NCBI RefSeq assembly: GCF_013410215.1
Contig: NZ_JACCFQ010000001.1
Coordinates: 310,001 to 374,000, forward strand
DNA: 64,000 bases
From: Nesterenkonia sandarakina
GTDB taxonomy: Bacteria > Actinomycetota > Actinomycetes > Actinomycetales > Micrococcaceae
Direction of reading: 5' to 3'
Both the position numbers and the translations under genes were made by a program. Below, piece after piece: positions 1 to 64,000 of the stretch; position 1 is the first letter of the stretch, and every line of letters begins with the position of its first letter. The notes beneath the pieces are model-generated. The model searched no databases and had not been told where the DNA came from. It saw only the letters and a program-made list of their open reading frames with translations.

Positions 1-568
1 TCTCCACCGCGCGCGCTGGCAGCAGGATCCCGGGCACCGAGGCCTCGTCCCCGGCCAGCGCGGTGGGCACCATCAGCAGCTCAGCCCCGCGCACCGCGGC
101 GGCGCGGACCATCTCGGGGAACTCCACGTCGTAACAGACCAGCAGCCCCAGCCGCCGTCCACGCCAATGGATCACCGGCGGGGGCTGGTCCCCGGGGAGG
201 AACGCCGCCCGCTCCTCGGGTCCGAAGAGCTGGACCTTCTGGTAGCTGGCGAGCAGCTCGCCGTGGTCATCGGCGAGCTCGGCGGTGATTCCGCGCTGGT
301 CCGGCGCCTCGGTGCCGGGCAGGGACCACACCAGGGCGATCCCCCGCTCCCGCGCAATGCTGAGCAGCCTGGACCGCGCGGCCTCGACCTGCTTCGGGCT
401 GACCTGGGCGCGGATCATCTCCGGGACGTAGCCGAAGCCGAAGAGCTCCGGGGTGAGCAGCAGCTGCGCCCCCTGCGAGCGGGCCTGGGCTGCGGCGTCG
501 TCGATCAGATCGATATTGTGCTCCAGCGCCAGCGGGCGGGCGGTCTGCTGCATCAGGGCGATTCGCAT
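1..568 (-). CDS. carbon-nitrogen hydrolase (nitrilase superfamily), 3'-truncated by window edge
   Basis: The reading frame starts MRIALMQQ and runs off the left edge after about 189 codons, so the C-terminus is missing. The nitrilase-superfamily catalytic triad is visible: Glu in LLTPELFGFGY (about residue 41), Lys in SYQKVQLFGPEE, and Cys in LLVCYDVEFPE. These enzymes hydrolyse non-peptide C-N bonds (amides, nitriles, N-carbamoyl compounds) in the cytoplasm; the substrate cannot be told from the sequence. A GATACT hexamer lies 6 nt before the ATG (575-580 on the minus strand) and no Shine-Dalgarno is seen, suggesting a leaderless transcript. It lies about 50 nt downstream of the exporter gene on the same strand, so it may be read from its own promoter. 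The family call is firm and the substrate is open. Confidence 0.85.
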   Translation of the reverse strand, partial: MRIALMQQTARPLALEHNIDLIDDAAAQARSQGAQLLLTPELFGFGYVPEMIRAQVSPKQVEAARSRLLSIARERGIALVWSLPGTEAPDQRGITAELADDHGELLASYQKVQLFGPEERAAFLPGDQPPPVIHWRGRRLGLLVCYDVEFPEMVRAAAVRGAELLMVPTALAGDEASVPGILLPARAVE

Positions 569-622
569 GGGCCTAGTATCTCCCGAGCCCCTGATCGCGC
601 GAGCCCCTGCGCACGGCGGCGC

Positions 623-2725
623 TCAGCGGCGTCGACCCTTGGTGCGTTCATTGGACTGCAGCCGCTTGGTCAGTGGGCGCATCAGCACGTCGCCGAGCAC
701 GATCCCGGCGGCGATCGCCATGATGATGATCAGCGCGTCGAAGATCTCGTAGAGCCCGGCGGTCCGGTTGACCGAGGACTGGCTGATGGCGATCTGGTAC
801 ATCCCGCGGAAGACGATCAGCCCGGGGAGCATGAACATCATCGCCGGGACCGCCACCACCAGCTGCGGGGCGCGCAGTCGCAGCGCCACGACCCGGGCCA
901 GGGCCCCGACCACGGTGGCGCCCAGGATCGGGGTGAACCAGCCTCCGAAGCCCATCATCTCCCCGACCGAGACTCCGCCGAACCCGAGCGCGGCCACGGC
1001 TCCGGTGGGCAGCAGCAGCCGGTAGGGCGCCTGCTGCACGATGGCCGCGGTGATCGCGGTCAGGAAGACCAGTGCGGTGAGCACGCCCGGGTGGTAGATC
1101 CGCATGATCTCCCGGGTCACGTCCAGCTCCGGCGCTCCGGCGCGCCCGGTGAGCACGACGCCGACCATGATCCCTGCGGTGAGTCCGGAGAAGGCCACCA
1201 GCGAGGAGACCAGACGCCCGGCCGCAGTGATCGGGAAGGCGTTGATCGCGTCCTGGATGGCCGAGACGATCCGCACGCTGGGCAGCAGGATCATCAGTCC
1301 CCCGGCGACCACCATGGAGGTGGTGATCGGGGCGCCCAGGGTGAGCGCACACAGCGCCACGGCCGTGGCGAGGAAGCCGCCCACCGCGAGGGTGAAGATC
1401 TCCGGCACGCGCCAGATGGTGAGCTGGCGGATGACCGCGAGGACCAGAAGTGTCGCGAGGAACCCCAGCGAGGCGTCCAGCAGCGGGGCCCCGGTGTAGC
1501 TCGCGAAGAGCCCGGCGAAGAGCGCCCCCGCGGTGGCCACCACCCAGCGCGGGTATGGCTTGGGGTCCCGGAGGATGTCCTGCAGCGTCTCCTCGGCCTC
1601 GGCCCGAGTGATCCGTCCGAACGCGATATCGGTGACCAGGGTGTGCACCTCGGAGAGCGCCCGGAAGTTCGCGGACCAGGAGCGCACCACCCGCACCCGC
1701 GAGTAGGGCACCTTTCCGGGTGGGGACCAGTTGAGGATGATCGATTGGTTGGTGATGTCCACGTCGGTGTTCTTCATCCCGAACGCCGAGGTCACCGCGA
1801 GGATCGAGGTCTCCACCTCGAGTGCGCCCGCGCCGTACCGGAAGAGCGCCTCCCCGAGGTCCAGGACCAGGTTGATGGTGACGAGCTCGTCGGCCTCGCC
1901 TGGCTCCTGTGCCTGGTGCGGGTTCTCGAACGGGGTGCCGGAGAGCCAGTCCAGGGTCGACATCTGACCGGTCGCCTGGGAGACCTGGGAGACCGGTCGG
2001 ATGAGTCTCTGCGCCAGGAGCCGGCCAGGGAAGCTGGCCCGGCGGGCCGGGGTGAGCCCGTCCTGCTCGGGAGCCTCGGTGTGCCCCGTTGCGGGTGGGG
2101 CTCCCGCATCGGCGGGCCGGCCGGATCCTGGAACCGTCGCCGCGCCGGTCACCACGCCTGTGCCCGGGTGAGCTCCTACCCCCGTTCCGGTGTCCGGGGG
2201 GAAATAGGTTCCGGTGGGAAACAGCGGCGGGGCGCTGGAGTCTTCGAAGCGATAGGGCTCCCGGTCCGGCGCGGAGTCCTGGTCCTGGCGCGACTCCGGC
2301 CAATCCAGGTGAGCCTCCTCGGCGGCGGAGTGGTTCCAGGAGTCGACCACATGCTGGGTCAGGCTCTGCGTGAAGCTCAGCTCCGTCTCGGGCTCCTCCG
2401 CGGGACGCACGATCGGCCGGGGCAGGGCCGCCTGGTCCTGCCGATCGATGCGCGGATCGATCGCGGCACCCTGACCGCCGGCGTCGACACCGGTGCCGTT
2501 GATACGCGTGCTCTCACCACCAGGGCCGCCAGCGTCATTGCCGTCGACACCCGGGCCATCGACCCCCGAGCCGTCGACACCCGGCCCGTCGACATTCGGG
2601 CCGTGGACGCCTGAACCGTGGGCACCCGGGCGGCTGTCACCTGCGGCCGCTTGAGACTCGGCTGTGACGTCCCCGCTCGACGGCGAGAGTCCCGTGTCTG
2701 ACCGGCTTGAGTTCTGGGGCAACAT
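623..2725 (-). CDS. ThrE-family threonine/serine exporter with long disordered N-terminus
   Basis: This 700-residue protein matches the ThrE family of amino-acid exporters, which send threonine and serine out using the proton gradient. The conserved hydrophilic N-domain (Pfam ThrE) begins near residue 275 with VTINLVLDLGEALFRYGAGA and continues through TNQSIILNWSPPGK. About ten transmembrane segments fill residues 400-690. Corynebacterium ThrE is about 490 residues; the extra length here is a Gly/Pro/Asp-rich, low-complexity N-terminal region of about 260 residues, including GVDGPGVDGSGVDG-type repeats near residues 35-65. The ATG has a GGAGG Shine-Dalgarno 4-5 nt upstream, which supports this far-upstream start despite the odd N-terminus. 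Substrate specificity is inferred from family membership only. Confidence 0.85.
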   Translation of the reverse strand: MLPQNSSRSDTGLSPSSGDVTAESQAAAGDSRPGAHGSGVHGPNVDGPGVDGSGVDGPGVDGNDAGGPGGESTRINGTGVDAGGQGAAIDPRIDRQDQAALPRPIVRPAEEPETELSFTQSLTQHVVDSWNHSAAEEAHLDWPESRQDQDSAPDREPYRFEDSSAPPLFPTGTYFPPDTGTGVGAHPGTGVVTGAATVPGSGRPADAGAPPATGHTEAPEQDGLTPARRASFPGRLLAQRLIRPVSQVSQATGQMSTLDWLSGTPFENPHQAQEPGEADELVTINLVLDLGEALFRYGAGALEVETSILAVTSAFGMKNTDVDITNQSIILNWSPPGKVPYSRVRVVRSWSANFRALSEVHTLVTDIAFGRITRAEAEETLQDILRDPKPYPRWVVATAGALFAGLFASYTGAPLLDASLGFLATLLVLAVIRQLTIWRVPEIFTLAVGGFLATAVALCALTLGAPITTSMVVAGGLMILLPSVRIVSAIQDAINAFPITAAGRLVSSLVAFSGLTAGIMVGVVLTGRAGAPELDVTREIMRIYHPGVLTALVFLTAITAAIVQQAPYRLLLPTGAVAALGFGGVSVGEMMGFGGWFTPILGATVVGALARVVALRLRAPQLVVAVPAMMFMLPGLIVFRGMYQIAISQSSVNRTAGLYEIFDALIIIMAIAAGIVLGDVLMRPLTKRLQSNERTKGRRR
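2540..2629. repeat. 15-bp in-frame repeats in the ThrE-like gene
   Basis: About six degenerate 15-bp units (for example GCCGTCGACACCCGG on the plus strand) run head to tail. On the minus strand they encode a G-x-D-G-P/S-type pentapeptide repeat in the disordered N-terminus of the exporter. Because the unit is a multiple of three, copy-number change would keep the frame. Confidence 0.75.
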
Positions 2726-2948
2726 AGGGCCTCCGCGACGTGGAGCATCCGGGACGCACCCTGATCTGTGGTGTCAGTCTGTCACGCGCGAAGGACCTGA
2801 GAAACCCTTGCGCAGGATCAGATCTCGGCCCGGCGGTGGAGCTGCCCGACGGTGCCGTCCAGCACCGCCTGCTCCCGGCTCCGACCCCTCAGAACCTGAC
2901 CAGTCACAGCAGCGACCACCCATGGCTCGGATGGTCGGTGGAGCCGGC

Positions 2949-4568
2949 TCAGAACACCATGTCGAAGGCGAGCGGGCCCAGGAGCACCGTGAAGATCGTG
3001 ATCAGGATGACGCCGACCACGTTGAGGACCAGGCCGCCGCGGACCATCTCGGTGATCTTCACATAGCCCGTGGCGTAGACGATGGCGTTGGGCGGGGTGC
3101 CCACCGGGAGCATGAAGGCGCAGGTCGCGGCGAGCGCGGCCGGAATCAGCAGCGTCATCGGGTCCACCCCGATGCCCACGGCGACACCGCCCAGGATCGG
3201 GATGAAGGTAGCCGCTGTGGCAGTGTTGCTGGTGATCTCGGTCAGCAGCAGCACGATGAGCACCACCACTGCCAGGAGCAGGACGATCGGCAGTGCGCCG
3301 AGTCCGCTGACCTGCTCGCCGAACCAGGCGTCGAGCCCGGTGGCGGCCACGGCTGCGGCCAGCGAGAGTCCGCCGCCGAAGAGCAGCAGCACGCCCCAGG
3401 GCAGGCCCTCCTCGGCGTCCTTCCACTGCAGGGTCATGTTCCCGCGCTTGTCCCCGGGGATCAGGAACAGCAGGACGCCGGCGCCGATGGCGATCACGGT
3501 GTCATCGAAGAGCTCCAGCCAGGGCAGCTGCTCCGCGAGGTTTCCGATGCCGGAGAGCACGCCGGGAACGATCCAGCAGAAGGCGGCGGTGACGAAGACC
3601 CCGAGCACGACCTTCTCGCCCTGGCTCATCCGACCCAGACCGGCGATCTCCTCGTTGATCAGCTTCTTGCCGCCAGGGATCTCCTCGAGCTGGAAGCGGA
3701 ACATCACCCGGGTGATCAGCAGCCAGGACAGACCGATGAAGACGATCACGATCGGCACACCGAGCAGCATCCACTGGGCGAACCCGACGGTCTGGCCCAG
3801 CTCATCGCTGATGTACCCGGCGACGATGGCGTTCGGAGGTGAGCCCAGCAGCGTGCCGAGCCCGCCGATGGTCGCCGCCCAGGCGATGGAGAGCACCAGG
3901 GCGACGCCGAAGACCCGCACCTCGCGGTTCTCGATGACGTCGCTGATCGCCTTGCCCGAGCGGATCTCCTCGGAGAGGGACGCGCTCTCGGCGCTGGTGC
4001 CGGTGTTCCGGCTGTTCTCCACGACCAGGGTCAGCACGCTGAGCCCGATGGGCAGCATCATCAACGTGGTCGCGGTGTTGGAGACCCACATGGAGAGGAA
4101 TGCGGTCGCGATCATCATGCCCAGGATGATCTGCCGCGGATGTGTGCCGACCCGGCGCAGCGTGAGCAGCGCGATCCGGCGGTGCAGGTTCCATTTCTGC
4201 ATGGCGATGGCGATCAGGAAGCCACCGAGGAACAGAAAGACGATCGGGTTCGCATAGGGAGCCGTGACCTCAGCGATCTCCAGCGCGGTCAGCACCGGGA
4301 ACAGCACGATCGGCAGCAACGAGGTCACCGAGAGCGGCATCGATTCGGTCATCCACCACACGGCCATCAGCACCGCCACGGCGGCGACCGTGCGTGCATC
4401 CGCCGAGAGGTCTGCCGCACCGAGCAGCGCCCACACCAGGATCGCCAGCGCCACCCCCAGGCCGCGGAAGGCCCAGGTCCTCCCCGGAGCCCGGGCGGGC
4501 CCCGCCTCGTCGATGACGTCGCTGCGCTGCGCCGGGCCCGGCGTCGCACCCTCAGAATGATCAGTCAA
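2949..4568 (-). CDS. DASS-family (SLC13) sodium/dicarboxylate symporter
   Basis: The protein has the divalent anion:Na+ symporter (DASS/SLC13) architecture: about eleven membrane helices with two inverted copies of the substrate/sodium motif, seen as WVSNTATTLMMLP in the first half and LTEITSNTATAATFIP in the second, plus a conserved VGTPPNAIVYATGY segment near the end. Family members import succinate, malate, fumarate or citrate with Na+. I chose a TTG start at 4568 because a strong GAAGGAGA Shine-Dalgarno lies 7 nt upstream and the product then begins MTDHSEGATPG. An ATG 36 bases further upstream would put that Shine-Dalgarno inside the gene. The exact carboxylate is not determined. Confidence 0.9.
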   Translation of the reverse strand: MTDHSEGATPGPAQRSDVIDEAGPARAPGRTWAFRGLGVALAILVWALLGAADLSADARTVAAVAVLMAVWWMTESMPLSVTSLLPIVLFPVLTALEIAEVTAPYANPIVFLFLGGFLIAIAMQKWNLHRRIALLTLRRVGTHPRQIILGMMIATAFLSMWVSNTATTLMMLPIGLSVLTLVVENSRNTGTSAESASLSEEIRSGKAISDVIENREVRVFGVALVLSIAWAATIGGLGTLLGSPPNAIVAGYISDELGQTVGFAQWMLLGVPIVIVFIGLSWLLITRVMFRFQLEEIPGGKKLINEEIAGLGRMSQGEKVVLGVFVTAAFCWIVPGVLSGIGNLAEQLPWLELFDDTVIAIGAGVLLFLIPGDKRGNMTLQWKDAEEGLPWGVLLLFGGGLSLAAAVAATGLDAWFGEQVSGLGALPIVLLLAVVVLIVLLLTEITSNTATAATFIPILGGVAVGIGVDPMTLLIPAALAATCAFMLPVGTPPNAIVYATGYVKITEMVRGGLVLNVVGVILITIFTVLLGPLAFDMVF

Positions 4569-4832
4569 CGCACTGTCTCCTTCGTCATCTTCGATGTCAC
4601 ACAACCTCGTGTGACACGAACCACGTGCAGCTCGCAGCTAAGAGTACCTGCGGCGCGCTGGCCAGGGCCACAGGGTCGCGGGCTCCGCGGCCGACCCCGA
4701 TCCGCCGGCGGCCACGGCACCATCACACACATCAGGTTCAGTATGCTGGTCCCCGATGTTCTGGCACTCGCCTGCGCATTCGTCGCGGCGGGCTGCAGGC
4801 TCGATTCGCTGAGCCAAGGACGTGTGAGACAG

Positions 4833-6533
4833 ATGACCAGCCAGCACCAGAGGCCCGCTGCGGGCACCGACGCCGAACGCAATGGCACGGGACCCAGCGA
4901 CACAGGACCGAGCGACCGGGGACCAAGCGGCCCGCACCAGGGCCTCGGGGAGAACCACGCCGAACGCAACGGCGCGACGCCTCCCCGCTCCCGCCCCAGT
5001 GGGGTCTTCATCGTCTCCGTGGCGGCGCTGCTGAGCTTCGTGCTTTGGGCGGCCCTGGCCCCGGAGAGTCTGAACCTGGTGATGACGGCGGCGTCGAACT
5101 GGTCCTCACAGAACATCGGCTGGGCCTACCTGGTGGTCACCGCCGGGTGCATCGTGTTGATGATCTACCTCGGGCTGAGCCGGTTCGGGAAGATCCGCCT
5201 CGGCGCAGATGATGACCGCCCGCAGTTCAGCAACTGGTCCTGGATCGCGATGATCTGCGGCACCGTGATGGGCATCGGACTGATCAGCTACGGCGCGGCA
5301 GAACCGATGAGCCACTTCATGGTGCCCCCGCACGGGCTCGCCGAGCCGGAGACCATGGATGCCGCCGTGCGCGCCATGCAGTTCTCCTACTTCAACTGGG
5401 GACCCAATGCGTGGGCGCTGTTCGGCGTCTTCGGTCTGGCCATCGCCTACTCCACGCACCGGCTGCACAACACCGGACTGATCTCCCCGATGCTGCGCCC
5501 GGTGCTCGGCAAAAGCATGGACGGGTGGGCGGGTCAGCTCATCGACATCTTCACCATCATCGCCACCCTCTTCGGCACCACCACCTCGCTGGGGCTCGGC
5601 GCGGCGCAGATCGCGGAAGGGGTCAACAGCCTCACCGGCATCCCCTCGGACCTCTTCGTGCAGGTCATCATCATCGCCGGGATCACCGTGGTCTTCACCC
5701 TCTCCGCGATGTCCGGAGTCACCCGCGGCATCAAATGGATCAGCAAGGCGACCATGCTGGCTGCGGCCGCGCTCGGGCTCTTCGTGCTGATCGTGGGCCC
5801 GACCAGCTTCATCTCCAACCTCTACTTCCGCTCCATGGGGCAGTTCGTCGCGGAGCTGCCGATGGTCGCGCTGCTCACCCCGGGCACCCCCGAGGATCTG
5901 CAGTGGATGCAGTGGTGGACCTACTTCATGATGGCCTGGTGGCTGAGCTGGGGCGCCTTCGTGGGAATCTTCCTGGCAAAGATCTCCAAGGGGCGCACCA
6001 TCCGGGAGTTCGTGGTGGCGGTGCTGGGGGTCCCGACGCTGGTCTTCAGCCTGTGGTTCACCATCTTCGGCGGCGCCACGATCCACCTGGACATGTTCTT
6101 CGGGACCAGCCTCGGCGAGGCGACCCTGGAGGACACCAACGTGACCTTCTTCGCGCTGCTCGCCGAGCTGCCGCTCACCGCGGTGACCTCGGTGCTCACC
6201 GTGGCCATGGTGATCCTGTTCTTCGTCTCCAGCGCGGATTCGAACACCTTCGTGCTCAGCGTGCTCTCCTCCCGCGGCTCGATGCAGCCCAGGCGCCCGA
6301 TGCTGGCCACCTGGGGCCTGCTGACCGGGCTGTGCGCCGTCGTCCTGCTGATCGCCGGCGGACTCGAGGCGCTGCAGCAGACCGCGCTGCTCTCCGCGGT
6401 GCCGTTCACGATCATCGTGACCCTGCTGGGGATCTCGCTGATCAAACAGCTGCGCGCCGATCCCCGGTTCACCCACGCCGGGGCGCCCCGCGCGGCGCCC
6501 GGCACCTCCGGCGACGCCGAGCCGCGCCCCTAG
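4833..6533 (+). CDS. BCCT-family betaine/choline/carnitine transporter
   Basis: The 566-residue product belongs to the BCCT family, secondary transporters with twelve membrane helices that take up quaternary ammonium compounds such as glycine betaine, often with Na+ and in response to osmotic stress. The family signature is present (WWTYFMMAWWLSWGAFVG followed by IFLAKISKGRTIREF), as is the Gly-rich helix TVMGIGLISYGAAEPMSHF. About 60 hydrophilic residues precede the first helix. The open frame extends far upstream, but the ATG at 4833 (MTSQHQRPAAG) is the sensible start, with AAGGA 12 nt before it. An adjacent ureohydrolase gene follows on the same strand, so transport of a guanidino or quaternary amine is possible but is inference. 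Confidence 0.9.
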   Translation: MTSQHQRPAAGTDAERNGTGPSDTGPSDRGPSGPHQGLGENHAERNGATPPRSRPSGVFIVSVAALLSFVLWAALAPESLNLVMTAASNWSSQNIGWAYLVVTAGCIVLMIYLGLSRFGKIRLGADDDRPQFSNWSWIAMICGTVMGIGLISYGAAEPMSHFMVPPHGLAEPETMDAAVRAMQFSYFNWGPNAWALFGVFGLAIAYSTHRLHNTGLISPMLRPVLGKSMDGWAGQLIDIFTIIATLFGTTTSLGLGAAQIAEGVNSLTGIPSDLFVQVIIIAGITVVFTLSAMSGVTRGIKWISKATMLAAAALGLFVLIVGPTSFISNLYFRSMGQFVAELPMVALLTPGTPEDLQWMQWWTYFMMAWWLSWGAFVGIFLAKISKGRTIREFVVAVLGVPTLVFSLWFTIFGGATIHLDMFFGTSLGEATLEDTNVTFFALLAELPLTAVTSVLTVAMVILFFVSSADSNTFVLSVLSSRGSMQPRRPMLATWGLLTGLCAVVLLIAGGLEALQQTALLSAVPFTIIVTLLGISLIKQLRADPRFTHAGAPRAAPGTSGDAEPRP

Positions 6534-6593
6534 CCAGCACCGAGCCCGCGCTGTTGCCGCGATCTGGGCAGTCGCCGCGCAAGAATGAGGCGT

Positions 6594-7616
6594 ATGAGCA
6601 CCCACGACGCGCACGCAGATCACCCGGATACACCTGCAACCCCTGAGTCAGCAGAGGTCCCGCGGTCCCCGGTGGGGCCCCGGGACAGTTCCCGTACGCC
6701 GCGCTTCGCCGGGGCGGCGAGCTTCGCGCTGCTGCCGCTGCTGGACGCCGTGGGCACCGCAGACATCGCGGTCACCGGGGTGCCGTTCGACTCCGGGGTC
6801 AGCTACCGGCCCGGCGCCCGGTTCGGACCCTCCCATGTGCGGGAGTCTTCCCGGCTGCTGCGCCCGTACAACCCGGCTCAGGACATCGCGCCCTTCGCGG
6901 TGCAGCAGGTGGCCGACGCCGGGGACATCGTCGCGAACCCGTTCGACCTGGACGAGGCCATGGAGCAGGTCTATCAGGGCGCGAAGCAGCTGCTGACCCG
7001 GGCGGACCGGCTCGCGGTGATCGGCGGGGATCACACGATCGCGTACCCGCTGCTGCGCGCTGCGGCGGAGAAGCACGGGCCGGTGGCGGTGCTGCACGCC
7101 GACGCGCACCTGGACACCTGGGACACCTATTTCGGGGTGCCGCTGACCCACGGCACCCCGTTCCGGCGCGCCTCCGAGGATGGGTTCATCGATCTGACCG
7201 CGAGTGCGCATCTCGGGATCCGCGGACCGCTCTACGGCAAGGGCGATCTCACCGAGGACGCGGCGCTGGGCTTCCAGATCACCAGCAGCGAGTTCATCGA
7301 GGAACACGGGGTCCCCGCGGCGATCACCCGGCTCAAGGAGCGCCTGGCCGGGAAGCCGGTCTACATCTCGGTGGACATCGACGTGCTGGACCCGGCTCAC
7401 GCCCCCGGAACCGGGACACCGGAGGCCGGGGGGCTCACCAGCCGGGAACTGCTGCGGATCATCCGCTCCCTGAGCGATCAGCAGATCGTCGGGGTCGACG
7501 TCGTGGAGGTCTCCCCCGCCTACGACCACGCCCAGCTGACCGGGATCGCGGCCGCGCACGTGCTCTACGAGCTGATCTCCGCCATGGGCGCCGAGAAGGC
7601 CCGGCCAGCGCGTTGA
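6594..7616 (+). CDS. speB: agmatinase-like ureohydrolase (arginase/agmatinase family)
   Basis: The product is a Mn2+-dependent ureohydrolase that releases urea from a guanidino compound such as agmatine or 4-guanidinobutyrate. All metal-binding motifs are intact: GGDHT (about residue 144), DAHLD (about 170) and [19 protein letters not shown] (about 260). Length (about 340 residues) is normal for agmatinases. I prefer the ATG at 6594 (MSTHDAHAD) over 6585: AAGAAT lies 7 nt before it and GAGG 3 nt before it. It follows the BCCT gene by 60 nt in the same direction. The symbol reflects family resemblance; guanidinobutyrase or guanidinopropionase activity cannot be excluded. Confidence 0.85.
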
Positions 7617-7662
7617 CCGCGCCGGCCGGGCCTCAGGGCTCAGCTCGGGTCCTCAGTGCACC

Positions 7663-9537
7663 TCAGGGGGTCAGACGACGTCGCAGCTCTTCGCTCTGGG
7701 CCGCGATGGACTCCGGCAGGGAATCGCCGAACTGGGCGAACCATTCATCGATGCCCTCCAGTTCGGTGATCCACTCGTCGCGGTGCACGGTGATCGAATC
7801 GGTCAGCGCCTCGGGAGAGATCTCCAGCCCGGAGAGGTCCAGGCCGTCCATCGTGGGGGTGAAACCGATCGGGGTCTCCACGGCCTTCCCGCCGCCCTCC
7901 AGGCGTTCGGTGACCCACTTGAGCACCCGAGAGTTCTCGGAGAACCCGGGCCAGGCGATCTTCCCGTCGCGACCCTTGCGGAACCAGTTCACCAGGAAGA
8001 TCTCCGGCAGCTTCGCCTGATCGGCCTCATCGGAGACCTCCACCCAGTGCTTGAGGTAGTCCCCGGCGTCGTAGCCGATGAACGGCAGCATCGCCATCGG
8101 GTCACGGCGCACATTGCCCACCGCCCCCTCGGCCGCCGCGGTGGTCTCCGAGGAGAGCGTGGCGCCGAAGAAGATCCCGTGGTTCCAGTCACGGGCCTGG
8201 GTGACCAGCGGGACGGTGGTCTTGCGCCGGCCGCCGAAGAGGATCGCATCCAGCTTCACCCCGTTGGGCTCGAAGTACTCCTCGGCGAGCATGTCGGTCT
8301 GATCGATCGGGGTGCAGAACCGGGCGTTGGGGTGCGCCGCGGGCAGATCGGACTCCGGAGTCCAGTCCTCACCGCGCCAGTCGGTCAGGTGCGCCGGGGG
8401 CTCCTGGGTCATGCCCTCCCACCAGACCCCGCCGTCGTCGGTGAGCGCGCAGTTGGTGAACACGGAGTTGCCCTTGGCGATGGCTCGCATGGCATTGGCG
8501 TTGGTGTGCCAGCCGGTGCCCGGGGCGACGCCGAAGTAGCCGGACTCCGGGTTGATGACCCGGAACTCGCCGTCGTGCCCGGGCCGGATCCAGGTGATGT
8601 CATCACCGAGGGTCTCGGCCTTCCACCCATCCAGGGTGGGGTCGATCAGCGCGAGGTTCGTCTTCCCGCAGGCCGAGGGGAAGGCGCCGGCGATGATGTA
8701 GCTGCGGTTCGCGGGGCTGGTGAGCTTGAGGATGAGCATGTGCTCGGCCAGCCAGCCCTCGTCCCGGGCCATCACCGAAGCGATGCGCAGGGCGTAGCAC
8801 TTCTTCCCCAGCAGGGCGTTGCCGCCGTAGCCGGAGCCGTAGGACCAGATCTCTCGGGTCTCCGGGTAGTGCACGATGTACTTCTCCTCGTTGCACGGCC
8901 AGGGGACATCGCGCTGCCCTGACTCCAGGGGCGCGCCGACCGAGTGCACCGCGGGGACGAAGAACGCGTCCAGCTCCTGAATCTTGTGCAGCACATCGGT
9001 GCCGATCCGGGCCATGATGCGCATACTGGTGACCACATAGGCGGAGTCGGTGATCTCCACGCCGAATTTGGGGTCCTCCGCGTCGAGGTGGCCCATCACG
9101 AAGGGGATCACGTACATGGTGCGCCCGCGCATGGCGCCGTCGAAGACCCCGCGCAGGGTCTCGCGCATCTGCGCCGGCTCGACCCAGTTGTTGGTGAAGC
9201 CGGCATCGCGCTCGTTCTCGGAGCAGATGAAGGTGCGCGACTCCACCCGGGCCACATCGGCCGGGTCGGAGAACGCGGCGAAGGAGTTCGGGAAGTCGGG
9301 GCTGGTGAGTCGGGTGAATGTGCCCGCCTCGACGAGTTCGTCGGTGAGTCTGCGGTGCTCCGCCTCGGATCCATCCACCCAGTGGATCCGGTCTGGCTGG
9401 GTCAGGGCTGCGATCTCCTCGACGAAGCTCAGCAGCGGGGGGTGTGTCGTGGGAGCATCAGCAGTGATCGCGGAATCCGAGGTCCTCGATCCACTGGCCT
9501 TATTCGCACCGGGCGCCGTTGCAACGGTGTTGACCAT
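7663..9537 (-). CDS. pckG: phosphoenolpyruvate carboxykinase (GTP)
   Basis: This 624-residue enzyme is the GTP-dependent PEP carboxykinase that converts oxaloacetate and GTP to PEP, CO2 and GDP, the entry step of gluconeogenesis. Diagnostic segments are the P-loop with the reactive cysteine, [13 protein letters not shown] (about residue 285), [10 protein letters not shown], the [16 protein letters not shown] block, and the substrate-binding region [12 protein letters not shown]. Length matches the actinobacterial family. A GGAGGG Shine-Dalgarno sits 6 nt before the ATG. The gene is convergent with the ureohydrolase upstream in the window and separated by 46 nt. The N-terminal 30 residues are Ala/Thr-rich and not conserved in the family. 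Confidence 0.97.
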
Positions 9538-9748
9538 TGTTTCCCTCCATTGGGTACAGGTTCTCTCTGACCCCCTCCTGGTTGGTGCGACCAGGACCCA
9601 AGGAAGTGGACATCGTCGATGCCCCGAGTGAGCACAGCATTGTGCCCCCTCATCCCTGCGTCCCCGTCAACACCGATGGGGACCAGCTGTAGACCACTGT
9701 AGCGGTCCAACATGACAGGGCTGTAAACGACGGAGCCCCACCGATGAT

Positions 9749-9777
9749 TTGTTCGCCCCCACGGGTCCGTGTATAGT
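9749..9777 (+). promoter_or_regulatory. predicted promoter for tRNA-Arg
   Basis: A -35-like TTGTTC (9749-9754) and a -10 TATAGT (9772-9777) are separated by 17 bp and end 47 nt upstream of the mature tRNA. The predicted primary transcript would have a short 5' leader removed by RNase P. Confidence 0.6.
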
Positions 9778-9824
9778 TTTCTAGGTCGCGATCGCCCAGC
9801 GGTCAGGCAGAAATAATTGAAGAT

Positions 9825-9901
<77 letters not shown>

Positions 9902-9912
9902 GATATATCCGA

Positions 9913-9950
9913 GAACACCCCTTGAATCCCAGGATTCAGGGGGTGTTCTT
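9913..9950 (+). terminator. rho-independent terminator after tRNA-Arg
   Basis: A near-perfect 17-bp stem (GAACACCCCTTGAATCC with GGATTCAGGGGGTGTTC) with a 2-3 nt loop starts 12 nt after the tRNA and is followed by a short T-rich run. Confidence 0.8.
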
Positions 9951-10055
9951 GTATGTCCTGAGACCCTGCAGATGAGACCTTGCCGCCCAGACCTGCACTG
10001 GCTAGTCTCGGCCCAGGCCGCTCAACGGCGCCACCCCTGGGAACGAGGTTCCGCC

Positions 10056-10808
10056 ATGACCACAGCAGGACGAGGCTGGCTGAGCAACGGCGTGGCCGGG
10101 CTGCGGATCGTGGGCCACCTGCTGACCGGGCCGCTGCTGCGCCGTCGCCGGATGAGCTGGGGAGCCACCAGCTCAGATGTCGAGGCCTCGTGGCCGGGCG
10201 GTGAGCTGATCCCCGATCCGGCGTGGACCGCGACCCACGCGGTGACGGTCGCCGCGCCTGCGGAGCAGGTGTGGCCCTGGGTGGCTCAGCTGGGACAGGG
10301 TCGCGGCGGGTTCTACAGCTTCGAACGGCTGGAGAACCTCCTCGGGTGTCAGATCCGCAATGCCGATCGGGTCCTTCCGGAGCATCAGGACGTCGCCGCG
10401 GCCGGAGAGATTCGACTGGCACCTCAGATGGCGATGCGGGTGGCACGGGTCCAGAGCGCCGCCGACCTGGTCCTGGTCGTGGACTCGAGGCCCGGAGATG
10501 ACTCGAGGCCCGGCGATGACGCAGGGCCCGGCGATGACGCAGGGCCCGGCGAGCCGGCTGCGCTCGTGGCGGGCCTCTGGTCGCTGCACCTGCGGCCGGC
10601 TCCTGGCGGCGGCACCCGGCTGGTCGAACGACTCAGCTACCCCAGGCAGAGGTCCATCTCGCAGCGGATCTTCAGCTCCCGTCATCTGATCGAACCGATC
10701 AGTTACGTGATGAGCAAGGAGATGCTGAGCAACATCAGAGATCTTGCACAGCGCCGCGAGATCACCTCTGCCTCCGACGAGGATCTCGCCCAGCCGAGTC
10801 TTCTCTGA
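10056..10808 (+). CDS. SRPBCC-fold protein of unknown function
   Basis: A 250-residue soluble protein. The segment THAVTVAAPAEQVWPWVAQLGQ followed by GRGGFYSFERLENLLGC is the typical start of a SRPBCC (START/polyketide-cyclase-like) hydrophobic-ligand-binding domain found widely in actinobacteria. The C-terminal part, LHLRPAPGGGTRLVERLSYP and SRHLIEPISYVMSKEMLSNI, completes the fold. Between them, residues about 143-166, sits a run of four 6-residue repeats (DSRPGD/DAGPGD) replacing what is normally a short loop. The ATG at 10056 has GAGG about 8 nt upstream; the longer open frame beginning at 9972 has none. Ligand and role are unknown. Confidence 0.7.
   Translation: MTTAGRGWLSNGVAGLRIVGHLLTGPLLRRRRMSWGATSSDVEASWPGGELIPDPAWTATHAVTVAAPAEQVWPWVAQLGQGRGGFYSFERLENLLGCQIRNADRVLPEHQDVAAAGEIRLAPQMAMRVARVQSAADLVLVVDSRPGDDSRPGDDAGPGDDAGPGEPAALVAGLWSLHLRPAPGGGTRLVERLSYPRQRSISQRIFSSRHLIEPISYVMSKEMLSNIRDLAQRREITSASDEDLAQPSLL
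10483..10554. repeat. four 18-bp tandem repeats inside the SRPBCC gene
   Basis: Four head-to-tail 18-bp units at 10483, 10501, 10519 and 10537, of form AC(T/G)C(G)AGG(C/G)CCCGGNGATG, encode the hexapeptide repeat DSRPGD/DAGPGD. Units 1-2 and 3-4 resemble each other most, suggesting stepwise duplication. Confidence 0.9.
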
Positions 10809-10888
10809 TCTGAAAGGTTCCCCCTGCCCGAGCCCGGTCCTACTCTTGAAACACGATCTACCCACAGATCCAGCCAAGAGAGCCCGTG

Positions 10889-12067
10889 ATGTCACAGACC
10901 TCTCCACCCAGCGCGCACCGGGACTCCCCCACCTCCCCCAAGATGAGACCGGGACAGTGGGTCCTGTTGATCCTCGGTGTGCTGCTCGGCAACCTCGGGG
11001 TCACACTCCTGCTCGGCGCCCTGCTCAGGGCCCTGCTTCCGGAACCCGATGAATGGCGGGTCATGAAGCACCAGGAGGCGTCCGACTGGGGTATGCAGCA
11101 GGCCACCGACGCCTGGGAACGGCTGCAGGACCTGGCACCCACGCTGGCGATCATCGGGTCGATCGCATTGCTGATCGGCGTGGCCGGGGTGCTGCTCGGC
11201 GCGGCCGGACTCGGACGTGACATCGACCCGCAGCGGCTCGCCGCGGCATCGGATGCTCCCGGCGCACCGGGGGCATCCACTGCGCCCGGCCCCCAGGGCT
11301 CCCCCGCGGGCCCGGCCCCCGCCGTCGTCGGCTATCCGGTGCGGCTGATCGGGCTCCTCGACTCCCCGCCCTCCCGTGCGCTCTGGCTGGTGAAATGGCT
11401 GTTGGCGATCCCGCACTACCTGGTGCTGGCGCTGCTGTGGTCCGCGCTGGTGGTGACCACCTTCGCAGCGGGGCTGGTGATCCTGTTCACCGGCCGCTAC
11501 CCGCGGGCATGGTTCTGCTTCAGCGTGGGGGTGCTGCGCTGGTCCTGGCGCGTCGGGTTCTACGGCTACGCCGCACTGGCCACGGACCGGTATCCCCCGT
11601 TCACCTTGGCCCCTGCGGACTATCCCGCGGATCTGAGCATCGCCTATCCGCAGCGGCTCTCCCACGGACTGGTGCTGGTGAAGTCCTGGCTGTTGGCGAT
11701 TCCACACCTGCTGCTGATCGGGATCTTCACCAGCCCCTCTGGCACCGGGTGGCAGGGCAGCTGGGAGAAGGCCGGCAACACCACGGGCGGCGGCGGGGGC
11801 TTCTCGCTGCTGGGCCTGCTGCTGCTGATCACCGCGGTCATCCTGCTCTTCACCCGGCGCTACTTCACCGGGATCTTCGACCTGGTGATGGGGCTGAACC
11901 GGTGGGTCAACCGGGTCGGCGCCTATGTGCTGCTGATGCGAGACGAGTACCCGCCGTTCCGGCTGGATCAGGGACCCGAGGAAACCGACCGGGCCCGCCT
12001 GCCTGGTCACGAACCCTCCGAGCAACGCCCCGGGACCAGTCCTGCCACCTGGTCGGACTGGGTGTAG
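10889..12067 (+). CDS. DUF4389-type membrane protein with duplicated domain
   Basis: A roughly 390-residue membrane protein. Two copies of the DUF4389 pattern are visible: YPVRLIGLLDSPPSRALWLVKWLLAIPHYLVL with ILFTGRYPRAWFCFSVGVLRW and the end motif DRYPPF, then YPQRLSHGLVLVKSWLLAIPHLLLI with LFTRRYFTGIFDLVMGLNRW and DEYPPF. About seven membrane helices are predicted, two of them before the first repeat. The N-terminus is short and hydrophilic, and a Pro/Ala-rich linker lies near residues 120-145. The ATG at 10889 follows an in-frame GTG at 10886; either may be used. The function of DUF4389 proteins is unknown. It ends 7 nt before the alcohol dehydrogenase gene and is probably co-transcribed with it. 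Confidence 0.75.
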   Translation: MSQTSPPSAHRDSPTSPKMRPGQWVLLILGVLLGNLGVTLLLGALLRALLPEPDEWRVMKHQEASDWGMQQATDAWERLQDLAPTLAIIGSIALLIGVAGVLLGAAGLGRDIDPQRLAAASDAPGAPGASTAPGPQGSPAGPAPAVVGYPVRLIGLLDSPPSRALWLVKWLLAIPHYLVLALLWSALVVTTFAAGLVILFTGRYPRAWFCFSVGVLRWSWRVGFYGYAALATDRYPPFTLAPADYPADLSIAYPQRLSHGLVLVKSWLLAIPHLLLIGIFTSPSGTGWQGSWEKAGNTTGGGGGFSLLGLLLLITAVILLFTRRYFTGIFDLVMGLNRWVNRVGAYVLLMRDEYPPFRLDQGPEETDRARLPGHEPSEQRPGTSPATWSDWV

Positions 12068-12074
12068 GCCTCTG

Positions 12075-13061
12075 ATGAGAGCATGGTGCGCCAGTTCGAT
12101 CAGCTCCACGCTGGAACGAGCCGAGATTCCGGTTCCGACCCCGGAGCCCGATGAGCTGCTGCTGCGCGTGGAGGCCTGCGGGGTGTGCCGGACCGATCTG
12201 CATGTGATCGATCACGACCTGCCACCGCACCGGGCCGATGTGGTGCCGGGGCACCAGATCATCGGGATCGTGGAGGCTCGCGGAGCGGCGGTACGACGCA
12301 TCGAGCTCGGGGAGCGCCTCGGCGCCGCCTGGCTCAGACGCACCTGCGGCAGCTGCCGCTGGTGCCGGGCCGGCCGCGAGAACCTCTGTCCGGACTCCCT
12401 CTATACCGGGTGGGACGCCGACGGCGGCTTCGCCGACTACGTCACGGTCCCGGCCGGATTCGCCTACCCGCTGGGAGAGCGCGTGGAACCGGTGCAGACG
12501 GCTCCGCTGCTCTGCGCCGGGATCATCGGCTACCGGGCGCTGAGCCGCAGCATGCTGCCACCCGGGGGCAGGCTGGGCATCTACGGCTTCGGCTCCAGCG
12601 GGCATCTGACCGCGCAGCTCGCCCTGGCCGCCGGGGCCCGCGTCTGCGTGATGACCCGCGGGGAGCCGAATCGCAGACTTGCTCGGCGGCTCGACGTCGA
12701 GTTTGTCGGTGACGCCTTTGCGGATCCTCCGGCACCGCTGGACGCGGCGATCATCTTCGCACCCGCCGGGGATCTGGTGCCGGCCGCGCTGCAGGCAACC
12801 CGCCGGGGCGGCACCGTCACGATCGCGGGGATCCATATGAGCGACCTGCCCTCGATGCAGTACCAGGGAAGCCTCTTCTATGAGCGAGATCTGCGCAGCG
12901 TCACGGCCAACACCCGCGCGGACGGCGCCGCATTCCTGGGCCTGGCCGAACGGCTCGGCATCCACGCCCAGGTGACGCCCTACAGGTTCCAGGACCTTCC
13001 CGTGGCGCTGGAGGACCTGCGTCGTGGCCGCGCCTCGGGCTCGCTGGTGCTGACCTTCTAG
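12075..13061 (+). CDS. zinc-dependent alcohol dehydrogenase (MDR family)
   Basis: A 328-residue medium-chain dehydrogenase/reductase that would oxidise an alcohol, or reduce an aldehyde, with NAD(P). The catalytic zinc site is seen as CGVCRTDLH (Cys about 35) and PGHQIIG (His about 60; most relatives have GHE, here the Glu is Gln), with LLCAGIIGYRAL supplying the last Cys. Four structural-zinc cysteines are present in CGSCRWCRAGRENLC. The Rossmann motif is GIYGFGSSGHLTAQLAL. It most resembles the zinc-binding alcohol dehydrogenase family linked to AdhA/AdhP. The gene lies 7 nt downstream of the DUF4389 gene. Substrate is unknown. Confidence 0.85.
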   Translation: MRAWCASSISSTLERAEIPVPTPEPDELLLRVEACGVCRTDLHVIDHDLPPHRADVVPGHQIIGIVEARGAAVRRIELGERLGAAWLRRTCGSCRWCRAGRENLCPDSLYTGWDADGGFADYVTVPAGFAYPLGERVEPVQTAPLLCAGIIGYRALSRSMLPPGGRLGIYGFGSSGHLTAQLALAAGARVCVMTRGEPNRRLARRLDVEFVGDAFADPPAPLDAAIIFAPAGDLVPAALQATRRGGTVTIAGIHMSDLPSMQYQGSLFYERDLRSVTANTRADGAAFLGLAERLGIHAQVTPYRFQDLPVALEDLRRGRASGSLVLTF

Positions 13062-13112
13062 GCCTCGACTACTCGAGGCGTCCGCCTGTCCAGGCGTCAG
13101 CCGCGACGACCC

Positions 13113-14177
13113 TCAGTGCCTGTGCCAGCGGTGTGGCTTATGCGTGGGGATCACCAGCACCGGGCAGACTGCTCGGTTGAGCACGGCCTGGCTCACCGAG
13201 CCCAGCAGCAGCCCGGAGAACCCGCCGTGTCCGCGGGTCCCGATCACCACCAGCTCCGCGGTCCGCGAGGCCTCGGACAAGACACCCGCCGGGGATCCGT
13301 CGAAGAACTGCCAGCGCACAGAGACCCCGGGGGATCTCTCCGCCACCTCCTGGGTCATCGCTTCCAGGTGGTCGGTATAGCGTCGGCGCAGATTCGGCAG
13401 TTCCAGGTTGTGCTCCACCGTGTTGGGGTACCAGTGGCCCTGCGCGTTCAGCGGAGCCGCGGAGACCAGGGTCAGCGGAGCCTTCACCAGCTCAGCGGCC
13501 TCGGCCGCCAGGTGGACGACGTCGGCCGCGCGGTCGCCGACGTCGACCCCGACCACGATCTCAGAGTCGAAGTTCAGCGCCTCGGTGACGTTGGCGAAGG
13601 ACCGGCGCCGGTGGTCCCTGGCATGGGACTCCTCCATCAGGCTCACCGGCTCCTCATGCTCCGCCTCCGCACCGGGCCGGTCCTGTGCGGGAGCGAGCAG
13701 CTCCGTCTCGGAGTCAGACTCCCAGCGCTCCGGGACCACCAGGGTGGGACAGTGGGCATGCGCGGCCAGCTTGCCCGAGACGCTGCCCAGGAAACGTCCC
13801 GCGAACCGGTTGCGGCCTCGCTTGCCGACGACGGCGAGCCGGGCCTCCTGGCTCTCATCGACCAAGGTGGCGCCGGGGTCACCCTCCGCGGTGCGCGTGC
13901 TGACCTCGACCCCGGCCTCGGTGGCGCGGGCGGAGTATTCATCAAGCAGCGTCTGCACAGTGTTCGCGGCCTCAGATCGATACTGATCGAGCTGACGCAC
14001 ATAGTAGTCATCGGTGACGACCGGGCGGACGAAGGTCCCGATCAGACGCAGCGGCCACTGCCGCTGCTTGGCGACCAGCAGTCCCACCTTGAAGGCGCGC
14101 TCGCTGCCGGCCGAGCCATCAATGCCGACGAGCACGCGGGGGACGTTGCTGCTTTCGGATTTCTGGGTGTGTTCCAT
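13113..14177 (-). CDS. tandem universal stress protein (two UspA domains)
   Basis: The 354-residue protein is two UspA domains in a row. Domain 1 (about residues 12-148) starts RVLVGIDGSAGSERAF and ends with the ATP-binding signature VGKRGRNRFAGRFLGSVSGK...CPTLVVP. Domain 2 (about 205-348) starts EIVVGVDVGDRAADVV and ends IGTRGHGGFSGLLLGSVSQA...CPVLVIP. Both G2xG9GS/T nucleotide-binding loops are complete, so it probably binds ATP. A charged linker of about 50 residues joins the domains. A TAGCAT hexamer lies 6 nt before the ATG, with no Shine-Dalgarno, indicating a leaderless transcript. Such proteins respond to stationary phase, hypoxia or stress; the trigger here is not known. Confidence 0.92.
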   Translation of the reverse strand: MEHTQKSESSNVPRVLVGIDGSAGSERAFKVGLLVAKQRQWPLRLIGTFVRPVVTDDYYVRQLDQYRSEAANTVQTLLDEYSARATEAGVEVSTRTAEGDPGATLVDESQEARLAVVGKRGRNRFAGRFLGSVSGKLAAHAHCPTLVVPERWESDSETELLAPAQDRPGAEAEHEEPVSLMEESHARDHRRRSFANVTEALNFDSEIVVGVDVGDRAADVVHLAAEAAELVKAPLTLVSAAPLNAQGHWYPNTVEHNLELPNLRRRYTDHLEAMTQEVAERSPGVSVRWQFFDGSPAGVLSEASRTAELVVIGTRGHGGFSGLLLGSVSQAVLNRAVCPVLVIPTHKPHRWHRH

Positions 14178-14183
14178 ATCACG

Positions 14184-14189
14184 ATGCTA
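14184..14189 (-). promoter_or_regulatory. -10 element of leaderless usp promoter
   Basis: TAGCAT on the minus strand ends 6 nt upstream of the ATG. No ribosome-binding site can be placed between them, so transcription probably starts at the start codon. Confidence 0.5.
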
Positions 14190-14232
14190 GACCCGAAACA
14201 ATGAACTTTACAGGCAGCGGGAGTCGGCAATT

Positions 14233-14820
14233 TCAGCCGGTTCTCCGAGCCTGCACCGCGGCCTGCGCCGCACGTCGGCCTCCCTCCACCGGGGACCCCG
14301 GGTAGCCGCGCAGATAGCTGGCAAGGACCCCGGTGTAGATCAGAGCCATCTCATCCGCCAACTCCTGGGCCTTGACCTGGTTCTGCGCGAGGGGCCGCGA
14401 GAGGTGCAGCAGGCGCTCGGTCAGGAGATCGGTGTGCGAGGCGAGCACCTGCGCAATCGCCGCAGGAGCACTTGGGAGCTCATCGGCGGCGGCGAGGAAG
14501 GCGCACCATCCTGCGGGGTGATGCTGCTCCTCGCGGTAGGTCGCCACGGCGTCGAAGATCGCCAGGAGTCGTCCTTCGTCGTCGTGGGCCGCGACCACGC
14601 AACGGTCCCACACCATTCGCCAGTCGTGGAGCCTGGTGTCGAGGACCTCCGCCACGAGTCCATCCTTGCTGCCGAAGTGCGTGTAGAGGGTGGAGACAGA
14701 GACCCCCGCCTCGCGCAGCAGGTCATCGACCGGGGTCGCCCGGATGCCTTGCTCGAAGAGCACTCGGTCTGCAGCGTCGAGGAGCCGGGTGCGGGCGGGA
14801 GGTCGTCGGGCTTCCGTCAT
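14233..14820 (-). CDS. TetR-family transcriptional regulator
   Basis: A 195-residue regulator with an N-terminal TetR helix-turn-helix (residues about 10-55: RTRLLDAADRVLFEQGIRAT, then VDDLLREAGVSVSTLYTHFGSKDGL) and an all-helical ligand-binding C-terminal domain. It is divergent from the MFS transporter gene with 89 nt between them, the usual arrangement for a local repressor of an efflux pump. TAGGCT lies 6 nt before the ATG, so the message is probably leaderless, and palindromes in the shared intergenic region overlap the likely -35 region. The inducer is unknown. Confidence 0.9.
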   Translation of the reverse strand: MTEARRPPARTRLLDAADRVLFEQGIRATPVDDLLREAGVSVSTLYTHFGSKDGLVAEVLDTRLHDWRMVWDRCVVAAHDDEGRLLAIFDAVATYREEQHHPAGWCAFLAAADELPSAPAAIAQVLASHTDLLTERLLHLSRPLAQNQVKAQELADEMALIYTGVLASYLRGYPGSPVEGGRRAAQAAVQARRTG

Positions 14821-14847
14821 CGTCCCAGCCTACCGATTCGGACTGCA

Positions 14848-14882
14848 TAAACGTTTACCATGCTGTAGCGTAACGAACGTTC
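14848..14882. promoter_or_regulatory. candidate TetR operator pair
   Basis: Two palindromes with a common AACGTT core lie between tetR and the MFS gene: TAAACGTTTA at 14848-14857 and GAACGTTC at 14875-14882, centres 26 bp apart. The first overlaps the -35 position expected for the tetR -10 TAGGCT (14827-14832). Confidence 0.5.
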
Positions 14883-14909
14883 TGTTTTTTGATAGTGAGT
14901 GAGTATTCG

Positions 14910-16073
14910 ATGAGGTTCTACATCTTCAGCGCCATGAGCCTGATCGCAGCCACCTACGGGTTGGCTCGATTCGGCTACGGGCTGTTCCTGCCACGATTCA
15001 CCGAGACCTTCGAGATCGGCGCGGCAGCCTCGGGGTCGATCCAGGCGGGGAACTTCCTCGCCTTCTGCCTGGCCGCATCGCTGGCGATCCGCATCGACGC
15101 CCATCCGCGCCGGGTGATCATCTGCGCCGGAGCAACTGCCGCGATCGGGGCGGCAGGGGTGGCAGCCGCTCCGAATGTGGGCGTCTTCGCCGCAAGCGTG
15201 GTGCTCGCCGGCGCCGGGGCCGGCTTCGCCACACCAGGCCTGGTCACCCTGACCGCGCGCAACGTCATCGAGGCGCGCCGCGAGAGTGCGCAGACGATCG
15301 TCAACGCCGGAACCGGCGCCGGAATCGTCGTCGCCGGCATCCTGATGTTCCTGACCATGAGTCAGTGGCGCCTGGGATGGGCAGCCATGGCGCTGCTGAT
15401 CGCTCTGGTCACGCTCTCCACGCTGATCAGTGACCGCCCCGACGAAAAGGCCCCGCCGCGCCGGTCGGCGCTGAAGCTGCGCCGCGAGATCCTTCGGCCA
15501 TTGGCCTGGCCGATCCTCGCCGCGCTGCTGGCGGGAGCATCCAGCGCCGCCATCTTCACCTTCGGGCGCGAGATCATGGAGGAGGCCCGCCCCGATCAGG
15601 AGGCCTATTCCATCCTCGCCTGGATGACCCTGGGGGCCTTCGGCGTGCTCGGCGCAGCCGCCGGCCGCATGGCCCAGCGGTGGACCCCCGAGTTCGCCTG
15701 GAACCTGACCGTGGTGATCATGGCATTGAGCGCGGTCCTGCTGGCGGGCTTCCCCGGCATCACCCTCCCGGCCTTCACCTCGGTCGCGCTCTTCGGCGCC
15801 AGCTACACCGCGATCTGCGGAATCCTCATCATCTGGTCCTCCCGGATCATCCCGGATCGGGCCTCAGTGGGCACGGCCGTGCTGTTCATCGCACTGGCCA
15901 TCGGACAGGCTGCCGGCGCCGTGCTGCTCGGGATCCTCATGGAATCCACCACCACCCTTCTCACCTTCCTTACAGCCGGGGCGCTCGGCGTCGCCGCGGT
16001 GATCCCAGCCGTGCGACTCAGTGCCACAAAAAGCGACCCAGAAACGGTTGCGAACACAGGCAAACACAGATAA
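14910..16073 (+). CDS. MFS transporter, YbfB/YjiJ-like
   Basis: A 387-residue, twelve-helix major facilitator protein. The opening segment SLIAATYGLARFGYGLFLPRF is characteristic of the YbfB/YjiJ subfamily, and the loop after helix 2 (IRIDAHPRRVII) is the MFS A-motif position. Substrate is unknown; the divergent TetR regulator suggests inducible efflux. I chose the ATG at 14910 (MRFYIFSAM); the in-frame TTG at 14889 and GTG at 14895 would overlap the operator region. The 3' end lies only about 50 nt before fruR, and the fru promoter overlaps its last codons. Confidence 0.85.
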   Translation: MRFYIFSAMSLIAATYGLARFGYGLFLPRFTETFEIGAAASGSIQAGNFLAFCLAASLAIRIDAHPRRVIICAGATAAIGAAGVAAAPNVGVFAASVVLAGAGAGFATPGLVTLTARNVIEARRESAQTIVNAGTGAGIVVAGILMFLTMSQWRLGWAAMALLIALVTLSTLISDRPDEKAPPRRSALKLRREILRPLAWPILAALLAGASSAAIFTFGREIMEEARPDQEAYSILAWMTLGAFGVLGAAAGRMAQRWTPEFAWNLTVVIMALSAVLLAGFPGITLPAFTSVALFGASYTAICGILIIWSSRIIPDRASVGTAVLFIALAIGQAAGAVLLGILMESTTTLLTFLTAGALGVAAVIPAVRLSATKSDPETVANTGKHR

Positions 16074-16080
16074 AGTCTGT
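16048..16080 (+). promoter_or_regulatory. fru operon promoter with overlapping palindromic operator
   Basis: A -35 TTGCGA (16048-16053) and -10 TAAAGT (16071-16076) are 17 bp apart. The perfect-arm inverted repeat ACAGA-TAAAG-TCTGT (16066-16080) covers the -10. A DeoR-type repressor bound here would block transcription of fruR-fruK-fruA-ptsH. The -35 lies inside the end of the upstream MFS gene. Confidence 0.6.
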
Positions 16081-16125
16081 CTAAACCAACACGCACGTGT
16101 TGCAGATCACGATCCAGGGGGACCC

Positions 16126-16923
16126 ATGACACTGCTCGCCCCCGAGCGGCACGAGCGGATCCTCGACCGGCTGCGCCGCAGCGGCACCATCACGGTCCAG
16201 GAGATCGCCGATGACCTCCAGGTCACCAAGGAGACTGTCCGCCGTGACCTCGACCAGCTCGAGATCGCCGGTTCACTCCAGCGGGTCCATGGCGGCGCCG
16301 TCGCCAGTTCCGCGCCTTCGCGCCGGGAGACCTCGCTGCGGCAGCGGCAGAACGAACACTCCCGCCAGAAGCGCGCCATCGCCCGGGAGGCCTTGAGCTT
16401 CGTGCCCTCCTCCCCGGATGCCTCCGTGCTGCTCGACGCCGGCACCACCACCGAGGCGCTCGCCGATCTGCTCGGTGCCGAGACCCAGGAGCGGCACACC
16501 CGGTTCGTGACCACCAGCTCGGTCCCGATCGCGCAGAAGCTGGCAGAGGTCAGCTCCCTGGACGTGGAGGTGCTCGGCGGGAAGGTCCGCGGGATCACCG
16601 GCGCCGTGGTGGGCGCGCAGGCCGTGGCCACACTCTCCCGGCGCCAGGCCGATGTCGCCTTCATCGGCACCAACGGGGTGGATGCCGGCTTCGGCCTGTC
16701 CACCCCGGACACGGCAGAGGCCGCGGTGAAGTCCGGACTGGTCCACGCCGCCCGCCAGGTGGTCCTGCTGGCAGATTCCAGCAAGCTCGGGCAACGCACC
16801 CTCGTACAGTTCGCAACCCTGGAGGAGATCGATGTGCTGATCACCGATGACGCACCGCACCCGGAGCTGGCCCACGCCCTGCAGGATGCCGATGTCCGAG
16901 TCCTGGTGGCGGTGACCCCATGA
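16126..16923 (+). CDS. fruR: DeoR-family fructose operon repressor
   Basis: A 265-residue DeoR/GlpR-type regulator. The N-terminal winged helix shows ERHERILDRLRRSGTITVQE then LQVTKETVRRDLDQLE (residues about 5-55). The C-terminal sugar-phosphate sensor domain contains the family's LLDAGTTTEALADLL and VAFIGTNGVDAGFGLSTPD motifs. It is the first gene of the fructose operon and probably senses fructose 1-phosphate. The start at 16126 has an AGGGGGA Shine-Dalgarno; the open frame continues 105 bases upstream through the promoter and was trimmed. Its stop overlaps the fruK start by 4 nt. Confidence 0.92.
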   Translation: MTLLAPERHERILDRLRRSGTITVQEIADDLQVTKETVRRDLDQLEIAGSLQRVHGGAVASSAPSRRETSLRQRQNEHSRQKRAIAREALSFVPSSPDASVLLDAGTTTEALADLLGAETQERHTRFVTTSSVPIAQKLAEVSSLDVEVLGGKVRGITGAVVGAQAVATLSRRQADVAFIGTNGVDAGFGLSTPDTAEAAVKSGLVHAARQVVLLADSSKLGQRTLVQFATLEEIDVLITDDAPHPELAHALQDADVRVLVAVTP

Positions 16924-17972
16924 TCGTGACCTTCACCCCCAACCCGAGCCTGGACAAGACGCTCGAACTCGACGCTCCGCTGCGCCCCGGCGCGGTGCAG
17001 CGCGCCATCGGGCACACCGCAGAGCCTGGCGGCAAGGGCGTGAACATCTCGCGCGCGCTCACCGCAGCCGGCACCCCGTCGGTGGCGGTGCTCCCGGGCG
17101 ACCCGAAGGATCCGGTGCTGCTCGCCCTGCAGGAGCTCGGCGTCCCGGCGCGGGCGCTGCCGCTGGGCGCTCCGCTGCGCACCAACACCGCGATCACCGA
17201 TCCGCAGGGCGTGACCACCAAGATCAACGAGCCCGGGCCGGCGTTCGACGCCGCGCTCACCGATGCGCTGCTTCAGCTGCTGCTTCAGGCCTCGGCCGGC
17301 GCGTCCTGGGTGGCCCTGGCGGGGTCGCTTCCGCCGGGAGTCCCGGTGGACTTCTACGCCCAGGCGATCACCGCACTGCGCAGCAGCTTCGGAGACCAGG
17401 CACCGCTAATCGCCCTGGACACCTCCGGGGAGCCGATGGCCGCCGCTCTGCCCGCGGAGCCGGATCTGATCAAGCCCAACGCCGAGGAGCTCCTTGAGCT
17501 GCATGCCGCCTTCGCTGGATCCGTCGCGCCTGACGCCTCGGGTGCTCAGCGACTCGCCGAGGAGCTCGAGACCGACCCGGCCCGCGCCGTGCAGCTGGCC
17601 ACCGAGCTTCAGCATCACGGGGCTCGTGCCGCGCTGGTCACCCTCGGCGCCCATGGCGCGGTGCTCATCCCTCGGCTGACCCGCCGGGACGACGACCGTG
17701 CACCTGTTGCGCTGCGCGCCTGGGGGCCACCGATCGTGCCGCGTTCCACCGTGGGCGCCGGTGATGCCTCACTGGCGGGCTTCCTCGCCGCCGCCCAGGC
17801 CGGCGCCTCCGAGACCGATTCACTCAAGCACGCCATGGCCATGGGACGAGCCGCCGCAGAGCTGCCCGGCTCCATCATGCCGACCCCGCACCACCTCAGC
17901 ACCGAAACACTCAGCACCGAACACCTCATCCTCAATCCGAGCACCACTACTGTGAATGTGGAGACACCATGA
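16920..17972 (+). CDS. fruK: 1-phosphofructokinase
   Basis: A 350-residue PfkB-family sugar kinase that phosphorylates fructose 1-phosphate to fructose 1,6-bisphosphate. It starts MIVTFTPNPSLDKTLEL, the hallmark of 1-phosphofructokinases; carries the substrate loop PGGKGVNISRAL near residue 40; and has the catalytic TVGAGDASLAGF motif near residue 278, where the Asp is the base. It is slightly longer than the usual 310-330 residues because of a Thr/Ser-rich C-terminal tail. ATGA overlaps join it to fruR and to fruA, implying translational coupling. Confidence 0.95.
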   Translation: MIVTFTPNPSLDKTLELDAPLRPGAVQRAIGHTAEPGGKGVNISRALTAAGTPSVAVLPGDPKDPVLLALQELGVPARALPLGAPLRTNTAITDPQGVTTKINEPGPAFDAALTDALLQLLLQASAGASWVALAGSLPPGVPVDFYAQAITALRSSFGDQAPLIALDTSGEPMAAALPAEPDLIKPNAEELLELHAAFAGSVAPDASGAQRLAEELETDPARAVQLATELQHHGARAALVTLGAHGAVLIPRLTRRDDDRAPVALRAWGPPIVPRSTVGAGDASLAGFLAAAQAGASETDSLKHAMAMGRAAAELPGSIMPTPHHLSTETLSTEHLILNPSTTTVNVETP

Positions 17973-20026
17973 ACACCATCATCACGCCGGAGCTGGTGAG
18001 CCTCGACAAGCTCACCGCCGGCAGCAAGCGCGAGGTCATTGATGCCCTCGCCGCCCTCGTCGGCTCCGCCGGACGCAGCACCGCCGTCGACGAGCTCGCC
18101 GCCGATGTCTGGGCTCGGGAGGAGACCTCCGAGACCGGCATGCCCGGTGGCATCGCCATCCCGCACTGCCGCACCGGCGCCGTCTCTGAAGCTACCCTGG
18201 CCTTCGCCCGGCTGGCTGAGCCGGTGGACTTCGGCTCCTCCGACGGACCGGCTGATCTGGTCTTCATGATCGCCGCCCCCGACGGCGCGGACCAGGCCCA
18301 CCTGAAGATCCTCTCCGCCCTGGCCAGCTCGCTGATCAACGAGGAGTTCCTCGCGGAGCTGCGCAGCGCCGGATCCGAACAGCGCGTGGTCGACCTGGTC
18401 GCCGAGGCGGTCCAGCCGGCACCGGTGACCGCCGGCGCCGGGGCCCGCGGGTCCTCCTCGCCGGCGGCATCCACCGCCGGCACCGGGGAGGCCACGGGCC
18501 AGAGTTCGACGACGGCCGGTCGCCTGGTCGCCGTGACGGCTTGCCCCACCGGCATCGCGCACACCTATATGGCAGCCGACTCGCTGAAGAAGGCCGCGAA
18601 GGAAGCCGGCGTGGAGCTCCAGGTGGAGACCCAGGGCTCCTCCGGCTCGACCCCGCTGGGCGCCGAGACCATCGCCGCCGCCGACGCCGTCATCTTCGCC
18701 ACCGACGTCGACGTCCGGGATCGCCACCGCTTCGCCGGAAAGCCAGTCATCGCCTCCCGGGTCAAGCGCGGCATCGACGAACCCGCCAAGATGATCGCCG
18801 AGGCACTGGCCGCGGCGAAGGACCCGAACGCCGCCGTCGTCGCCTCGGGCGGATCCGGTGACTCCGAGGGCAGCACCGCTGCCAGCGGGGAGCGCGAAAG
18901 CTTCGGCCGCGCGACCCAGCGGGTCCTGATGACCGGTGTCAGCTATATGATCCCCTTCGTCGCCGCGGGTGGTCTGCTGATCGCGCTGGGCTTCCTGCTC
19001 GGCGGCTACAACATCACGGAGGTCGCCAACGACGTGGCCCTGGGCAACTCGCTGTGGAACCTGCCGACGCCTGATCAGCTGCCCGAGGAGTTCCTCGGCT
19101 GGGGTGCACTCGGCGGCTACCTGGGCGCGGTCTTCTTCACCCTCGGTGGGGCGGCTATGGGCTTCCTGGTCCCAGCGCTGGCCGGCTACATCGCCTTCGG
19201 CATGGCCGATCGCCCCGGCATCGCCCCCGGCTTCACCGCCGGTGCGATCGCGCTGACCATGGATGCCGGCTTCATCGGCGGCATCGTCGGCGGTGTGCTC
19301 GCAGGTGCGGTGGCCCTGTGGTTCCGCAAGCTCAACGTTCCCCGCTGGCTCTCCGGGCTGATGCCCGTGGTGATCATCCCGCTGCTGGCCACGCTGGTCG
19401 CTGGTGGACTGATGCTGCTGGTGCTCGGTGGACCGATCGCCTCGCTGACCGCAGCCCTGGAGGGTTGGCTCAACGGAATGACCGGCTCGGCCGCGATCCT
19501 GCTGGGCATCATCCTTGGTCTGATGATGTGCTTCGACCTCGGTGGTCCGGTCAACAAGGTGGCCTACTCCTTCGCTGTGGCCGGCCTCTCGGCAGCGGTC
19601 GCCGATGGCAACACCGGTCCGCTGATGATCATGGCCACGGTCATGGCCGCAGGCATGGTGCCCCCGCTGGGCATGGCGTTCGCGACCTTCATCGATTCTC
19701 GACTGTTCAGCCCGGCCGAGCGGGAGAACGGCAAGACTGCCGTGCTGCTCGGCGCGGCGTTCATCTCCGAAGGCGCCATCCCGTTCGCGGCGGCCGATCC
19801 GCTGCGCGTGCTGCCGGCTTCCATGATCGGTGGCGCCGTCACCGGCGCTATGACCATGGCCTTCGGCATCACCTCCTATGCACCTCACGGCGGCATCTTC
19901 GTGCCGTTCGCCATCGAGAACTTCTGGCTTTTCCTGGTCTCGGTGCTGGTGGGCTCCCTGGTCACGGCGTTCTCGGTGATCGCCCTGAAGCGCTGGGCGC
20001 GTAAGGGTGTAGCCTCTGCTGCATGA
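17969..20026 (+). CDS. fruA: PTS fructose transporter, fused EIIA-EIIB-EIIC
   Basis: A 685-residue membrane permease that imports fructose and phosphorylates it to fructose 1-phosphate. Order of domains: EIIA (about residues 1-145) with the phosphorylated His in GIAIPHCRTGAV; an Ala/Ser/Gly linker; EIIB (about 183-285) with the phospho-Cys in AVTACPTGIAHTYMAADSL; and EIIC (about 310-680), starting RVLMTGVSYMIPFVAAGGLL, with about nine membrane helices. Length and order are those of the standard actinobacterial FruA. It overlaps fruK and ptsH by 4 nt on each side. Confidence 0.96.
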   Translation: MNTIITPELVSLDKLTAGSKREVIDALAALVGSAGRSTAVDELAADVWAREETSETGMPGGIAIPHCRTGAVSEATLAFARLAEPVDFGSSDGPADLVFMIAAPDGADQAHLKILSALASSLINEEFLAELRSAGSEQRVVDLVAEAVQPAPVTAGAGARGSSSPAASTAGTGEATGQSSTTAGRLVAVTACPTGIAHTYMAADSLKKAAKEAGVELQVETQGSSGSTPLGAETIAAADAVIFATDVDVRDRHRFAGKPVIASRVKRGIDEPAKMIAEALAAAKDPNAAVVASGGSGDSEGSTAASGERESFGRATQRVLMTGVSYMIPFVAAGGLLIALGFLLGGYNITEVANDVALGNSLWNLPTPDQLPEEFLGWGALGGYLGAVFFTLGGAAMGFLVPALAGYIAFGMADRPGIAPGFTAGAIALTMDAGFIGGIVGGVLAGAVALWFRKLNVPRWLSGLMPVVIIPLLATLVAGGLMLLVLGGPIASLTAALEGWLNGMTGSAAILLGIILGLMMCFDLGGPVNKVAYSFAVAGLSAAVADGNTGPLMIMATVMAAGMVPPLGMAFATFIDSRLFSPAERENGKTAVLLGAAFISEGAIPFAAADPLRVLPASMIGGAVTGAMTMAFGITSYAPHGGIFVPFAIENFWLFLVSVLVGSLVTAFSVIALKRWARKGVASAA

Positions 20027-20289
20027 TTGAACGCACTGCGGTGATCGCCGCGGCGGCCGGGCTCCACGCCCGGCCTGCCGCGGCTTTCGCGTATGCGGCG
20101 GCAGAACAACAAGTCCCGGTGGAGATCGCGAAGCTCTCCGCGCCAGAGCTCTCCGTCCAGGCCGACTCTCTTCTGGGCGTGATGAGCCTGGATGTGGCCC
20201 ACGGGGAGCGAGTCCTGCTGCGAGCCCGAGGCGAAGGTGCCGAGCAGGTTCTCGAGACCCTGGTGCAGCTGCTGGAGGAGTCACCGTGA
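20023..20289 (+). CDS. ptsH: phosphocarrier protein HPr
   Basis: An 88-residue HPr. The active site His15 lies in IAAAAGLHARPAAAFAYAA, so phosphate transfer from enzyme I to FruA is expected. The regulatory Ser46 region reads SVQADSLLGVMSL, close to the consensus. It is the last gene of the fru operon and overlaps fruA by ATGA. No ptsI (enzyme I) gene is in the window, so EI must be encoded elsewhere. Confidence 0.95.
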   Translation: MIERTAVIAAAAGLHARPAAAFAYAAAEQQVPVEIAKLSAPELSVQADSLLGVMSLDVAHGERVLLRARGEGAEQVLETLVQLLEESP

Positions 20290-20400
20290 CGCTTGGCCGC
20301 CCCTACGGGTTCGCCGCTGTGACGAATTCGAGGCGCTGCCCAAGAAACGCCTCACCCTGAGGAGCCATTCGGATTCCGGCAGCCGCACCGACCGCGACGG

Positions 20401-20434
20401 TGAGCCCGCCGGCATCGATCTGCCGGCGGGCTCA
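20401..20434. terminator. bidirectional hairpin between ptsH and AraC-type gene
   Basis: A perfect 14-bp stem (TGAGCCCGCCGGCA with TGCCGGCGGGCTCA) and 6-nt loop lies between two convergent genes. No T-tract follows on either strand, so it may act as a barrier hairpin or need Rho. Confidence 0.6.
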
Positions 20435-20439
20435 CCGGA

Positions 20440-21306
20440 TCAGGCGCGTTCCACGGGGAGCCACAGGTCGCAGGTGGCCGTGCTGAAGTCATCTGCGCGC
20501 TCCAGCACCGCCACCATTGAAGGTCCCGGCCGGAGCCGCCACGGGTTCGATGGGAACCACTCTGTTGCGCTCGCCGCCCAGGCCGACTGCAATGCGGCAG
20601 GGTGCTCACCCTGGGTACGGAATACCACCCACGTGCCGGCCGGAACCTCGATCGTGTCGAGGTCCTCAGGAACTGGGGCTCCCTCTGTCACGGCGACGCC
20701 GTGGAGGTAGGTGAGTTCGGCACCTTCCGTGTAGTCCGGGTCGACATCGTCGCTGACCTGGAGCAGGCCCGGTGGCTCCGTGTTGCTCAGTTCCTTGAGC
20801 CGCGAATGCTCCGTCACAGGCAATGAGGCGATGTGCTGCTGGATATGAGAATTGGCGCCCTCATGGATGAGAGGCACGCGGGCAGCGTGGCCGACGAGCA
20901 TGAAGGCTGGTCGTTCAGAGATGCGGGCGTCCATAGTGCTGTTCCCTTCTACGGTCAGGCGGAATCTGATCTGCGGTTGTGTGCGAAGGAAGCCGCCGTG
21001 ACGGCGCACCTCACCGTGGCCGACCCCGTGAACTGATCGAAATGCTCGCCCGAACGCCTCGGTCGACCCGTAGCCGTAGCGCACCGCGATGCCCAGAAGG
21101 TCCTCGTTGCCGAGAACATCTGCGGCGGCAAGGGTCATGCGGCGTCGCCGGATGTACTCGGAGAGTGGCATCCCGGCCAATGATGAGAACATCCGCCGGA
21201 GGTGATACTCCGTGGTGCCAAGGTCCATGGCAAGCGCAGCCACGTCGATGTCCTCGGCCAGACGCTGCTCAACCGACTCCACCAGCGCGTTCAATTCGGC
21301 GATCAT
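20440..21306 (-). CDS. AraC-family regulator with GyrI-like effector domain
   Basis: A 288-residue regulator of the Rob/SoxS-GyrI type. The N-terminal AraC DNA-binding domain (residues about 1-105) has both helix-turn-helix units, LAMDLGTTEYHLRRMFSSLA and LLGIAVRYGYGSTEAFGRAF. The C-terminal GyrI/BmrR-like small-molecule-binding domain (about 120-288) begins DARISERPAFMLVGHAARVP and contains the expected VPAGTWVVFRTQGEHP segment. I start it at 21306, where GAAGGGAG sits 4 nt upstream, rather than 21 bases earlier. Such proteins usually sense hydrophobic toxic compounds; targets are unknown. Confidence 0.85.
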   Translation of the reverse strand: MIAELNALVESVEQRLAEDIDVAALAMDLGTTEYHLRRMFSSLAGMPLSEYIRRRRMTLAAADVLGNEDLLGIAVRYGYGSTEAFGRAFRSVHGVGHGEVRRHGGFLRTQPQIRFRLTVEGNSTMDARISERPAFMLVGHAARVPLIHEGANSHIQQHIASLPVTEHSRLKELSNTEPPGLLQVSDDVDPDYTEGAELTYLHGVAVTEGAPVPEDLDTIEVPAGTWVVFRTQGEHPAALQSAWAASATEWFPSNPWRLRPGPSMVAVLERADDFSTATCDLWLPVERA

Positions 21307-21416
21307 GGCACTCCCTTCAACCTCCATGCTTCCGGGCCGCAGGGAAGGGGCGCCCTACTATCTCTGCCCTATTCCATCGGGGTGGATCTAGGCCATTCCG
21401 CTCACTCGATCCGGAC

Positions 21417-21923
21417 TCAGCCGGCGGTGAAGAAGTCCGTGAGCTCGGCGTCGCGCCCGTCCAGCTCTGCCCAGGGCTTGTGCACCTGGAACCGGGCGAT
21501 TCCGGCAGGCGGCCAGGACCCCCCCATCTGGATCACGGGGTCCTCCTGGGACTGTGCGGAGGCCAGGTCCATGCTGAGCTCCTGGACCCCGGGCATATGG
21601 GCGACCACCAGCAGCGTGCGCACCGTCTGAGGAACCTCATTGATGATCGAGAGCATGGTGCGCGGGGCGGCCAGGTAGAGCCGCGAGTCCAGGTACGGCG
21701 TCGGAGCCTTCTCCCCCAGCTCGTGGTTGACCCAGATGCAGGTCTGCCGGGTGCGCATCGCGTCCGAGCAGACCGTGTTGTCCGGCAGATTGCCCGAGCC
21801 GACCAGCCAGCGTCCGACGGCGCGAGCCTGGTCCTGCCCGTGGCTGGTCAGGGTGCGGCTGTGATCCTCCCCGGAGAAGGAATGGCCGGCCTCGCCGTGA
21901 CGCAGGATCAGCAGTTCAGGCAC
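21417..21923 (-). CDS. SixA-like histidine phosphatase
   Basis: A 168-residue histidine-phosphatase-superfamily protein with the RHG motif at the N-terminus (LLILRHGEAGHSF, catalytic His about 8) and the second catalytic His in LLVVAHMPGVQEL (about 108). Size and motif spacing match SixA, which dephosphorylates phosphohistidine in phosphorelay HPt domains in Escherichia coli; other relatives act on small phosphoesters. It starts with GTG, 7 nt downstream of the winged-helix regulator stop, suggesting an operon. Its target here is unknown. Confidence 0.8.
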   Translation of the reverse strand: MPELLILRHGEAGHSFSGEDHSRTLTSHGQDQARAVGRWLVGSGNLPDNTVCSDAMRTRQTCIWVNHELGEKAPTPYLDSRLYLAAPRTMLSIINEVPQTVRTLLVVAHMPGVQELSMDLASAQSQEDPVIQMGGSWPPAGIARFQVHKPWAELDGRDAELTDFFTAG

Positions 21924-21930
21924 AGCGGAC

Positions 21931-22722
21931 TCAGATCGAGTATTCCGGGGCCGCCCAGACGGTGACCTCGGGGTGCTCGTAGAAGCGGTATCCCTGGCCC
22001 CGCACGGTGCGCACGGTGTTGGCCAGGCGCCCCAGCTTGGAGCGCAGCCGGCGGATGTGCACGTCGATGGTGCGCTCGTTGGGCATCTGGTCCGGATCCA
22101 CGTTGCGCCACAGGGTGGTCAGCAGCTCCTCGCGCCCCACAGTGCGGGACCCGTTGTCCACCAGGTAGTTCAGCAGCTCGAACTCCTTGAAGGTCAGGTT
22201 CAGGCCCTCCCCGTCCAGGCGCACCTCCCGGCGGGACAGGTCGATCAGGACCCCCGAGCTCGAGGGGGCCGGTGGGGTGTTGATCGGGACCTCGACTCCG
22301 CGGTGGGTGACGGTGGGGTCACCGAGCGCCTGTCGGACGACCTCCAGGTTGCTGCCCTCGTGGGCTGCAGAGGCCATCGCCATGGCGATGTGCACCTGAG
22401 ACTCGGCCGCGATGTGCTCCACGTAGTCGCGCAGCTCGGTGGCGATCTTGTGCAGCGAGGTTCCTGCCGCACTGGCGGCGTCCTCATCCAGGCCGACGTA
22501 GACGACGAAGCCGCGGGTGACGATGTCGGGCTGGACCATCTGCGGACCACCGCCGTTCTGCGCCACCACCGGCACCGGCGCGGTGCGCGGGTGCGCGTCC
22601 CCGGCCTCATGGGTGGCGTTGGCCGCGCGGACCCGTCGGGCCATCTCGGCTCGGCGAGCGGCGTTGCGCACCGAGACATGGACGTAGCCAGGGTTCTGGG
22701 GCTGACTCAGGTGTGCGGACAT
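21931..22722 (-). CDS. OmpR/PhoB-type winged-helix regulator lacking a receiver domain
   Basis: A 263-residue protein whose C-terminal 95 residues form an OmpR/PhoB winged helix: LNLTFKEFELLNYLVDNGSR, RTIDVHIRRLRSKLG and the typical end VRTVRGQGYRFYE. There is no CheY-like receiver domain. The first 160 residues instead hold a hydrophilic stretch and a segment VVYVGLDEDAASAAGTSLHKIATE, followed by a helical region and a Pro-rich linker. The ATG at 22722 has GGGGGAG 9 nt upstream. How its DNA binding is controlled is unknown; it is followed directly by the SixA-like phosphatase. Confidence 0.8.
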   Translation of the reverse strand: MSAHLSQPQNPGYVHVSVRNAARRAEMARRVRAANATHEAGDAHPRTAPVPVVAQNGGGPQMVQPDIVTRGFVVYVGLDEDAASAAGTSLHKIATELRDYVEHIAAESQVHIAMAMASAAHEGSNLEVVRQALGDPTVTHRGVEVPINTPPAPSSSGVLIDLSRREVRLDGEGLNLTFKEFELLNYLVDNGSRTVGREELLTTLWRNVDPDQMPNERTIDVHIRRLRSKLGRLANTVRTVRGQGYRFYEHPEVTVWAAPEYSI

Positions 22723-22898
22723 GGTGGGCAACTCCCCCGCTGCTTGTGGACGGTGGTATCCATTACAGCGTGTCCGTCACATTTTGAATCCGCAAGTAAC
22801 AAAAGGGGGGATCTTCCACATAATGAGATCGCGAGACCTATTTGTGACCGGGAACACCCATTGGGCGCCCTTGAGGCCTTGACTGCGGGCTGGAAGTG

Positions 22899-23534
22899 TT
22901 ACTGAGCGAGCCCGTACAGCCGATCACCGGCGTCGCCCAGGCCGGGGACGATGTAGGACTTCTCGTTGAGCTTCTCGTCGATCGCGGCGAGGTAGAGCTC
23001 GACCTCGATGTCCCCCACCTTCTCGCGCAGCCGCTCGATGCCCTCAGGAGCTGCCAGCAGGCAGATGCAGGTGATCTTCGCGGCGTTGGCCTTCTTCAGG
23101 AAGCGGATCGCCTCGGCGAGGGTGCCGCCGGTGGCCAACATCGGGTCCAGCACAAAGACGTGGCGCCCGGTGAGGTCATCGGGAAGCCGCTCGGCGTAGG
23201 TGATGATGTCCAGGGTCTCTTCGTTGCGGGCCATTCCGAGGAATCCGACCTCAGCGGTGGGGACCATCGCGGTCATCCCGTCCAGCATGCCGAGTCCGGC
23301 GCGCAGGATCGGCACGACGAGCGGCTTGGGATCCGCCAGCTGAGTACCGGTCATGGTGGCCACAGGAGTCTGGATCTCCACCGGCTCGGTGGCGATGGAG
23401 CCGCTGGCCTCGTAGGAGAGCAACATCACCAGCTCGCGGGTGAGTTCCCGGAACTGGTTCGAGGCGGTCTCCACCCGTCGCAGCTGGGTGAGTTTATGGG
23501 AGATCAGTGGGTGTTCCACAACCTGTGCGCGCAT
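22899..23534 (-). CDS. upp: uracil phosphoribosyltransferase
   Basis: A 211-residue pyrimidine-salvage enzyme that makes UMP from uracil and PRPP. Diagnostic features are the PRPP-binding motif [18 protein letters not shown] (about residue 127), the N-terminal [13 protein letters not shown] and C-terminal [15 protein letters not shown], where uracil binds. Length is standard. TAGTTT lies 7 nt before the ATG without a Shine-Dalgarno, implying a leaderless message. The tadA gene starts divergently 75 nt away. Confidence 0.97.
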
Positions 23535-23541
23535 GGTTCCA

Positions 23542-23603
23542 AAACTACCAGCACGCCTTCGACCAGGCCCCAGAAGGCCCGAGATCGCGGCGCAGAATAT
23601 GCT
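23542..23603. promoter_or_regulatory. divergent leaderless promoters of upp and tadA
   Basis: TAGTTT (minus strand, 23542-23547) lies 7 nt before the upp ATG and TATGCT (plus strand, 23598-23603) lies 6 nt before the tadA GTG. Neither gene has a recognisable Shine-Dalgarno. Confidence 0.5.
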
Positions 23604-23609
23604 GGGGCG

Positions 23610-24110
23610 GTGACAGGGAACTCTGAGCTCAGCCCATCGTGGTCACCACGCGCGCGAGCCGATCAGGAGGTGGCGCTCGGGCGCTGCCTGGAGCTGGCCG
23701 CCGAAGCCGGCCGCGGCGAGGACGTGCCGGTGGGCGCCGTCGTCTTCTCCGCTCAGGGGACGGTGCTCGGCGAGGGATTCAACACTCGGGAGCGCGATGC
23801 GGATCCGGCGGGCCATGCGGAGATCGCCGCGCTGCGGGCCGCCGCGTCAAGCCTCGGGACCTGGCGGTTGGACGGATGCGTGTTGGCGGTGACGCTGGAG
23901 CCGTGTCCGATGTGCGCGGGGGCGATCTATCAGTCGCGGATCGGGCATGTGATCTTCGGCGCCTGGGACGAGAAGGCCGGGGCGGCCGGATCGGTGTTCG
24001 ACATCCTGCGTGAACCCCGGCTCAATCACTGGGTGGAGGTCCACCCAGGGGTCCGCGCGGAGGAGTGCGCCGCGCAGCTGCGGGCGTTCTTCGAAGCGTT
24101 CCGCGGATAG
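23610..24110 (+). CDS. tadA: tRNA-specific adenosine deaminase
   Basis: A 166-residue zinc deaminase that converts A34 of tRNA-Arg(ACG) to inosine. The zinc and proton-shuttle motif is in [14 protein letters not shown], and the paired zinc cysteines are in [17 protein letters not shown]. Downstream [13 protein letters not shown] matches the tRNA-binding region of TadA. I chose the GTG at 23610 because TATGCT lies 6 nt upstream and it gives a normal-length protein; the open frame runs 714 bases further upstream antisense to upp and is not real there. Its tRNA substrate gene lies at 9825. Confidence 0.93.
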
Positions 24111-24120
24111 GCTTGGGCCC

Positions 24121-24672
24121 GTGTCCACACCCTCCTCGCCGCAGCTGTCCATGCCCTCCCCCGCGCGGTTGGCCCACGCAGAGTCGCTCTTCGCCGTGAC
24201 CCCTGACTTCCCTGAACCCGGGGTCCTGTTCCAGGACATCTCCCCCGTGCTGGCCGATCCGGCGGCGCTGCGCACCATCGCGGAGGGGCTGCTCGCGCCC
24301 TTCGCCGGGAGCTTCGACATGGTCGCCGGGATCGAGGCGCGCGGGTTCACCTTGGCCGGGATGATCGCCGCGCTCACCGGCACCGGCTTCATGCCGATCC
24401 GTAAGGCGGGGAAGCTGCCCGCACCGGCCGGTCGGGTGGAGTACACCTTGGAGTACGGCACCGCGGTGATCGAGGCCCCCGATGTGCTCCAGCCTCAGCA
24501 CCGGGTGCTCATCGTCGATGACGTGCTCGCCACCGGCGGCACCCTGGCCGCGACCCGTGAGCTGATCGGCCAGCTGGACTGCGAGGTGGCCGGCGCCGCC
24601 GTCGTCCTGGAGATCCAAGCACTCGGCGGACGCAAGCTCTGCGGCGAGGTCCACGCGCTGTTCCAGAGCTGA
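24121..24672 (+). CDS. apt: adenine phosphoribosyltransferase
   Basis: A purine-salvage enzyme that makes AMP from adenine and PRPP. The PRPP loop is [20 protein letters not shown] (about residue 130), and DFPEPGVLFQDISPVLADP and GIEARGFTLAGMIA are APT signatures. I chose the GTG at 24121, preceded at 7 nt by TAGGCT, which overlaps the tadA stop; an ATG at 24151 is the alternative. Gene order tadA-apt with a 10-nt gap pairs tRNA editing with base salvage, but each may have its own leaderless start. Confidence 0.93.
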   Translation: MSTPSSPQLSMPSPARLAHAESLFAVTPDFPEPGVLFQDISPVLADPAALRTIAEGLLAPFAGSFDMVAGIEARGFTLAGMIAALTGTGFMPIRKAGKLPAPAGRVEYTLEYGTAVIEAPDVLQPQHRVLIVDDVLATGGTLAATRELIGQLDCEVAGAAVVLEIQALGGRKLCGEVHALFQS

Positions 24673-24706
24673 GGCTCCTCTCCAGATCCTGGCCCCTCGC
24701 GCGCTT

Positions 24707-24736
24707 TTGGGTGAGCGCGAGATGTTTGCGTATACT
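24707..24736 (+). promoter_or_regulatory. predicted promoter for tRNA-Ser
   Basis: TATACT (24731-24736) is a near-ideal -10, 10 nt before the tRNA. TTGGGT (24707-24712) is a plausible -35 with 18-bp spacing. Confidence 0.6.
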
Positions 24737-24746
24737 CAACGGGCCT

Positions 24747-24837
24747 GGTGACGTGTCCGAGCGGCCGAAGGTGCAGCACTCGAAATGCTGTGTGCGGTTA
24801 CCCCGCACCGTGGGTTCAAATCCCACCGTCACCGCCA
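24747..24837 (+). tRNA. tRNA-Ser (anticodon CGA)
   Basis: A class II tRNA of 91 nt including encoded CCA. Acceptor GGTGACG/CGTCACC, anticodon stem CAGCA/TGCTG around the loop CTCGAAA (anticodon CGA, decodes UCG), a long variable arm (TGCGG-TTAC-CCCGCA) and T-arm GTGGG-TTCAAAT-CCCAC. Confidence 0.97.
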
Positions 24838-24843
24838 ATGAAG

Positions 24844-24888
24844 AAGGCCCCTGCACCCTTAGATACCCGAGGGATGCAGGGGCCTTTC
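24844..24888 (+). terminator. rho-independent terminator after tRNA-Ser
   Basis: A 12-bp stem, AAGGCCCCTGCA with TGCAGGGGCCTT, plus an inner CCC/GGG pairing, ends in TTTCCT, 6 nt after the tRNA. Confidence 0.8.
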
Positions 24889-25178
24889 CTCTGCATCGAG
24901 CAGAGCGGCTCGCAAATGTTCGGCCAGCATCCATCCGACGCAGGGGTCGCCACACGCGGATAAGGCACGCACACCTTGGATCGACGCGGCCTACCCGGAA
25001 TCGGTCACGCCAAACCGGGACTCGCGCCTCGTGAACTGACCCGCCGTGCAAGGTCTTGCCGCCGCCCTCGTCATGACTGGCACCACTCGCCATGACCCGC
25101 CGGCCCGTGCTGTGGACCGAGCCACTTCCTATGAATGCTGGTCCTGCCATGGCCTTCCTGCCTCATTGCATGCGGGTC
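24889..25178. other. gene-free stretch downstream of tRNA-Ser
   Basis: About 290 bases with no convincing coding frame, no clear repeat of the tRNA 3' end and no further hairpin. Short open frames here have no start signals or family resemblance. Confidence 0.5.
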
Positions 25179-25189
25179 TACGATGAAGC

Positions 25190-26710
25190 ATGGACGCAGA
25201 ACCCGCGAGTGAGACTGAACGGAAGTTCGACGTCCCGGAGAACATCGAACTTCCTCAGTTGACAGACCTCCCCGGGGTCAAGGCTGTCGATCAACCGATC
25301 GAGCACCGCCTAGAAACCGAATACTTCGATACCGCAGACCTGCGGTTGGCGTCGCGCAGCATCACTCTGGGCCGCCGGATCGGAGACGAGGACGCCGGGT
25401 GGGAGCTGAGACATTCCGCTCGCGCTGACGAGCGCCGCGACCACCATGCGCGGCCCCGTCGAACCTCCGACGATGTCCCGAAGACGCTCCTGCAACGGGT
25501 CCGGGTGTATAGCCGGGACAGCGCGCTGATGCCGGTGGCCCGGTTGAGGACTCGGCGTATCGTGTATCGGCTCCGCGACGACGACGGAGACGCTGTAGCG
25601 GCCTTCACCGATGACCATGTGAACGCTCAGACGCTCCATCCTGAACCGGCGTCGCAGTCGTGGCGCGAATGGGACTTCGAACTCTGCGATGCGCCGAAGG
25701 ATCTTCTGAATGCCGGCAACAATCTCATCCTGGCCGCAGGCGGACACCCTTCAGCCCATGGTTCCGAACTGGCCCGGGCGTTGGGGACATTCCTGCACAA
25801 CACTGTCAAGAGGGATTCTTCGCCCCCATCGACCAACCGGGCCGGAGATGTCGTCTTCGCCTACCTCCAGGAGCAGCTTGAGGTGATCCGGGACCAGGAC
25901 CCCCGGGTGCGTCAGGACGATCACGACGCCGTCCACAAGATGCGGGTCGCCACCAGGCGCCTCCGATCCGTCCTGGCAACGTACGGGTCCCTGCTGGAGG
26001 ACCGTGACACCGTTCACGTGGTCCGCGGCGAGTTGCGATGGCTCGCCGGTGTTCTCGCAACCGCGCGGGACACGGAGGTCATGCAAGGAAGACTCATGGA
26101 GATGATCGCGAACGAGCCAGCCGAGCTGCTGTCAGGCCCGGTGGCGCGCAGAATCGAAACCGAACTCGGGGGCGACTACAAGAAGGCATACCGGCGGGTG
26201 ATGCGGGCACTCAACGGGAAACGCTACTTCCGTCTCCTCGACTCCCTCGAGTCTCTGATCGGCGCTTCCACGCTGTCGCCGCGGGGCGCGAAACCGGCGA
26301 AGAAGGCCCTACCCCCACTCATCAACCAGGACATCAAACGACTCCGACGCGCCGTCAAACATGCTCGCAGACACCCGGCAGGCACCGGTGATCCTTCGGC
26401 ATTGCACGACGTCCGAAAAGACGCCAAGCGCCTGCGATACGCGGCCGAAGCAGCACGGACACTCGGTCGGAAGGAAACTGAGCGCCTTGCCGAGACAGCA
26501 CATGGCATCCAGAAGATCCTTGGCGACTATCAGGACACTGTCGTCACCCGTGCTCTCCTGCGACGCCTGGGGGCCGAAGCCTTCGCCCAGGGAGAGAACG
26601 CATTCAGCTACGGCCGGCTCCACGCGCTGGAACAATCCACCGCCGTGAAAGCGGAAGCCGCGTTCCATCGGGGCTGGCAGCGCATTCCCACCCTGTCCGC
26701 GAAGAAGTAG
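25190..26710 (+). CDS. CYTH-CHAD domain protein (polyphosphate-associated)
   Basis: A 506-residue soluble protein with an N-terminal CYTH domain (residues about 5-205; TERKFDVPENIELPQL carries the ExxxK-type start, then HRLETEYFDTADLRLA) and a C-terminal CHAD domain (about 220-500) with the histidine-rich helices HDAVHKMRVATRRLRSVLA and HDVRKDAKRLRYAAEAA. CYTH domains hydrolyse or bind triphosphates, while CHAD domains bind inorganic polyphosphate. Tripolyphosphatase activity or targeting to polyphosphate granules is plausible but untested. TACGAT lies 5 nt before the ATG with no Shine-Dalgarno. It is isolated between a tRNA terminator and a convergent DedA gene. Confidence 0.9.
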   Translation: MDAEPASETERKFDVPENIELPQLTDLPGVKAVDQPIEHRLETEYFDTADLRLASRSITLGRRIGDEDAGWELRHSARADERRDHHARPRRTSDDVPKTLLQRVRVYSRDSALMPVARLRTRRIVYRLRDDDGDAVAAFTDDHVNAQTLHPEPASQSWREWDFELCDAPKDLLNAGNNLILAAGGHPSAHGSELARALGTFLHNTVKRDSSPPSTNRAGDVVFAYLQEQLEVIRDQDPRVRQDDHDAVHKMRVATRRLRSVLATYGSLLEDRDTVHVVRGELRWLAGVLATARDTEVMQGRLMEMIANEPAELLSGPVARRIETELGGDYKKAYRRVMRALNGKRYFRLLDSLESLIGASTLSPRGAKPAKKALPPLINQDIKRLRRAVKHARRHPAGTGDPSALHDVRKDAKRLRYAAEAARTLGRKETERLAETAHGIQKILGDYQDTVVTRALLRRLGAEAFAQGENAFSYGRLHALEQSTAVKAEAAFHRGWQRIPTLSAKK

Positions 26711-26748
26711 ACGGCCGCGCGTGCACCGGAGAGCGCTCGCAACCGCGT

Positions 26749-27420
26749 CTAGCTGGTTCGGCGCAGCACACCCCACAGCCGCTGGACCAGGAAGATCACC
26801 ACGGCGAGGACCGCGAGCACCAGCACGATGTTCGAAAGCACACCGCTGAATTCTGCGAGCACCGGTTCGATGCTCGGTCCCAGTGCGAATCCCAGACCGA
26901 TCCAGATGCCGTTCCAGATCGCGGAACCGATCAGCGTGAACAGCAGGAACGTGGACCAGCGCATCCGGGTGATCCCCGCCGGGATGGAGATGAAGGAGCG
27001 CACGATCGGTACGCAGCGCCCCAGGAGCACCGCCCAGGGGCCCCACCGATGGAACCAGCGCTCCGCCTTGTCGAAGTCCTGCACCTTCAGCAGCGGCAAC
27101 CGGCCCATGATGCCCCGGGTCCGGTCAGCACCCAGCGCGGCACCCACGGCATACCAGAGCACAGCGCCGAGCAGGGACCCGAGATTGGCCCAGAGCCACG
27201 CGGCCCAGGGACTCATCAGGCCGGCATAGGCCAGGAAGCCGGCGCCGGGGAGAATCGCCTCGGAAGGGATCGGTGGGATGAAGTTCTCCAAGAAGATCGC
27301 CAGGCCCACCCCGGGTTCACCGAAGCGCTCCATGAGGCTGAGCACCCAGCCGATGAACCCCTGATACTCGCTGGCCCCGGGCGTCGGCGTGAGGCCAGTC
27401 GCCTCGAGATTGAATCTCAT
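26749..27420 (-). CDS. DedA/SNARE-associated family membrane protein
   Basis: A 223-residue DedA-family protein with about five hydrophobic segments. Family motifs are FLENFIPPIPSEAILPGAGF (about residue 44), GALLWYAVGAALG-like helix after LGSLL, and GRCVPIVRSFISIPAGITRM (about 133) with the essential Arg and Pro residues. DedA proteins influence membrane potential and act as lipid scramblases or flippases for lipid carriers such as undecaprenyl phosphate in some bacteria. Its 3' end is convergent with the CYTH-CHAD gene, 38 nt apart. It is one of two DedA-type genes in the window. Confidence 0.9.
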   Translation of the reverse strand: MRFNLEATGLTPTPGASEYQGFIGWVLSLMERFGEPGVGLAIFLENFIPPIPSEAILPGAGFLAYAGLMSPWAAWLWANLGSLLGAVLWYAVGAALGADRTRGIMGRLPLLKVQDFDKAERWFHRWGPWAVLLGRCVPIVRSFISIPAGITRMRWSTFLLFTLIGSAIWNGIWIGLGFALGPSIEPVLAEFSGVLSNIVLVLAVLAVVIFLVQRLWGVLRRTS

Positions 27421-27540
27421 GGCAGAACACTAGCCCCACCCCCTTGCGGCGACGATGACAGAAGCCCAGGTCAGGCTAGTGTGATCAAAGACTCCTGCTC
27501 CCCGCACGGGTCCGTCACCCGAACTTGATGAGGTTCTCCG

Positions 27541-28542
27541 ATGCTGCCGAAACTCCCGGGGCGCTCCTCCGCGTCCAAAAAGCGCTCCCGCCGCAGGAAG
27601 CACAGAGGTTCCGGACGGAACCGCTTCAAGCAGTGGCCGCTGATCGCTAAGATTCCGGCCATCGGATGCGCCGGAGTCGTCGCGCTGTTTGCGCTCCTGC
27701 TCGTCATAGGGATCATCGGTGTCGCGCTAGATCCCGAGGAGGCCGATGATCGCGCCGCGGAGACCGAGGAGCAGGAGCTCGTCAGCCAGGAGCCCGAGGA
27801 GTCTGCGGAGCCAGAGGAATCCGAGGAGCCCTCGGAGAAACCGACCGACTCCGAGACGCCCTCTGCCTCACCGACCCGCACAGCAACGCCGACGCCGTCT
27901 CCCACACCGAGCCCCACCCCGTCTCCCTCCCCCACTCCGACACGAACTCCGACACCCAGCGCGGACCCGAACGAGCACACCGCGGTTGTGGTGCGCATCA
28001 TCGACGGAGACACCGTGGAGCTGGACTCCGGGGACACCGTGCGGATCAGCGGGATCGACACCCCGGAACGCGGGGAATGCCACTTCGACACCGCCTCCGC
28101 TCGGATGGGTGAACTGGTGCTGGGCAAGACCGTCACGCTGACTCGCGACCGCGAGGACACCGACCGCTACGACCGGATCCTGCGCTATGTCGACGTCGAC
28201 GGCACCGACGCCGGCATCACGCTGATCGAAGAGGGTCTCGCCAAGGCACGCTATGACTCCCGGGACGGCTACGGGTTCCACACCCGGGAGCCGGACTACA
28301 TCTCCGCCGACGACGGCGCCCCGCTGCAGACCTGCGCGCCAGAGCCGGCACCAGCCCCCGCGCCAGCCCCGGCGCCGGGACAGCAGGGCGCGAACTGCGA
28401 TCCCAACTACACCCCCTGCATCCCGGTCTTCCCGCCGGACATCAACTGCGGCGATCTCGACGTCTCGGTCAGGGTCATCGGCACCGACGTGCATGGCCTG
28501 GACCGCGATGGGGACGGCGTCGGATGCGAGGGCAATGACTGA
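27541..28542 (+). CDS. secreted/anchored thermonuclease-like protein with excalibur-like tail
   Basis: A 333-residue protein: a basic N-terminus (about 35 residues), one membrane-spanning signal anchor (IPAIGCAGVVALFALLLVIG), an acidic Glu-rich stretch, a Pro/Thr/Ser-rich stalk (TPSPTPSPTP type), then a staphylococcal-nuclease-like domain (about 145-260) with VVRIIDGDTVELDSGDTVRI, GIDTPERGEC and TDRYDRILRYV. The catalytic pattern Asp/Arg/Glu is recognisable. The C-terminus ends GLDRDGDGVGCEGND, the calcium-binding excalibur motif. The protein would be displayed outside the membrane and degrade nucleic acids with Ca2+. The ATG at 27541 follows GAGG about 10 nt upstream. Two Cys pairs may form disulfides. 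Confidence 0.88.
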   Translation: MLPKLPGRSSASKKRSRRRKHRGSGRNRFKQWPLIAKIPAIGCAGVVALFALLLVIGIIGVALDPEEADDRAAETEEQELVSQEPEESAEPEESEEPSEKPTDSETPSASPTRTATPTPSPTPSPTPSPSPTPTRTPTPSADPNEHTAVVVRIIDGDTVELDSGDTVRISGIDTPERGECHFDTASARMGELVLGKTVTLTRDREDTDRYDRILRYVDVDGTDAGITLIEEGLAKARYDSRDGYGFHTREPDYISADDGAPLQTCAPEPAPAPAPAPAPGQQGANCDPNYTPCIPVFPPDINCGDLDVSVRVIGTDVHGLDRDGDGVGCEGND

Positions 28543-28559
28543 GGCACTATCGTGCTGAC

Positions 28560-28817
28560 ATGGCACAACGGCGCACATCCGGCGAAGATCAGCGCGTGGA
28601 ACAGTTCACCGCTGACCCAGCTGTGCTCGAGTGGGCCACCGGTGGCAGATTCTGGACCCGTTGGCAGAGCGCGGTGGCGGTCATGGGCATCCCGCTCATC
28701 GCGTGGATGTATCTGGCCCCCACGGAGCTCCAGCTGACCCCAGGCTGGTACCTGGTGTCCTGGGTGGCGATCTTCCTCATCGCCTCCGTCGCGGGACGGG
28801 TGCGCCGACGCTTCTGA
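28560..28817 (+). CDS. small two-helix membrane protein, unknown
   Basis: An 85-residue hypothetical protein with a charged N-terminus (about 35 residues) and two hydrophobic segments (VAVMGIPLIAWMYLA and WYLVSWVAIFLIASVAG), ending in a basic RVRRRF tail. TATCGT lies 6 nt before the ATG, which fits a leaderless start, and it begins 17 nt after the nuclease gene. No family recognised. Confidence 0.6.
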   Translation: MAQRRTSGEDQRVEQFTADPAVLEWATGGRFWTRWQSAVAVMGIPLIAWMYLAPTELQLTPGWYLVSWVAIFLIASVAGRVRRRF

Positions 28818-28868
28818 GCCGCAGTCTCAGGCCCAGACCGACCCCCGGCCGGAACCCCCTGCCGAACC

Positions 28869-29342
28869 TCACCCGCGGCGCATCGGCACGTGCGGGATCT
28901 CGTCTTCTAAGAACGCCTCCCCACACCGGGTGAAGCCGAAGGACTCATACCAGCTCTGCAGCGGCGCCTGGGCATCGAGCACCACCGCAGAGGAGGCTGA
29001 CTGCCCCGCGCAGAACTCCAGCGCCCGGCGCATCAGCTCAGCCGCTACCCCGGTCCCCCGCGCCGCAGGACTCGCCACCACGCGCCCTATCCGGAAGCCC
29101 TCCGGCTCCCGGAGCACCCGCAGCGTGGCGGTGGGCGCGGCGTCGTCGTCGGTGGCCTGCTCATCAGAGGTGCCGCCTTCCGCCCAGAGCATCACCGCGC
29201 CAGGCTCCAGATCCCGGCCGTCGAGCTCCGGGTAGGCGCACTGCTGCTCGACCACGAACACCTCGATGCGCAGCTGCAGGATCCGGTAGAGCGTGACGGG
29301 GTCCATCTGAGCCACCGGGGCGGCGTGAAACTGAACAGGCAT
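28869..29342 (-). CDS. elaA: ElaA-like GNAT acetyltransferase
   Basis: A 157-residue GNAT-fold N-acetyltransferase of the ElaA group, shown by the N-terminal LYRILQLRIEVFVVEQQCAYPELDGRDLEPGAVML. The acetyl-CoA loop is RVVASPAARGTGVAAELMRRAL (Q/RxxGxG/A), followed by LDAQAPLQSWYESFGF. The natural substrate of ElaA is not known. I chose the ATG at 29342 (MPVQFHA), with TAGGAT 7 nt upstream; the open frame extends 594 bases further upstream antisense to rlmH and is not real there. Divergent from rlmH by 36 nt. Confidence 0.88.
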   Translation of the reverse strand: MPVQFHAAPVAQMDPVTLYRILQLRIEVFVVEQQCAYPELDGRDLEPGAVMLWAEGGTSDEQATDDDAAPTATLRVLREPEGFRIGRVVASPAARGTGVAAELMRRALEFCAGQSASSAVVLDAQAPLQSWYESFGFTRCGEAFLEDEIPHVPMRRG

Positions 29343-29349
29343 GGGCCCC

Positions 29350-29371
29350 ATCCTAGGGTTGCCGGTAGTCT
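29350..29371. promoter_or_regulatory. back-to-back leaderless promoters of elaA and rlmH
   Basis: TAGGAT on the minus strand (29350-29355) is 7 nt from the elaA ATG and TAGTCT on the plus strand (29366-29371) is 7 nt from the rlmH ATG, all inside 36 bp with no room for two Shine-Dalgarno leaders. Confidence 0.55.
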
Positions 29372-29378
29372 CGGGCGC

Positions 29379-29837
29379 ATGAGCATCACTGCCCTGGCCA
29401 TCGGGAAGAAGCATGAGAAATGGGCTCTGGAGGGGATCGAGCGCTACACCAAGCGGCTGCGCAAGCCCTATGACCTGGACTGGAAGCTGCTCCCGCATTC
29501 CTCCCGGGAACACGATGCCGCGCGGCAGGAGGAGTCCGAGCGGATCCTCGCCGCCCTGAAGCCGAAGGACCACGTCATCCTGCTCGATGAGCGCGGGAAG
29601 AACATCAGCTCCACCAGTCTGGCCGAGCATCTCCAGGGCAGCTTCGACGCCGGGCAGCACGTGGTGGTGATCATCGGCGGGGCCTACGGGGTCACCGATG
29701 AGCTGAACCACCGCGCCGACTTTGTCTGGTCGCTCTCCAGACTCGTGTTCCCGCACCAGCTGGTGCGGATGTTGCTCGCCGAGCAGGTCTACCGCGCCCA
29801 GGAGATCTCCGGCGGACGGTCCTACCACCATGTCTGA
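29379..29837 (+). CDS. rlmH: 23S rRNA pseudouridine-1915 N3-methyltransferase
   Basis: A 152-residue SPOUT methyltransferase that methylates pseudouridine 1915 in helix 69 of 23S rRNA using S-adenosylmethionine. The N-terminus MSITALAIGKKHEKWALEGI, the SAM knot VVVIIGGAYGVTDEL and the C-terminal QLVRMLLAEQVYRAQEISGG-RSYHH are diagnostic, including the conserved YH at the end. Length is standard. The stop overlaps the start of the next gene by 8 nt. Confidence 0.96.
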   Translation: MSITALAIGKKHEKWALEGIERYTKRLRKPYDLDWKLLPHSSREHDAARQEESERILAALKPKDHVILLDERGKNISSTSLAEHLQGSFDAGQHVVVIIGGAYGVTDELNHRADFVWSLSRLVFPHQLVRMLLAEQVYRAQEISGGRSYHHV

Positions 29838-30486
29838 GCTCGAAGCGGTGGTCGGGATCCTCGGCGCCGGACGCGCCGGCACCGCCTTCGCCCGGGCCCT
29901 GCTGCGCGCCGGGATCGCCGTGGACATCGCCTCCACCCGACCGCCCCGCGCGCTGCAGCATCACCTGAAGATCTACGCCCCCGGCGCCGAGCCGGTCCTC
30001 GGTGCAGACGTCGCCGCCCGCGCCCGGACCAGCAGCGGGCTGGTGATCCTCGCGGTCCCGCAGGAGGAGCTCGACGAGGTCGACCCGGACTGGGTGGCCG
30101 GCACCGTGCTGATCGACGCGACCAACACCTGGCAGGACGAGCTGCTTCCGGGGTGGCTGCAGGCCGCCGTGGATGAACAGCTGCCCACCTCCATGGCGCT
30201 GGCGGGCCGGTTCGGCGCCGCCCGGGTGGTCAAGGCGCTGAACCACATCGCCCACACCGAGTTCGACGACGCCGCCCAGCCCGGCGCCGAGCTCACCCAG
30301 CGCCGGGCGTTGGCTGTGGCTGGCGACGACGACGACGCCCGCGGCCTGGTCATGGGGCTTCTGGTCCGCATGGGATTCGACCCCGTCTCTGTGGGCGGCC
30401 TCGCCGCGGGACGGATCATGGAGCCCGATGGTCCGCTGTTCAACCGTCCGCTGCGCCGCGAGGACATCCTGCGCTTCGCCCGCTGA
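29830..30486 (+). CDS. NADPH-dependent F420-reductase-like dinucleotide-binding protein
   Basis: A 218-residue Rossmann-fold protein (F420_oxidored family). The nucleotide-binding loop is VVGILGAGRAGTAFARALLR at the N-terminus, followed by SSGLVILAVPQEELDEV, DATNTWQDEL and RVVKALNHIAH. Members include F420H2:NADP oxidoreductases and related reductases with a short C-terminal helical part, here GGLAAGRIMEPDGPLFNRPL. It overlaps rlmH by 8 nt and is probably translationally coupled. The acceptor is not determined. Confidence 0.8.
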   Translation: MSELEAVVGILGAGRAGTAFARALLRAGIAVDIASTRPPRALQHHLKIYAPGAEPVLGADVAARARTSSGLVILAVPQEELDEVDPDWVAGTVLIDATNTWQDELLPGWLQAAVDEQLPTSMALAGRFGAARVVKALNHIAHTEFDDAAQPGAELTQRRALAVAGDDDDARGLVMGLLVRMGFDPVSVGGLAAGRIMEPDGPLFNRPLRREDILRFAR

Positions 30487-30507
30487 CCGGGTGGGCGTTG
30501 GCCCGGT

Positions 30508-30582
30508 CCGGCCGCACCCGCTCAGGCCGGCCGCACCCGCTCAGCCCGGCCGCACCCGCTCAGCCCGGCCGCACCCGCTCAG
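30508..30582. repeat. four 19-bp tandem repeats between convergent genes
   Basis: Four copies of an 18-bp core CCGGCCGCACCCGCTCAG, period 19, start at 30508, 30527, 30546 and 30565. The last copy contains the TGA stop codon of the RibD_C gene on the minus strand. Confidence 0.95.
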
Positions 30583-31235
30583 TCCGGGCGGCGGACGAAG
30601 ATCAGATGCACCACGCCGCTCGGTGACGGGGTCGCCTCGATGTCGAAGCGCTCCTCGAGGCCCTCGAGCCCGTCCCAGAGCCGCTCGCCCCGTCCCAGCA
30701 GGATCGGCACCAGGACCAGATGCATCAGGTCGATCAGGTCTGCCGCCAGGAACTCCCGGAGCGTGGTCACCCCACCTCCGATTCGCACGTCGCGATTCCC
30801 GGCGAGCTCCCGGGCCCGGGAGAGGGCGGAGACCGGGTCGGCGTCCAGGAAGTGGAAGGTCGTCCCGCCTGCCATCTCCAGCATCGGTCGCGGGTGGTGG
30901 GTCAGCACCAGCACCGGGGTGTGGAAGGGCGGCTCGGCGCCCCACCACCCTTCCCATTCGGTGTCGGCCCAGGGGCCGCGCTGCGGGCCGAACTTATTGC
31001 GCCCCATGATCTCGGCACCGATACCGGCAGACCATCGGCTGGCGAACGCCTCGTCCACACCTCGGGACCCCGTGGTCTTCCCGGGAAGGCCCATCTTGCG
31101 GAAGGTGCGCGTCTTGAACGCCCATTCCATGAGCCGCTGGTCGGCATGACCGAAGGGAGCCTCGAAGGTCTGTCCGGCCCCGGTGCCGAAGCCGTCGAGG
31201 GAGACCGAGAAGTTGTGCACGCGGACCAGGGACAT
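30579..31235 (-). CDS. dihydrofolate reductase / RibD_C family protein
   Basis: A 218-residue reductase-fold protein of the RibD C-terminal/DHFR-like group (MSLVRVHNFSVSLDGFGTG start; VLVLTHHPRPML; ALSRARELAGNRDVRIGGGVTTLREFLAADLIDLMHLVLVPILLGRGERL in the core). These proteins bind NADPH; few have a known substrate. A GGGGAGA Shine-Dalgarno lies about 5 nt before the ATG. The stop codon sits inside the last unit of a 19-bp tandem repeat, so repeat expansion or loss could alter the C-terminus. Confidence 0.85.
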   Translation of the reverse strand: MSLVRVHNFSVSLDGFGTGAGQTFEAPFGHADQRLMEWAFKTRTFRKMGLPGKTTGSRGVDEAFASRWSAGIGAEIMGRNKFGPQRGPWADTEWEGWWGAEPPFHTPVLVLTHHPRPMLEMAGGTTFHFLDADPVSALSRARELAGNRDVRIGGGVTTLREFLAADLIDLMHLVLVPILLGRGERLWDGLEGLEERFDIEATPSPSGVVHLIFVRRPD

Positions 31236-31349
31236 GGCGTCTCCCCAAGGTGCTCATAGGTATGATCGCCCCACGCTACTCCCGGGTCTGGGGGACCGCT
31301 ATGCTCTCGCGGCCACCTGGATGCGTCAGACCATGTCCGTCCCGCCCTT

Positions 31350-31355
31350 TAGAGT
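31350..31355 (+). promoter_or_regulatory. -10 element of leaderless lhr promoter
   Basis: TAGAGT is 6 nt upstream of the lhr ATG and no Shine-Dalgarno lies between. Confidence 0.5.
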
Positions 31356-31361
31356 GAGAAC

Positions 31362-34300
31362 ATGACCGCCCTGGGACCCTTCACCGAGCCGACCCGGCGC
31401 TGGTTCCAGGCCTCCTTCGGCCAGCCCACGGCGGCTCAGGCCGGAGCATGGGAGGCCGTGGCGCGGGGAAAGAACGCGCTGGTGGTCGCCCCGACCGGCT
31501 CGGGCAAGACGCTTTCAGCCTTCCTGTGGTCCATCGATCGGCTCTTCGCCGAACCCACCGAGGGCACCTCGGTGCTCTACATCTCCCCGCTGAAGGCGCT
31601 CGGCGTGGACATCGAACGCAACCTGCGCAGCCCGCTGGTCGGGATCGCGCACACCGCCCGCCGACTCGCCGCGGAGGGTGCAGCGGCGGAGCCGGCAGAG
31701 ATCACCGTGGGTGTGCGCACCGGTGACTCCACCCCCAAGGAGCGCCGGGACCTTGTCCGCAAGCCGCCACAGATCCTGATCACCACTCCTGAGTCCCTCT
31801 ACCTGATGCTCACCTCCCAGGCGCGCAGCACCCTGGCCGGGATCAAGACCGTGATCCTCGACGAGGTCCACGCCCTGGCCGGCACCAAGCGCGGGGCGCA
31901 CCTGGCGGTCTCCCTGGAACGGCTGAACAACCTGCTGGAGACCCCAGCTCAGCGGATCGGGCTCTCCGCCACGGTGGAGCCCCGCGAGGAGGTGGCGCGC
32001 TTCCTGGGTGGCTCAGCGCCGGTGGAGATCGTGGCGCCGAAGTCGGAGAAGACCTGGGACATCACGGTCTCCGTCCCGGTGGAGGACCTGGCCTCCCCCA
32101 GCACCGCCCCTCCCCAGAACGCGACCCGCCCAGAGCCTGCCGCGATGGGCCCGGACGCTGGCCCCGAGGCTGTCACGAAGGCTGCCCCAGGCGCGGAGGG
32201 CTCCGCGGATGACGGGCAGCCGAAGGTGCTCTCCGATGTGCTCGCCGATCTCGCAACGGATGATGCGCTGCTCAGCGATCAGCCGCTGCAGCCCAGCATC
32301 TGGCCGCACGTGGAACACCGGATCGTGGACCTGGTCACCGAGAATCGCTCCACGATCGTCTTCGTGAACTCTCGTCGTCTTGCGGAGAAGCTGACCGGAC
32401 GGATCAACGAGATCTGGACCGAGCGCCAGCCTCCGGCCGCCGAAGCCACCGAGGCCGAGGCGCCGGGCCCCGGAGAGGATGCGCAGTCCGCCGAGTCAGA
32501 CCCCTTGGCCCGTTCCCACCACGGCTCGGTCTCGAAGGAACAGCGCAAGCTCACCGAGGAGGCGCTGAAATCCGGACGTCTGCGCTGCGTGGTCGCCACC
32601 TCGTCCCTGGAGCTGGGCATCGACATGGGCGCCGTGGACCTGGTCATCCAGGTGGAAGCGCCCTTCGCGGTCTCTGCCGGACTCCAGCGCATCGGCCGCG
32701 CCGGTCACCAGGTCGGCGAGGTCTCGGTGGGCTGGTTCTTCCCCAAGCACCGCGGTGACCTGGTGAGCACCGCCGTCGTCGTGGAACGGATGCTCGCCGG
32801 GCAGATCGAGGCGCTGCACATCCCACGCAACCCGCTGGACATCCTGGCCCAGCAGACCGTGGCCGCCTCCGCCATGGACGCCCTGGACGTGGAGGCCTGG
32901 TTCGAGACGCTGCGCCGCAGCGCCCCCTTCGCCACCCTGCCGCGCTCGGCCTATGAGGCCACCCTGGACCTGCTCGCCGGGAAGTATCCCTCAGACCGGT
33001 TTGCCGAGCTGCGCCCCCGGGTGGTCTGGGACCGCGACGCCGGCACCATCAGCGGGCGCCCCGGGGCGCAGCGGATCGCGGTCACCTCGGGCGGCACGAT
33101 TCCCGACCGCGGGCTCTTCGGGGTCTACCTCGCCGGCGGGGAGGACTCCGGCTCGGCGCGCTCCGGCGGACGCCGGGTCGGGGAGCTCGACGAAGAGATG
33201 GTCTACGAATCCCGGATCGGGGATGTCTTCGCCCTGGGCGCCACCAGCTGGCGGATCGAGGAGATTACCTTCGACCGGGTGCTGGTCTCCCCAGCCTTCG
33301 GGCAGCCCGCGTCGCTGCCCTTCTGGCGCGGAGACGGCTTCGGCCGCCCCGCCGAGCTCGGCCGCGCGCTGGGCCGGTTCACCCGTGAGGTCCATTCCGG
33401 GGCGTCCGAGCCCACTGCGGAGCGGCTCACCGCCCTGGGCATGGACACCTGGGCGCAGGAGAACCTGCTGCGCTACTTCACCGAACAACACGACGCCGCC
33501 GGGGTGCTCCCCAGCGACACCACCCTGGTGGTGGAGCAGACCAAAGATGAGCTGGGCGACTGGCGGATCGTGCTGCTCTCCCCCTACGGGCTGCAGGTCC
33601 ACGCGCCCTGGGCGCTGGCGGTCGGCGAGCGCCTGCATGATCGCTTCGGCCTGGACGGCTCCGCGATGGCCAGTGATGACGGGATCGTGCTGCGGGTCCC
33701 GATGATGGATGAGGACCCGCCCGGCGCGGAACTCTTCATCTTCGATCCCGATGAGCTCGAGGACCTGGTCACCGGCCAGGTCAGCTCCTCGGCCCTGTTC
33801 GCCGGGCGATTCCGAGAAGCCGCCGCCCGCGCCCTGCTGCTGCCCAAGCAGAACCCGGGTCAGCGCACCCCGCTGTGGCAGCAGCGGCAGCGGTCCTCCC
33901 AGCTGCTGGAGGTCGCCTCCGGCTACCCGGACTTCCCGGTCATCATGGAGGCCATGCGCGAGGTCCTCCAGGACGTCTATGACATGCCGGCGCTGCTGGA
34001 GCTGCTGCGCAGCATCGCGGCGCGCAAGCTCAAGATCGTGGAGACCACCACCCCTAAGCCCTCCCCCTTCGCCCAGTCCATCCTCTTCGGCTACATCGCC
34101 CAGTTCCTCTACGAGGGGGACTCACCGCTGGCCGAACGCCGGGCCGCGGCCCTCTCGGTGGATCCCGCACTGCTGGGCGAGCTGCTGGGCAGGGTGGAGC
34201 TGCGCGAGTTCCTCGACGCCGCGATCATCGCCGAGTCCGAGGCCTATGCCCAACGGCTGATCCCCTCCCGGCACCTGCGCGGGGAAGAGGGCGTCGCAGA

Positions 34301-36389
34301 CCTGCTGCGCCTGCTCGGCCCGCTCAGCGTCGAGCAGCTCTCCGCCCGGCTCGAGGAGGGTGAGCCCGCCCAGAACCATGCCGAGGCCCTGATCGCGAAC
34401 CAGCGCGCCTTCCGCGTGAAGTGGCGCACCGCGTCCCCGGGCGCTGCTGGCTCGGCCTCCGACCCCGATCAGACCGAAGAGCGCTACGCCGCCATCGAGG
34501 ACGCCTCCCGGCTGCGCGATGGGCTCGGGACCCCCATCCCGGTGGGCATCCCCTACGCCTTCCTGGACCCGGTGGATGACCCGCTCGGGGATCTCGTGGG
34601 GCGCTATGCCCGCACCCACGGCCCCTTCCTGGTGGAAGAGGCGAGCGCTGAGCTGGGCCTCAGCCGCGCCGTCGTCGTGGACACGCTGACCCGGCTGGTG
34701 CGGGAGCACCGCGTGGTCGAGGGCCTGTTCCGCCCGGACCGGGTGCTGCCCAGCGATGCTCGCACCGAGACGGTGGAGTACTGCGACGCCGAGATGCTAC
34801 GCCGGATACGACGCCGCTCCCTCGCCGCGCTGCGCGCCCAGGTCGAGCCCGTGCCGACCCCTGCCTACGCCCAGTTCCTCCTGGAATGGCAGGGCATCAC
34901 CGCAGCCCGCGGCCGAGGCTCCTCCTCCTCGGGAGTCTCCGCGGTGGCGGAATCCCTGGCGCAGCTCTCCGGGGCCGCCGCCCCGGCCAGCGCGTGGGAG
35001 TCCTACATCCTGCCCGCCAGGGTCCCGGACTACCGCCCGGGAATGCTCGATGAGCTGCTCTCCGCCGGAGAGTTCCTCGCCGTGGGCAAGGGCGCGCTCA
35101 GCGGACACGACGGCTGGCTGGCGTTCTACCCCCGGGAGGATGCCGAGACCCTGTTGGCGCAGCCCGGCGGCGCCGGCCTGCGCGGCACCGGGTCAAACGG
35201 CCCTGGGTCGAACGGCGCAGGGTCGAACGGCGCTGGGTCGAACGGCGCAGGGTCGAACGGCGCAGGGCTCAACAACGCCGGGGATGCTTTCACCCCCACC
35301 GCGCTGCAGACTGCCATCCTCGAGGTGTTGGGGCGTGGCGGTGCCTGGTTCATCGAGGCGCTGCACGATCAGCTGGACTCCGAGCTCACCGGCTCGCGGG
35401 AGACCACGAAGAACGCGCTCTGGGAACTGTTCTGGGCCGGGCAGGTCGCCCCGGACAGCTTCGCCGCACTGCGCAGGTTCATGTCCACCGGGACCACCGC
35501 CCATAAGAAGCAGCCCACCCCGGCGCGGCCGCGGCATACCTCCCGGAGGATGGCGCTGCGCCACGCCGCTCAGTCACATCGCACCCGAGTCGCAGGATCC
35601 TCCGCCACCGGGCCCACCGGCGGCGGTGCGGGCGGACGCTGGCAGCTGGTCCCCACCGGGTCGGTGGACCCCACGGTGGCCGCACACACCCGCGCCGAGA
35701 TCCTGCTGGACCGCTACGGCGTGGTCACCCGAGGTTCGGTGATGTCTGAACAGCAGTCCGGGCTCGGCGCAGCGTCGAAGGGTGGCTTCGCCGCGGTGTA
35801 CAAGGTGCTCTCCGCCGCGGAGGATTCCGGGCAGATCCGCCGCGGTTATTTCATCGAACAGCTCGGCGCCGCCCAGTTCACATCCTCAGCGACCATCGAC
35901 CAGCTCCGCTGGATCTCCGAGCGCCTCGAAGACGCCGCCGAACAGACCAGCGCGGAATCCAGCGCCGGATCCTCCTGGGCGGAGACCCCCGGACCGGCGG
36001 CCACGGGGGCAGCCAAGAAGCAGGATGTCGCCGTGGTGCTCGCCGCCACCGACCCAGCCAATCCCTACGGGGCGGCCCTGGACTGGCCGGAGCTGGAGAA
36101 TTCCACGCACCGGCCAGGACGCAAGGCGGGCGCCGTCGTCGTGCTCTACCGCGGGCAGCTGGTGCTCTATATGGAGCGCGGGGGCCGGACGCTGCTGCTC
36201 TTCACCGAGGACGAGTCCACCATGGACCTGATCTCTCGCGCCCTGGTACCTGCCCTGCGATCCGCGAAGACCGGCCGGATCGCCGTGGAACGGGTCAACG
36301 GCGACCGCATCCTCACCCACCCGCTGGGTCAGCTGCTGCGCGACGCCGGCTTCAACTCCTCACCCTCCGGGCTCAGGTTCGCCCCATGA
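31362..36389 (+). CDS. lhr: large ATP-dependent DNA helicase Lhr
   Basis: A 1675-residue superfamily 2 helicase of the long Lhr type. Motif I is VVAPTGSGKTLSAFLW (about residue 45), motif II DEVH, motif III GLSATVEP, motif V/VI SSLELGIDMGAVDLVIQVEAP and LQRIGRAGHQ. The winged-helix and beta-barrel Lhr-core follows, then the long C-terminal domain with tandem winged helices (Lhr-CTD) ending near GLRFAP. Mycobacterial Lhr translocates 3' to 5' and unwinds RNA:DNA hybrids and damaged DNA. The protein is longer than the usual 1500-1550 residues because of Ala/Glu/Pro-rich inserts near 245-290 and 355-380 and a GSNGA repeat near 1278-1306. TAGAGT lies 6 nt before the ATG. Confidence 0.95.
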   Translation: MTALGPFTEPTRRWFQASFGQPTAAQAGAWEAVARGKNALVVAPTGSGKTLSAFLWSIDRLFAEPTEGTSVLYISPLKALGVDIERNLRSPLVGIAHTARRLAAEGAAAEPAEITVGVRTGDSTPKERRDLVRKPPQILITTPESLYLMLTSQARSTLAGIKTVILDEVHALAGTKRGAHLAVSLERLNNLLETPAQRIGLSATVEPREEVARFLGGSAPVEIVAPKSEKTWDITVSVPVEDLASPSTAPPQNATRPEPAAMGPDAGPEAVTKAAPGAEGSADDGQPKVLSDVLADLATDDALLSDQPLQPSIWPHVEHRIVDLVTENRSTIVFVNSRRLAEKLTGRINEIWTERQPPAAEATEAEAPGPGEDAQSAESDPLARSHHGSVSKEQRKLTEEALKSGRLRCVVATSSLELGIDMGAVDLVIQVEAPFAVSAGLQRIGRAGHQVGEVSVGWFFPKHRGDLVSTAVVVERMLAGQIEALHIPRNPLDILAQQTVAASAMDALDVEAWFETLRRSAPFATLPRSAYEATLDLLAGKYPSDRFAELRPRVVWDRDAGTISGRPGAQRIAVTSGGTIPDRGLFGVYLAGGEDSGSARSGGRRVGELDEEMVYESRIGDVFALGATSWRIEEITFDRVLVSPAFGQPASLPFWRGDGFGRPAELGRALGRFTREVHSGASEPTAERLTALGMDTWAQENLLRYFTEQHDAAGVLPSDTTLVVEQTKDELGDWRIVLLSPYGLQVHAPWALAVGERLHDRFGLDGSAMASDDGIVLRVPMMDEDPPGAELFIFDPDELEDLVTGQVSSSALFAGRFREAAARALLLPKQNPGQRTPLWQQRQRSSQLLEVASGYPDFPVIMEAMREVLQDVYDMPALLELLRSIAARKLKIVETTTPKPSPFAQSILFGYIAQFLYEGDSPLAERRAAALSVDPALLGELLGRVELREFLDAAIIAESEAYAQRLIPSRHLRGEEGVADLLRLLGPLSVEQLSARLEEGEPAQNHAEALIANQRAFRVKWRTASPGAAGSASDPDQTEERYAAIEDASRLRDGLGTPIPVGIPYAFLDPVDDPLGDLVGRYARTHGPFLVEEASAELGLSRAVVVDTLTRLVREHRVVEGLFRPDRVLPSDARTETVEYCDAEMLRRIRRRSLAALRAQVEPVPTPAYAQFLLEWQGITAARGRGSSSSGVSAVAESLAQLSGAAAPASAWESYILPARVPDYRPGMLDELLSAGEFLAVGKGALSGHDGWLAFYPREDAETLLAQPGGAGLRGTGSNGPGSNGAGSNGAGSNGAGSNGAGLNNAGDAFTPTALQTAILEVLGRGGAWFIEALHDQLDSELTGSRETTKNALWELFWAGQVAPDSFAALRRFMSTGTTAHKKQPTPARPRHTSRRMALRHAAQSHRTRVAGSSATGPTGGGAGGRWQLVPTGSVDPTVAAHTRAEILLDRYGVVTRGSVMSEQQSGLGAASKGGFAAVYKVLSAAEDSGQIRRGYFIEQLGAAQFTSSATIDQLRWISERLEDAAEQTSAESSAGSSWAETPGPAATGAAKKQDVAVVLAATDPANPYGAALDWPELENSTHRPGRKAGAVVVLYRGQLVLYMERGGRTLLLFTEDESTMDLISRALVPALRSAKTGRIAVERVNGDRILTHPLGQLLRDAGFNSSPSGLRFAP
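35190..35279. repeat. six 15-bp tandem repeats inside lhr
   Basis: Six units of GGGTCGAACGGCGCN begin at 35190, 35205, 35220, 35235, 35250 and 35265 (the last is diverged). They encode a GSNGA pentapeptide repeat in a linker between the C-terminal winged-helix domains. Confidence 0.95.
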
Positions 36390-36534
36390 CCACCGCAGCA
36401 GCAGCTCCATGTCAGCCCCGCGAACGGCAGAAGCAGCGTCCAGGACCAGGCACCCCGACTCCGCCGCACTGCCCCGCGAGCGGCGCCCAGCACGCAGAGA
36501 CCGGGGACCCAGGATTTCCAGTTAGGGTGATGGC

Positions 36535-37254
36535 ATGACTCTTTGCATTCCGTTTCTGATGTTCCAGGGTCAGGCTCAAGAAGCGATCGATCACTACCTC
36601 GAGGTCTTCCCTGACGCTGAACTCCTGGAGATCGTGCACCACCCTGACGGCACCGAGATCTACGACCCCGCCCCGGCGCCCTCCGAGGAGACCGAGTCCG
36701 TAGATCCCGCAGACCTTGAGGTCCCCGAGGACTCCGACGCCGGGGACTCCGACGCCGGGGACGCGCCGGGCAGCTCCGACGCCGGGGACGCGCCAGGCAG
36801 CCCCGACGCCGCAGCAGCCCCAGAGGCATCCGCAGATCTCGGCGAGAGTGCCTCCGAGGCCGATGCCTCCACGGAGACCACCCTGATCACCGTGGAGCAC
36901 GAGCAGGACGACTCGGAGGAGCGAGAGAGCGTCAGCGTCCCGGTCCCGCTGGTCGCCACCGCGCAGCTGAAGATCGGTGGACAGGTCCTGATGATCCAGG
37001 ACAGTCTGATGAAGCACCAGTTCAGCTTCACCCCCTCGATCTCCGTGGCCGTGGTCGTGGACTCCTCGGCTGAGTTCCACCAGATCGTCGACAGCCTCGC
37101 CTCCGGTGGGGAGTTCCTCATGGAGCCCGGCGACTACGACTTCGCCACGAACTTCGCCTGGATCAAGGACCGGTTCGGCATGTCCTGGCAGGTCAACCAG
37201 CCCCTGGCGCAGCCCGAGCCCACCGCCAGCGCAGAAGCGCCGGTCTGGGGCTGA
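36535..37254 (+). CDS. PhnB-like VOC protein split by an acidic repeat insert
   Basis: A 239-residue protein whose two ends form one PhnB/3-demethylubiquinone-like VOC domain. The first strand-helix unit is CIPFLMFQGQAQEAIDHYLE...FPDAELLEI (residues 4-35). The second half (about 138-230) reads TAQLKIGGQVLMIQDS, SFTPSISVAVVVDS, FLMEPGDYDFATNFAWIKDRFGMSWQV. In normal PhnB-like proteins of about 140-160 residues, these halves are joined by a short GHTKVYHA-type hairpin. Here about 90 Asp/Glu/Ser/Ala/Pro residues (about 45-135) intervene, with DAGD-type repeats. TAGGGT lies 6 nt before the ATG. It follows lhr by 145 nt. Function is unknown. Confidence 0.75.
   Translation: MTLCIPFLMFQGQAQEAIDHYLEVFPDAELLEIVHHPDGTEIYDPAPAPSEETESVDPADLEVPEDSDAGDSDAGDAPGSSDAGDAPGSPDAAAAPEASADLGESASEADASTETTLITVEHEQDDSEERESVSVPVPLVATAQLKIGGQVLMIQDSLMKHQFSFTPSISVAVVVDSSAEFHQIVDSLASGGEFLMEPGDYDFATNFAWIKDRFGMSWQVNQPLAQPEPTASAEAPVWG
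36727..36811. repeat. Asp/Gly/Ala-rich coding repeats in the VOC gene
   Basis: Overlapping units built from GACTCCGACGCCGGG and GACGCGCC(G/A)GGCAGC produce the repeated SDAGD and SDAGDAPGS peptides. All units are multiples of three. Confidence 0.8.
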
Positions 37255-37283
37255 GCCGCCGGCACCGCTCCGAGCACTGACCA

Positions 37284-38303
37284 GTGACACAGAAGTCTCC
37301 TCTCCCCGTGCGCAACGGCGTCAACGCCACGCGCCTGCGGGTCCCGCTGACCGGGCCGTGGCCCACCGTGCATGACTATGTCCTGGAGACCTTCGGGCAC
37401 ATCGACCACGGAGGAATCACCCAGCGCTTCGACGATGGCGACGTCGTCGATGTCCACGGGCAGCCGCTGAGCACCTCCACCGCGCTGGGCGCCCTCGAGT
37501 TCCTCTGGTACTACCGCTCGGTCAGCCAGGAGGTTCCGCTTCCGGTGACCGAGGAGCTCATCCACGAGGACGAACACCTCGTCGTGGTGGACAAGCCGCA
37601 CTTCCTTCCCACCACACCGGCTGGACGCTACGTTCAGGAGTCACTGCTGGTGCGGCTGCGCAACACCTTGAACCTCCCCGACCTGGTGCCGATCCACCGG
37701 TTGGACCGCGGGACGGCCGGGGTCGTGATGTTCTCCAAACAGCCCACCACGCGGGGCGCGTATCAGCTGCTCTTTGAGAACCGTGTGGTGCAGAAGTCCT
37801 ATGAGTGCGTCAGCGCGATCCCGACCGGGCTGAGCCCTGCCGCCATGGCTTCGCGGTTCCCGCTCACCGTGCGCAACAAGATCGAGAAGACCAAGGGGGT
37901 GGTGATCTCCCAGCTGGCCTCCTACGCGCCGGAGCACTCGGGCAAGCGCCCGCATGATCGCACCGCCCGGCAGGGCAAGCGCCGCACCGACCCCATACCG
38001 GGGGCGAACTCCTCCTCGCAGATCGAGCTGCTCACCACGGGCCGCAGCCCCTCCGGGCACGACGTCGGCCATTTCCGGCTCAACCCGCACACCGGGAAGA
38101 CTCACCAGCTGCGCATCCACATGGCGCTGCTGGGCCTGGGTATTCTGAATGACCGGTTCTACCCCGACCTTCTCGATGACGCCCCGGATGAGTTCGACAA
38201 GCCGCTCCAGCTGCTGGCCAGGACGCTGGACTTCACCGATCCGCTGAGCGGGATGCCGCGTCGCTTCATCTCGTCTCGAACCCTCCAGGAGTCTCCGCAG
38301 TGA
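37284..38303 (+). CDS. RluA-family RNA pseudouridine synthase
   Basis: A 339-residue pseudouridine synthase that isomerises uridine in rRNA or tRNA. The catalytic Asp is in VPIHRLDRGTAGVVMFSK (about residue 143), and the second motif TGKTHQLRIHMALLGLGILN (about 271) completes the active site. An N-terminal part (about 90 residues) resembles a degenerate S4-like region (DDGDVVDVHGQPL). It starts with GTG. The stop overlaps the next gene's GTG by 4 nt. Target uridine is unknown. Confidence 0.92.
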   Translation: MTQKSPLPVRNGVNATRLRVPLTGPWPTVHDYVLETFGHIDHGGITQRFDDGDVVDVHGQPLSTSTALGALEFLWYYRSVSQEVPLPVTEELIHEDEHLVVVDKPHFLPTTPAGRYVQESLLVRLRNTLNLPDLVPIHRLDRGTAGVVMFSKQPTTRGAYQLLFENRVVQKSYECVSAIPTGLSPAAMASRFPLTVRNKIEKTKGVVISQLASYAPEHSGKRPHDRTARQGKRRTDPIPGANSSSQIELLTTGRSPSGHDVGHFRLNPHTGKTHQLRIHMALLGLGILNDRFYPDLLDDAPDEFDKPLQLLARTLDFTDPLSGMPRRFISSRTLQESPQ

Positions 38304-38953
38304 CCAACCCCGCGATCGCCTTCGGCATCAACGACCTCGGCGATCCGGCGCTCTACCAGGAGTGGGGGCTCTACTACTTCCTGGTGCTGGCCGTGGCGGT
38401 GGCCTTCACCGCGATCGTGCCCCCGTTCCCCTCCGAGGTCATGGTGATCGCCTCGGGCACGATGGCCGCCGAAGAGATCTTTCCGCTGCTGCTGGTACTC
38501 TCTGTCACGTTCCTAGGCTGTCTCGCCGGTGACATCGGGGTGTATCTGCTCTTCCGCTACAAGCTCATCCGGCTGCTCTATCGGTGGAGATGGGGACGTC
38601 GGATGCACCGAAAGATGCTGCGAATCTCGCTGCGCGCCGGCGGCGCCTCCACCTGGGCCGGCCTGCTGCTCATCCGCGGCATTCCGGGGGGCCGTTCGGC
38701 CTCCATGGCCACCGCCGGGCTCGTCCGGCTGGGCGGTCGCTCCATCGTGGCGCTGTGCCTGCTGGGCGCGCTCACCTGGAGCCTCTGGCTGGTCGGCTTA
38801 GGTTACATTACGGGAACAACTACCGGGCTCCCACCTTGGGCCAGCACGGCAGCGGCCATCGTTGTGGGTACCCTGGTGGGGTTGGGAATCACGGTGCTGA
38901 TGACCCGGCAGCGTTCGCGTCGGGGGTCCGAACGAGAGCCGGCGAGAACCTGA
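38300..38953 (+). CDS. DedA-type membrane protein
   Basis: A 217-residue membrane protein with about five hydrophobic segments. The DedA pattern is seen as VPPFPSEVMVIASGTMAAE (about residue 40), LAGDIGVYLLFRY and LLLIRGIPGGRSASMATAGL (about 121), where the conserved Arg and Gly/Pro precede the re-entrant loop. It begins with GTG in a GTGA overlap with the pseudouridine synthase stop, so the two are translationally coupled. It is more diverged from classical DedA than the copy at 26.7 kb. Confidence 0.8.
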   Translation: MTNPAIAFGINDLGDPALYQEWGLYYFLVLAVAVAFTAIVPPFPSEVMVIASGTMAAEEIFPLLLVLSVTFLGCLAGDIGVYLLFRYKLIRLLYRWRWGRRMHRKMLRISLRAGGASTWAGLLLIRGIPGGRSASMATAGLVRLGGRSIVALCLLGALTWSLWLVGLGYITGTTTGLPPWASTAAAIVVGTLVGLGITVLMTRQRSRRGSEREPART

Positions 38954-39029
38954 CCAGCGCGTTTGACGGGGTGCCAGGCTCCGGCAGCGACCAGATACGC
39001 CACCCATGACTTAGAGGGGGAACACGGGC

Positions 39030-40898
39030 TTGACCGAGAAGTCCCAGGACGAGTCCGCCGAGACGCTCTCCGTCGCCGAGACATCCGGCGCGGAATCCGC
39101 GAACTCACCTGCGTCCAGCAGGGACAGCTCCGCCGAGGACACCTCGACCGGGCCCAAAGGTTCTCCTCAGACGCAGGATCCCGCCACCACGGTCCCAGGG
39201 ACCACGACCCCAGGCACTACCGAGTCACCCGAGTCGGGCGCCCCGGATTCTGCGGCCGATGCTGAGCCGGAACACGCCCCGTCAGGCGACTCCCCCTCAC
39301 ACGACTCCGCGATCACCCCGGACGGCTCCCCCGCCGACGCCGCGGCCCCATCCGCCGAGGCCCCGGCCGTCTCCTCCGCCGAGCCTACGACAAATTCCGA
39401 GCCCGATTCCGAGCCTGATTCCCCGGCTGACTCTGGGGACGAAGACGCGGCAGATCCGCAGGACAAGAAGCTTTCGGCAGCCCCGGCGGCCGCCGGATCC
39501 GCGGTGCGCTGGAGCCAGCCGACTCCCAAACTGCAGACGTCGAAGGAAGCCGGCACGGCAGACTCCGACATCAGCAGCTTCTTCGATGACCTCGACGAGA
39601 AGTTCATGGCCGGTGCACGCAGACTCGGATCCTACTTCCGCCGCACGGCGCCCGACGCCACCTCCGATAGCTCCGATAGCTCCGATGCGGGCAGCTGGGA
39701 TCAGCCCTCGACTGCTCCGAGCCATGCCCCTCCGGCTCCACCTGCCGGTGACCGGGATTCTTCGTCCCACCCCGAGCCGGCGCACAGCAACGGCGTGAGC
39801 TACTCCGACTCGGAGCTCGACGGGACGAGCTCAACCTCGGAGGCGGCCCAGCTGCACCTCCCTCGGCCTCGACGCGCCCTGGACGAACAGCGCCAGCGCG
39901 ACGTCATCCTGAGGAAGGCTGCGGCCATCGAGGCGGCCACCGACTGGAACCACCGGCCGGCAGGACGCGAAGTCTTCGAGTCCGCCGACGATGAAGAGGA
40001 CCTCTTCACCTACATCCCGCCCTATAACCTGCCCTCCCGGGATCCTGACCCGGCGCCGTCGCGCACCGACCTGTACCGGCAGATCTTCGTGACCATCGGC
40101 GCCCTGGCGTCCCTGGTCTCCCTGTTGTGGATGTTCGGGATCTTCACGGACGCCCCGGCGATCTTGGGCGGCAATGGACTCGATGAGCTCGCCGACGGCT
40201 GGTACTCCGGGGGCCAGGCGCTGCTCTCTCCGGACGCGAACTTCTACTGGTTCTGGCCGATCATCGTGCTGGGCCTGCTCGCGCACGCGGTCCATCAGTG
40301 GACCACCACGCAGATCTCCACGCCGCGGCAGCGCCGCTCCGGCTGGCAGGTCGGCTCGGCGTCGCTGCTGATGCTGATCTGGACCGCGGCGGTCCATCAC
40401 GACCTGCTCACGCTCGCGGCGCTGGCCGCGCTGGCCGCCGCGCTGGCGCTGATCGACGCGATCCGCCAGTTCACCTTCCGCACCGCACGCACCAGCTCAG
40501 AGCGGCGCTTCGCCGACACCCCCACAGGGCTCTTCACGGGCTGGGCGATGGTGGCGGCGATGTCGTCGCTCTCGGTGTGGCTGACCGCCATGGGCTGGCG
40601 CGTCCCCGGGATACCCGCGGTGCTCTGGGCGCTGCTCGGACTGGGCGTGTGCATCTGGGCCGCCGCCTACTATGCGATGACCGAGCGCGGCAGAATCGCC
40701 CTGGCCATCGGCATGGGCTGGGGCATGTTCTGGCTGATCTTCCCGCGGCTGCTCTCTGACGTCACCTCGGTATGGGTCGCCATATCGGCCGCGATGGGAG
40801 CCTTCGTGGTGATCCTGGCCACCGAGTCCCGCCGGCACAAGATCAACCACGCAGAACGACGCGCCGCCATGGGACGCCCACTCGAAGACATCATCTGA
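39030..40898 (+). CDS. membrane protein with 330-residue disordered N-terminus, unknown
   Basis: A 622-residue protein. The first 330 residues are hydrophilic and highly enriched in Ser, Asp, Glu, Pro and Ala, with a short more ordered patch near ISSFFDDLDEKFMAGARRLG. A basic helix-forming stretch (LHLPRPRRALDEQRQRDVIL) leads into about seven membrane helices (residues 350-605), among them GALASLVSLLWMFGIF, PIIVLGLLAHAVHQW, SLLMLIWTAAVHHDLL and IALAIGMGWGMFWLIFPRLL. It starts at TTG with AGAGGGGG 9 nt upstream. Followed by an AMIN-like lipoprotein gene 41 nt downstream, suggesting a cell-envelope role. No family recognised. Confidence 0.75.
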   Translation: MTEKSQDESAETLSVAETSGAESANSPASSRDSSAEDTSTGPKGSPQTQDPATTVPGTTTPGTTESPESGAPDSAADAEPEHAPSGDSPSHDSAITPDGSPADAAAPSAEAPAVSSAEPTTNSEPDSEPDSPADSGDEDAADPQDKKLSAAPAAAGSAVRWSQPTPKLQTSKEAGTADSDISSFFDDLDEKFMAGARRLGSYFRRTAPDATSDSSDSSDAGSWDQPSTAPSHAPPAPPAGDRDSSSHPEPAHSNGVSYSDSELDGTSSTSEAAQLHLPRPRRALDEQRQRDVILRKAAAIEAATDWNHRPAGREVFESADDEEDLFTYIPPYNLPSRDPDPAPSRTDLYRQIFVTIGALASLVSLLWMFGIFTDAPAILGGNGLDELADGWYSGGQALLSPDANFYWFWPIIVLGLLAHAVHQWTTTQISTPRQRRSGWQVGSASLLMLIWTAAVHHDLLTLAALAALAAALALIDAIRQFTFRTARTSSERRFADTPTGLFTGWAMVAAMSSLSVWLTAMGWRVPGIPAVLWALLGLGVCIWAAAYYAMTERGRIALAIGMGWGMFWLIFPRLLSDVTSVWVAISAAMGAFVVILATESRRHKINHAERRAAMGRPLEDII

Positions 40899-40939
40899 AT
40901 CTGAGCCGGACCGACCCAGACCACCGCACAGGAGGCACG

Positions 40940-41695
40940 ATGAGGCACCCCCGCAGCAGCCATCTCACCGCACTCGGGGCAGCCATGCTGCTGCTGGCCT
41001 CTTGCGGCTCCCCCGCCGCCGAGCAGGACTCCGCCCCCGCGGAGGACTCCACCTCTGATCAGGCATCCCAGCCCACCGCGGACTCGACCGCCGACCCGTC
41101 GCCTCAGGAGAGCGAGGACGCGCCGTCCTCGGAGGAATCCCCGCAGGAGACCCAGCAGCCGGAGGACACCGCCACCCCCGACTCCGCGTCCCCGTCCCCG
41201 TCCGAGGAGCAGGACGACGACGCCGGCGCAGCGGACTTCAGCACCGAGGCCCAGGAGTCCGAGGGCTTCCCTGGGGAGTTCACCACCGGTGATGAGCCCT
41301 CGTACCTGGTTGACGTCCGTTCTGGTGTCCACGACGGCTTCGACCGGGTGGTCTTCGAGTTCGCCGGCGACGTCGTGCCCAGCTGGCGCGGTGAGTACAC
41401 CGAGTCCGCAGCCGAACTGGGCCGCGGTGAACCGATCGATGTCGCAGGCGGGAACATTCTGGAGATCAACGTCAACGGCCCCTCCTGGATGCTGGGGGAC
41501 GAGCCGACGGATCAGCTTCCGACCCAGGAATACTACGAGCGCGATCGCGGCGGGGCCTTCGAGGAGATCTTTGTCCAGGGACCCTTCGAGGCGCATTCTC
41601 AGTACCTGATCGGCATGGAGGAGGAACTGCCCTTCCAGGTCCGGCTGCTCGAGGAACCGACCCGCCTGGTGGTGGACCTCGCCACCGAGCAGTGA
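40940..41695 (+). CDS. AMIN-like domain lipoprotein
   Basis: A 251-residue predicted lipoprotein. The signal peptide ends in the lipobox LLLASC (Cys about 22), so the mature protein would be lipid-anchored outside the membrane. A Ser/Glu/Pro-rich spacer of about 80 residues follows, then a beta-rich domain with YLVDVRSGVHDGFDRVVFEF, ILEINVNGPSWMLG and FEAHSQYLIGMEEELPFQVR, matching the AMIN-like domain of actinobacterial lipoproteins. The ATG at 40940 has GGAGG 4-5 nt upstream; the longer open frame overlaps the previous gene and is rejected. Role in envelope or peptidoglycan binding is inference. Confidence 0.85.
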   Translation: MRHPRSSHLTALGAAMLLLASCGSPAAEQDSAPAEDSTSDQASQPTADSTADPSPQESEDAPSSEESPQETQQPEDTATPDSASPSPSEEQDDDAGAADFSTEAQESEGFPGEFTTGDEPSYLVDVRSGVHDGFDRVVFEFAGDVVPSWRGEYTESAAELGRGEPIDVAGGNILEINVNGPSWMLGDEPTDQLPTQEYYERDRGGAFEEIFVQGPFEAHSQYLIGMEEELPFQVRLLEEPTRLVVDLATEQ

Positions 41696-41749
41696 CTCGC
41701 ATCTGAGCCCTGATCCGCGGCAGGCTGGGTTGTGGTGCATGATGGGACT

Positions 41750-42289
41750 ATGAGCATTCGAACCCCAGATCCGAACCCCGGATGGTTGAACGAGGATGAC
41801 CTGTACGAGGCCCGGCGTCGACTTCCGATGGTCTATGTGGAAGCGATCCCGGTCCGGCTGGATCCGCTGGGCTGCATCACCGAGCTGGGCCTGCTCTACA
41901 CCGCAGACGCTGAGGGGCACTTCTACCGCACCGTGGTCTCCGGACGAGTGATCTACCGCGAGACCATCAGGGCCGCGCTGCTGCGTAACATCGAGAAGGA
42001 TCTGGGCTCGATGGTGATGCCTCAGATCCCAGCCTCTCCGGTGCCGTTCGCTGTGGCCGAATACTTCCCTTACCCCTCGGAGACCGGCCTGGTCGATGAC
42101 CGCCAGCACGCGGTCTCGATGGCCTATATCGTGCCCGTCTCCGGGGACTGCTCACCGCGCCAGGATGCGCTGGAGCTGAGCTGGATGACACCCGATCAGG
42201 TGCTCAGCCCGGAGGTCCAGGCGGAGTTCCTCGGAGGACGGGAGAAGCTGATCCGGCAGGCTCTCGCCCACCTGGGTCACACCGGCTGA
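41750..42289 (+). CDS. NUDIX-hydrolase-like protein (DUF4916 type)
   Basis: A 179-residue actinobacterial protein annotated in relatives as NUDIX family/DUF4916. Visible features are NPGWLNEDDLYEARRRLPMVYVEAIPVR, FYRTVVSGRVIYRETIRAALLRNIEKDLGS, and a sheet-helix end WMTPDQVLSPEVQAEF. The canonical Nudix box GX5EX7REUXEEXGU is not complete: RETIRAALLRNIEKDLG stands in its place, so pyrophosphatase activity is doubtful. CATGAT lies 6 nt before the ATG. Function is unknown. Confidence 0.7.
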   Translation: MSIRTPDPNPGWLNEDDLYEARRRLPMVYVEAIPVRLDPLGCITELGLLYTADAEGHFYRTVVSGRVIYRETIRAALLRNIEKDLGSMVMPQIPASPVPFAVAEYFPYPSETGLVDDRQHAVSMAYIVPVSGDCSPRQDALELSWMTPDQVLSPEVQAEFLGGREKLIRQALAHLGHTG

Positions 42290-42309
42290 GCTCCTCCAGC
42301 TCCGGCCGG

Positions 42310-42315
42310 TAGAAT
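42310..42315 (+). promoter_or_regulatory. -10 element of leaderless promoter
   Basis: TAGAAT lies 7 nt before the ATG of the four-helix protein, with no Shine-Dalgarno between. Confidence 0.5.
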
Positions 42316-42322
42316 CAGGCCA

Positions 42323-42877
42323 ATGACCACCCCCGCCCCAGAGAAGTCCGCCCGCCGCAGAAGACCATCCCGTCAGCGCGATTCCGGACCGCGTCCGGTG
42401 CTGCGACTCGGGGTGGCGGGGTGGATCGTCTCCTGGTTGATCCCCACCGCAGTGATGGGCGGCCTGCTGCTGACGCTGGGCTTCATCCCGGGCCTGACCG
42501 ACGATGGATTCCTGGCTCCGCTGATCCCGCTGATCGCGGCTGCCGCCGTCGTCGTCGGGATCCCCGGCACCCTGCTGGTGGGCCGGCTCTATCGGCACCA
42601 GCTGCGCCCCACTGTCCACATCCTGGGCTATATCCTCGTGGGGCTGCTCTACGGCCCCGTGGTGCTGGTGGTCGGAGCCGGAGGGCTGATCCCGATGCTC
42701 ATCCCGCTGATCGGCTTCCCGGCCGGGCTGCTGCTGGGAATCGGCCGCTGGATGGCCCAGCCTCTGGCACGGGTGGAGCACCCGGACCAAGACGACGCCG
42801 AGACCCTGACCACCGATCCGGACGCAAGCCACGACCCCGTCCAGACCCGCGACGCAAAGGACCCTGAGAATGCCTGA
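42323..42877 (+). CDS. hypothetical four-helix membrane protein
   Basis: A 184-residue protein with a very basic N-terminus (SARRRRPSRQR), four hydrophobic segments (WIVSWLIPTAVMGGLLLTLGF, FLAPLIPLIAAAAVVVGI, TVHILGYILVGLLYGPVVLV, LIPMLIPLIGFPAGLLLGI) and an acidic C-terminal tail. TAGAAT is 7 nt before the ATG, the best leaderless -10 in the window. Its end overlaps the pyridoxine kinase gene by 8 nt, implying coupling. No family recognised. Confidence 0.65.
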   Translation: MTTPAPEKSARRRRPSRQRDSGPRPVLRLGVAGWIVSWLIPTAVMGGLLLTLGFIPGLTDDGFLAPLIPLIAAAAVVVGIPGTLLVGRLYRHQLRPTVHILGYILVGLLYGPVVLVVGAGGLIPMLIPLIGFPAGLLLGIGRWMAQPLARVEHPDQDDAETLTTDPDASHDPVQTRDAKDPENA

Positions 42878-43694
42878 GACCACTGCTGCTCCCGCCATGA
42901 CGCTGACCATCGCGGGGTCTGAAGCCACCGGCGGCGCCGGCGCGCAGGCGGATCTCAAGACCTTCCAGGAACTGGGCACCTTCGGCATGGTGGCGCTGAC
43001 CTGCATCGTCTCCTTCAACCCCAAGGATCAGTGGAACCACCGCTTCGTTCCGGTGGAGACCCAGGTCATCCAGGACCAGATCGAAGCGATCTTCGGCAAC
43101 TACGGGTCTGAGGTGCTGGACACGGTGAAGCTGGGCATGATGGGCTCGCCAGCGACCATCAGCACGGTGGCTGCGGCAATCGCAGCGCGGAAGCCCAAGA
43201 ACCTGGTGCTGGATCCGGTGCTGATCTGCAAGGGCCAAGAGCCCGGACATGCCCAGGACACCGACAACGCGCTGAAGGCTGAGCTGCTTCCGCTGGCCAG
43301 CTTCGTCACGCCCAACCACTTCGAGACTGAGCAGCTCTCCGGGATGAAGATCGAGACCCTGGAGGACCTGCAGACGGCGGCAGCCGAAGTCCATCGACTC
43401 TCCGGTGCGGCGGTGCTCGCCAAGGGAGGTGTCCGGATCGCCGGAGAGGACGCAGTGGACGTCTTTGTCGACGCCGACGGCCTCGAGGTGCTCCGCGCGC
43501 CGAAGATCGGTGAACATGCGGTCTCAGGTGCCGGCTGCTCTCTGGCTGCTGCGGTCACCGCTGAGCTCGCCAAGGGTGCGACGCCCCGGGAGGCGGCTCG
43601 GCGCGCCAAGGAATTCGTCACCGCTGGGATCGAGCAGCGCGTGGCCGGCAACACCCCGTTCGACGCCCTCTGGCAGGGCGGTCTGCGCGGCTGA
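42870..43694 (+). CDS. pdxK: pyridoxine/pyridoxal kinase (ThiD-like)
   Basis: A 274-residue ribokinase-fold enzyme of the ThiD-like pyridoxine kinase group, which phosphorylates pyridoxine, pyridoxal or pyridoxamine, and in some species hydroxymethylpyrimidine. Features are LTIAGSEATGGAGAQADLKTF at the N-terminus, MGSPATISTVA, DPVLICKGQEPG, FVTPNHFETEQLSGM, and the anion hole EHAVSGAGCSLAAAVTAELA. GAGCS, with a Cys in the active-site loop, is the mark of Bacillus-type PdxK as opposed to the GTGCT of ThiD. ATGs overlap the upstream gene. PLP supply fits the PLP enzymes gcvP nearby, although no linkage is shown. Confidence 0.85.
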   Translation: MPETTAAPAMTLTIAGSEATGGAGAQADLKTFQELGTFGMVALTCIVSFNPKDQWNHRFVPVETQVIQDQIEAIFGNYGSEVLDTVKLGMMGSPATISTVAAAIAARKPKNLVLDPVLICKGQEPGHAQDTDNALKAELLPLASFVTPNHFETEQLSGMKIETLEDLQTAAAEVHRLSGAAVLAKGGVRIAGEDAVDVFVDADGLEVLRAPKIGEHAVSGAGCSLAAAVTAELAKGATPREAARRAKEFVTAGIEQRVAGNTPFDALWQGGLRG

Positions 43695-43739
43695 TCCGCG
43701 CGCGCCCCGCGCGCCACGCACGCGAGCCGACACGGAGGA

Positions 43740-43766
43740 CGCTCAGGGCCTCATGGGCGCTTTTTT
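43740..43766 (+). terminator. rho-independent terminator after pdxK
   Basis: Stem CGCTCA/TGGGCG with an 8-nt loop, followed by six T residues (43761-43766). Confidence 0.75.
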
Positions 43767-43788
43767 GCGGTGACGGCCGCGGCCTGCT

Positions 43789-44484
43789 TCAGCCAGACTG
43801 TTCCGCGTCGCGCTCGTCTTCGAGCTCTGGTTCGATGAAACCCAGCTGAGTCGCCCGGATCAGCAGCTGCACCCGGTCTCGCACGCCGAAACGAGTGCAT
43901 AGGCGGCCCAGGTGCGCCTTGATCGCACCTTCGGTGAGCACCATCCGCGTCGCAATCTCGCGGTTGCTGTATCCCCGCGCCAGAAGATTCAACACCTCTG
44001 ATTCCCGGGGTGGGATCCGCGGCAGATAGTCCGATCCAGCGAGCGCCGCAGAGAATTCCTCGGCCTCGTTGACGGCGTTGAACTCAAGCCTTCGCGCCAC
44101 GTCCGGAGAGATCGGCACCGAGCTGCCGTGCACCTGCCTGACCGCCTCCAACACCTCATCCGCGGTGGCGTCTTTGACGATATAGCCCTTGGCTCCGGCG
44201 TTCAGGGCCTGCAGCGCGTGCCCCTCCGAACTGAACGTGGTCACGGCCAGCACCGAGGTCTCCGGAGCGATCGCCATGACCGCGGCAGTCGCCTCGACCC
44301 CACCCATCTCGGGCATCTTCAGATCCATGATGACGACGTCGGGCCTCGTCTCGCGAACGACTTCTACGACCTCGAGCCCGTTGGCCGCCTCTCCAATACA
44401 TTCCATATCTGGGGCGGAGTCCACATAGGCGCGCAGCGCAGCGCGCATGATCGGGTGGTCGTCAGCTACGACGAGACGGAGCAT
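43789..44484 (-). CDS. LuxR/NarL-family response regulator
   Basis: A 231-residue response regulator: a CheY-like receiver (residues 1-118; acidic pocket ADDHP at 7-11, phosphoacceptor Asp54 in VVIMDLKMPEMGG, Thr82 in AVTTFSSEG, Lys104 in YIVKDA) and a LuxR-type DNA-binding domain (about 155-215; PRIPPRESEVLNLLARGYSN, REIATRMVLTEGAIKAHLGR). It is divergent from the small peptide and sensor-kinase genes across an AT-rich spacer, and is the likely cognate partner of that kinase. Its own start is ATG at 44484 without a clear Shine-Dalgarno. Confidence 0.93.
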   Translation of the reverse strand: MLRLVVADDHPIMRAALRAYVDSAPDMECIGEAANGLEVVEVVRETRPDVVIMDLKMPEMGGVEATAAVMAIAPETSVLAVTTFSSEGHALQALNAGAKGYIVKDATADEVLEAVRQVHGSSVPISPDVARRLEFNAVNEAEEFSAALAGSDYLPRIPPRESEVLNLLARGYSNREIATRMVLTEGAIKAHLGRLCTRFGVRDRVQLLIRATQLGFIEPELEDERDAEQSG

Positions 44485-44711
44485 CGCTGAACCTGTTCTT
44501 TCTCGGCCTTAGGCACCTGGCGCGGTGCTCCAGCCTATCCGACCTACCCGGTGGCACCCCTCGACGGGCAGCTTTCTGTGGCCTGAGACACCAAAATCAA
44601 GCAATTCCGGATAAATTAGCTACTTAAGTCCACTATACCTAAATCTAGGCACACCTTAATCTAATATTACACGCTACAAACTCTCAGGTACACCCTCGAA
44701 AGGAACAGAAA
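44485..44711. promoter_or_regulatory. AT-rich divergent regulatory region of the two-component locus
   Basis: This spacer drops to about 40% GC (44581-44700), far below the rest of the window. It contains the inverted repeat CCTA-AATC-TAGG (44638-44649) and several A/T-rich hexamers that could be -10 elements (TATACC, TAATCT, TATTAC). It would hold promoters for the response regulator (minus) and for the peptide/kinase pair (plus). No promoter can be assigned with certainty. Confidence 0.55.
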
Positions 44712-44864
44712 ATGTCTCTATCTTTGTTTGTCTACCAAATTGCCGTCACTTTCGCATTAGTAACCACTGCTGTTCTTGGATTCTTTGATATCACAGGCGT
44801 CGAGGCTGAAGGGTTTATACGTTCATTCTTTTGTCGAGCCTTTCCCAACGCTTCGGCCTGCTGA
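44712..44864 (+). CDS. candidate 50-residue secreted/signalling peptide, uncatalogued
   Basis: An ATG with AAAGGAA 7-8 nt upstream opens a 50-codon frame ending in TGA at 44862-44864. The product begins MSLSLFVYQIAVTFALVTT, has a continuous hydrophobic segment (residues about 5-25), a short acidic middle (Asp26, Glu31, Glu33) and an aromatic, cationic C-terminus, FIRSFFCRAFPNASAC, with Cys41 and Cys50 as its only cysteines, the last being the C-terminal residue. A V-E-A sequence at 30-32 could be a signal-peptidase site. GC is about 45% against roughly 65-70% for its neighbours. It sits between a divergent LuxR regulator and, 39 nt downstream, the kinase gene. It could be an exported peptide signal sensed by that kinase, or a small membrane regulator of it. 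No homologue is known to me. Confidence 0.6.
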   Translation: MSLSLFVYQIAVTFALVTTAVLGFFDITGVEAEGFIRSFFCRAFPNASAC

Positions 44865-44903
44865 CCCCTTCCTGACATCGGGTCTTGAGGCGTATCCTGG
44901 AGA

Positions 44904-46076
44904 GTGACTTTTTCGAGTGATGTGACCCCTAGCCGTCGAGTCCTGACGATCCTCACGCTGGGCACCCTCGGCGGAATATCGGCCGACATCACGCTGGCAC
45001 TGATCTTCGATCCGGATTACCTCAGCGTGACACTGCAGTACGGTTACCTGATCTGGGTTCTCGCCGTTGCCCTCTTCTGGCTGCACCCCGCGGCTGGGGC
45101 ACTCGCAGCACTCGCTGGGGCGGCCTTGGGACTGGTCACAGGTTCCCCATTCGAAACTCTCATCCTGGTCACCCTGTTCAGCGGGCTGTCTGCGCTGTAC
45201 TGCGCTCCGTGGGCACGGCGTATTTATCTGGCGCTGGCATTATGCCTTGCCGTCAACGTCGGCCTCGCGGAGAGTGACCCCATCCTCGCCGCCGGATTCG
45301 GCCTGACAACGGGAGCCTTGATGACTCTCTCCTACACCGTGGGCCGAGCCACTCGAAAGCAGATGTCATCCCGCCTGTCGGCCGAACGCGACCTTGTACA
45401 ACTTCAGGCGACCCACGAGGAGGCTCTCGCAGGAGAGCGTCGCTCGATCGCCAGGGACCTCCATGACATCTTGGCCCACGACCTGACCGTGATCTCCATG
45501 CAGACCCAGGTGGCCGCTGCCACCGGCACCCCCGAATCTCGCGCAGCCGCCTTGAAGCAGATCTCCACCTCTGCCAGCGCGGCCCTGCACGATCTGCGAC
45601 GCGTACTCCTGGTGCTCCAGCGGGAGAACATCATCGAGGCCGGACCGGGCGACGCGCCCGAGCTGGACCTGGAGTCCGGCCTTCGGAGGTTCACCGACCG
45701 ACTCCAGGACCTCGGCTTCAAGGTGGAGACTTCGGTGCACGGCGACCTCGGGCGGCTCTCGCAGTCCGTGGGGGCATGCCTCTACAGGATCCTCCAGGAG
45801 TGCACCACAAATGTGGTGAAGCACGGCTCGAAGGGAAACGAGAGCAACGACTGCACCATCGAGGTCGAGGTGAAGGCAGATACCGTGAACCTCGCCGTGA
45901 CCAACCGCACCGAGGACAATCACGTCTCTGCCCTGCGACACCCCTCCTCGGGAACCGGGCTGATCAGCATGGAGGATCGCGCGGCAACCTTCGGGGGAAC
46001 CGTGGACGCCGGAGCGCCGGCTCATGGGATCTGGAGCGTGCAGGTCACCGGCATCCAGATGCGCCTGCTGCGCTGA
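44904..46076 (+). CDS. NarL/DesK-family sensor histidine kinase
   Basis: A 390-residue membrane sensor kinase. Four to five hydrophobic segments fill residues 13-145 with very short external loops, so it probably senses within the membrane or binds a small or hydrophobic ligand. The HisKA_3 dimerisation domain carries the phosphorylated His187 in ERRSIARDLHDILAHDLTVI. The HATPase domain shows the N-box LQECTTNVVKHG and the G-box SGTGLISMEDRAATFGG. The GTG at 44904 is the first start after an in-frame stop, but GGAGA directly abuts it; a GTG at 44922 is the alternative. Probable partner of the divergent LuxR-type regulator; probable co-transcription with the small peptide gene. Confidence 0.9.
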   Translation: MTFSSDVTPSRRVLTILTLGTLGGISADITLALIFDPDYLSVTLQYGYLIWVLAVALFWLHPAAGALAALAGAALGLVTGSPFETLILVTLFSGLSALYCAPWARRIYLALALCLAVNVGLAESDPILAAGFGLTTGALMTLSYTVGRATRKQMSSRLSAERDLVQLQATHEEALAGERRSIARDLHDILAHDLTVISMQTQVAAATGTPESRAAALKQISTSASAALHDLRRVLLVLQRENIIEAGPGDAPELDLESGLRRFTDRLQDLGFKVETSVHGDLGRLSQSVGACLYRILQECTTNVVKHGSKGNESNDCTIEVEVKADTVNLAVTNRTEDNHVSALRHPSSGTGLISMEDRAATFGGTVDAGAPAHGIWSVQVTGIQMRLLR

Positions 46077-46178
46077 GACTGGGACCGCACTCTTCGGTGC
46101 TGCAAGACCCCTGAACAGCGGCAGGGCTCCAGGCGCGCAAACAGCTCGCTACCCGAGACTGACCTTGGACACAGAGAG

Positions 46179-46209
46179 GCTCGGGCGGTGCCGTTCCCAC
46201 CGCCCGAGC
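46179..46209. terminator. hairpin downstream of the sensor kinase
   Basis: A perfect 12-bp stem, GCTCGGGCGGTG with CACCGCCCGAGC, around a 7-nt loop, about 100 nt after the kinase stop and without a T-tract. The rest of 46077-46418 has no credible gene; its last 120 bases are AT-rich and hold the promoter/operator region of the next gene. Confidence 0.55.
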
Positions 46210-46347
46210 ACTGGAATCAGCCGAGGTTCCGCTCCGAACCCTTGCACCGTAACTCGGAGCTCCTCGAGGCTGATGCCTCTTCCCTGAATCATGCATTAGT
46301 GATGCACGTCCAGCTTCAATTATAGACCTACGCCCCGGTCTGACTAG

Positions 46348-46361
46348 TGGACTTTGGTCCA
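46348..46361. promoter_or_regulatory. candidate operator upstream of acyl-CoA dehydrogenase
   Basis: A perfect inverted repeat TGGAC-TTTG-GTCCA lies 57 nt before the ATG in an otherwise AT-rich region, with a further A/T pair outside each arm. Confidence 0.5.
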
Positions 46362-46418
46362 GTGTTTGAAGATGCAACTAAGCACCACAGCTTGTGACTA
46401 TCGAGTAACATGTGTGCC

Positions 46419-47660
46419 ATGACACACCATGCTCCCGATGCCTCCGTTGACCCGGTCTATGACGTCTCCACCGCGCAGGACCTTGACTACTACGGGGTGT
46501 TTGATGACCTCCCCGAGGCTGACCGGCTGTGGTGGGCGCGCGCGAGAGAGTTCACCTCCGGGCTGGAGACGCGGATGGCCCAGCACTGGGAGCACGCCGA
46601 ATACCCGGTGGACCTGGTCCGCAAGGCCGGTGGCCTGGGCCTGCTGACCGACGGTGTAGACGTCTCGGCGGCCTCGATGGAGACGCTCTCCCCCATGGCC
46701 GCCGGTCTGGTCAACATGGAGACCTCTCGCGCCGATGGCTCGCTGGGCACAGCCCTGGCGGTGCAGGGCGGACTCGCGCTGCGTACGCTCGCCTATTTCG
46801 GCTCGGCCGACCAGAAGGCTGAGCATCTGACCAAGCTGGCCACCGCGGAGACCCTGGGCTCCTTCGCCCTGACCGAGCCGGCGCACGGGTCCGATTCGGT
46901 GTCCCTGTCCACCACGGCTCGTCTGGTCGGTGACGAGGACTCCGGGTACTACGTGCTCAACGGCGCGAAGAAGTGGATCGGCAACGGGGCTTCCGGCGGC
47001 CTGACCTTCACCTGGGCTCGAGTGGCCGGTGGCGTCCATGACGGCAACGTGCGGTGTTTCCTGGTGGATCAGGACACGCGTGGGTACCGGGCCGAGGTGA
47101 TCCAGGGCAAGGCCTCGCTGCGGGCCATCCACCAGGCATTGATCCAGTACGAGGACGTGGAGGTTCCAGCACACGCGGTGCTGCCCGGGTCCAAGACCTT
47201 CAAGGATGCCTCCAAGGTGCTCTTCGCCACCCGACTCGGCGTGGCCTGGTCCGCCGTCGGACATGCCTCAGCCCTGGTGGAGGCGGCGCTGAGCTACTCG
47301 AAGCAGCGCGAGCAGTTCAGCCGGCCGTTGGCCAGCTTCCAGCTCGTCCAGGAGCGGCTGACCTGGATGGTCTCAGAGCTGACCTCGATGCAGCTGCACG
47401 TGCGCCAGGTGACCGAACGCGATATGGCCGGGACCCTGACCGGACCGCAGGCCTCGCTGGCGAAGTACCACAACACCCGAAAGGCCCGGGCGATCGCGCA
47501 GGTCGCACGCGACATGCTCGGCGGCAACGGGATCCTGCTCAAGAACAAGGTTCCGCGTCACATGGCAGACATCGAGGCCATCCACACCTATGAGGGCACC
47601 GAATCTGTGCAGAGCCTGATCATCGGGCGGGATCTGACCGGCTATTCAGCCTTCGCCTGA
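46419..47660 (+). CDS. acyl-CoA dehydrogenase (glutaryl-CoA dehydrogenase-like)
   Basis: A 413-residue flavoenzyme that oxidises an acyl-CoA to enoyl-CoA. Motifs: FALTEPAHGSDSVSLSTTAR and YYVLNGAKKWIGNG (FAD/substrate-binding middle domain), RPLASFQLVQERLTWM, and ARDMLGGNGILLKNKVPRHM. The catalytic Glu is in the C-terminal IEAIHTYEGTESVQSLIIGR. The Arg/Glu pattern and sequence resemble glutaryl-CoA dehydrogenases and related group IV enzymes, but the acyl chain cannot be assigned. I use the ATG at 46419 (MTHHAPDAS); an ATG 9 bases earlier is also in frame. A palindrome about 60 nt upstream may bind a regulator. Confidence 0.88.
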   Translation: MTHHAPDASVDPVYDVSTAQDLDYYGVFDDLPEADRLWWARAREFTSGLETRMAQHWEHAEYPVDLVRKAGGLGLLTDGVDVSAASMETLSPMAAGLVNMETSRADGSLGTALAVQGGLALRTLAYFGSADQKAEHLTKLATAETLGSFALTEPAHGSDSVSLSTTARLVGDEDSGYYVLNGAKKWIGNGASGGLTFTWARVAGGVHDGNVRCFLVDQDTRGYRAEVIQGKASLRAIHQALIQYEDVEVPAHAVLPGSKTFKDASKVLFATRLGVAWSAVGHASALVEAALSYSKQREQFSRPLASFQLVQERLTWMVSELTSMQLHVRQVTERDMAGTLTGPQASLAKYHNTRKARAIAQVARDMLGGNGILLKNKVPRHMADIEAIHTYEGTESVQSLIIGRDLTGYSAFA

Positions 47661-47687
47661 GGCGACCTGCCGTCCCGAGACCCCACC

Positions 47688-47724
47688 GTCCGAGGCCCTG
47701 GGGCCTGAGCCCTGAGCCTCGGAC
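47688..47724. terminator. hairpin between convergent acyl-CoA dehydrogenase and sdaA
   Basis: A 9-bp stem, GTCCGAGGC with GCCTCGGAC, spans a loop of 19 nt that can itself pair partly. It is followed at 47752-47784 by short CTCAGCA-type repeats. No T-tract. Confidence 0.45.
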
Positions 47725-47775
47725 GCCGGCCGCCGGGCGCTGTGCGCTCAACGCTCAGCACTCAGCACTCAGCGT

Positions 47776-49233
47776 TCAGCACTCGACGACGTTGACCGCG
47801 AGGCCGCCCAGGGCCGTCTCCTTATACTTCGAGGACATGTCCTTGCCGGTCTCGCGCATGGTCACGATGACCTCATCCAGGGAGACCCGGTGCTCGCCGT
47901 CGCCCATCAGCGCCATCCGCGCGGCATTGACCGCCTTGGTCGCGGCCATGGCGTTGCGCTCGATGCAGGGAACCTGGACCAGTCCGGCGATCGGATCGCA
48001 GGTGAGCCCGAGGTTGTGCTCCATGGCGATCTCCGCGGCGTTCTCCACCTGCATCGGTGAGCCGCCGAGCACCTCACAGAGTCCGGCAGCGGCCATCGAG
48101 GACGCGGAGCCGACCTCTCCCTGACAGCCGACCTCGGCGCCGGATATGGAGGCCTGCTCCTTATAGAGCACCCCGACGGCGGCCGCGGTGAGCAGGAACC
48201 GCACGGCAATGTCCTCCCGGTCCTCCTCTCCCGCGTAGCTGGCACCGGGCCCGTAATGGGTGGCGTAGAAGCCGACGGCGGGAATGATCCCCGCGGCCCC
48301 GTTGGTGGGGGCGGTGACCACCCGTCCGCCCGAGGCGTTCTCCTCATTGACCGCCAGCGCCACCAGGTTCACCCACTCCTGCCAGTAGGCGTGGGTGCGC
48401 CCCGGGTCGTCCTTCCACATTCGGGCGTGCCAGTCCGGAGCCCGACGGCGCACCTTCAGCCCGCCGGGCAGGTGTCCCTCCCGCTCCAGGGCAGAGTTCT
48501 TGCAGTCCTCCATGACCTGCCAGAGGTGCAGCACCTGCTCGGTGATCGCCTGCTCGGCCTCCGCCTCGCCGCCGCCGTGGCGAGCCCGGTGCAGCGCGCG
48601 CTCATTGGCCAGCATCACCCGGGAGACCGGCAGCCCGGAGCGGGCGCAATGCTCCATCAGCTGCGCGGAGGTGGTGAACGGGTACGGCAGCTCTGCCTCC
48701 GGGGTGGCCAGCGCCTCCCCCAGTGAAGCGTCGGAGCCCACCGCATCGGACTCCGAGAGCACGAAGCCACCGCCGATGGAGTAGTAGATCTCCTTCGCGA
48801 CCTGCTCCCCCGCGGCGTCGCGGGCGGTCAGCGTCATGGCGTTGGTGTGCCGGTCCATGACGGTGAGCGGGCGTTGGATGAAGTCCTCCACCCGCAGCGG
48901 GATCTCCTTGCCGGTCTCGTGGTGCTGGGCGCCCAGCTGGACCGTGCCCGAGGCCTCCATGACTGCCAGCCGGGTGTCCACCTGTTCGGGCAGGATGGTC
49001 TCCGGGTCCCAGCCCTCAAGTCCGAGCAGCACCGCGGTGAAGGTCCCGTGCCCGCGTCCGGTGGCGGCGAGCGAGCCGTAGAGGTCCACCTGCACCGTCT
49101 CGGTCCTGGCCAGGGCCTCAGGGCTGGAGAGCTGCTCGGTCACGAAGCGCCGGGCGGCCCGCATCGGACCCACTGTGTGGGAGGAGGAGGGGCCGATGCC
49201 GACCCGGAGCAGGTCGAAGATGCTGATCGTCAT
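47776..49233 (-). CDS. sdaA: L-serine ammonia-lyase (iron-sulfur)
   Basis: A 485-residue single-chain serine dehydratase that converts L-serine to pyruvate and ammonia using a 4Fe-4S cluster. The beta domain starts [24 protein letters not shown]. The alpha domain contains [39 protein letters not shown] and [21 protein letters not shown], which supply the cluster cysteines. Length is standard. It is the last gene of the gcvP-gcvT-sdaA run, 22 nt downstream of gcvT, so serine made from glycine can be drained to pyruvate. It would share control by the glycine riboswitch if co-transcribed. Confidence 0.95.
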
Positions 49234-49255
49234 AGAGTCTCGAGTTCCGGTCGTC

Positions 49256-50427
49256 TCAGCGTTCGCGGCGGTAGAAGGGCAGCGGGATCACTTCAAAGGG
49301 CTGTGGCTTCCCGCGCAGGTCCACGTCGAGCCGGGTGCCCGGCTCGGTGTGGGCGATGTCCACATAGGCCATCGCGATCGGGTAGCCCAGGGTCGGGCTG
49401 GGCAGCCCGGAGGTCACCGCTCCCACGGTCGCCCCGGCGTCTTCCCCCTCGACCGCGAGCACCGGGTAGCCGCCGCGCCCGGCCCGTTTGCCCAGTCCCT
49501 TGAGTCCGACGAGCCGCTGGCCTGTGGTCTTGCCCCGACCCTCGGCCTTCGCCGCCTCCAGCGCGGCGCGCCCTCCGAAGTTCTCCTCCTTGCTGAAGGA
49601 GACCACCGGCAGGCCGGCTTCGAAGCTGACCCGTTCGGTGGAGAGCTCGTTGCCGTAGAGCGGCATCCCGGCCTCCAGGCGCAGCGAGTCCCGGCAGGCC
49701 AGACCGCAGGGCACCAGGCCGTCATCGGACCCGGCTTCCAGCAGCGCCAGCCAGAGCGCGTGCGCCTTGTCATTGGGCAGGAACAGCTCGAACCCGTCCT
49801 CACCGGTGTACCCGGTGCGGGCGAGCAGGATCTCGTCGCCGCCGATGCTCACGGTGGTGAACGCGTAGTAGCCGAGCTCCTCGACCAGGAAGGTCTCATT
49901 GGCGCGCACCACGGAGCTGATGATCTTCTGCGCGGCCGGTCCCTGGACCGCGATCAGGCTGATCCCCTCGGACTCGTCCCAGACCTCGACCTCGAACCCG
50001 GTCCCTTCTGGTGCGGCACCGTCGGCTGCGGCGCCGGCCGGGCCGGCAGCGGCACGTTCGCTCAGTGCCGCGGCGACCACCTCGCGGTTCGCCGCATTGG
50101 GGACCAGCAGGTACTCGTTCTCATCGATCCGGTAGGCGATCAGGTCATCGAGGATCCCGCCGTCCTCCTGGCAGATCAGCGTGTACTTGGCCTTGCCGAT
50201 CTTAACCGCGGCGAGGTTGCCCACCAGCGCGGTGTTCAGGAAGGTCGCGGCGTCGGGGCCGATGATCCGGATCTCGCCCATATGCGAGAGGTCGAAGAGC
50301 CCGGCAGTGGTGCGCACCGCGTGGTGCTCCTCGAGTTCGGAGCTGTACTTCAGCGGCATCTTCCAGCCGCCGAAGTCGGTGAAGCTGGCGCCCAGTTCGG
50401 CGTGGGCGGCGCTCAGCGCGGTCTCTC

Positions 50428-50431
<4 letters not shown>
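49256..50431 (-). CDS. gcvT: glycine cleavage system T protein (aminomethyltransferase)
   Basis: A 391-residue T-protein that transfers the methylene carbon from the H-protein lipoyl arm to tetrahydrofolate and releases ammonia. Signatures are [23 protein letters not shown] (N-terminal; catalytic Asp region [11 protein letters not shown]), [19 protein letters not shown] and [22 protein letters not shown]. It is slightly long because of an Ala/Gly-rich insert near residues 128-145. It overlaps gcvP by 4 nt. No gcvH lies between gcvT and sdaA, where it often occurs. Confidence 0.95.
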
Positions 50432-53391
<2,960 letters not shown>

Positions 53392-53424
53392 TGAGGAACC
53401 TTCCAGGCATGGAGATGGCGCGGG

Positions 53425-53677
53425 TTCCTCCCCCGCTCTGTGATGGACCTGAGAGATTCACCGGTGGCTGACCGCCGTGGGGCGGAGCAGGCCGGCTTGC
53501 ACCTTCGGTGAGCACCTCGGGGGTCAGACCCGACGTGCTGCTTTCCAGAGTTGCCACCCCTGTACGGTACTGAGTGCCTGAGAGGTTCCCGGGGAGGATA
53601 TTGCTCCTTCGGCGCCGGATCCGCGCCCCGTGGGCAGTGTCAACACTGCCCTGGGCGCCAGCCGGACTCTCCCACAC
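53425..53677 (-). ncRNA. tandem glycine riboswitch
   Basis: Read on the minus strand, two consecutive glycine aptamers are seen. Aptamer 1 has GTGTGGGAGAGTCCGGC at its 5' end, the core CCGAAGGAGCAA (53601-53612) and CTCTCAGG (53577-53584). After a short linker, aptamer 2 has the core CCGAAGGTGCAA (53497-53508) and CTCTCAGG (53448-53455). These match the conserved gcvT-type motif (Rfam Glycine). It precedes gcvP and should turn expression of the glycine cleavage genes on when glycine is high. The last hairpin, GCGGGGGAGGAACCCGC, lies just before the coding region and could form the expression platform by covering the Shine-Dalgarno. Confidence 0.92.
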
Positions 53678-53750
53678 AGGGGACGTGGCGATGATTGAGT
53701 TTCCCTTCATTGTGCCACAGCAGTGTTTTCGGCCACGTTTCACGATGCCC

Positions 53751-55061
53751 TCATTCGGCACCGGCGCTGCGGTCGCCTGGGGCTTCCGGAGTCTGCCTGG
53801 GCTGCCGCTCGGAGGCCTCAGCGGGATGGTGCTGCACGTGCTCGGGGAGCAGACCGACCCCGACCAGGTGGGCCAGGATCCGGCGCAGCACCGGTGAGCC
53901 CAACCGCAGCAGCCGCACCGCGCCCGGGGAGAGCACCCGGTGTCCCACCGTGGCGCGAGCGATCACCCGGTGCCCGCGGCCCTGGATGGCCTGCATCAGC
54001 TTCACCGGCCGCTGCCGGCGGGTCTGCACCGCGATGAGCGAACGCTCCGTCACCGTTCCCTGCCGCAGCTGCGGGATGATCACGTTCGCCAGCGCGACTG
54101 CGTCCTGGATGGCGTAGTTCACCCCTACTCCGAACATCGGTGACATCGCATGGGCGGCGTCGCCGATCGCGATGAAGCCCGGCCGGTGCCAGCGCGGGAG
54201 CCGGTTGATCTGCACGGTGAGCAGCTTGATCTGCTCCCAGTCGGTGAGGCTGCCTGCGACCTCGGCGAGCACCGGGGCAGCCTGCACCAGCCGGGTGCGG
54301 AACGCGGCGATGCCCGCCTGCTGGATGACGGGAAAAACGCCCTTCTTCACGATCAGGCCGGACTGGTAGGTCTCACCCCGGTCGATGGTCAGCACCATGC
54401 CCGCTGAGGAGACGTAGGCCAAGGTGGCCGGCGGCGGGTCGGAGGGCTTGGGGAGGCTGAACCAGAGCACGTCGATGGGCACCCCGAACTCCGCGGGTTC
54501 CAGCCCGGCAGCCTCTCGCAGCAGCGAGGTGCGCCCGTCTGCGGCCACGGTGAGCCGGGCGCGGATCTCCTGCTCACCGCCGGATGAGCGGACCCGCAGC
54601 CCGCGGACGGCAGCCTCGCCGTCCAGCAGATCCACGGCTTGTGTGCCCATCTGCAGGTCGAAGCCTGGCATGCGCCGTGCCTCCCGGGCCAGGAAGTCCA
54701 GGAAATCCCATTGCGGGGCCAGGACCAGGAAGTCATCGGGACCGCGCAGCACGCCGAAGTCCACCAGCGTCATCCGCTGGCCCTCGACGACGGCGTCCAG
54801 GGCGGAGAGCCGGGTGACCGGCAGTGCCAGGAACCGCTCGCGCAGTCCAAGCTCGCCGAGCAGCGTGAGCGTGGAGGGATGCACGGTGTCCCCGCGAAAG
54901 TCACGGAAGAAGTCCCGGTGCTTCTCGACCACGGTCACCTCAAGTCCGGCGCGGGCCAGCAGGTAGCCCAGCACCATCCCGGCAGGTCCTCCCCCGGCGA
55001 TCACGCAGTCGCGCTCCCGTGCCGCCGTCGGGGGCCGCCGGCTCTCGAATGAGCTGCTCAT
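53751..55061 (-). CDS. FAD-dependent aromatic-ring monooxygenase-like protein
   Basis: A 436-residue flavoprotein monooxygenase of the PHBH fold. The FAD-binding Rossmann motif is CVIAGGGPAGMVLGYLLARAG (about residue 20). RGDTVHPSTLTLLGELGL, the DG motif TVAADGRTSLLREAAG (about 170) and the second FAD motif PGFIAIGDAAHAMSPMFGVG (about 295) are all intact. The C-terminus is long and Pro/Glu-rich. It would hydroxylate an aromatic or halogenated compound with NAD(P)H; relatives are often annotated as FAD-dependent oxidoreductase, and the substrate is unknown. It overlaps the M23 peptidase-like gene by 4 nt. Confidence 0.85.
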   Translation of the reverse strand: MSSSFESRRPPTAARERDCVIAGGGPAGMVLGYLLARAGLEVTVVEKHRDFFRDFRGDTVHPSTLTLLGELGLRERFLALPVTRLSALDAVVEGQRMTLVDFGVLRGPDDFLVLAPQWDFLDFLAREARRMPGFDLQMGTQAVDLLDGEAAVRGLRVRSSGGEQEIRARLTVAADGRTSLLREAAGLEPAEFGVPIDVLWFSLPKPSDPPPATLAYVSSAGMVLTIDRGETYQSGLIVKKGVFPVIQQAGIAAFRTRLVQAAPVLAEVAGSLTDWEQIKLLTVQINRLPRWHRPGFIAIGDAAHAMSPMFGVGVNYAIQDAVALANVIIPQLRQGTVTERSLIAVQTRRQRPVKLMQAIQGRGHRVIARATVGHRVLSPGAVRLLRLGSPVLRRILAHLVGVGLLPEHVQHHPAEASERQPRQTPEAPGDRSAGAE

Positions 55062-55804
55062 CTCGGCCAGTCCGGGGCAACGGTCTCATCCGCGGGGAAT
55101 CGGTCGGTCCGCTCCGGCGAGACCACGGAGTCGTTGAACGGGAGGCCGCAGCGAACCGTGGTCTCCACTTCGGCAGGCAGCCGCTCGCGAAACTCACGGA
55201 ACACGATGGGCACGCCCTGGACGCGGTGAAGCTGAAGACCATCCATGACTTGGAGGTGGATATGCGGCTGGGTGGAGTTTCCGCTGTTCCCGCACTCACC
55301 TATCAGCTGCCCTGCACTGACCGTCTCCCCGGACCGGACCCGGATCGACCCTTGCCGCAGGTGCACCACCGCGATGAAGCACCCGCTCTGCGGCTCTTCG
55401 AGGATCACATGATTACCGGCGATGGCCGCAGGTCCCTGCCGGATCCGAGCGGGCTGACCCAGCGCGTAGCGGAGCAGGCTCAGCGGCGAGCGGCGCGCCG
55501 CGTGATCGGCTTCCCCGTCATGGGCCACCCGCACGGTCCCCGCGCGCGGTGCCAGCACGCCGAGGCCGTAGCCGAAGAACAGCTCCGGCGGCTTGGTGGT
55601 CAGAGCGCTGCGCCAGCTTCTGGACGCGGCGGACCGGCCCTGGCGGTCCACGGCGATGAAGTCGATGGCGTACCGGGCCCCGAAGAGATCGGTGCCGTGA
55701 CTGGGCACCCGGTTCGCCGGGCTGTTCTGCACCGTCCATGTGCCGTGAAAGGGCAGGTGCAGTTCAAGCGGGTGCGGTGCAGAGGGCCGGTGCCGCGGTG
55801 GCAT
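55058..55804 (-). CDS. M23-family peptidase-like protein, cytoplasmic-looking
   Basis: A 248-residue LytM/M23-type fold. Recognisable blocks are SHGTDLFGARYAIDF (first zinc-ligand region, HxxxD-like spacing), CFIAVVHLRQGSIRVRSGETV (HxxxG block) and GECGNSGNSTQPHIHLQVMD with the HxH zinc/catalytic motif. No signal peptide or membrane segment is present, although M23 enzymes usually act on peptidoglycan outside the cell. The region between the first two motifs is longer than usual. TACGCT is 6 nt before the ATG, indicating a leaderless transcript. It overlaps the monooxygenase gene by 4 nt. Confidence 0.8.
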   Translation of the reverse strand: MPPRHRPSAPHPLELHLPFHGTWTVQNSPANRVPSHGTDLFGARYAIDFIAVDRQGRSAASRSWRSALTTKPPELFFGYGLGVLAPRAGTVRVAHDGEADHAARRSPLSLLRYALGQPARIRQGPAAIAGNHVILEEPQSGCFIAVVHLRQGSIRVRSGETVSAGQLIGECGNSGNSTQPHIHLQVMDGLQLHRVQGVPIVFREFRERLPAEVETTVRCGLPFNDSVVSPERTDRFPADETVAPDWPR

Positions 55805-55898
55805 AAGTCCAGCGTAGACCCGGGCCGCCCGGGAGTCTCTAGCTCCCGATCTGCACGATGCCCCTTGTCAGAGCGCTGGTCTCTGGGAGAATCAGCCC

Positions 55899-56602
55899 AT
55901 GGCTCTCCACGACTTCGTCCCAGCAGCGAACCAGGGTGGCGACCCTGCGGTGTACGAGATCGAGAATGAGGCGATCGACCCGCAGGGCACGCTCTGGGAG
56001 GCACTCCGGCGGGCTGCGGACTGGCGTCACAAGGTGCTGGTGGACCTCGGCTGCGGCTCGGGCTACTGGTTGCCGAAGTACTCCGAGTCAGAGAAGACCA
56101 TCGGGATCGAGCCCGACGAGCGGCTGCTGGAGGCGGCGCGGGCCCGGACCCGGCGGGCCCATGTCTATCACGGCTCGGCGGAACATATCCCGCTGGCTGA
56201 CTCCAGCGTCGAGTGGTCCATGCACGCTTCGCCTACTTCTTCCCCTCGGAGTCCTTCGACCCCTCAGCCGGGCTGGAGGAGGTGGCCCGAGTGCTGCGCC
56301 CTGGAGGTCGACTTGTGGTGATCGATAACGATCACGTGCTCGGGGAGTTCGCGGCGCTGCTGCGCTCCAGCGCCCCGGCTGCGGGGCAGGGCCGGGACAG
56401 CTATCCCTCCACCTGGTGGCGGGAGAAGGGCGCCAGGACCCTGGCCGTGATGAGCGGGTGGATGTTCCACCGGCGCACCGACCTTGAGCGGGTCCTGCAT
56501 CTGGAGTTCCCGGAGGAGCTCGCGCAGCAATGGCTGAGCAGCCACCCGGAGCGACTCGGTCTCTCCTACGGCTATCTGCTGCACATCTGGACCAAGCCCT
56601 GA
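55899..56602 (+). pseudogene. class I SAM methyltransferase broken by a single frameshift
   Basis: Two adjacent frames together make one complete Methyltransf_11-type protein of about 234 residues. The first frame gives MALHDFVPAANQGGDPAVYE, the SAM-binding motif VLVDLGCGSGYWLP and HGSAEHIPLADSSVEW. From 56213 the second frame continues VHARFAYFFPS, then LEEVARVLRPGGRLVVIDND and SYGYLLHIWTKP. The shift falls at GAGTGGTCC (56211-56219); one extra G (GAGGTGGTC) would restore SVEVVHARFAYFF, the family consensus. Either a real one-base deletion or a sequencing error. GAGAAT lies 6 nt before the ATG, so the promoter looks intact. Confidence 0.85.
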
Positions 56603-56767
56603 GCGTCGGACGGGCGCGGAGCACGCGCGGAGCCGGTGCCGGAGGGCGAGCCGAGATTCGCTCATGCTGCCGCATGTCACAATTCGCAGGGGGAGCGTTT
56701 CGACCCAGCTGCGCACGCTATCTTTCAGAGCAGGGCACCACGCCCCTCACTTCTGAAAGGTCCCACG

Positions 56768-56998
56768 TTGACTCAATACCGCGTAGCTCTGACCCTGGAA
56801 CGCTCTCTGGATGAGCAGGAGATCCAGAACCTTCGTGAGCAGCGCGGCGAGCCGATCTCGGACTACGAGATGGATGGCGACAACGTGGTCCTGGCGGTCC
56901 TCAATGCCGCAGACTCGCTGACCGCCCGTGACACCGCCGAGGCGCTGGTCTCACGCGCCACCGGGGTCGGGATCCAGTCGGCGCAGCTGATTCCCTGA
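56768..56998 (+). CDS. small conserved-looking hypothetical protein
   Basis: A 76-residue acidic protein, MTQYRVALTLERSLDEQEIQ at the N-terminus and EALVSRATGVGIQSAQLIP at the C-terminus, with an alpha/beta pattern of a small single domain. I start it at the TTG at 56768, which has GAAAGG 8 nt upstream; the open frame extends 132 bases further with no start signal. Function is unknown. Confidence 0.65.
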   Translation: MTQYRVALTLERSLDEQEIQNLREQRGEPISDYEMDGDNVVLAVLNAADSLTARDTAEALVSRATGVGIQSAQLIP

Positions 56999-57075
56999 TC
57001 ACCCCAGCACCCCAGCACCTCGTCACCTCAGCACCTCAGTGCCTGAGAAACTCAGCACCTCAGACCTTCAGCGCC

Positions 57076-57489
57076 TCAGCGCCGTCGCGCGGAGGGGCTC
57101 GGGACCTGGTGGATCAGCCCCAGCGTGAACAGGGTGACCGCCGCGCAGAGGTGCAGCAGCAGACCCATCAGCGGCACCAGCCCCGGTCCGATGCTCTCAG
57201 TGGGCATGGCGCGCACCAGGACCTCGCCACCGAGGAACAACGCCGCCGCCAGCACCGCCACCGCGCCCAGCAGCAGGTGCAGGGTCCGGGCCGGCGCGGC
57301 GCGGTGCAGCGCGTAGAGCGTGCAGCCCGCTGCGGCCAGTGACCCGGTCCCGGCGGCGAGGCTGAACTGGCTCAGGCTGATGACACCGGAGACGACCAGC
57401 GCGAAGGCCACTGGCGGCAGGAGGTTCAACAGCGCCGCGGCCAGAAGCGCTCCACGGGACCGACGCCGCGCCGTCGTCCTCCGGCTCAC
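57076..57489 (-). CDS. hypothetical four-helix membrane protein
   Basis: A 137-residue membrane protein: basic N-terminus (MSRRTTARRRSRG), four hydrophobic segments (LLAAALLNLLPPVAFALVVSG, LAAGTGSLAAAGCTLYAL, LLLGAVAVLAAALFLGG, LVPLMGLLLHLCAAVTLFTLGL) and a short basic tail. It begins 2 nt after the DUF368 gene stop and is probably its operon partner. No family recognised. Confidence 0.6.
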   Translation of the reverse strand: MSRRTTARRRSRGALLAAALLNLLPPVAFALVVSGVISLSQFSLAAGTGSLAAAGCTLYALHRAAPARTLHLLLGAVAVLAAALFLGGEVLVRAMPTESIGPGLVPLMGLLLHLCAAVTLFTLGLIHQVPSPSARRR

Positions 57490-57491
57490 GC

Positions 57492-58349
57492 TCAGCGCGC
57501 CTGGCGCTGGGACAGCCGGTAGTCCAGGAGCACCAGCACCAGCACGACGGCGAACCCTGCGGCTCCCAGCCCCAGGGCCAGTCCGAGGTTCTCACCTGGG
57601 CCCAGCAGTCCCCTGGCTTCGTCCTGCCAGGGCCACAGCGTGCGCAGCGCCCCGACCATGACCCCGGCGAGCACGATCATGGTGATCCGGTGCCGGTGAT
57701 CGAGCAGCCACTTCAGGCCCTTGACGATGCAGATCATGCCCAGCGCCAGGCCCAGCGCGAAGATGCTCAGGTAGCCGAGGTCGAGGTCGGCAGCGGCGCG
57801 CAGGGTCGGTTCATAGAGCCCGAAGGTCAGCAGCAGGAAGGACCCGGAGAGTCCGGGCAGCAGCAGCGCCGACACGGCGATGGCGGCCGCGGGCAGGATC
57901 ACGTACCAGGTGGGCTCCACGGACGTGGCGGGCAGCGAGACCAGCCAGAAGGTCAGGGCTGCGGCGAGGATCCCGGCGAACAGATGTGAGACCTTCAACG
58001 GCCCGGATCGGTCGAACCAGGCCATCTGCAGCGGCACGAAGATCGAGGCCAGCACCATCCCGAAGAAGGTCGCGCGGGTGAGCTCGGGATAGGTCTCCAC
58101 CGCCGTGGCCATGGGGCCCGCCACGGTGAACACGGCGATCACCATGCCGATCATGACCGGGATGATGATCTTCCACTCGGCCTGGCGCAGGTGGTGCATG
58201 AAGCCCGCCCGACGGTCCGGACCGGTGATCAGCGCCTTGCCGGCGGAGACCACGTGGGAGGCTGAATCGATCAGCTGCCGGTAGATCCCGACCACCAGCG
58301 CCACGGTGCCGCCGGAGACTCCGGGCACGGTCTCCACCGTGCCGATCAT
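57492..58349 (-). CDS. DUF368 membrane protein, N-terminus uncertain
   Basis: A 285-residue polytopic protein of the DUF368 family, which is linked in recent work to undecaprenyl-phosphate lipid-carrier translocation. The N-terminal family motif GTVETVPGVSGGTVALVVGIY and the repeat LPGLSGSFLLLTFGLY are both present, with about eight membrane helices. The ATG at 58349 has no Shine-Dalgarno or -10. The coding pattern continues upstream in the same frame for about 60 codons (to a TGA at 58527-58529) without ATG, GTG or TTG, including FPKLITQESIIAAESSASP. The true start may be a CTG or be obscured by a sequence error. Confidence 0.8.
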   Translation of the reverse strand: MIGTVETVPGVSGGTVALVVGIYRQLIDSASHVVSAGKALITGPDRRAGFMHHLRQAEWKIIIPVMIGMVIAVFTVAGPMATAVETYPELTRATFFGMVLASIFVPLQMAWFDRSGPLKVSHLFAGILAAALTFWLVSLPATSVEPTWYVILPAAAIAVSALLLPGLSGSFLLLTFGLYEPTLRAAADLDLGYLSIFALGLALGMICIVKGLKWLLDHRHRITMIVLAGVMVGALRTLWPWQDEARGLLGPGENLGLALGLGAAGFAVVLVLVLLDYRLSQRQAR

Positions 58350-58557
58350 CGCGCCGCGGATCAGGTTCCCCGGCAGCGAGGTGCGGCGAGCTGGCGGCGG
58401 GGTGTGGGGCGTATCCCGGGGCGCCGCGGGCGCGACGTCGCCCTGCGGACCGGCCGGTGAGGCGGAAGACTCGGCAGCGATGATGGACTCCTGGGTGATG
58501 AGTTTCGGGAAGCGGACGCGGTGACCTCATCTGGGCCCCACGACGTCGGACATTATC

Positions 58558-59835
58558 TCATCGGGCGCGGACCGCTCCCAGCGTCTCTGGGTCCACGGCC
58601 TGGAAGCGCACCTCGGCCCCTGCTGGCAGCTGTGCCGCCAGGGAGAGGTCCTCGCGCACCACCACGCCGAGCACGGGCTCGGTGCTGGTCACCGGGTGTT
58701 CGGCGAGCGCCACCGAGGGCTGCCCGGACTCCGTGACGCAGATCGCTCCCCGCAGCAGCGGTTCCGCCGGCAGCGGCTCGGGCTGGGTTCGTCTGATCGG
58801 GTCATCGCCCTCCAGCACCAGAGCTGACCTGCCGGAGCCGGCCATGACCTCCCAGGGCTGACCTTCGAGCCGGGCGAGACCCGCGGCCCCGGCGCGTCGG
58901 GTGCCGAAGTAGTCCACCCGGGGCCCGGGCACGTAGCGCAGCACGGTGGCCTCCCCCGGCACCGGCAGCGGCGTCGGCGCCACCGAGGCGATGCCCACCA
59001 AGCGAGACGCCGCGCCGGCAAGCTGGAATCGATCGTCAACCTGCACCGGGGCCGGGCCGATCTTTGCACCCGTGTCCGTGGAGGCGCTGCCCAGCACCGC
59101 CGGGACCTCGAGTCCGCCGGAGATCCCGAGGTAGCTGTAGACCCCGCGCTGCGGCGGCCCGATGTGCAGCACCTCTCCGGGGAAGACCCAGAATGGCGCG
59201 CGCCCTGGCACGCTGCGGGTCCGTTCGGTGAGCTGGGCCACCTCGGTGCCGCCGCGGGAGACCGGGGCCGCCTCCTGCGTGGTGATCTCCAGTGGCACCT
59301 CCGCGCCGGTCACCGCGAGGATCGAGGTCTGGCACAGACGCAGTCTGAACGCGCCGGAGCAGATCTCGAACACGGCGGCGGAGTCGTCATTGCCGATCAG
59401 TCGGTTCGCCTGCCGCGCGGCGGAGAAGTCGGCTGGTCCGGCGCGGCCCACACCCTGGGCGCCGAAGCCGAACCGGCCCGGGTCCTGAACCAGGACCACC
59501 CCAGGGATCTCCTCGGCGATCAGTGGCAGCACCTGCACCACGGCCTCACGCTCCTGCGGTCGCAGTCCCGCGGCATAGGACCGCGGGACACTGGGCTTCG
59601 AGGGTTCTGTGCCGCTGCGGCGGCGCAGCTTGAGCCGCTTGGCCGGCTTCAGCGCCGCCTGGGCGTCCCGGCGCCGACGGAAGTCCACCAGAACGGTCTT
59701 CTCCCCCGGGATCAGATCGAGCTGCCCGGTGAAGGGCTGCTCGCTCAGATGCGTCATCAGGCTGGGGCCGTCCTTCGCCGCGATGACCTCGATGAGGAGG
59801 GCCCGCTGCCCCACTTCCCGGACGCTGTGAATCAT
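58558..59835 (-). CDS. fused, shortened KipI-KipA (PxpB-PxpC) 5-oxoprolinase-like protein
   Basis: A 425-residue protein. Residues about 1-65 resemble only the N-terminal half of PxpB/KipI (VREVGQRALLIEV...DLIPGEKTVLVDF); the cyclophilin-like C-terminal half with its catalytic motif is absent. A basic linker is followed by a nearly complete PxpC/KipA domain (about 105-425) with VLVQDPGRFGFGAQGVGRAGPAD, NRLIGNDDSAAVFEI, GVYSYLGISGGLEVP and VLRYVPGPRVDYFG. PxpB and PxpC with PxpA form ATP-dependent 5-oxoprolinase. The ATG at 59835 has CACGCT 6 nt upstream and GGGGGA adjacent; the longer frame upstream lacks start signals. No pxpA is in the window. Confidence 0.8.
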   Translation of the reverse strand: MIHSVREVGQRALLIEVIAAKDGPSLMTHLSEQPFTGQLDLIPGEKTVLVDFRRRRDAQAALKPAKRLKLRRRSGTEPSKPSVPRSYAAGLRPQEREAVVQVLPLIAEEIPGVVLVQDPGRFGFGAQGVGRAGPADFSAARQANRLIGNDDSAAVFEICSGAFRLRLCQTSILAVTGAEVPLEITTQEAAPVSRGGTEVAQLTERTRSVPGRAPFWVFPGEVLHIGPPQRGVYSYLGISGGLEVPAVLGSASTDTGAKIGPAPVQVDDRFQLAGAASRLVGIASVAPTPLPVPGEATVLRYVPGPRVDYFGTRRAGAAGLARLEGQPWEVMAGSGRSALVLEGDDPIRRTQPEPLPAEPLLRGAICVTESGQPSVALAEHPVTSTEPVLGVVVREDLSLAAQLPAGAEVRFQAVDPETLGAVRAR

Positions 59836-59939
59836 TCCCCCAGCGTGCCATACCCCGGCGGACACACCGGGATTCCGAGGAGGGGCGAGAACTGGGCGCC
59901 GGCAGTCGTTTCCCCTGCGAACCATGAAACAATCAGGCT

Positions 59940-61220
59940 GTGATCCCACCCAAGAAGTCCGCAGCTGCCCCGAAGGAGCCGCTCTTCACCCGGGACTTCC
60001 TGTTGGCGATCCTGATCAATCTCTTCCTGGCCATCGTGTTCTTCGTCCTGGTCACCGGCCTGGCGGTCTATGCCGCAGAGGAGTTCTCCGCCGGAGAGAC
60101 CGCTGCGGGGTTCGCCGCCTCGGCCTTCGTGGTGGGCGCGCTGGCCGCCCGGATCTTCGCCGGGAAGTACGTGAACTTCTTAGGCAGACGGCGCACCGTG
60201 CTGGCCTGCCTGGTGGTCTATGTCCTGGCGGGCCTGGCCTATCTGGTGGTGGACAGCTACGAGATGCTCATCGCGCTGCGCGCGGTGCACGGGATCTCCT
60301 TCGGCTTCGGACAGACCGCGCTGAACGCCGGAGTCTTCGCGATGATCCCGCATACCCGCCGCGGCGAGGGTGCCGGGTACTACCTGCTGGCGAACTCGCT
60401 GCCCCCGGCCATCGGGCCGCTGGCCGCGATCCAGCTGACCCAGCGCTATGACTTCTGGGCGATGTTCGTCGCGGTCACCATCGTCTCGGTGATCGCGCTG
60501 ATCTTCTCGCTGTTCCTGCGCCTGCCCGAGGACAAGCCCTGGCGCATGAGCCTGCGTGAGAAGCTGACCCTGCGCCCCCGCGACATCATCGAGCCGCGCG
60601 CGTTCAAGATCTCGCTGGTCGCGATGCTGCTGGGCATCGGCTTCGCATCGGTGATGACCTTCCTCAACGGCTACGCCCGCAGCCTGGACATGGTCGACGC
60701 AGCCTCGATCTTCTTCGTGATCTACGCCGGCGCCGTGCTGGTCTCCAGGCTCTTCATGGGCAAGATCCAAGACCGCTTCGGGGACAACGCGGCGGTGTAC
60801 CCGGCGGTGATCTTCTACATCATCGCCATGGGACTGCTCGCCTGGGCCCCGAACCAGACGGTGCTGCTCACCGCCGGGGTGCTGGCCGGCTTCGGCTTCG
60901 GCTCGCTGCTGCCGGTGCTCCAGGCGATCATCGCCTCGGACCTGCCGGCACATCGCACCAGCATCGGGATCTCGACCTTCTTCATCATGCTCGACGCCGG
61001 CTTCGGCTTCTCCCCGCTGCTGCTGGGCCCACTGGTCAGCTTCGCGGACTACCGCTTCATGTACGCGATGTGCGCCGGCGTCGTCGTGGTCTCCCTGGTG
61101 CTCTACTGGCTGGTCCATGGCCGACACGACGTGCACCAGGGCGTGGCGCGACGGATCCCACGCTGCGGCACCCGGGGCAAGGACGACGGCGGCGCCGGGT
61201 CCAGTGCGCAGGCCGGCTGA
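59940..61220 (+). CDS. MFS transporter
   Basis: A 426-residue, twelve-helix major facilitator protein starting with GTG (MIPPKKSAAAPKEPLFTRDFLLAILINLFLAI; the first helix follows). Features are the A-motif-like ARIFAGKYVNFLGRRRTVLA and its second copy SRLFMGKIQDRFGDNAAVYP, with ALRAVHGISFGFGQTALNAG between. Resembles the YfcJ/YhhS-type efflux-associated carriers; substrate unknown. It diverges from the fused KipI-KipA gene by 104 nt. The C-terminal 30 residues are hydrophilic. Confidence 0.88.
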   Translation: MIPPKKSAAAPKEPLFTRDFLLAILINLFLAIVFFVLVTGLAVYAAEEFSAGETAAGFAASAFVVGALAARIFAGKYVNFLGRRRTVLACLVVYVLAGLAYLVVDSYEMLIALRAVHGISFGFGQTALNAGVFAMIPHTRRGEGAGYYLLANSLPPAIGPLAAIQLTQRYDFWAMFVAVTIVSVIALIFSLFLRLPEDKPWRMSLREKLTLRPRDIIEPRAFKISLVAMLLGIGFASVMTFLNGYARSLDMVDAASIFFVIYAGAVLVSRLFMGKIQDRFGDNAAVYPAVIFYIIAMGLLAWAPNQTVLLTAGVLAGFGFGSLLPVLQAIIASDLPAHRTSIGISTFFIMLDAGFGFSPLLLGPLVSFADYRFMYAMCAGVVVVSLVLYWLVHGRHDVHQGVARRIPRCGTRGKDDGGAGSSAQAG

Positions 61221-61267
61221 CGCCGAGGGGCCCAGTGCCTGCTCGGCGCTCGATGAGCGGTCGCCGC

Positions 61268-61311
61268 GCACATAGGCGGGGCGACGCATCTGCGCCGCCC
61301 CGCCTATGTGC
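61268..61311. terminator. strong bidirectional hairpin between MFS and SDR genes
   Basis: A perfect 16-bp stem, GCACATAGGCGGGGCG with CGCCCCGCCTATGTGC, and 12-nt loop lies between convergent genes. On the plus strand A-rich sequence follows, so this is an intrinsic-type hairpin without a T-run. Confidence 0.7.
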
Positions 61312-61341
61312 ATCAAAAAGCTGCTCCGGTCTCAGTGACCA

Positions 61342-62283
61342 CTACGGCGTGGGTGTGCCGCCGTTGGCGTTGAGCGTCTCACCGCTGACGTAGCTGGACT
61401 CCGGGGAGGCCAGGAACACGAAGGCCGGCGCCATCTCCACCGGCTGCCCGGGACGACCCAGCGGGGTGTCGTGGCCGAACTCGGGCAGCTTCTCCTTCGG
61501 CTGACCATCGCTGGGCTGGATGACCGTCCAGACCGGGCCCGGCGCCACGGCGTTGACCCGGATGCCCCGGGGGCCCAGCTGCTGGGCCAGACCCTTGGTG
61601 AAGTTGTTGATCGCGGCCTTGGTGGCCGCGTAGTCCAGCAGCATCGGGTTGGGCTGGTAGGCCTGGACCGAGGTGGAGTTCACGATGGTCGAACCCGGGC
61701 CCATATGCTTCAGCGCGGCGCGGCTGAGCGTGTACATCGACTTGATGTTGATCTGGAAGGCCTCATCGACCTGCTCGTCGGTGAGCTCCTCCAGGGAGTC
61801 GTTGACGATCTGCTTGCCGGCGTTGTTGACCAGGATGTCCAGTCCACCCAGGCCCTCGGCGGCGGCGTCCGCCAGGCCCTCGCGGTAGTCCTTGTCCATC
61901 AGGTCACCGGGCAGCGCGACCGCGGTGCGTCCGGCGGCTTCGATCGCGGCGATGACGCGCTCGGCGTCCTTGCCCTCGGCGGGAAGGTAGGCGATGGCCA
62001 CATCGGCACCCTCACGGGCGAAGGCGACGGCAGTGGCCGCGCCGATCCCTGAGTCACCGCCGGTCACCAGAGCCTTCCGGCCCTGCAGGCGACCCAGTCC
62101 GCGGTAGGAGTCCAGCCCGATGTCCGGCGTCGGCTCGGCGTCCACCTCCAGGCCCGGCTCGGCCTGATCCTGCTTCGGCGGGGAGATCTTGCTGTGCCGG
62201 GTGGTGGGATCGTCGAAGGCCAGCTGGGTGCCCTGCAGCTCGCTGATGGCGGGGAAGGATGTCTGGGTTGATTCGGTGCTCAT
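61342..62283 (-). CDS. SDR oxidoreductase (YhdF/glucose-ribitol dehydrogenase-like)
   Basis: A 313-residue classical-type SDR with the extended N-terminus seen in general-stress SDRs (TTRHSKISPPKQDQAEPG). Cofactor loop KALVTGGDSGIGAATAVAFA (about residue 72), LVNNAGKQ, the catalytic Ser in IVNSTSVQAYQPNP and the Tyr/Lys pair in LLDYAATKAAINNFTKG are complete. The end, YVSGETLNANGGTPTP, is the usual SDR close. TACAGT lies 7 nt before the ATG. In Bacillus, related proteins are induced by salt, heat and ethanol stress. The real substrate is unknown. Confidence 0.9.
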   Translation of the reverse strand: MSTESTQTSFPAISELQGTQLAFDDPTTRHSKISPPKQDQAEPGLEVDAEPTPDIGLDSYRGLGRLQGRKALVTGGDSGIGAATAVAFAREGADVAIAYLPAEGKDAERVIAAIEAAGRTAVALPGDLMDKDYREGLADAAAEGLGGLDILVNNAGKQIVNDSLEELTDEQVDEAFQINIKSMYTLSRAALKHMGPGSTIVNSTSVQAYQPNPMLLDYAATKAAINNFTKGLAQQLGPRGIRVNAVAPGPVWTVIQPSDGQPKEKLPEFGHDTPLGRPGQPVEMAPAFVFLASPESSYVSGETLNANGGTPTP

Positions 62284-62400
62284 GCCTTCGACTGTATGGC
62301 CGCAGCCAGAATACCCGCAAGGACCGTCTCACGACAATGCCCATGAGGTTTCCCACACCGGTCTCGGGAATGAACCGCAGCGTCCAGCACCGCAGGTGGC

Positions 62401-62449
62401 GCCCAGCCCCCTCGGTGGGACCGGTGGTGCCCAGCCCCCTCGGTGGGAC
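62401..62449. repeat. two 21-bp direct repeats
   Basis: GCCCAGCCCCCTCGGTGGGAC occurs at 62401-62421 and again at 62429-62449 in the gap between the SDR start and the end of the hydro-lyase gene. Each copy contains the small palindrome CCCCCTCGGTGGG. Confidence 0.9.
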
Positions 62450-62505
62450 GCGTGGCGCCCGGCAGGCCCGCGCCACAAGCGCGCTGATGTCTGGTGGCCC
62501 GAGGC

Positions 62506-63318
62506 TCAGGGCACCTGCAGCGCCGTGTTGGGCAGGTCGGTGATCAACATGTGCCCCGGGGCGTGGCTGATCGCCAGCTCCGGTGCAGACTCCATCACCG
62601 CCGCCTGCGGGGTGACCCCGCAGGCCCAGAACACCGGGGTCCAGCCCGCGGGGATCTGCACCGGATCCCCGAAGTCCGGCGCGTCGAGGTCCGTGATGCC
62701 CAGATCGGCGGGGCTGCCGATGTGCACCGGAGCGCCGTGCACCCCGGGGTAACGCGAGGTGATCCGGACCGCGTCGGCGATCAGATGCGCCGGCAGCGGG
62801 CGCATCGAGACCACCAGGGGTCCGCTGAGCCGGCCCGCCGGTTCACAGCGGATGGCGGTCTTGTACATCGGCACGTTCACGCCCTGCTCGATGTGGGCGA
62901 TCGGGATCCCGGACTCGAGCAGCGGGGCCTCGAAGGTGAAGCTGCACCCGATCAGGAAGGCCACCAGGTCCTCGCGCCAGTGCTGTGTTGCGTCACCAGG
63001 TTCGGCGGTGAGCTCACCCTCGCGGTAGACCCGGTAGGCCGGGATGTCGGTGCGCAGATCACCCTCTGCCAGCAGCGGATTCGCCGCGCCGGCGTCGTGG
63101 AACTGCCCGGGTTCAAAGACGCCGAGCACCGGGCAGGACTTCGGGTTGCGCTGGGCGAAGAGCAGCATGTCGAAGGCCAGCTCTCGGGGCAGCGCCAGCA
63201 GGTTGACCTGGGCGAAGCCAGGGCTGATCCCACTGGTGGGCCGCCGCAGCCCGGCGCGGAACTGGGCGCGGGCTGCGGCGGGACTCAGCGCAGCTGTGGA
63301 ACCTGCGGCCTGGCTCAT
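62506..63318 (-). CDS. YcsI/DUF1445-family putative hydro-lyase
   Basis: A 270-residue member of the DUF1445 (YcsI) family, described as putative hydro-lyases and related to D-glutamate cyclases. Family blocks: [72 protein letters not shown] and [32 protein letters not shown]. The last two hold the conserved Cys/His residues. I start it at 63318 (MSQAAGSTA), where ATGA overlaps the NRAMP stop. In Bacillus subtilis the order ycsF-ycsG-ycsI-kipI-kipA places it with 5-oxoprolinase and an NRAMP carrier, as here. Confidence 0.9.
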
Positions 63319-64000
63319 CCTTCGGTCCAGAGGCTGGCCAGACCGCCCAGCGAGTTGTAGCCCATGTAGATGGTCAGCAGCCAGACCAGCACGCCGAGGA
63401 TCAGCAGCCACTTGGGGTACTTATAGCCCTGGAGCAGGTCACGGCGGCGCCAGGCGGCGTAGAGGATCACGGCGAAGCCCAGCGGCAGCACGGTGCCGTT
63501 GAAGGCTCCGGCCATGATCAGCAGGGTCTGTGGTGCCTGACCCAGCATCAGGAATACGCCGGTGGTGAGCACCAGGAATCCCAGGAAGTACCAGTTCTTG
63601 GTCCGGGCCGTGGTGTTCTTCGTCGTCAGGAAGGACACCGTGGTGTACGTGCAGCCCAGGACCGAGGTGATCGCGGCGACCCAGAAGACCGCGCCGAAGA
63701 CGCGCAGCCCGATCTCGCCGAGCGCCACGGAGAACGCGTCCGCGGCGACGTTGTCCTCAGCCAGGACCACACCGGTGGAGACCACGCCGAGCACGGCGAG
63801 GAAGAGCAGGAAGCGGATCACGGTGGCCACCACGATGCCCAGGATGGAGGTCTGGGAGATCGCCTTGACGTTCTCGACCCCGGTGTTGCCCGAGGCGATC
63901 AGCCGGTGGGCGCCGGCATAGGTGATGTATCCGCCCACGGTGCCGCCGATCAGGGTGGTGATCACCAGGAACTCCACCTGGTCGGGCACGAAGGTCTGGC
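63315..64000 (-). CDS. NRAMP-family divalent cation transporter, N-terminus outside window
   Basis: The C-terminal 228 residues of an NRAMP-like transporter (YcsG group) with about six membrane helices visible, including [64 protein letters not shown] and [21 protein letters not shown]. The frame is open to the right edge, so the start lies beyond 64000. Classical NRAMPs move Mn2+ or Fe2+; YcsG-type members sit in 5-oxoproline loci and may carry something else. The stop overlaps the YcsI-type gene start. Confidence 0.88.

Follow-up and report, generated by a model that had tools for sequence, protein, structure and literature searches.

Quorum sensing in which a two-component system detects a peptide is known chiefly from Firmicutes. 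In the Agr systems a short, cysteine-containing C-terminal peptide is encoded beside a membrane kinase that lacks an extracellular domain, the kinase being of the HPK10 type and its partner a LytTR regulator. MgrB, which is linked to the sensor kinase PhoQ, is about 50 residues long and has a single helix and outward-facing cysteines. In the ComQXPA system of Bacillus, the precursor ComX is given as 52-73 residues (PMC4008528) and the kinase ComP is assigned to HPK7 (PMC8895600); a 2014 census reports ComQXPA from Firmicutes alone (PMC4008528).

The locus described here lies in a window of 64,000 nucleotides from the 3.0 Mb genome of Nesterenkonia sandarakina (all coordinates are those of the window), and its same-genus relatives are other Nesterenkonia. 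The peptide precursor ORF (44712..44864, plus strand) encodes 50 residues from an ATG start and reads MSLSLF...FFCRAFPNASAC, with a hydrophobic N-terminal half and a C-terminal segment FFCRAFPNASAC (44826..44861, plus strand) that forms a two-cysteine (C-x8-C) loop. A ribosome-binding site, AAAGGA (44699..44704, plus strand), sits 7 nt upstream of the ATG; the same hexamer is found at the peptide ORF in six of nine Nesterenkonia species, with variants in the other three. The stop codon is 39 nt from the GTG start of a HisKA_3 histidine kinase on the same strand (44904..46076; Pfam HisKA_3, E 1.6e-14), and a NarL/LuxR-type response regulator with receiver and GerE domains diverges on the opposite strand (43789..44484, minus; Response_reg 2e-25, GerE 1.3e-12). 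The first-pass annotation had described a short gene with a good ribosome-binding site ahead of the kinase and opposite a LuxR-type regulator, with one hydrophobic helix and a cysteine-bounded C-terminus in its product. The coordinates and Pfam matches agree with this arrangement, and so does the peptide itself, with its hydrophobic N-terminal half and with C41 and C50 invariant in all nine species.

In the AlphaFold2 model of the kinase (mean pLDDT 85, pTM 0.55), six helices make up the N-terminal part, and the loops between them are 1-4 residues long. The sensor is predicted to have no extracellular domain, in line with the original description of a kinase with almost no extracellular loops. 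NCBIfam gave nothing at cut-off for the kinase or the regulator among the matches listed (for the regulator, the best 25 of 89), and the Pfam scan placed the peptide in no family at cut-off; DUF2759, at E 0.0046, fell below its own cut-off and was discarded. Five of the six flanking proteins belong to the phosphomethylpyrimidine kinase, acyl-CoA dehydrogenase, serine dehydratase, AMIN-like and DUF4916 families of Pfam, and the sixth is a 184-residue membrane protein that matches no family. No gene for an exporter, transporter, immunity protein or maturation or modifying enzyme was recognised among these six neighbours. The GC content is approximately 39-46% across 44550-44849, which takes in the intergenic region and the peptide gene, and approximately 60-75% in the flanks.

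By analogy, the best reading of the module is that it would work like ComX-ComP-ComA without the modifying enzyme. As in ComQXPA, a small peptide gene lies by a multi-helix kinase of the HisKA_3/HPK7 type and a NarL-type regulator, the precursor is of similar size, and the active part would be at the C-terminus. To judge from sequence and layout, however, the module is not a member of ComQXPA: it has two cysteines instead and its regulator is divergent, whereas the ComQXPA genes all lie on one strand. No match to the isoprenyl transferase ComQ was found among the six neighbouring proteins (one of which, the 184-residue membrane protein, matches no family). The peptide likewise gave no Pfam match to ComX. 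The ComX family has a tryptophan 5-10 residues from the C-terminus; none of the nine sequences of the window's clade contains a tryptophan, but some relatives from other genera do have one at that place. Nor is the module Agr. Its peptide is also short, contains cysteine and is encoded next to a kinase with no predicted extracellular domain, but the kinase is of the HisKA_3 type, the regulator carries GerE, and the second cysteine is at the very C-terminus. The AgrB protease (PF04647) had no match at E<=0.001 in the whole genome, which extends the earlier remark that no AgrB-like gene is adjacent.

The peptide ORF (44712-44864) is a genuine gene under selection. Its frame, length (50-51 residues) and both cysteines are kept in all eight other Nesterenkonia genomes that hold an orthologous kinase. 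In a search of 58 genomes the peptide was found at E<1e-10 in nine, exactly the nine (its own included) with the kinase at 73-100% identity, and a profile built from these nine sequences matched nine of the 30 genomes of the genus. Against 295 genomes of the family the profile returned the same nine and 12 weak matches (E 0.008 to 0.1), with no other clear match in that set. One weak match, to the C-terminal part of the peptide at E 0.008, came from a 2-kb contig piece of another genus (L046) with no kinase-like ORF and was judged to be chance. All nine peptides are encoded directly ahead of the kinase, and their C-termini fit [FIM]C[RA]AFP....C, with C41, A43, F44, P45 and C50 among the invariant residues. 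Over the nine orthologs, pN/pS averaged 0.33 in the peptide's own frame, as opposed to 1.27 and 2.08 when the alternative frames were read, and pN was below pS in the own frame in 36 of 36 pairs. Since coding selection is confined to the own frame, and frame and cysteines are conserved, the gene passes the conservation test for true orthologs, and the conservation of frame, cysteines and kinase synteny among relatives that keep the kinase, which the first-pass annotation had asked for, was found in eight of eight. Its suggestion of cleavage at a VEA sequence to give an 18-residue mature peptide finds no support: VEA is rejected as a conserved cleavage site, only the glutamate being invariant there among the nine.

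Mean identity among the nine orthologs is 61% in the sensor part of the kinase, 88% in its catalytic part and 65% in the peptide, a pattern that would fit, as expected, a receptor-ligand pair under change. Peptide divergence tracks the sensor and catalytic parts equally (Spearman 0.52 and 0.53, respectively), so the joint-divergence test is uninformative and lends specific co-evolution no support.

A wider family was traced from related kinases by reading the DNA upstream of them. For 70 loci the upstream search zone was set from the kinase match, and the peptides of L069 and L102 were found in this way. The shared layout is a divergent NarL/LuxR-type regulator, a small ORF with a C-terminal two-cysteine loop, and a six-helix HisKA_3 kinase; in 48 of 51 peptide-bearing relatives tested with phmmer, the best regulator match is upstream and divergent. 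A family search with the Micrococcus terreus kinase gave 30 loci, and 20 of the 21 read carry a two-cysteine ORF, with L065 cut off; the other nine belong to a same-genus group (group B, below) that was assessed separately through L011-L024. Two-cysteine ORFs were found in 25 of 40 further upstream regions. A kinase profile run against 396 genomes of the order carried the module into other families: its 30 loci comprise 13 with a peptide (the window's own included), two with a cysteine-less ORF and 15 with neither. The cysteine-less ORF encodes 15 residues, MGIFY[VI]FGKMIGIFR, and occupies the peptide's place behind a GGAGG site (L138, approximately 1400-1447; L141, reverse strand); by eye it aligns with endings of the CKLLGIC type. 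The ring is thus not universal. Lower-scoring kinases, which are a natural negative control, had a peptide in two of 38 usable upstream regions.

Among loci from named organisms we took the best 80 of 265 kinase loci, of which two are cut off and 78 could be assessed. By motif scan and reading by eye, 52 of these 78 have a peptide. The carriers are Nesterenkonia (including N. aurantiaca and N. sandarakina), Paeniglutamicibacter, Glutamicibacter, Arthrobacter, Micrococcus, Citricoccus, Kocuria, Rothia, Miniimonas, Oceanitalea, Microbacterium, one Micrococcaceae MAG and one Actinomycetales MAG. The 26 peptide-less loci are made up of 13 from a Nesterenkonia sister group, five from Chloroflexi, three with a same-strand upstream regulator and five others; five peptide-less loci were inspected in full. 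When the motif was applied strictly, with a start codon and on the kinase strand, 54 of 76 zones of 600 nt scored, a count that omits four of the 80 loci for missing upstream DNA and includes some false hits in Nesterenkonia group B. The controls gave 2/76 on the antisense strand, 6/76 in the next 600 nt upstream and 8.8/76 in dinucleotide shuffles.

The description of the peptide as uncatalogued holds for Pfam, NCBIfam and the PDB. With 27 family members as queries, NCBIfam (best E 0.021) and Pfam (best E 0.0046, below cut-off) returned nothing significant and no bacteriocin match, and a PDB profile search was equally without a significant result (best E 0.025). Nor did we find such a peptide-kinase system in Micrococcales described in openly licensed PMC papers, although subscription journals or preprints could hold one. 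What had been annotated as a lone ORF is upgraded to a member of a widespread and apparently undescribed family of peptide-plus-sensor modules.

The distribution of the peptide was placed on a quick maximum-likelihood tree of the kinases (LG+G4, 91 rows, many long branches). One supported clade holds 82 of the rows, 62 of them with the ORF (60 with the cysteines and two without); outside it none of nine rows has one. The peptide label changes nine times on the tree, compared with a mean of 26 in shuffles. Seven of the 80 named loci are left out of the tree (L237, L238, L246, L256, L262, L263 and L269; two with peptide, three without, two cut off), as are, from the order search, the peptide-less L145, L147, L150, L152 and L154-L157, as well as L137 and duplicates. 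Nesterenkonia group B forms one peptide-less branch of 13 rows, and its kinases, 37-40% identical, have no two-cysteine ORF between regulator and kinase. The 184-residue membrane protein of the window lies 3' of the kinase in 11 of the 13 group B loci and the acyl-CoA dehydrogenase is on the regulator side in 10, and these shared neighbours indicate that in most of group B the pair sits in the same chromosomal slot, inverted. The membrane protein also neighbours four of six tested Micrococcus loci, all of which bear the peptide. Loss of the peptide in group B is the simplest reading, though the tree alone cannot separate loss from gain. That 13 sister kinases stand without a peptide means that the kinase can manage without it or has another ligand. 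Hence the compact peptide-kinase-regulator module proposed at first sight stands for the eight orthologs and recurs with the same layout in other genera, but does not extend to the group B kinases, and two of its relatives have ORFs without cysteines.

Two genomes hold both forms. Nesterenkonia cremea (L209, L225) and Nesterenkonia sp. PF2B19 (L210, L217) each contain a group B kinase that has no peptide and, separately, a divergent module that has one; in N. cremea the two are approximately 6 kb apart.

The DNA shared by the two divergent promoters contains a conserved block, TTAGCTACTTAAGTCCACTAT (44616..44636), between regulator and peptide gene. It is a putative regulator binding site of the GACTTNAGTC type, with a consensus around TACTT[AT]AGTC[CT]ACTAT in the nine-species intergenic alignment, and it occurs once in the genome at <=3 mismatches. 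A GACNAAAGTC-like site recurs upstream of peptide genes. A related palindrome, [GT]ACNNAAGT[CA], was found in 19 of 64 stretches of 460 nt upstream of the peptide's end, compared with 1.4 in shuffles (maximum 5, 60 rounds), a count in which one locus was entered twice (L116 is the same as L276) and an excess that is partly circular, since the pattern was picked after some of the regions had been viewed. Of the 19 hits, the window's clade accounts for seven; the others are in Kocuria, Paeniglutamicibacter, Arthrobacter and further genomes. No clear result came from enumerating gapped palindromes across the regions upstream, and it was the clade alignment that yielded the operator. A second operator-like inverted repeat, TAGTGGACTTTGGTCCAGT (46345..46363), keeps its core AGTGGACTT..GTC in seven of seven aligned Nesterenkonia (the window's own included) and lies 47-65 nt before the ATG of the acyl-CoA dehydrogenase (46410..47660, plus strand; assigned by Pfam), which is a candidate target of the regulator. 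The 14-mer form of the operator has three copies in the genome, two at the peptide locus and one on a second contig. The presence of operator-like sites in the shared region and before the acyl-CoA dehydrogenase suggests autoregulation and one neighbouring target.

The gene and its selection, the conserved layout, the loop motif and the operator-like sites are established, and across species the peptide gene is genetically coupled to the kinase and regulator. With these features in hand, we think it likely that the peptide is a self-made signal sensed by the neighbouring kinase. The gene product would be the precursor, and its N-terminal hydrophobic segment would direct it to general Sec export, across the membrane or into it. 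The ten-residue loop CRAFPNASAC, probably closed by a disulfide, would then be presented outside, where the six-helix HisKA_3 kinase could bind it in or near the membrane. The kinase would in turn phosphorylate, or stop phosphorylating, the divergent LuxR-type regulator, which may bind the GACNAAAGTC-like sites in the promoter region that the two genes share, to close a feedback loop, and may also bind before the downstream acyl-CoA dehydrogenase.

The anatomy of the peptides bears on whether the product leaves the cell. In a table of 72 C-termini, which includes the window's and those of near-relatives, all 72 have a two-cysteine ending of the same kind. The loop has six inner residues in 44, five in 15 and seven to nine in 13, with eight in the window peptide. 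In 68 of the 72, the sequence ends 0-2 residues beyond the second cysteine. The first cysteine is preceded by a hydrophobic residue in 71 and followed directly by R or K in 39. The C-termini are otherwise highly diverse, short and often with Trp and a basic residue. Outside the window's clade, a crude rule assigns a Sec-like leader to 38 of 46 peptides, and those that pass have a linker ahead of the loop. In the window's clade, five of six satisfy the rule solely when an alternative start is used, and no clear signal-peptidase site is seen in the window peptide; five ORFs of 16-29 residues (four from Microbacterium, one from an Actinomycetales MAG) have no leader. Generic Sec export would fit, because so many relatives pass the crude rule and the genome has no AgrB match; the window clade is marginal. 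The marginal clade and the leaderless short ORFs count against export in the self-made-signal reading.

The main rival reading is that the peptide stays in the producer's membrane and adjusts the kinase in cis, as MgrB does with PhoQ, for feedback or redox control and with no cell-cell signalling. The window peptide resembles MgrB in having approximately 50 residues, one hydrophobic stretch and two cysteines beside a sensor kinase. A cis-acting regulator would suit a clade whose peptides consist of one hydrophobic stretch and a short two-cysteine tail with no clear cleavage site, a gene on the kinase strand only 39 nt from the kinase, and operator-like sites in the shared region. There was no MgrB-type Pfam match to the window peptide, though a protein of 50 residues can miss its family, and unlike MgrB most relatives outside the clade look cleavable by the crude rule, with their linker before the loop, and the peptide is encoded with the kinase that it possibly regulates. 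With some ORFs of just 15-29 residues and C-termini as diverse as these also at odds with it, we regard cis regulation as unlikely.

Improbable, in our estimate, is an effector role for the peptide, for example as a small bacteriocin, its production being controlled by a two-component system whose kinase senses something else. Short C-termini with two cysteines, in many cases also containing Trp and a basic residue, would be in keeping with an effector. Ten downstream ORFs, one per locus, were scanned: two encode MFS transporters and two nitroreductases, two match nothing, and SAICAR synthetase, an aldolase, DUF4135 and GerE occur once each. The MFS transporters and the DUF4135 protein would accord with an effector; the lack of any gene or family common to all ten does not, and neither do the absence of a recognised immunity, transporter or maturation gene at the window locus, the strict position ahead of the kinase in many genera, and the lack of a significant bacteriocin match in NCBIfam or Pfam. 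That the ORF serves as a leader or spacer whose product is irrelevant, its translation alone controlling the kinase gene, is suggested by its same-strand position, with 39 nt separating it from the start of the kinase, but is very hard to credit given selection at the amino-acid level, conserved cysteines, and signal-sequence-like leaders with a common C-terminal motif in distant genera.

The DUF4135 protein, a domain that we take to be the LanM dehydratase, belongs to Microbacterium sp. VKM Ac-2923 (L265, 3159-5041), in which a lanthipeptide-precursor-like ORF and this LanM-like protein come after the module. Elsewhere, outputs of this type are under the control of peptide-sensing systems, and it is plausible that these genes are the output of the Microbacterium module. 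The arrangement recalls the two-component regulation of lanthipeptides in actinobacteria in that LanM-like and LanA-like genes border a module, but differs in that the other nine scanned downstream ORFs include no recognised modifying enzyme of that kind.

The wider claim, which we favour with some hesitation, is of an undescribed class of peptide communication across Micrococcales. It would use Sec-exported or leaderless precursors with an aromatic C-terminal two-cysteine loop, each with its own divergent six-helix HisKA_3 kinase and NarL-type regulator and a conserved operator, and would be ComX-like without a dedicated modification or export enzyme. For Micrococcus, Kocuria, Glutamicibacter, Microbacterium and other genera, the module supplies defined peptides together with candidate receptors and operators, which opens cell-cell signalling there to direct tests. 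The authors of a 2026 study on competence in Micrococcus luteus state that they have no evidence that a signalling peptide or two-component system is dedicated to inducing competence, and they argue that density alone is not the trigger (PMC12849477). The module is present in Micrococcus species other than M. luteus, an observation of presence alone with no tie to competence. Kocuria sp. cx-455 (L257, L264) has two modules with different peptides in one genome, which suggests parallel channels.
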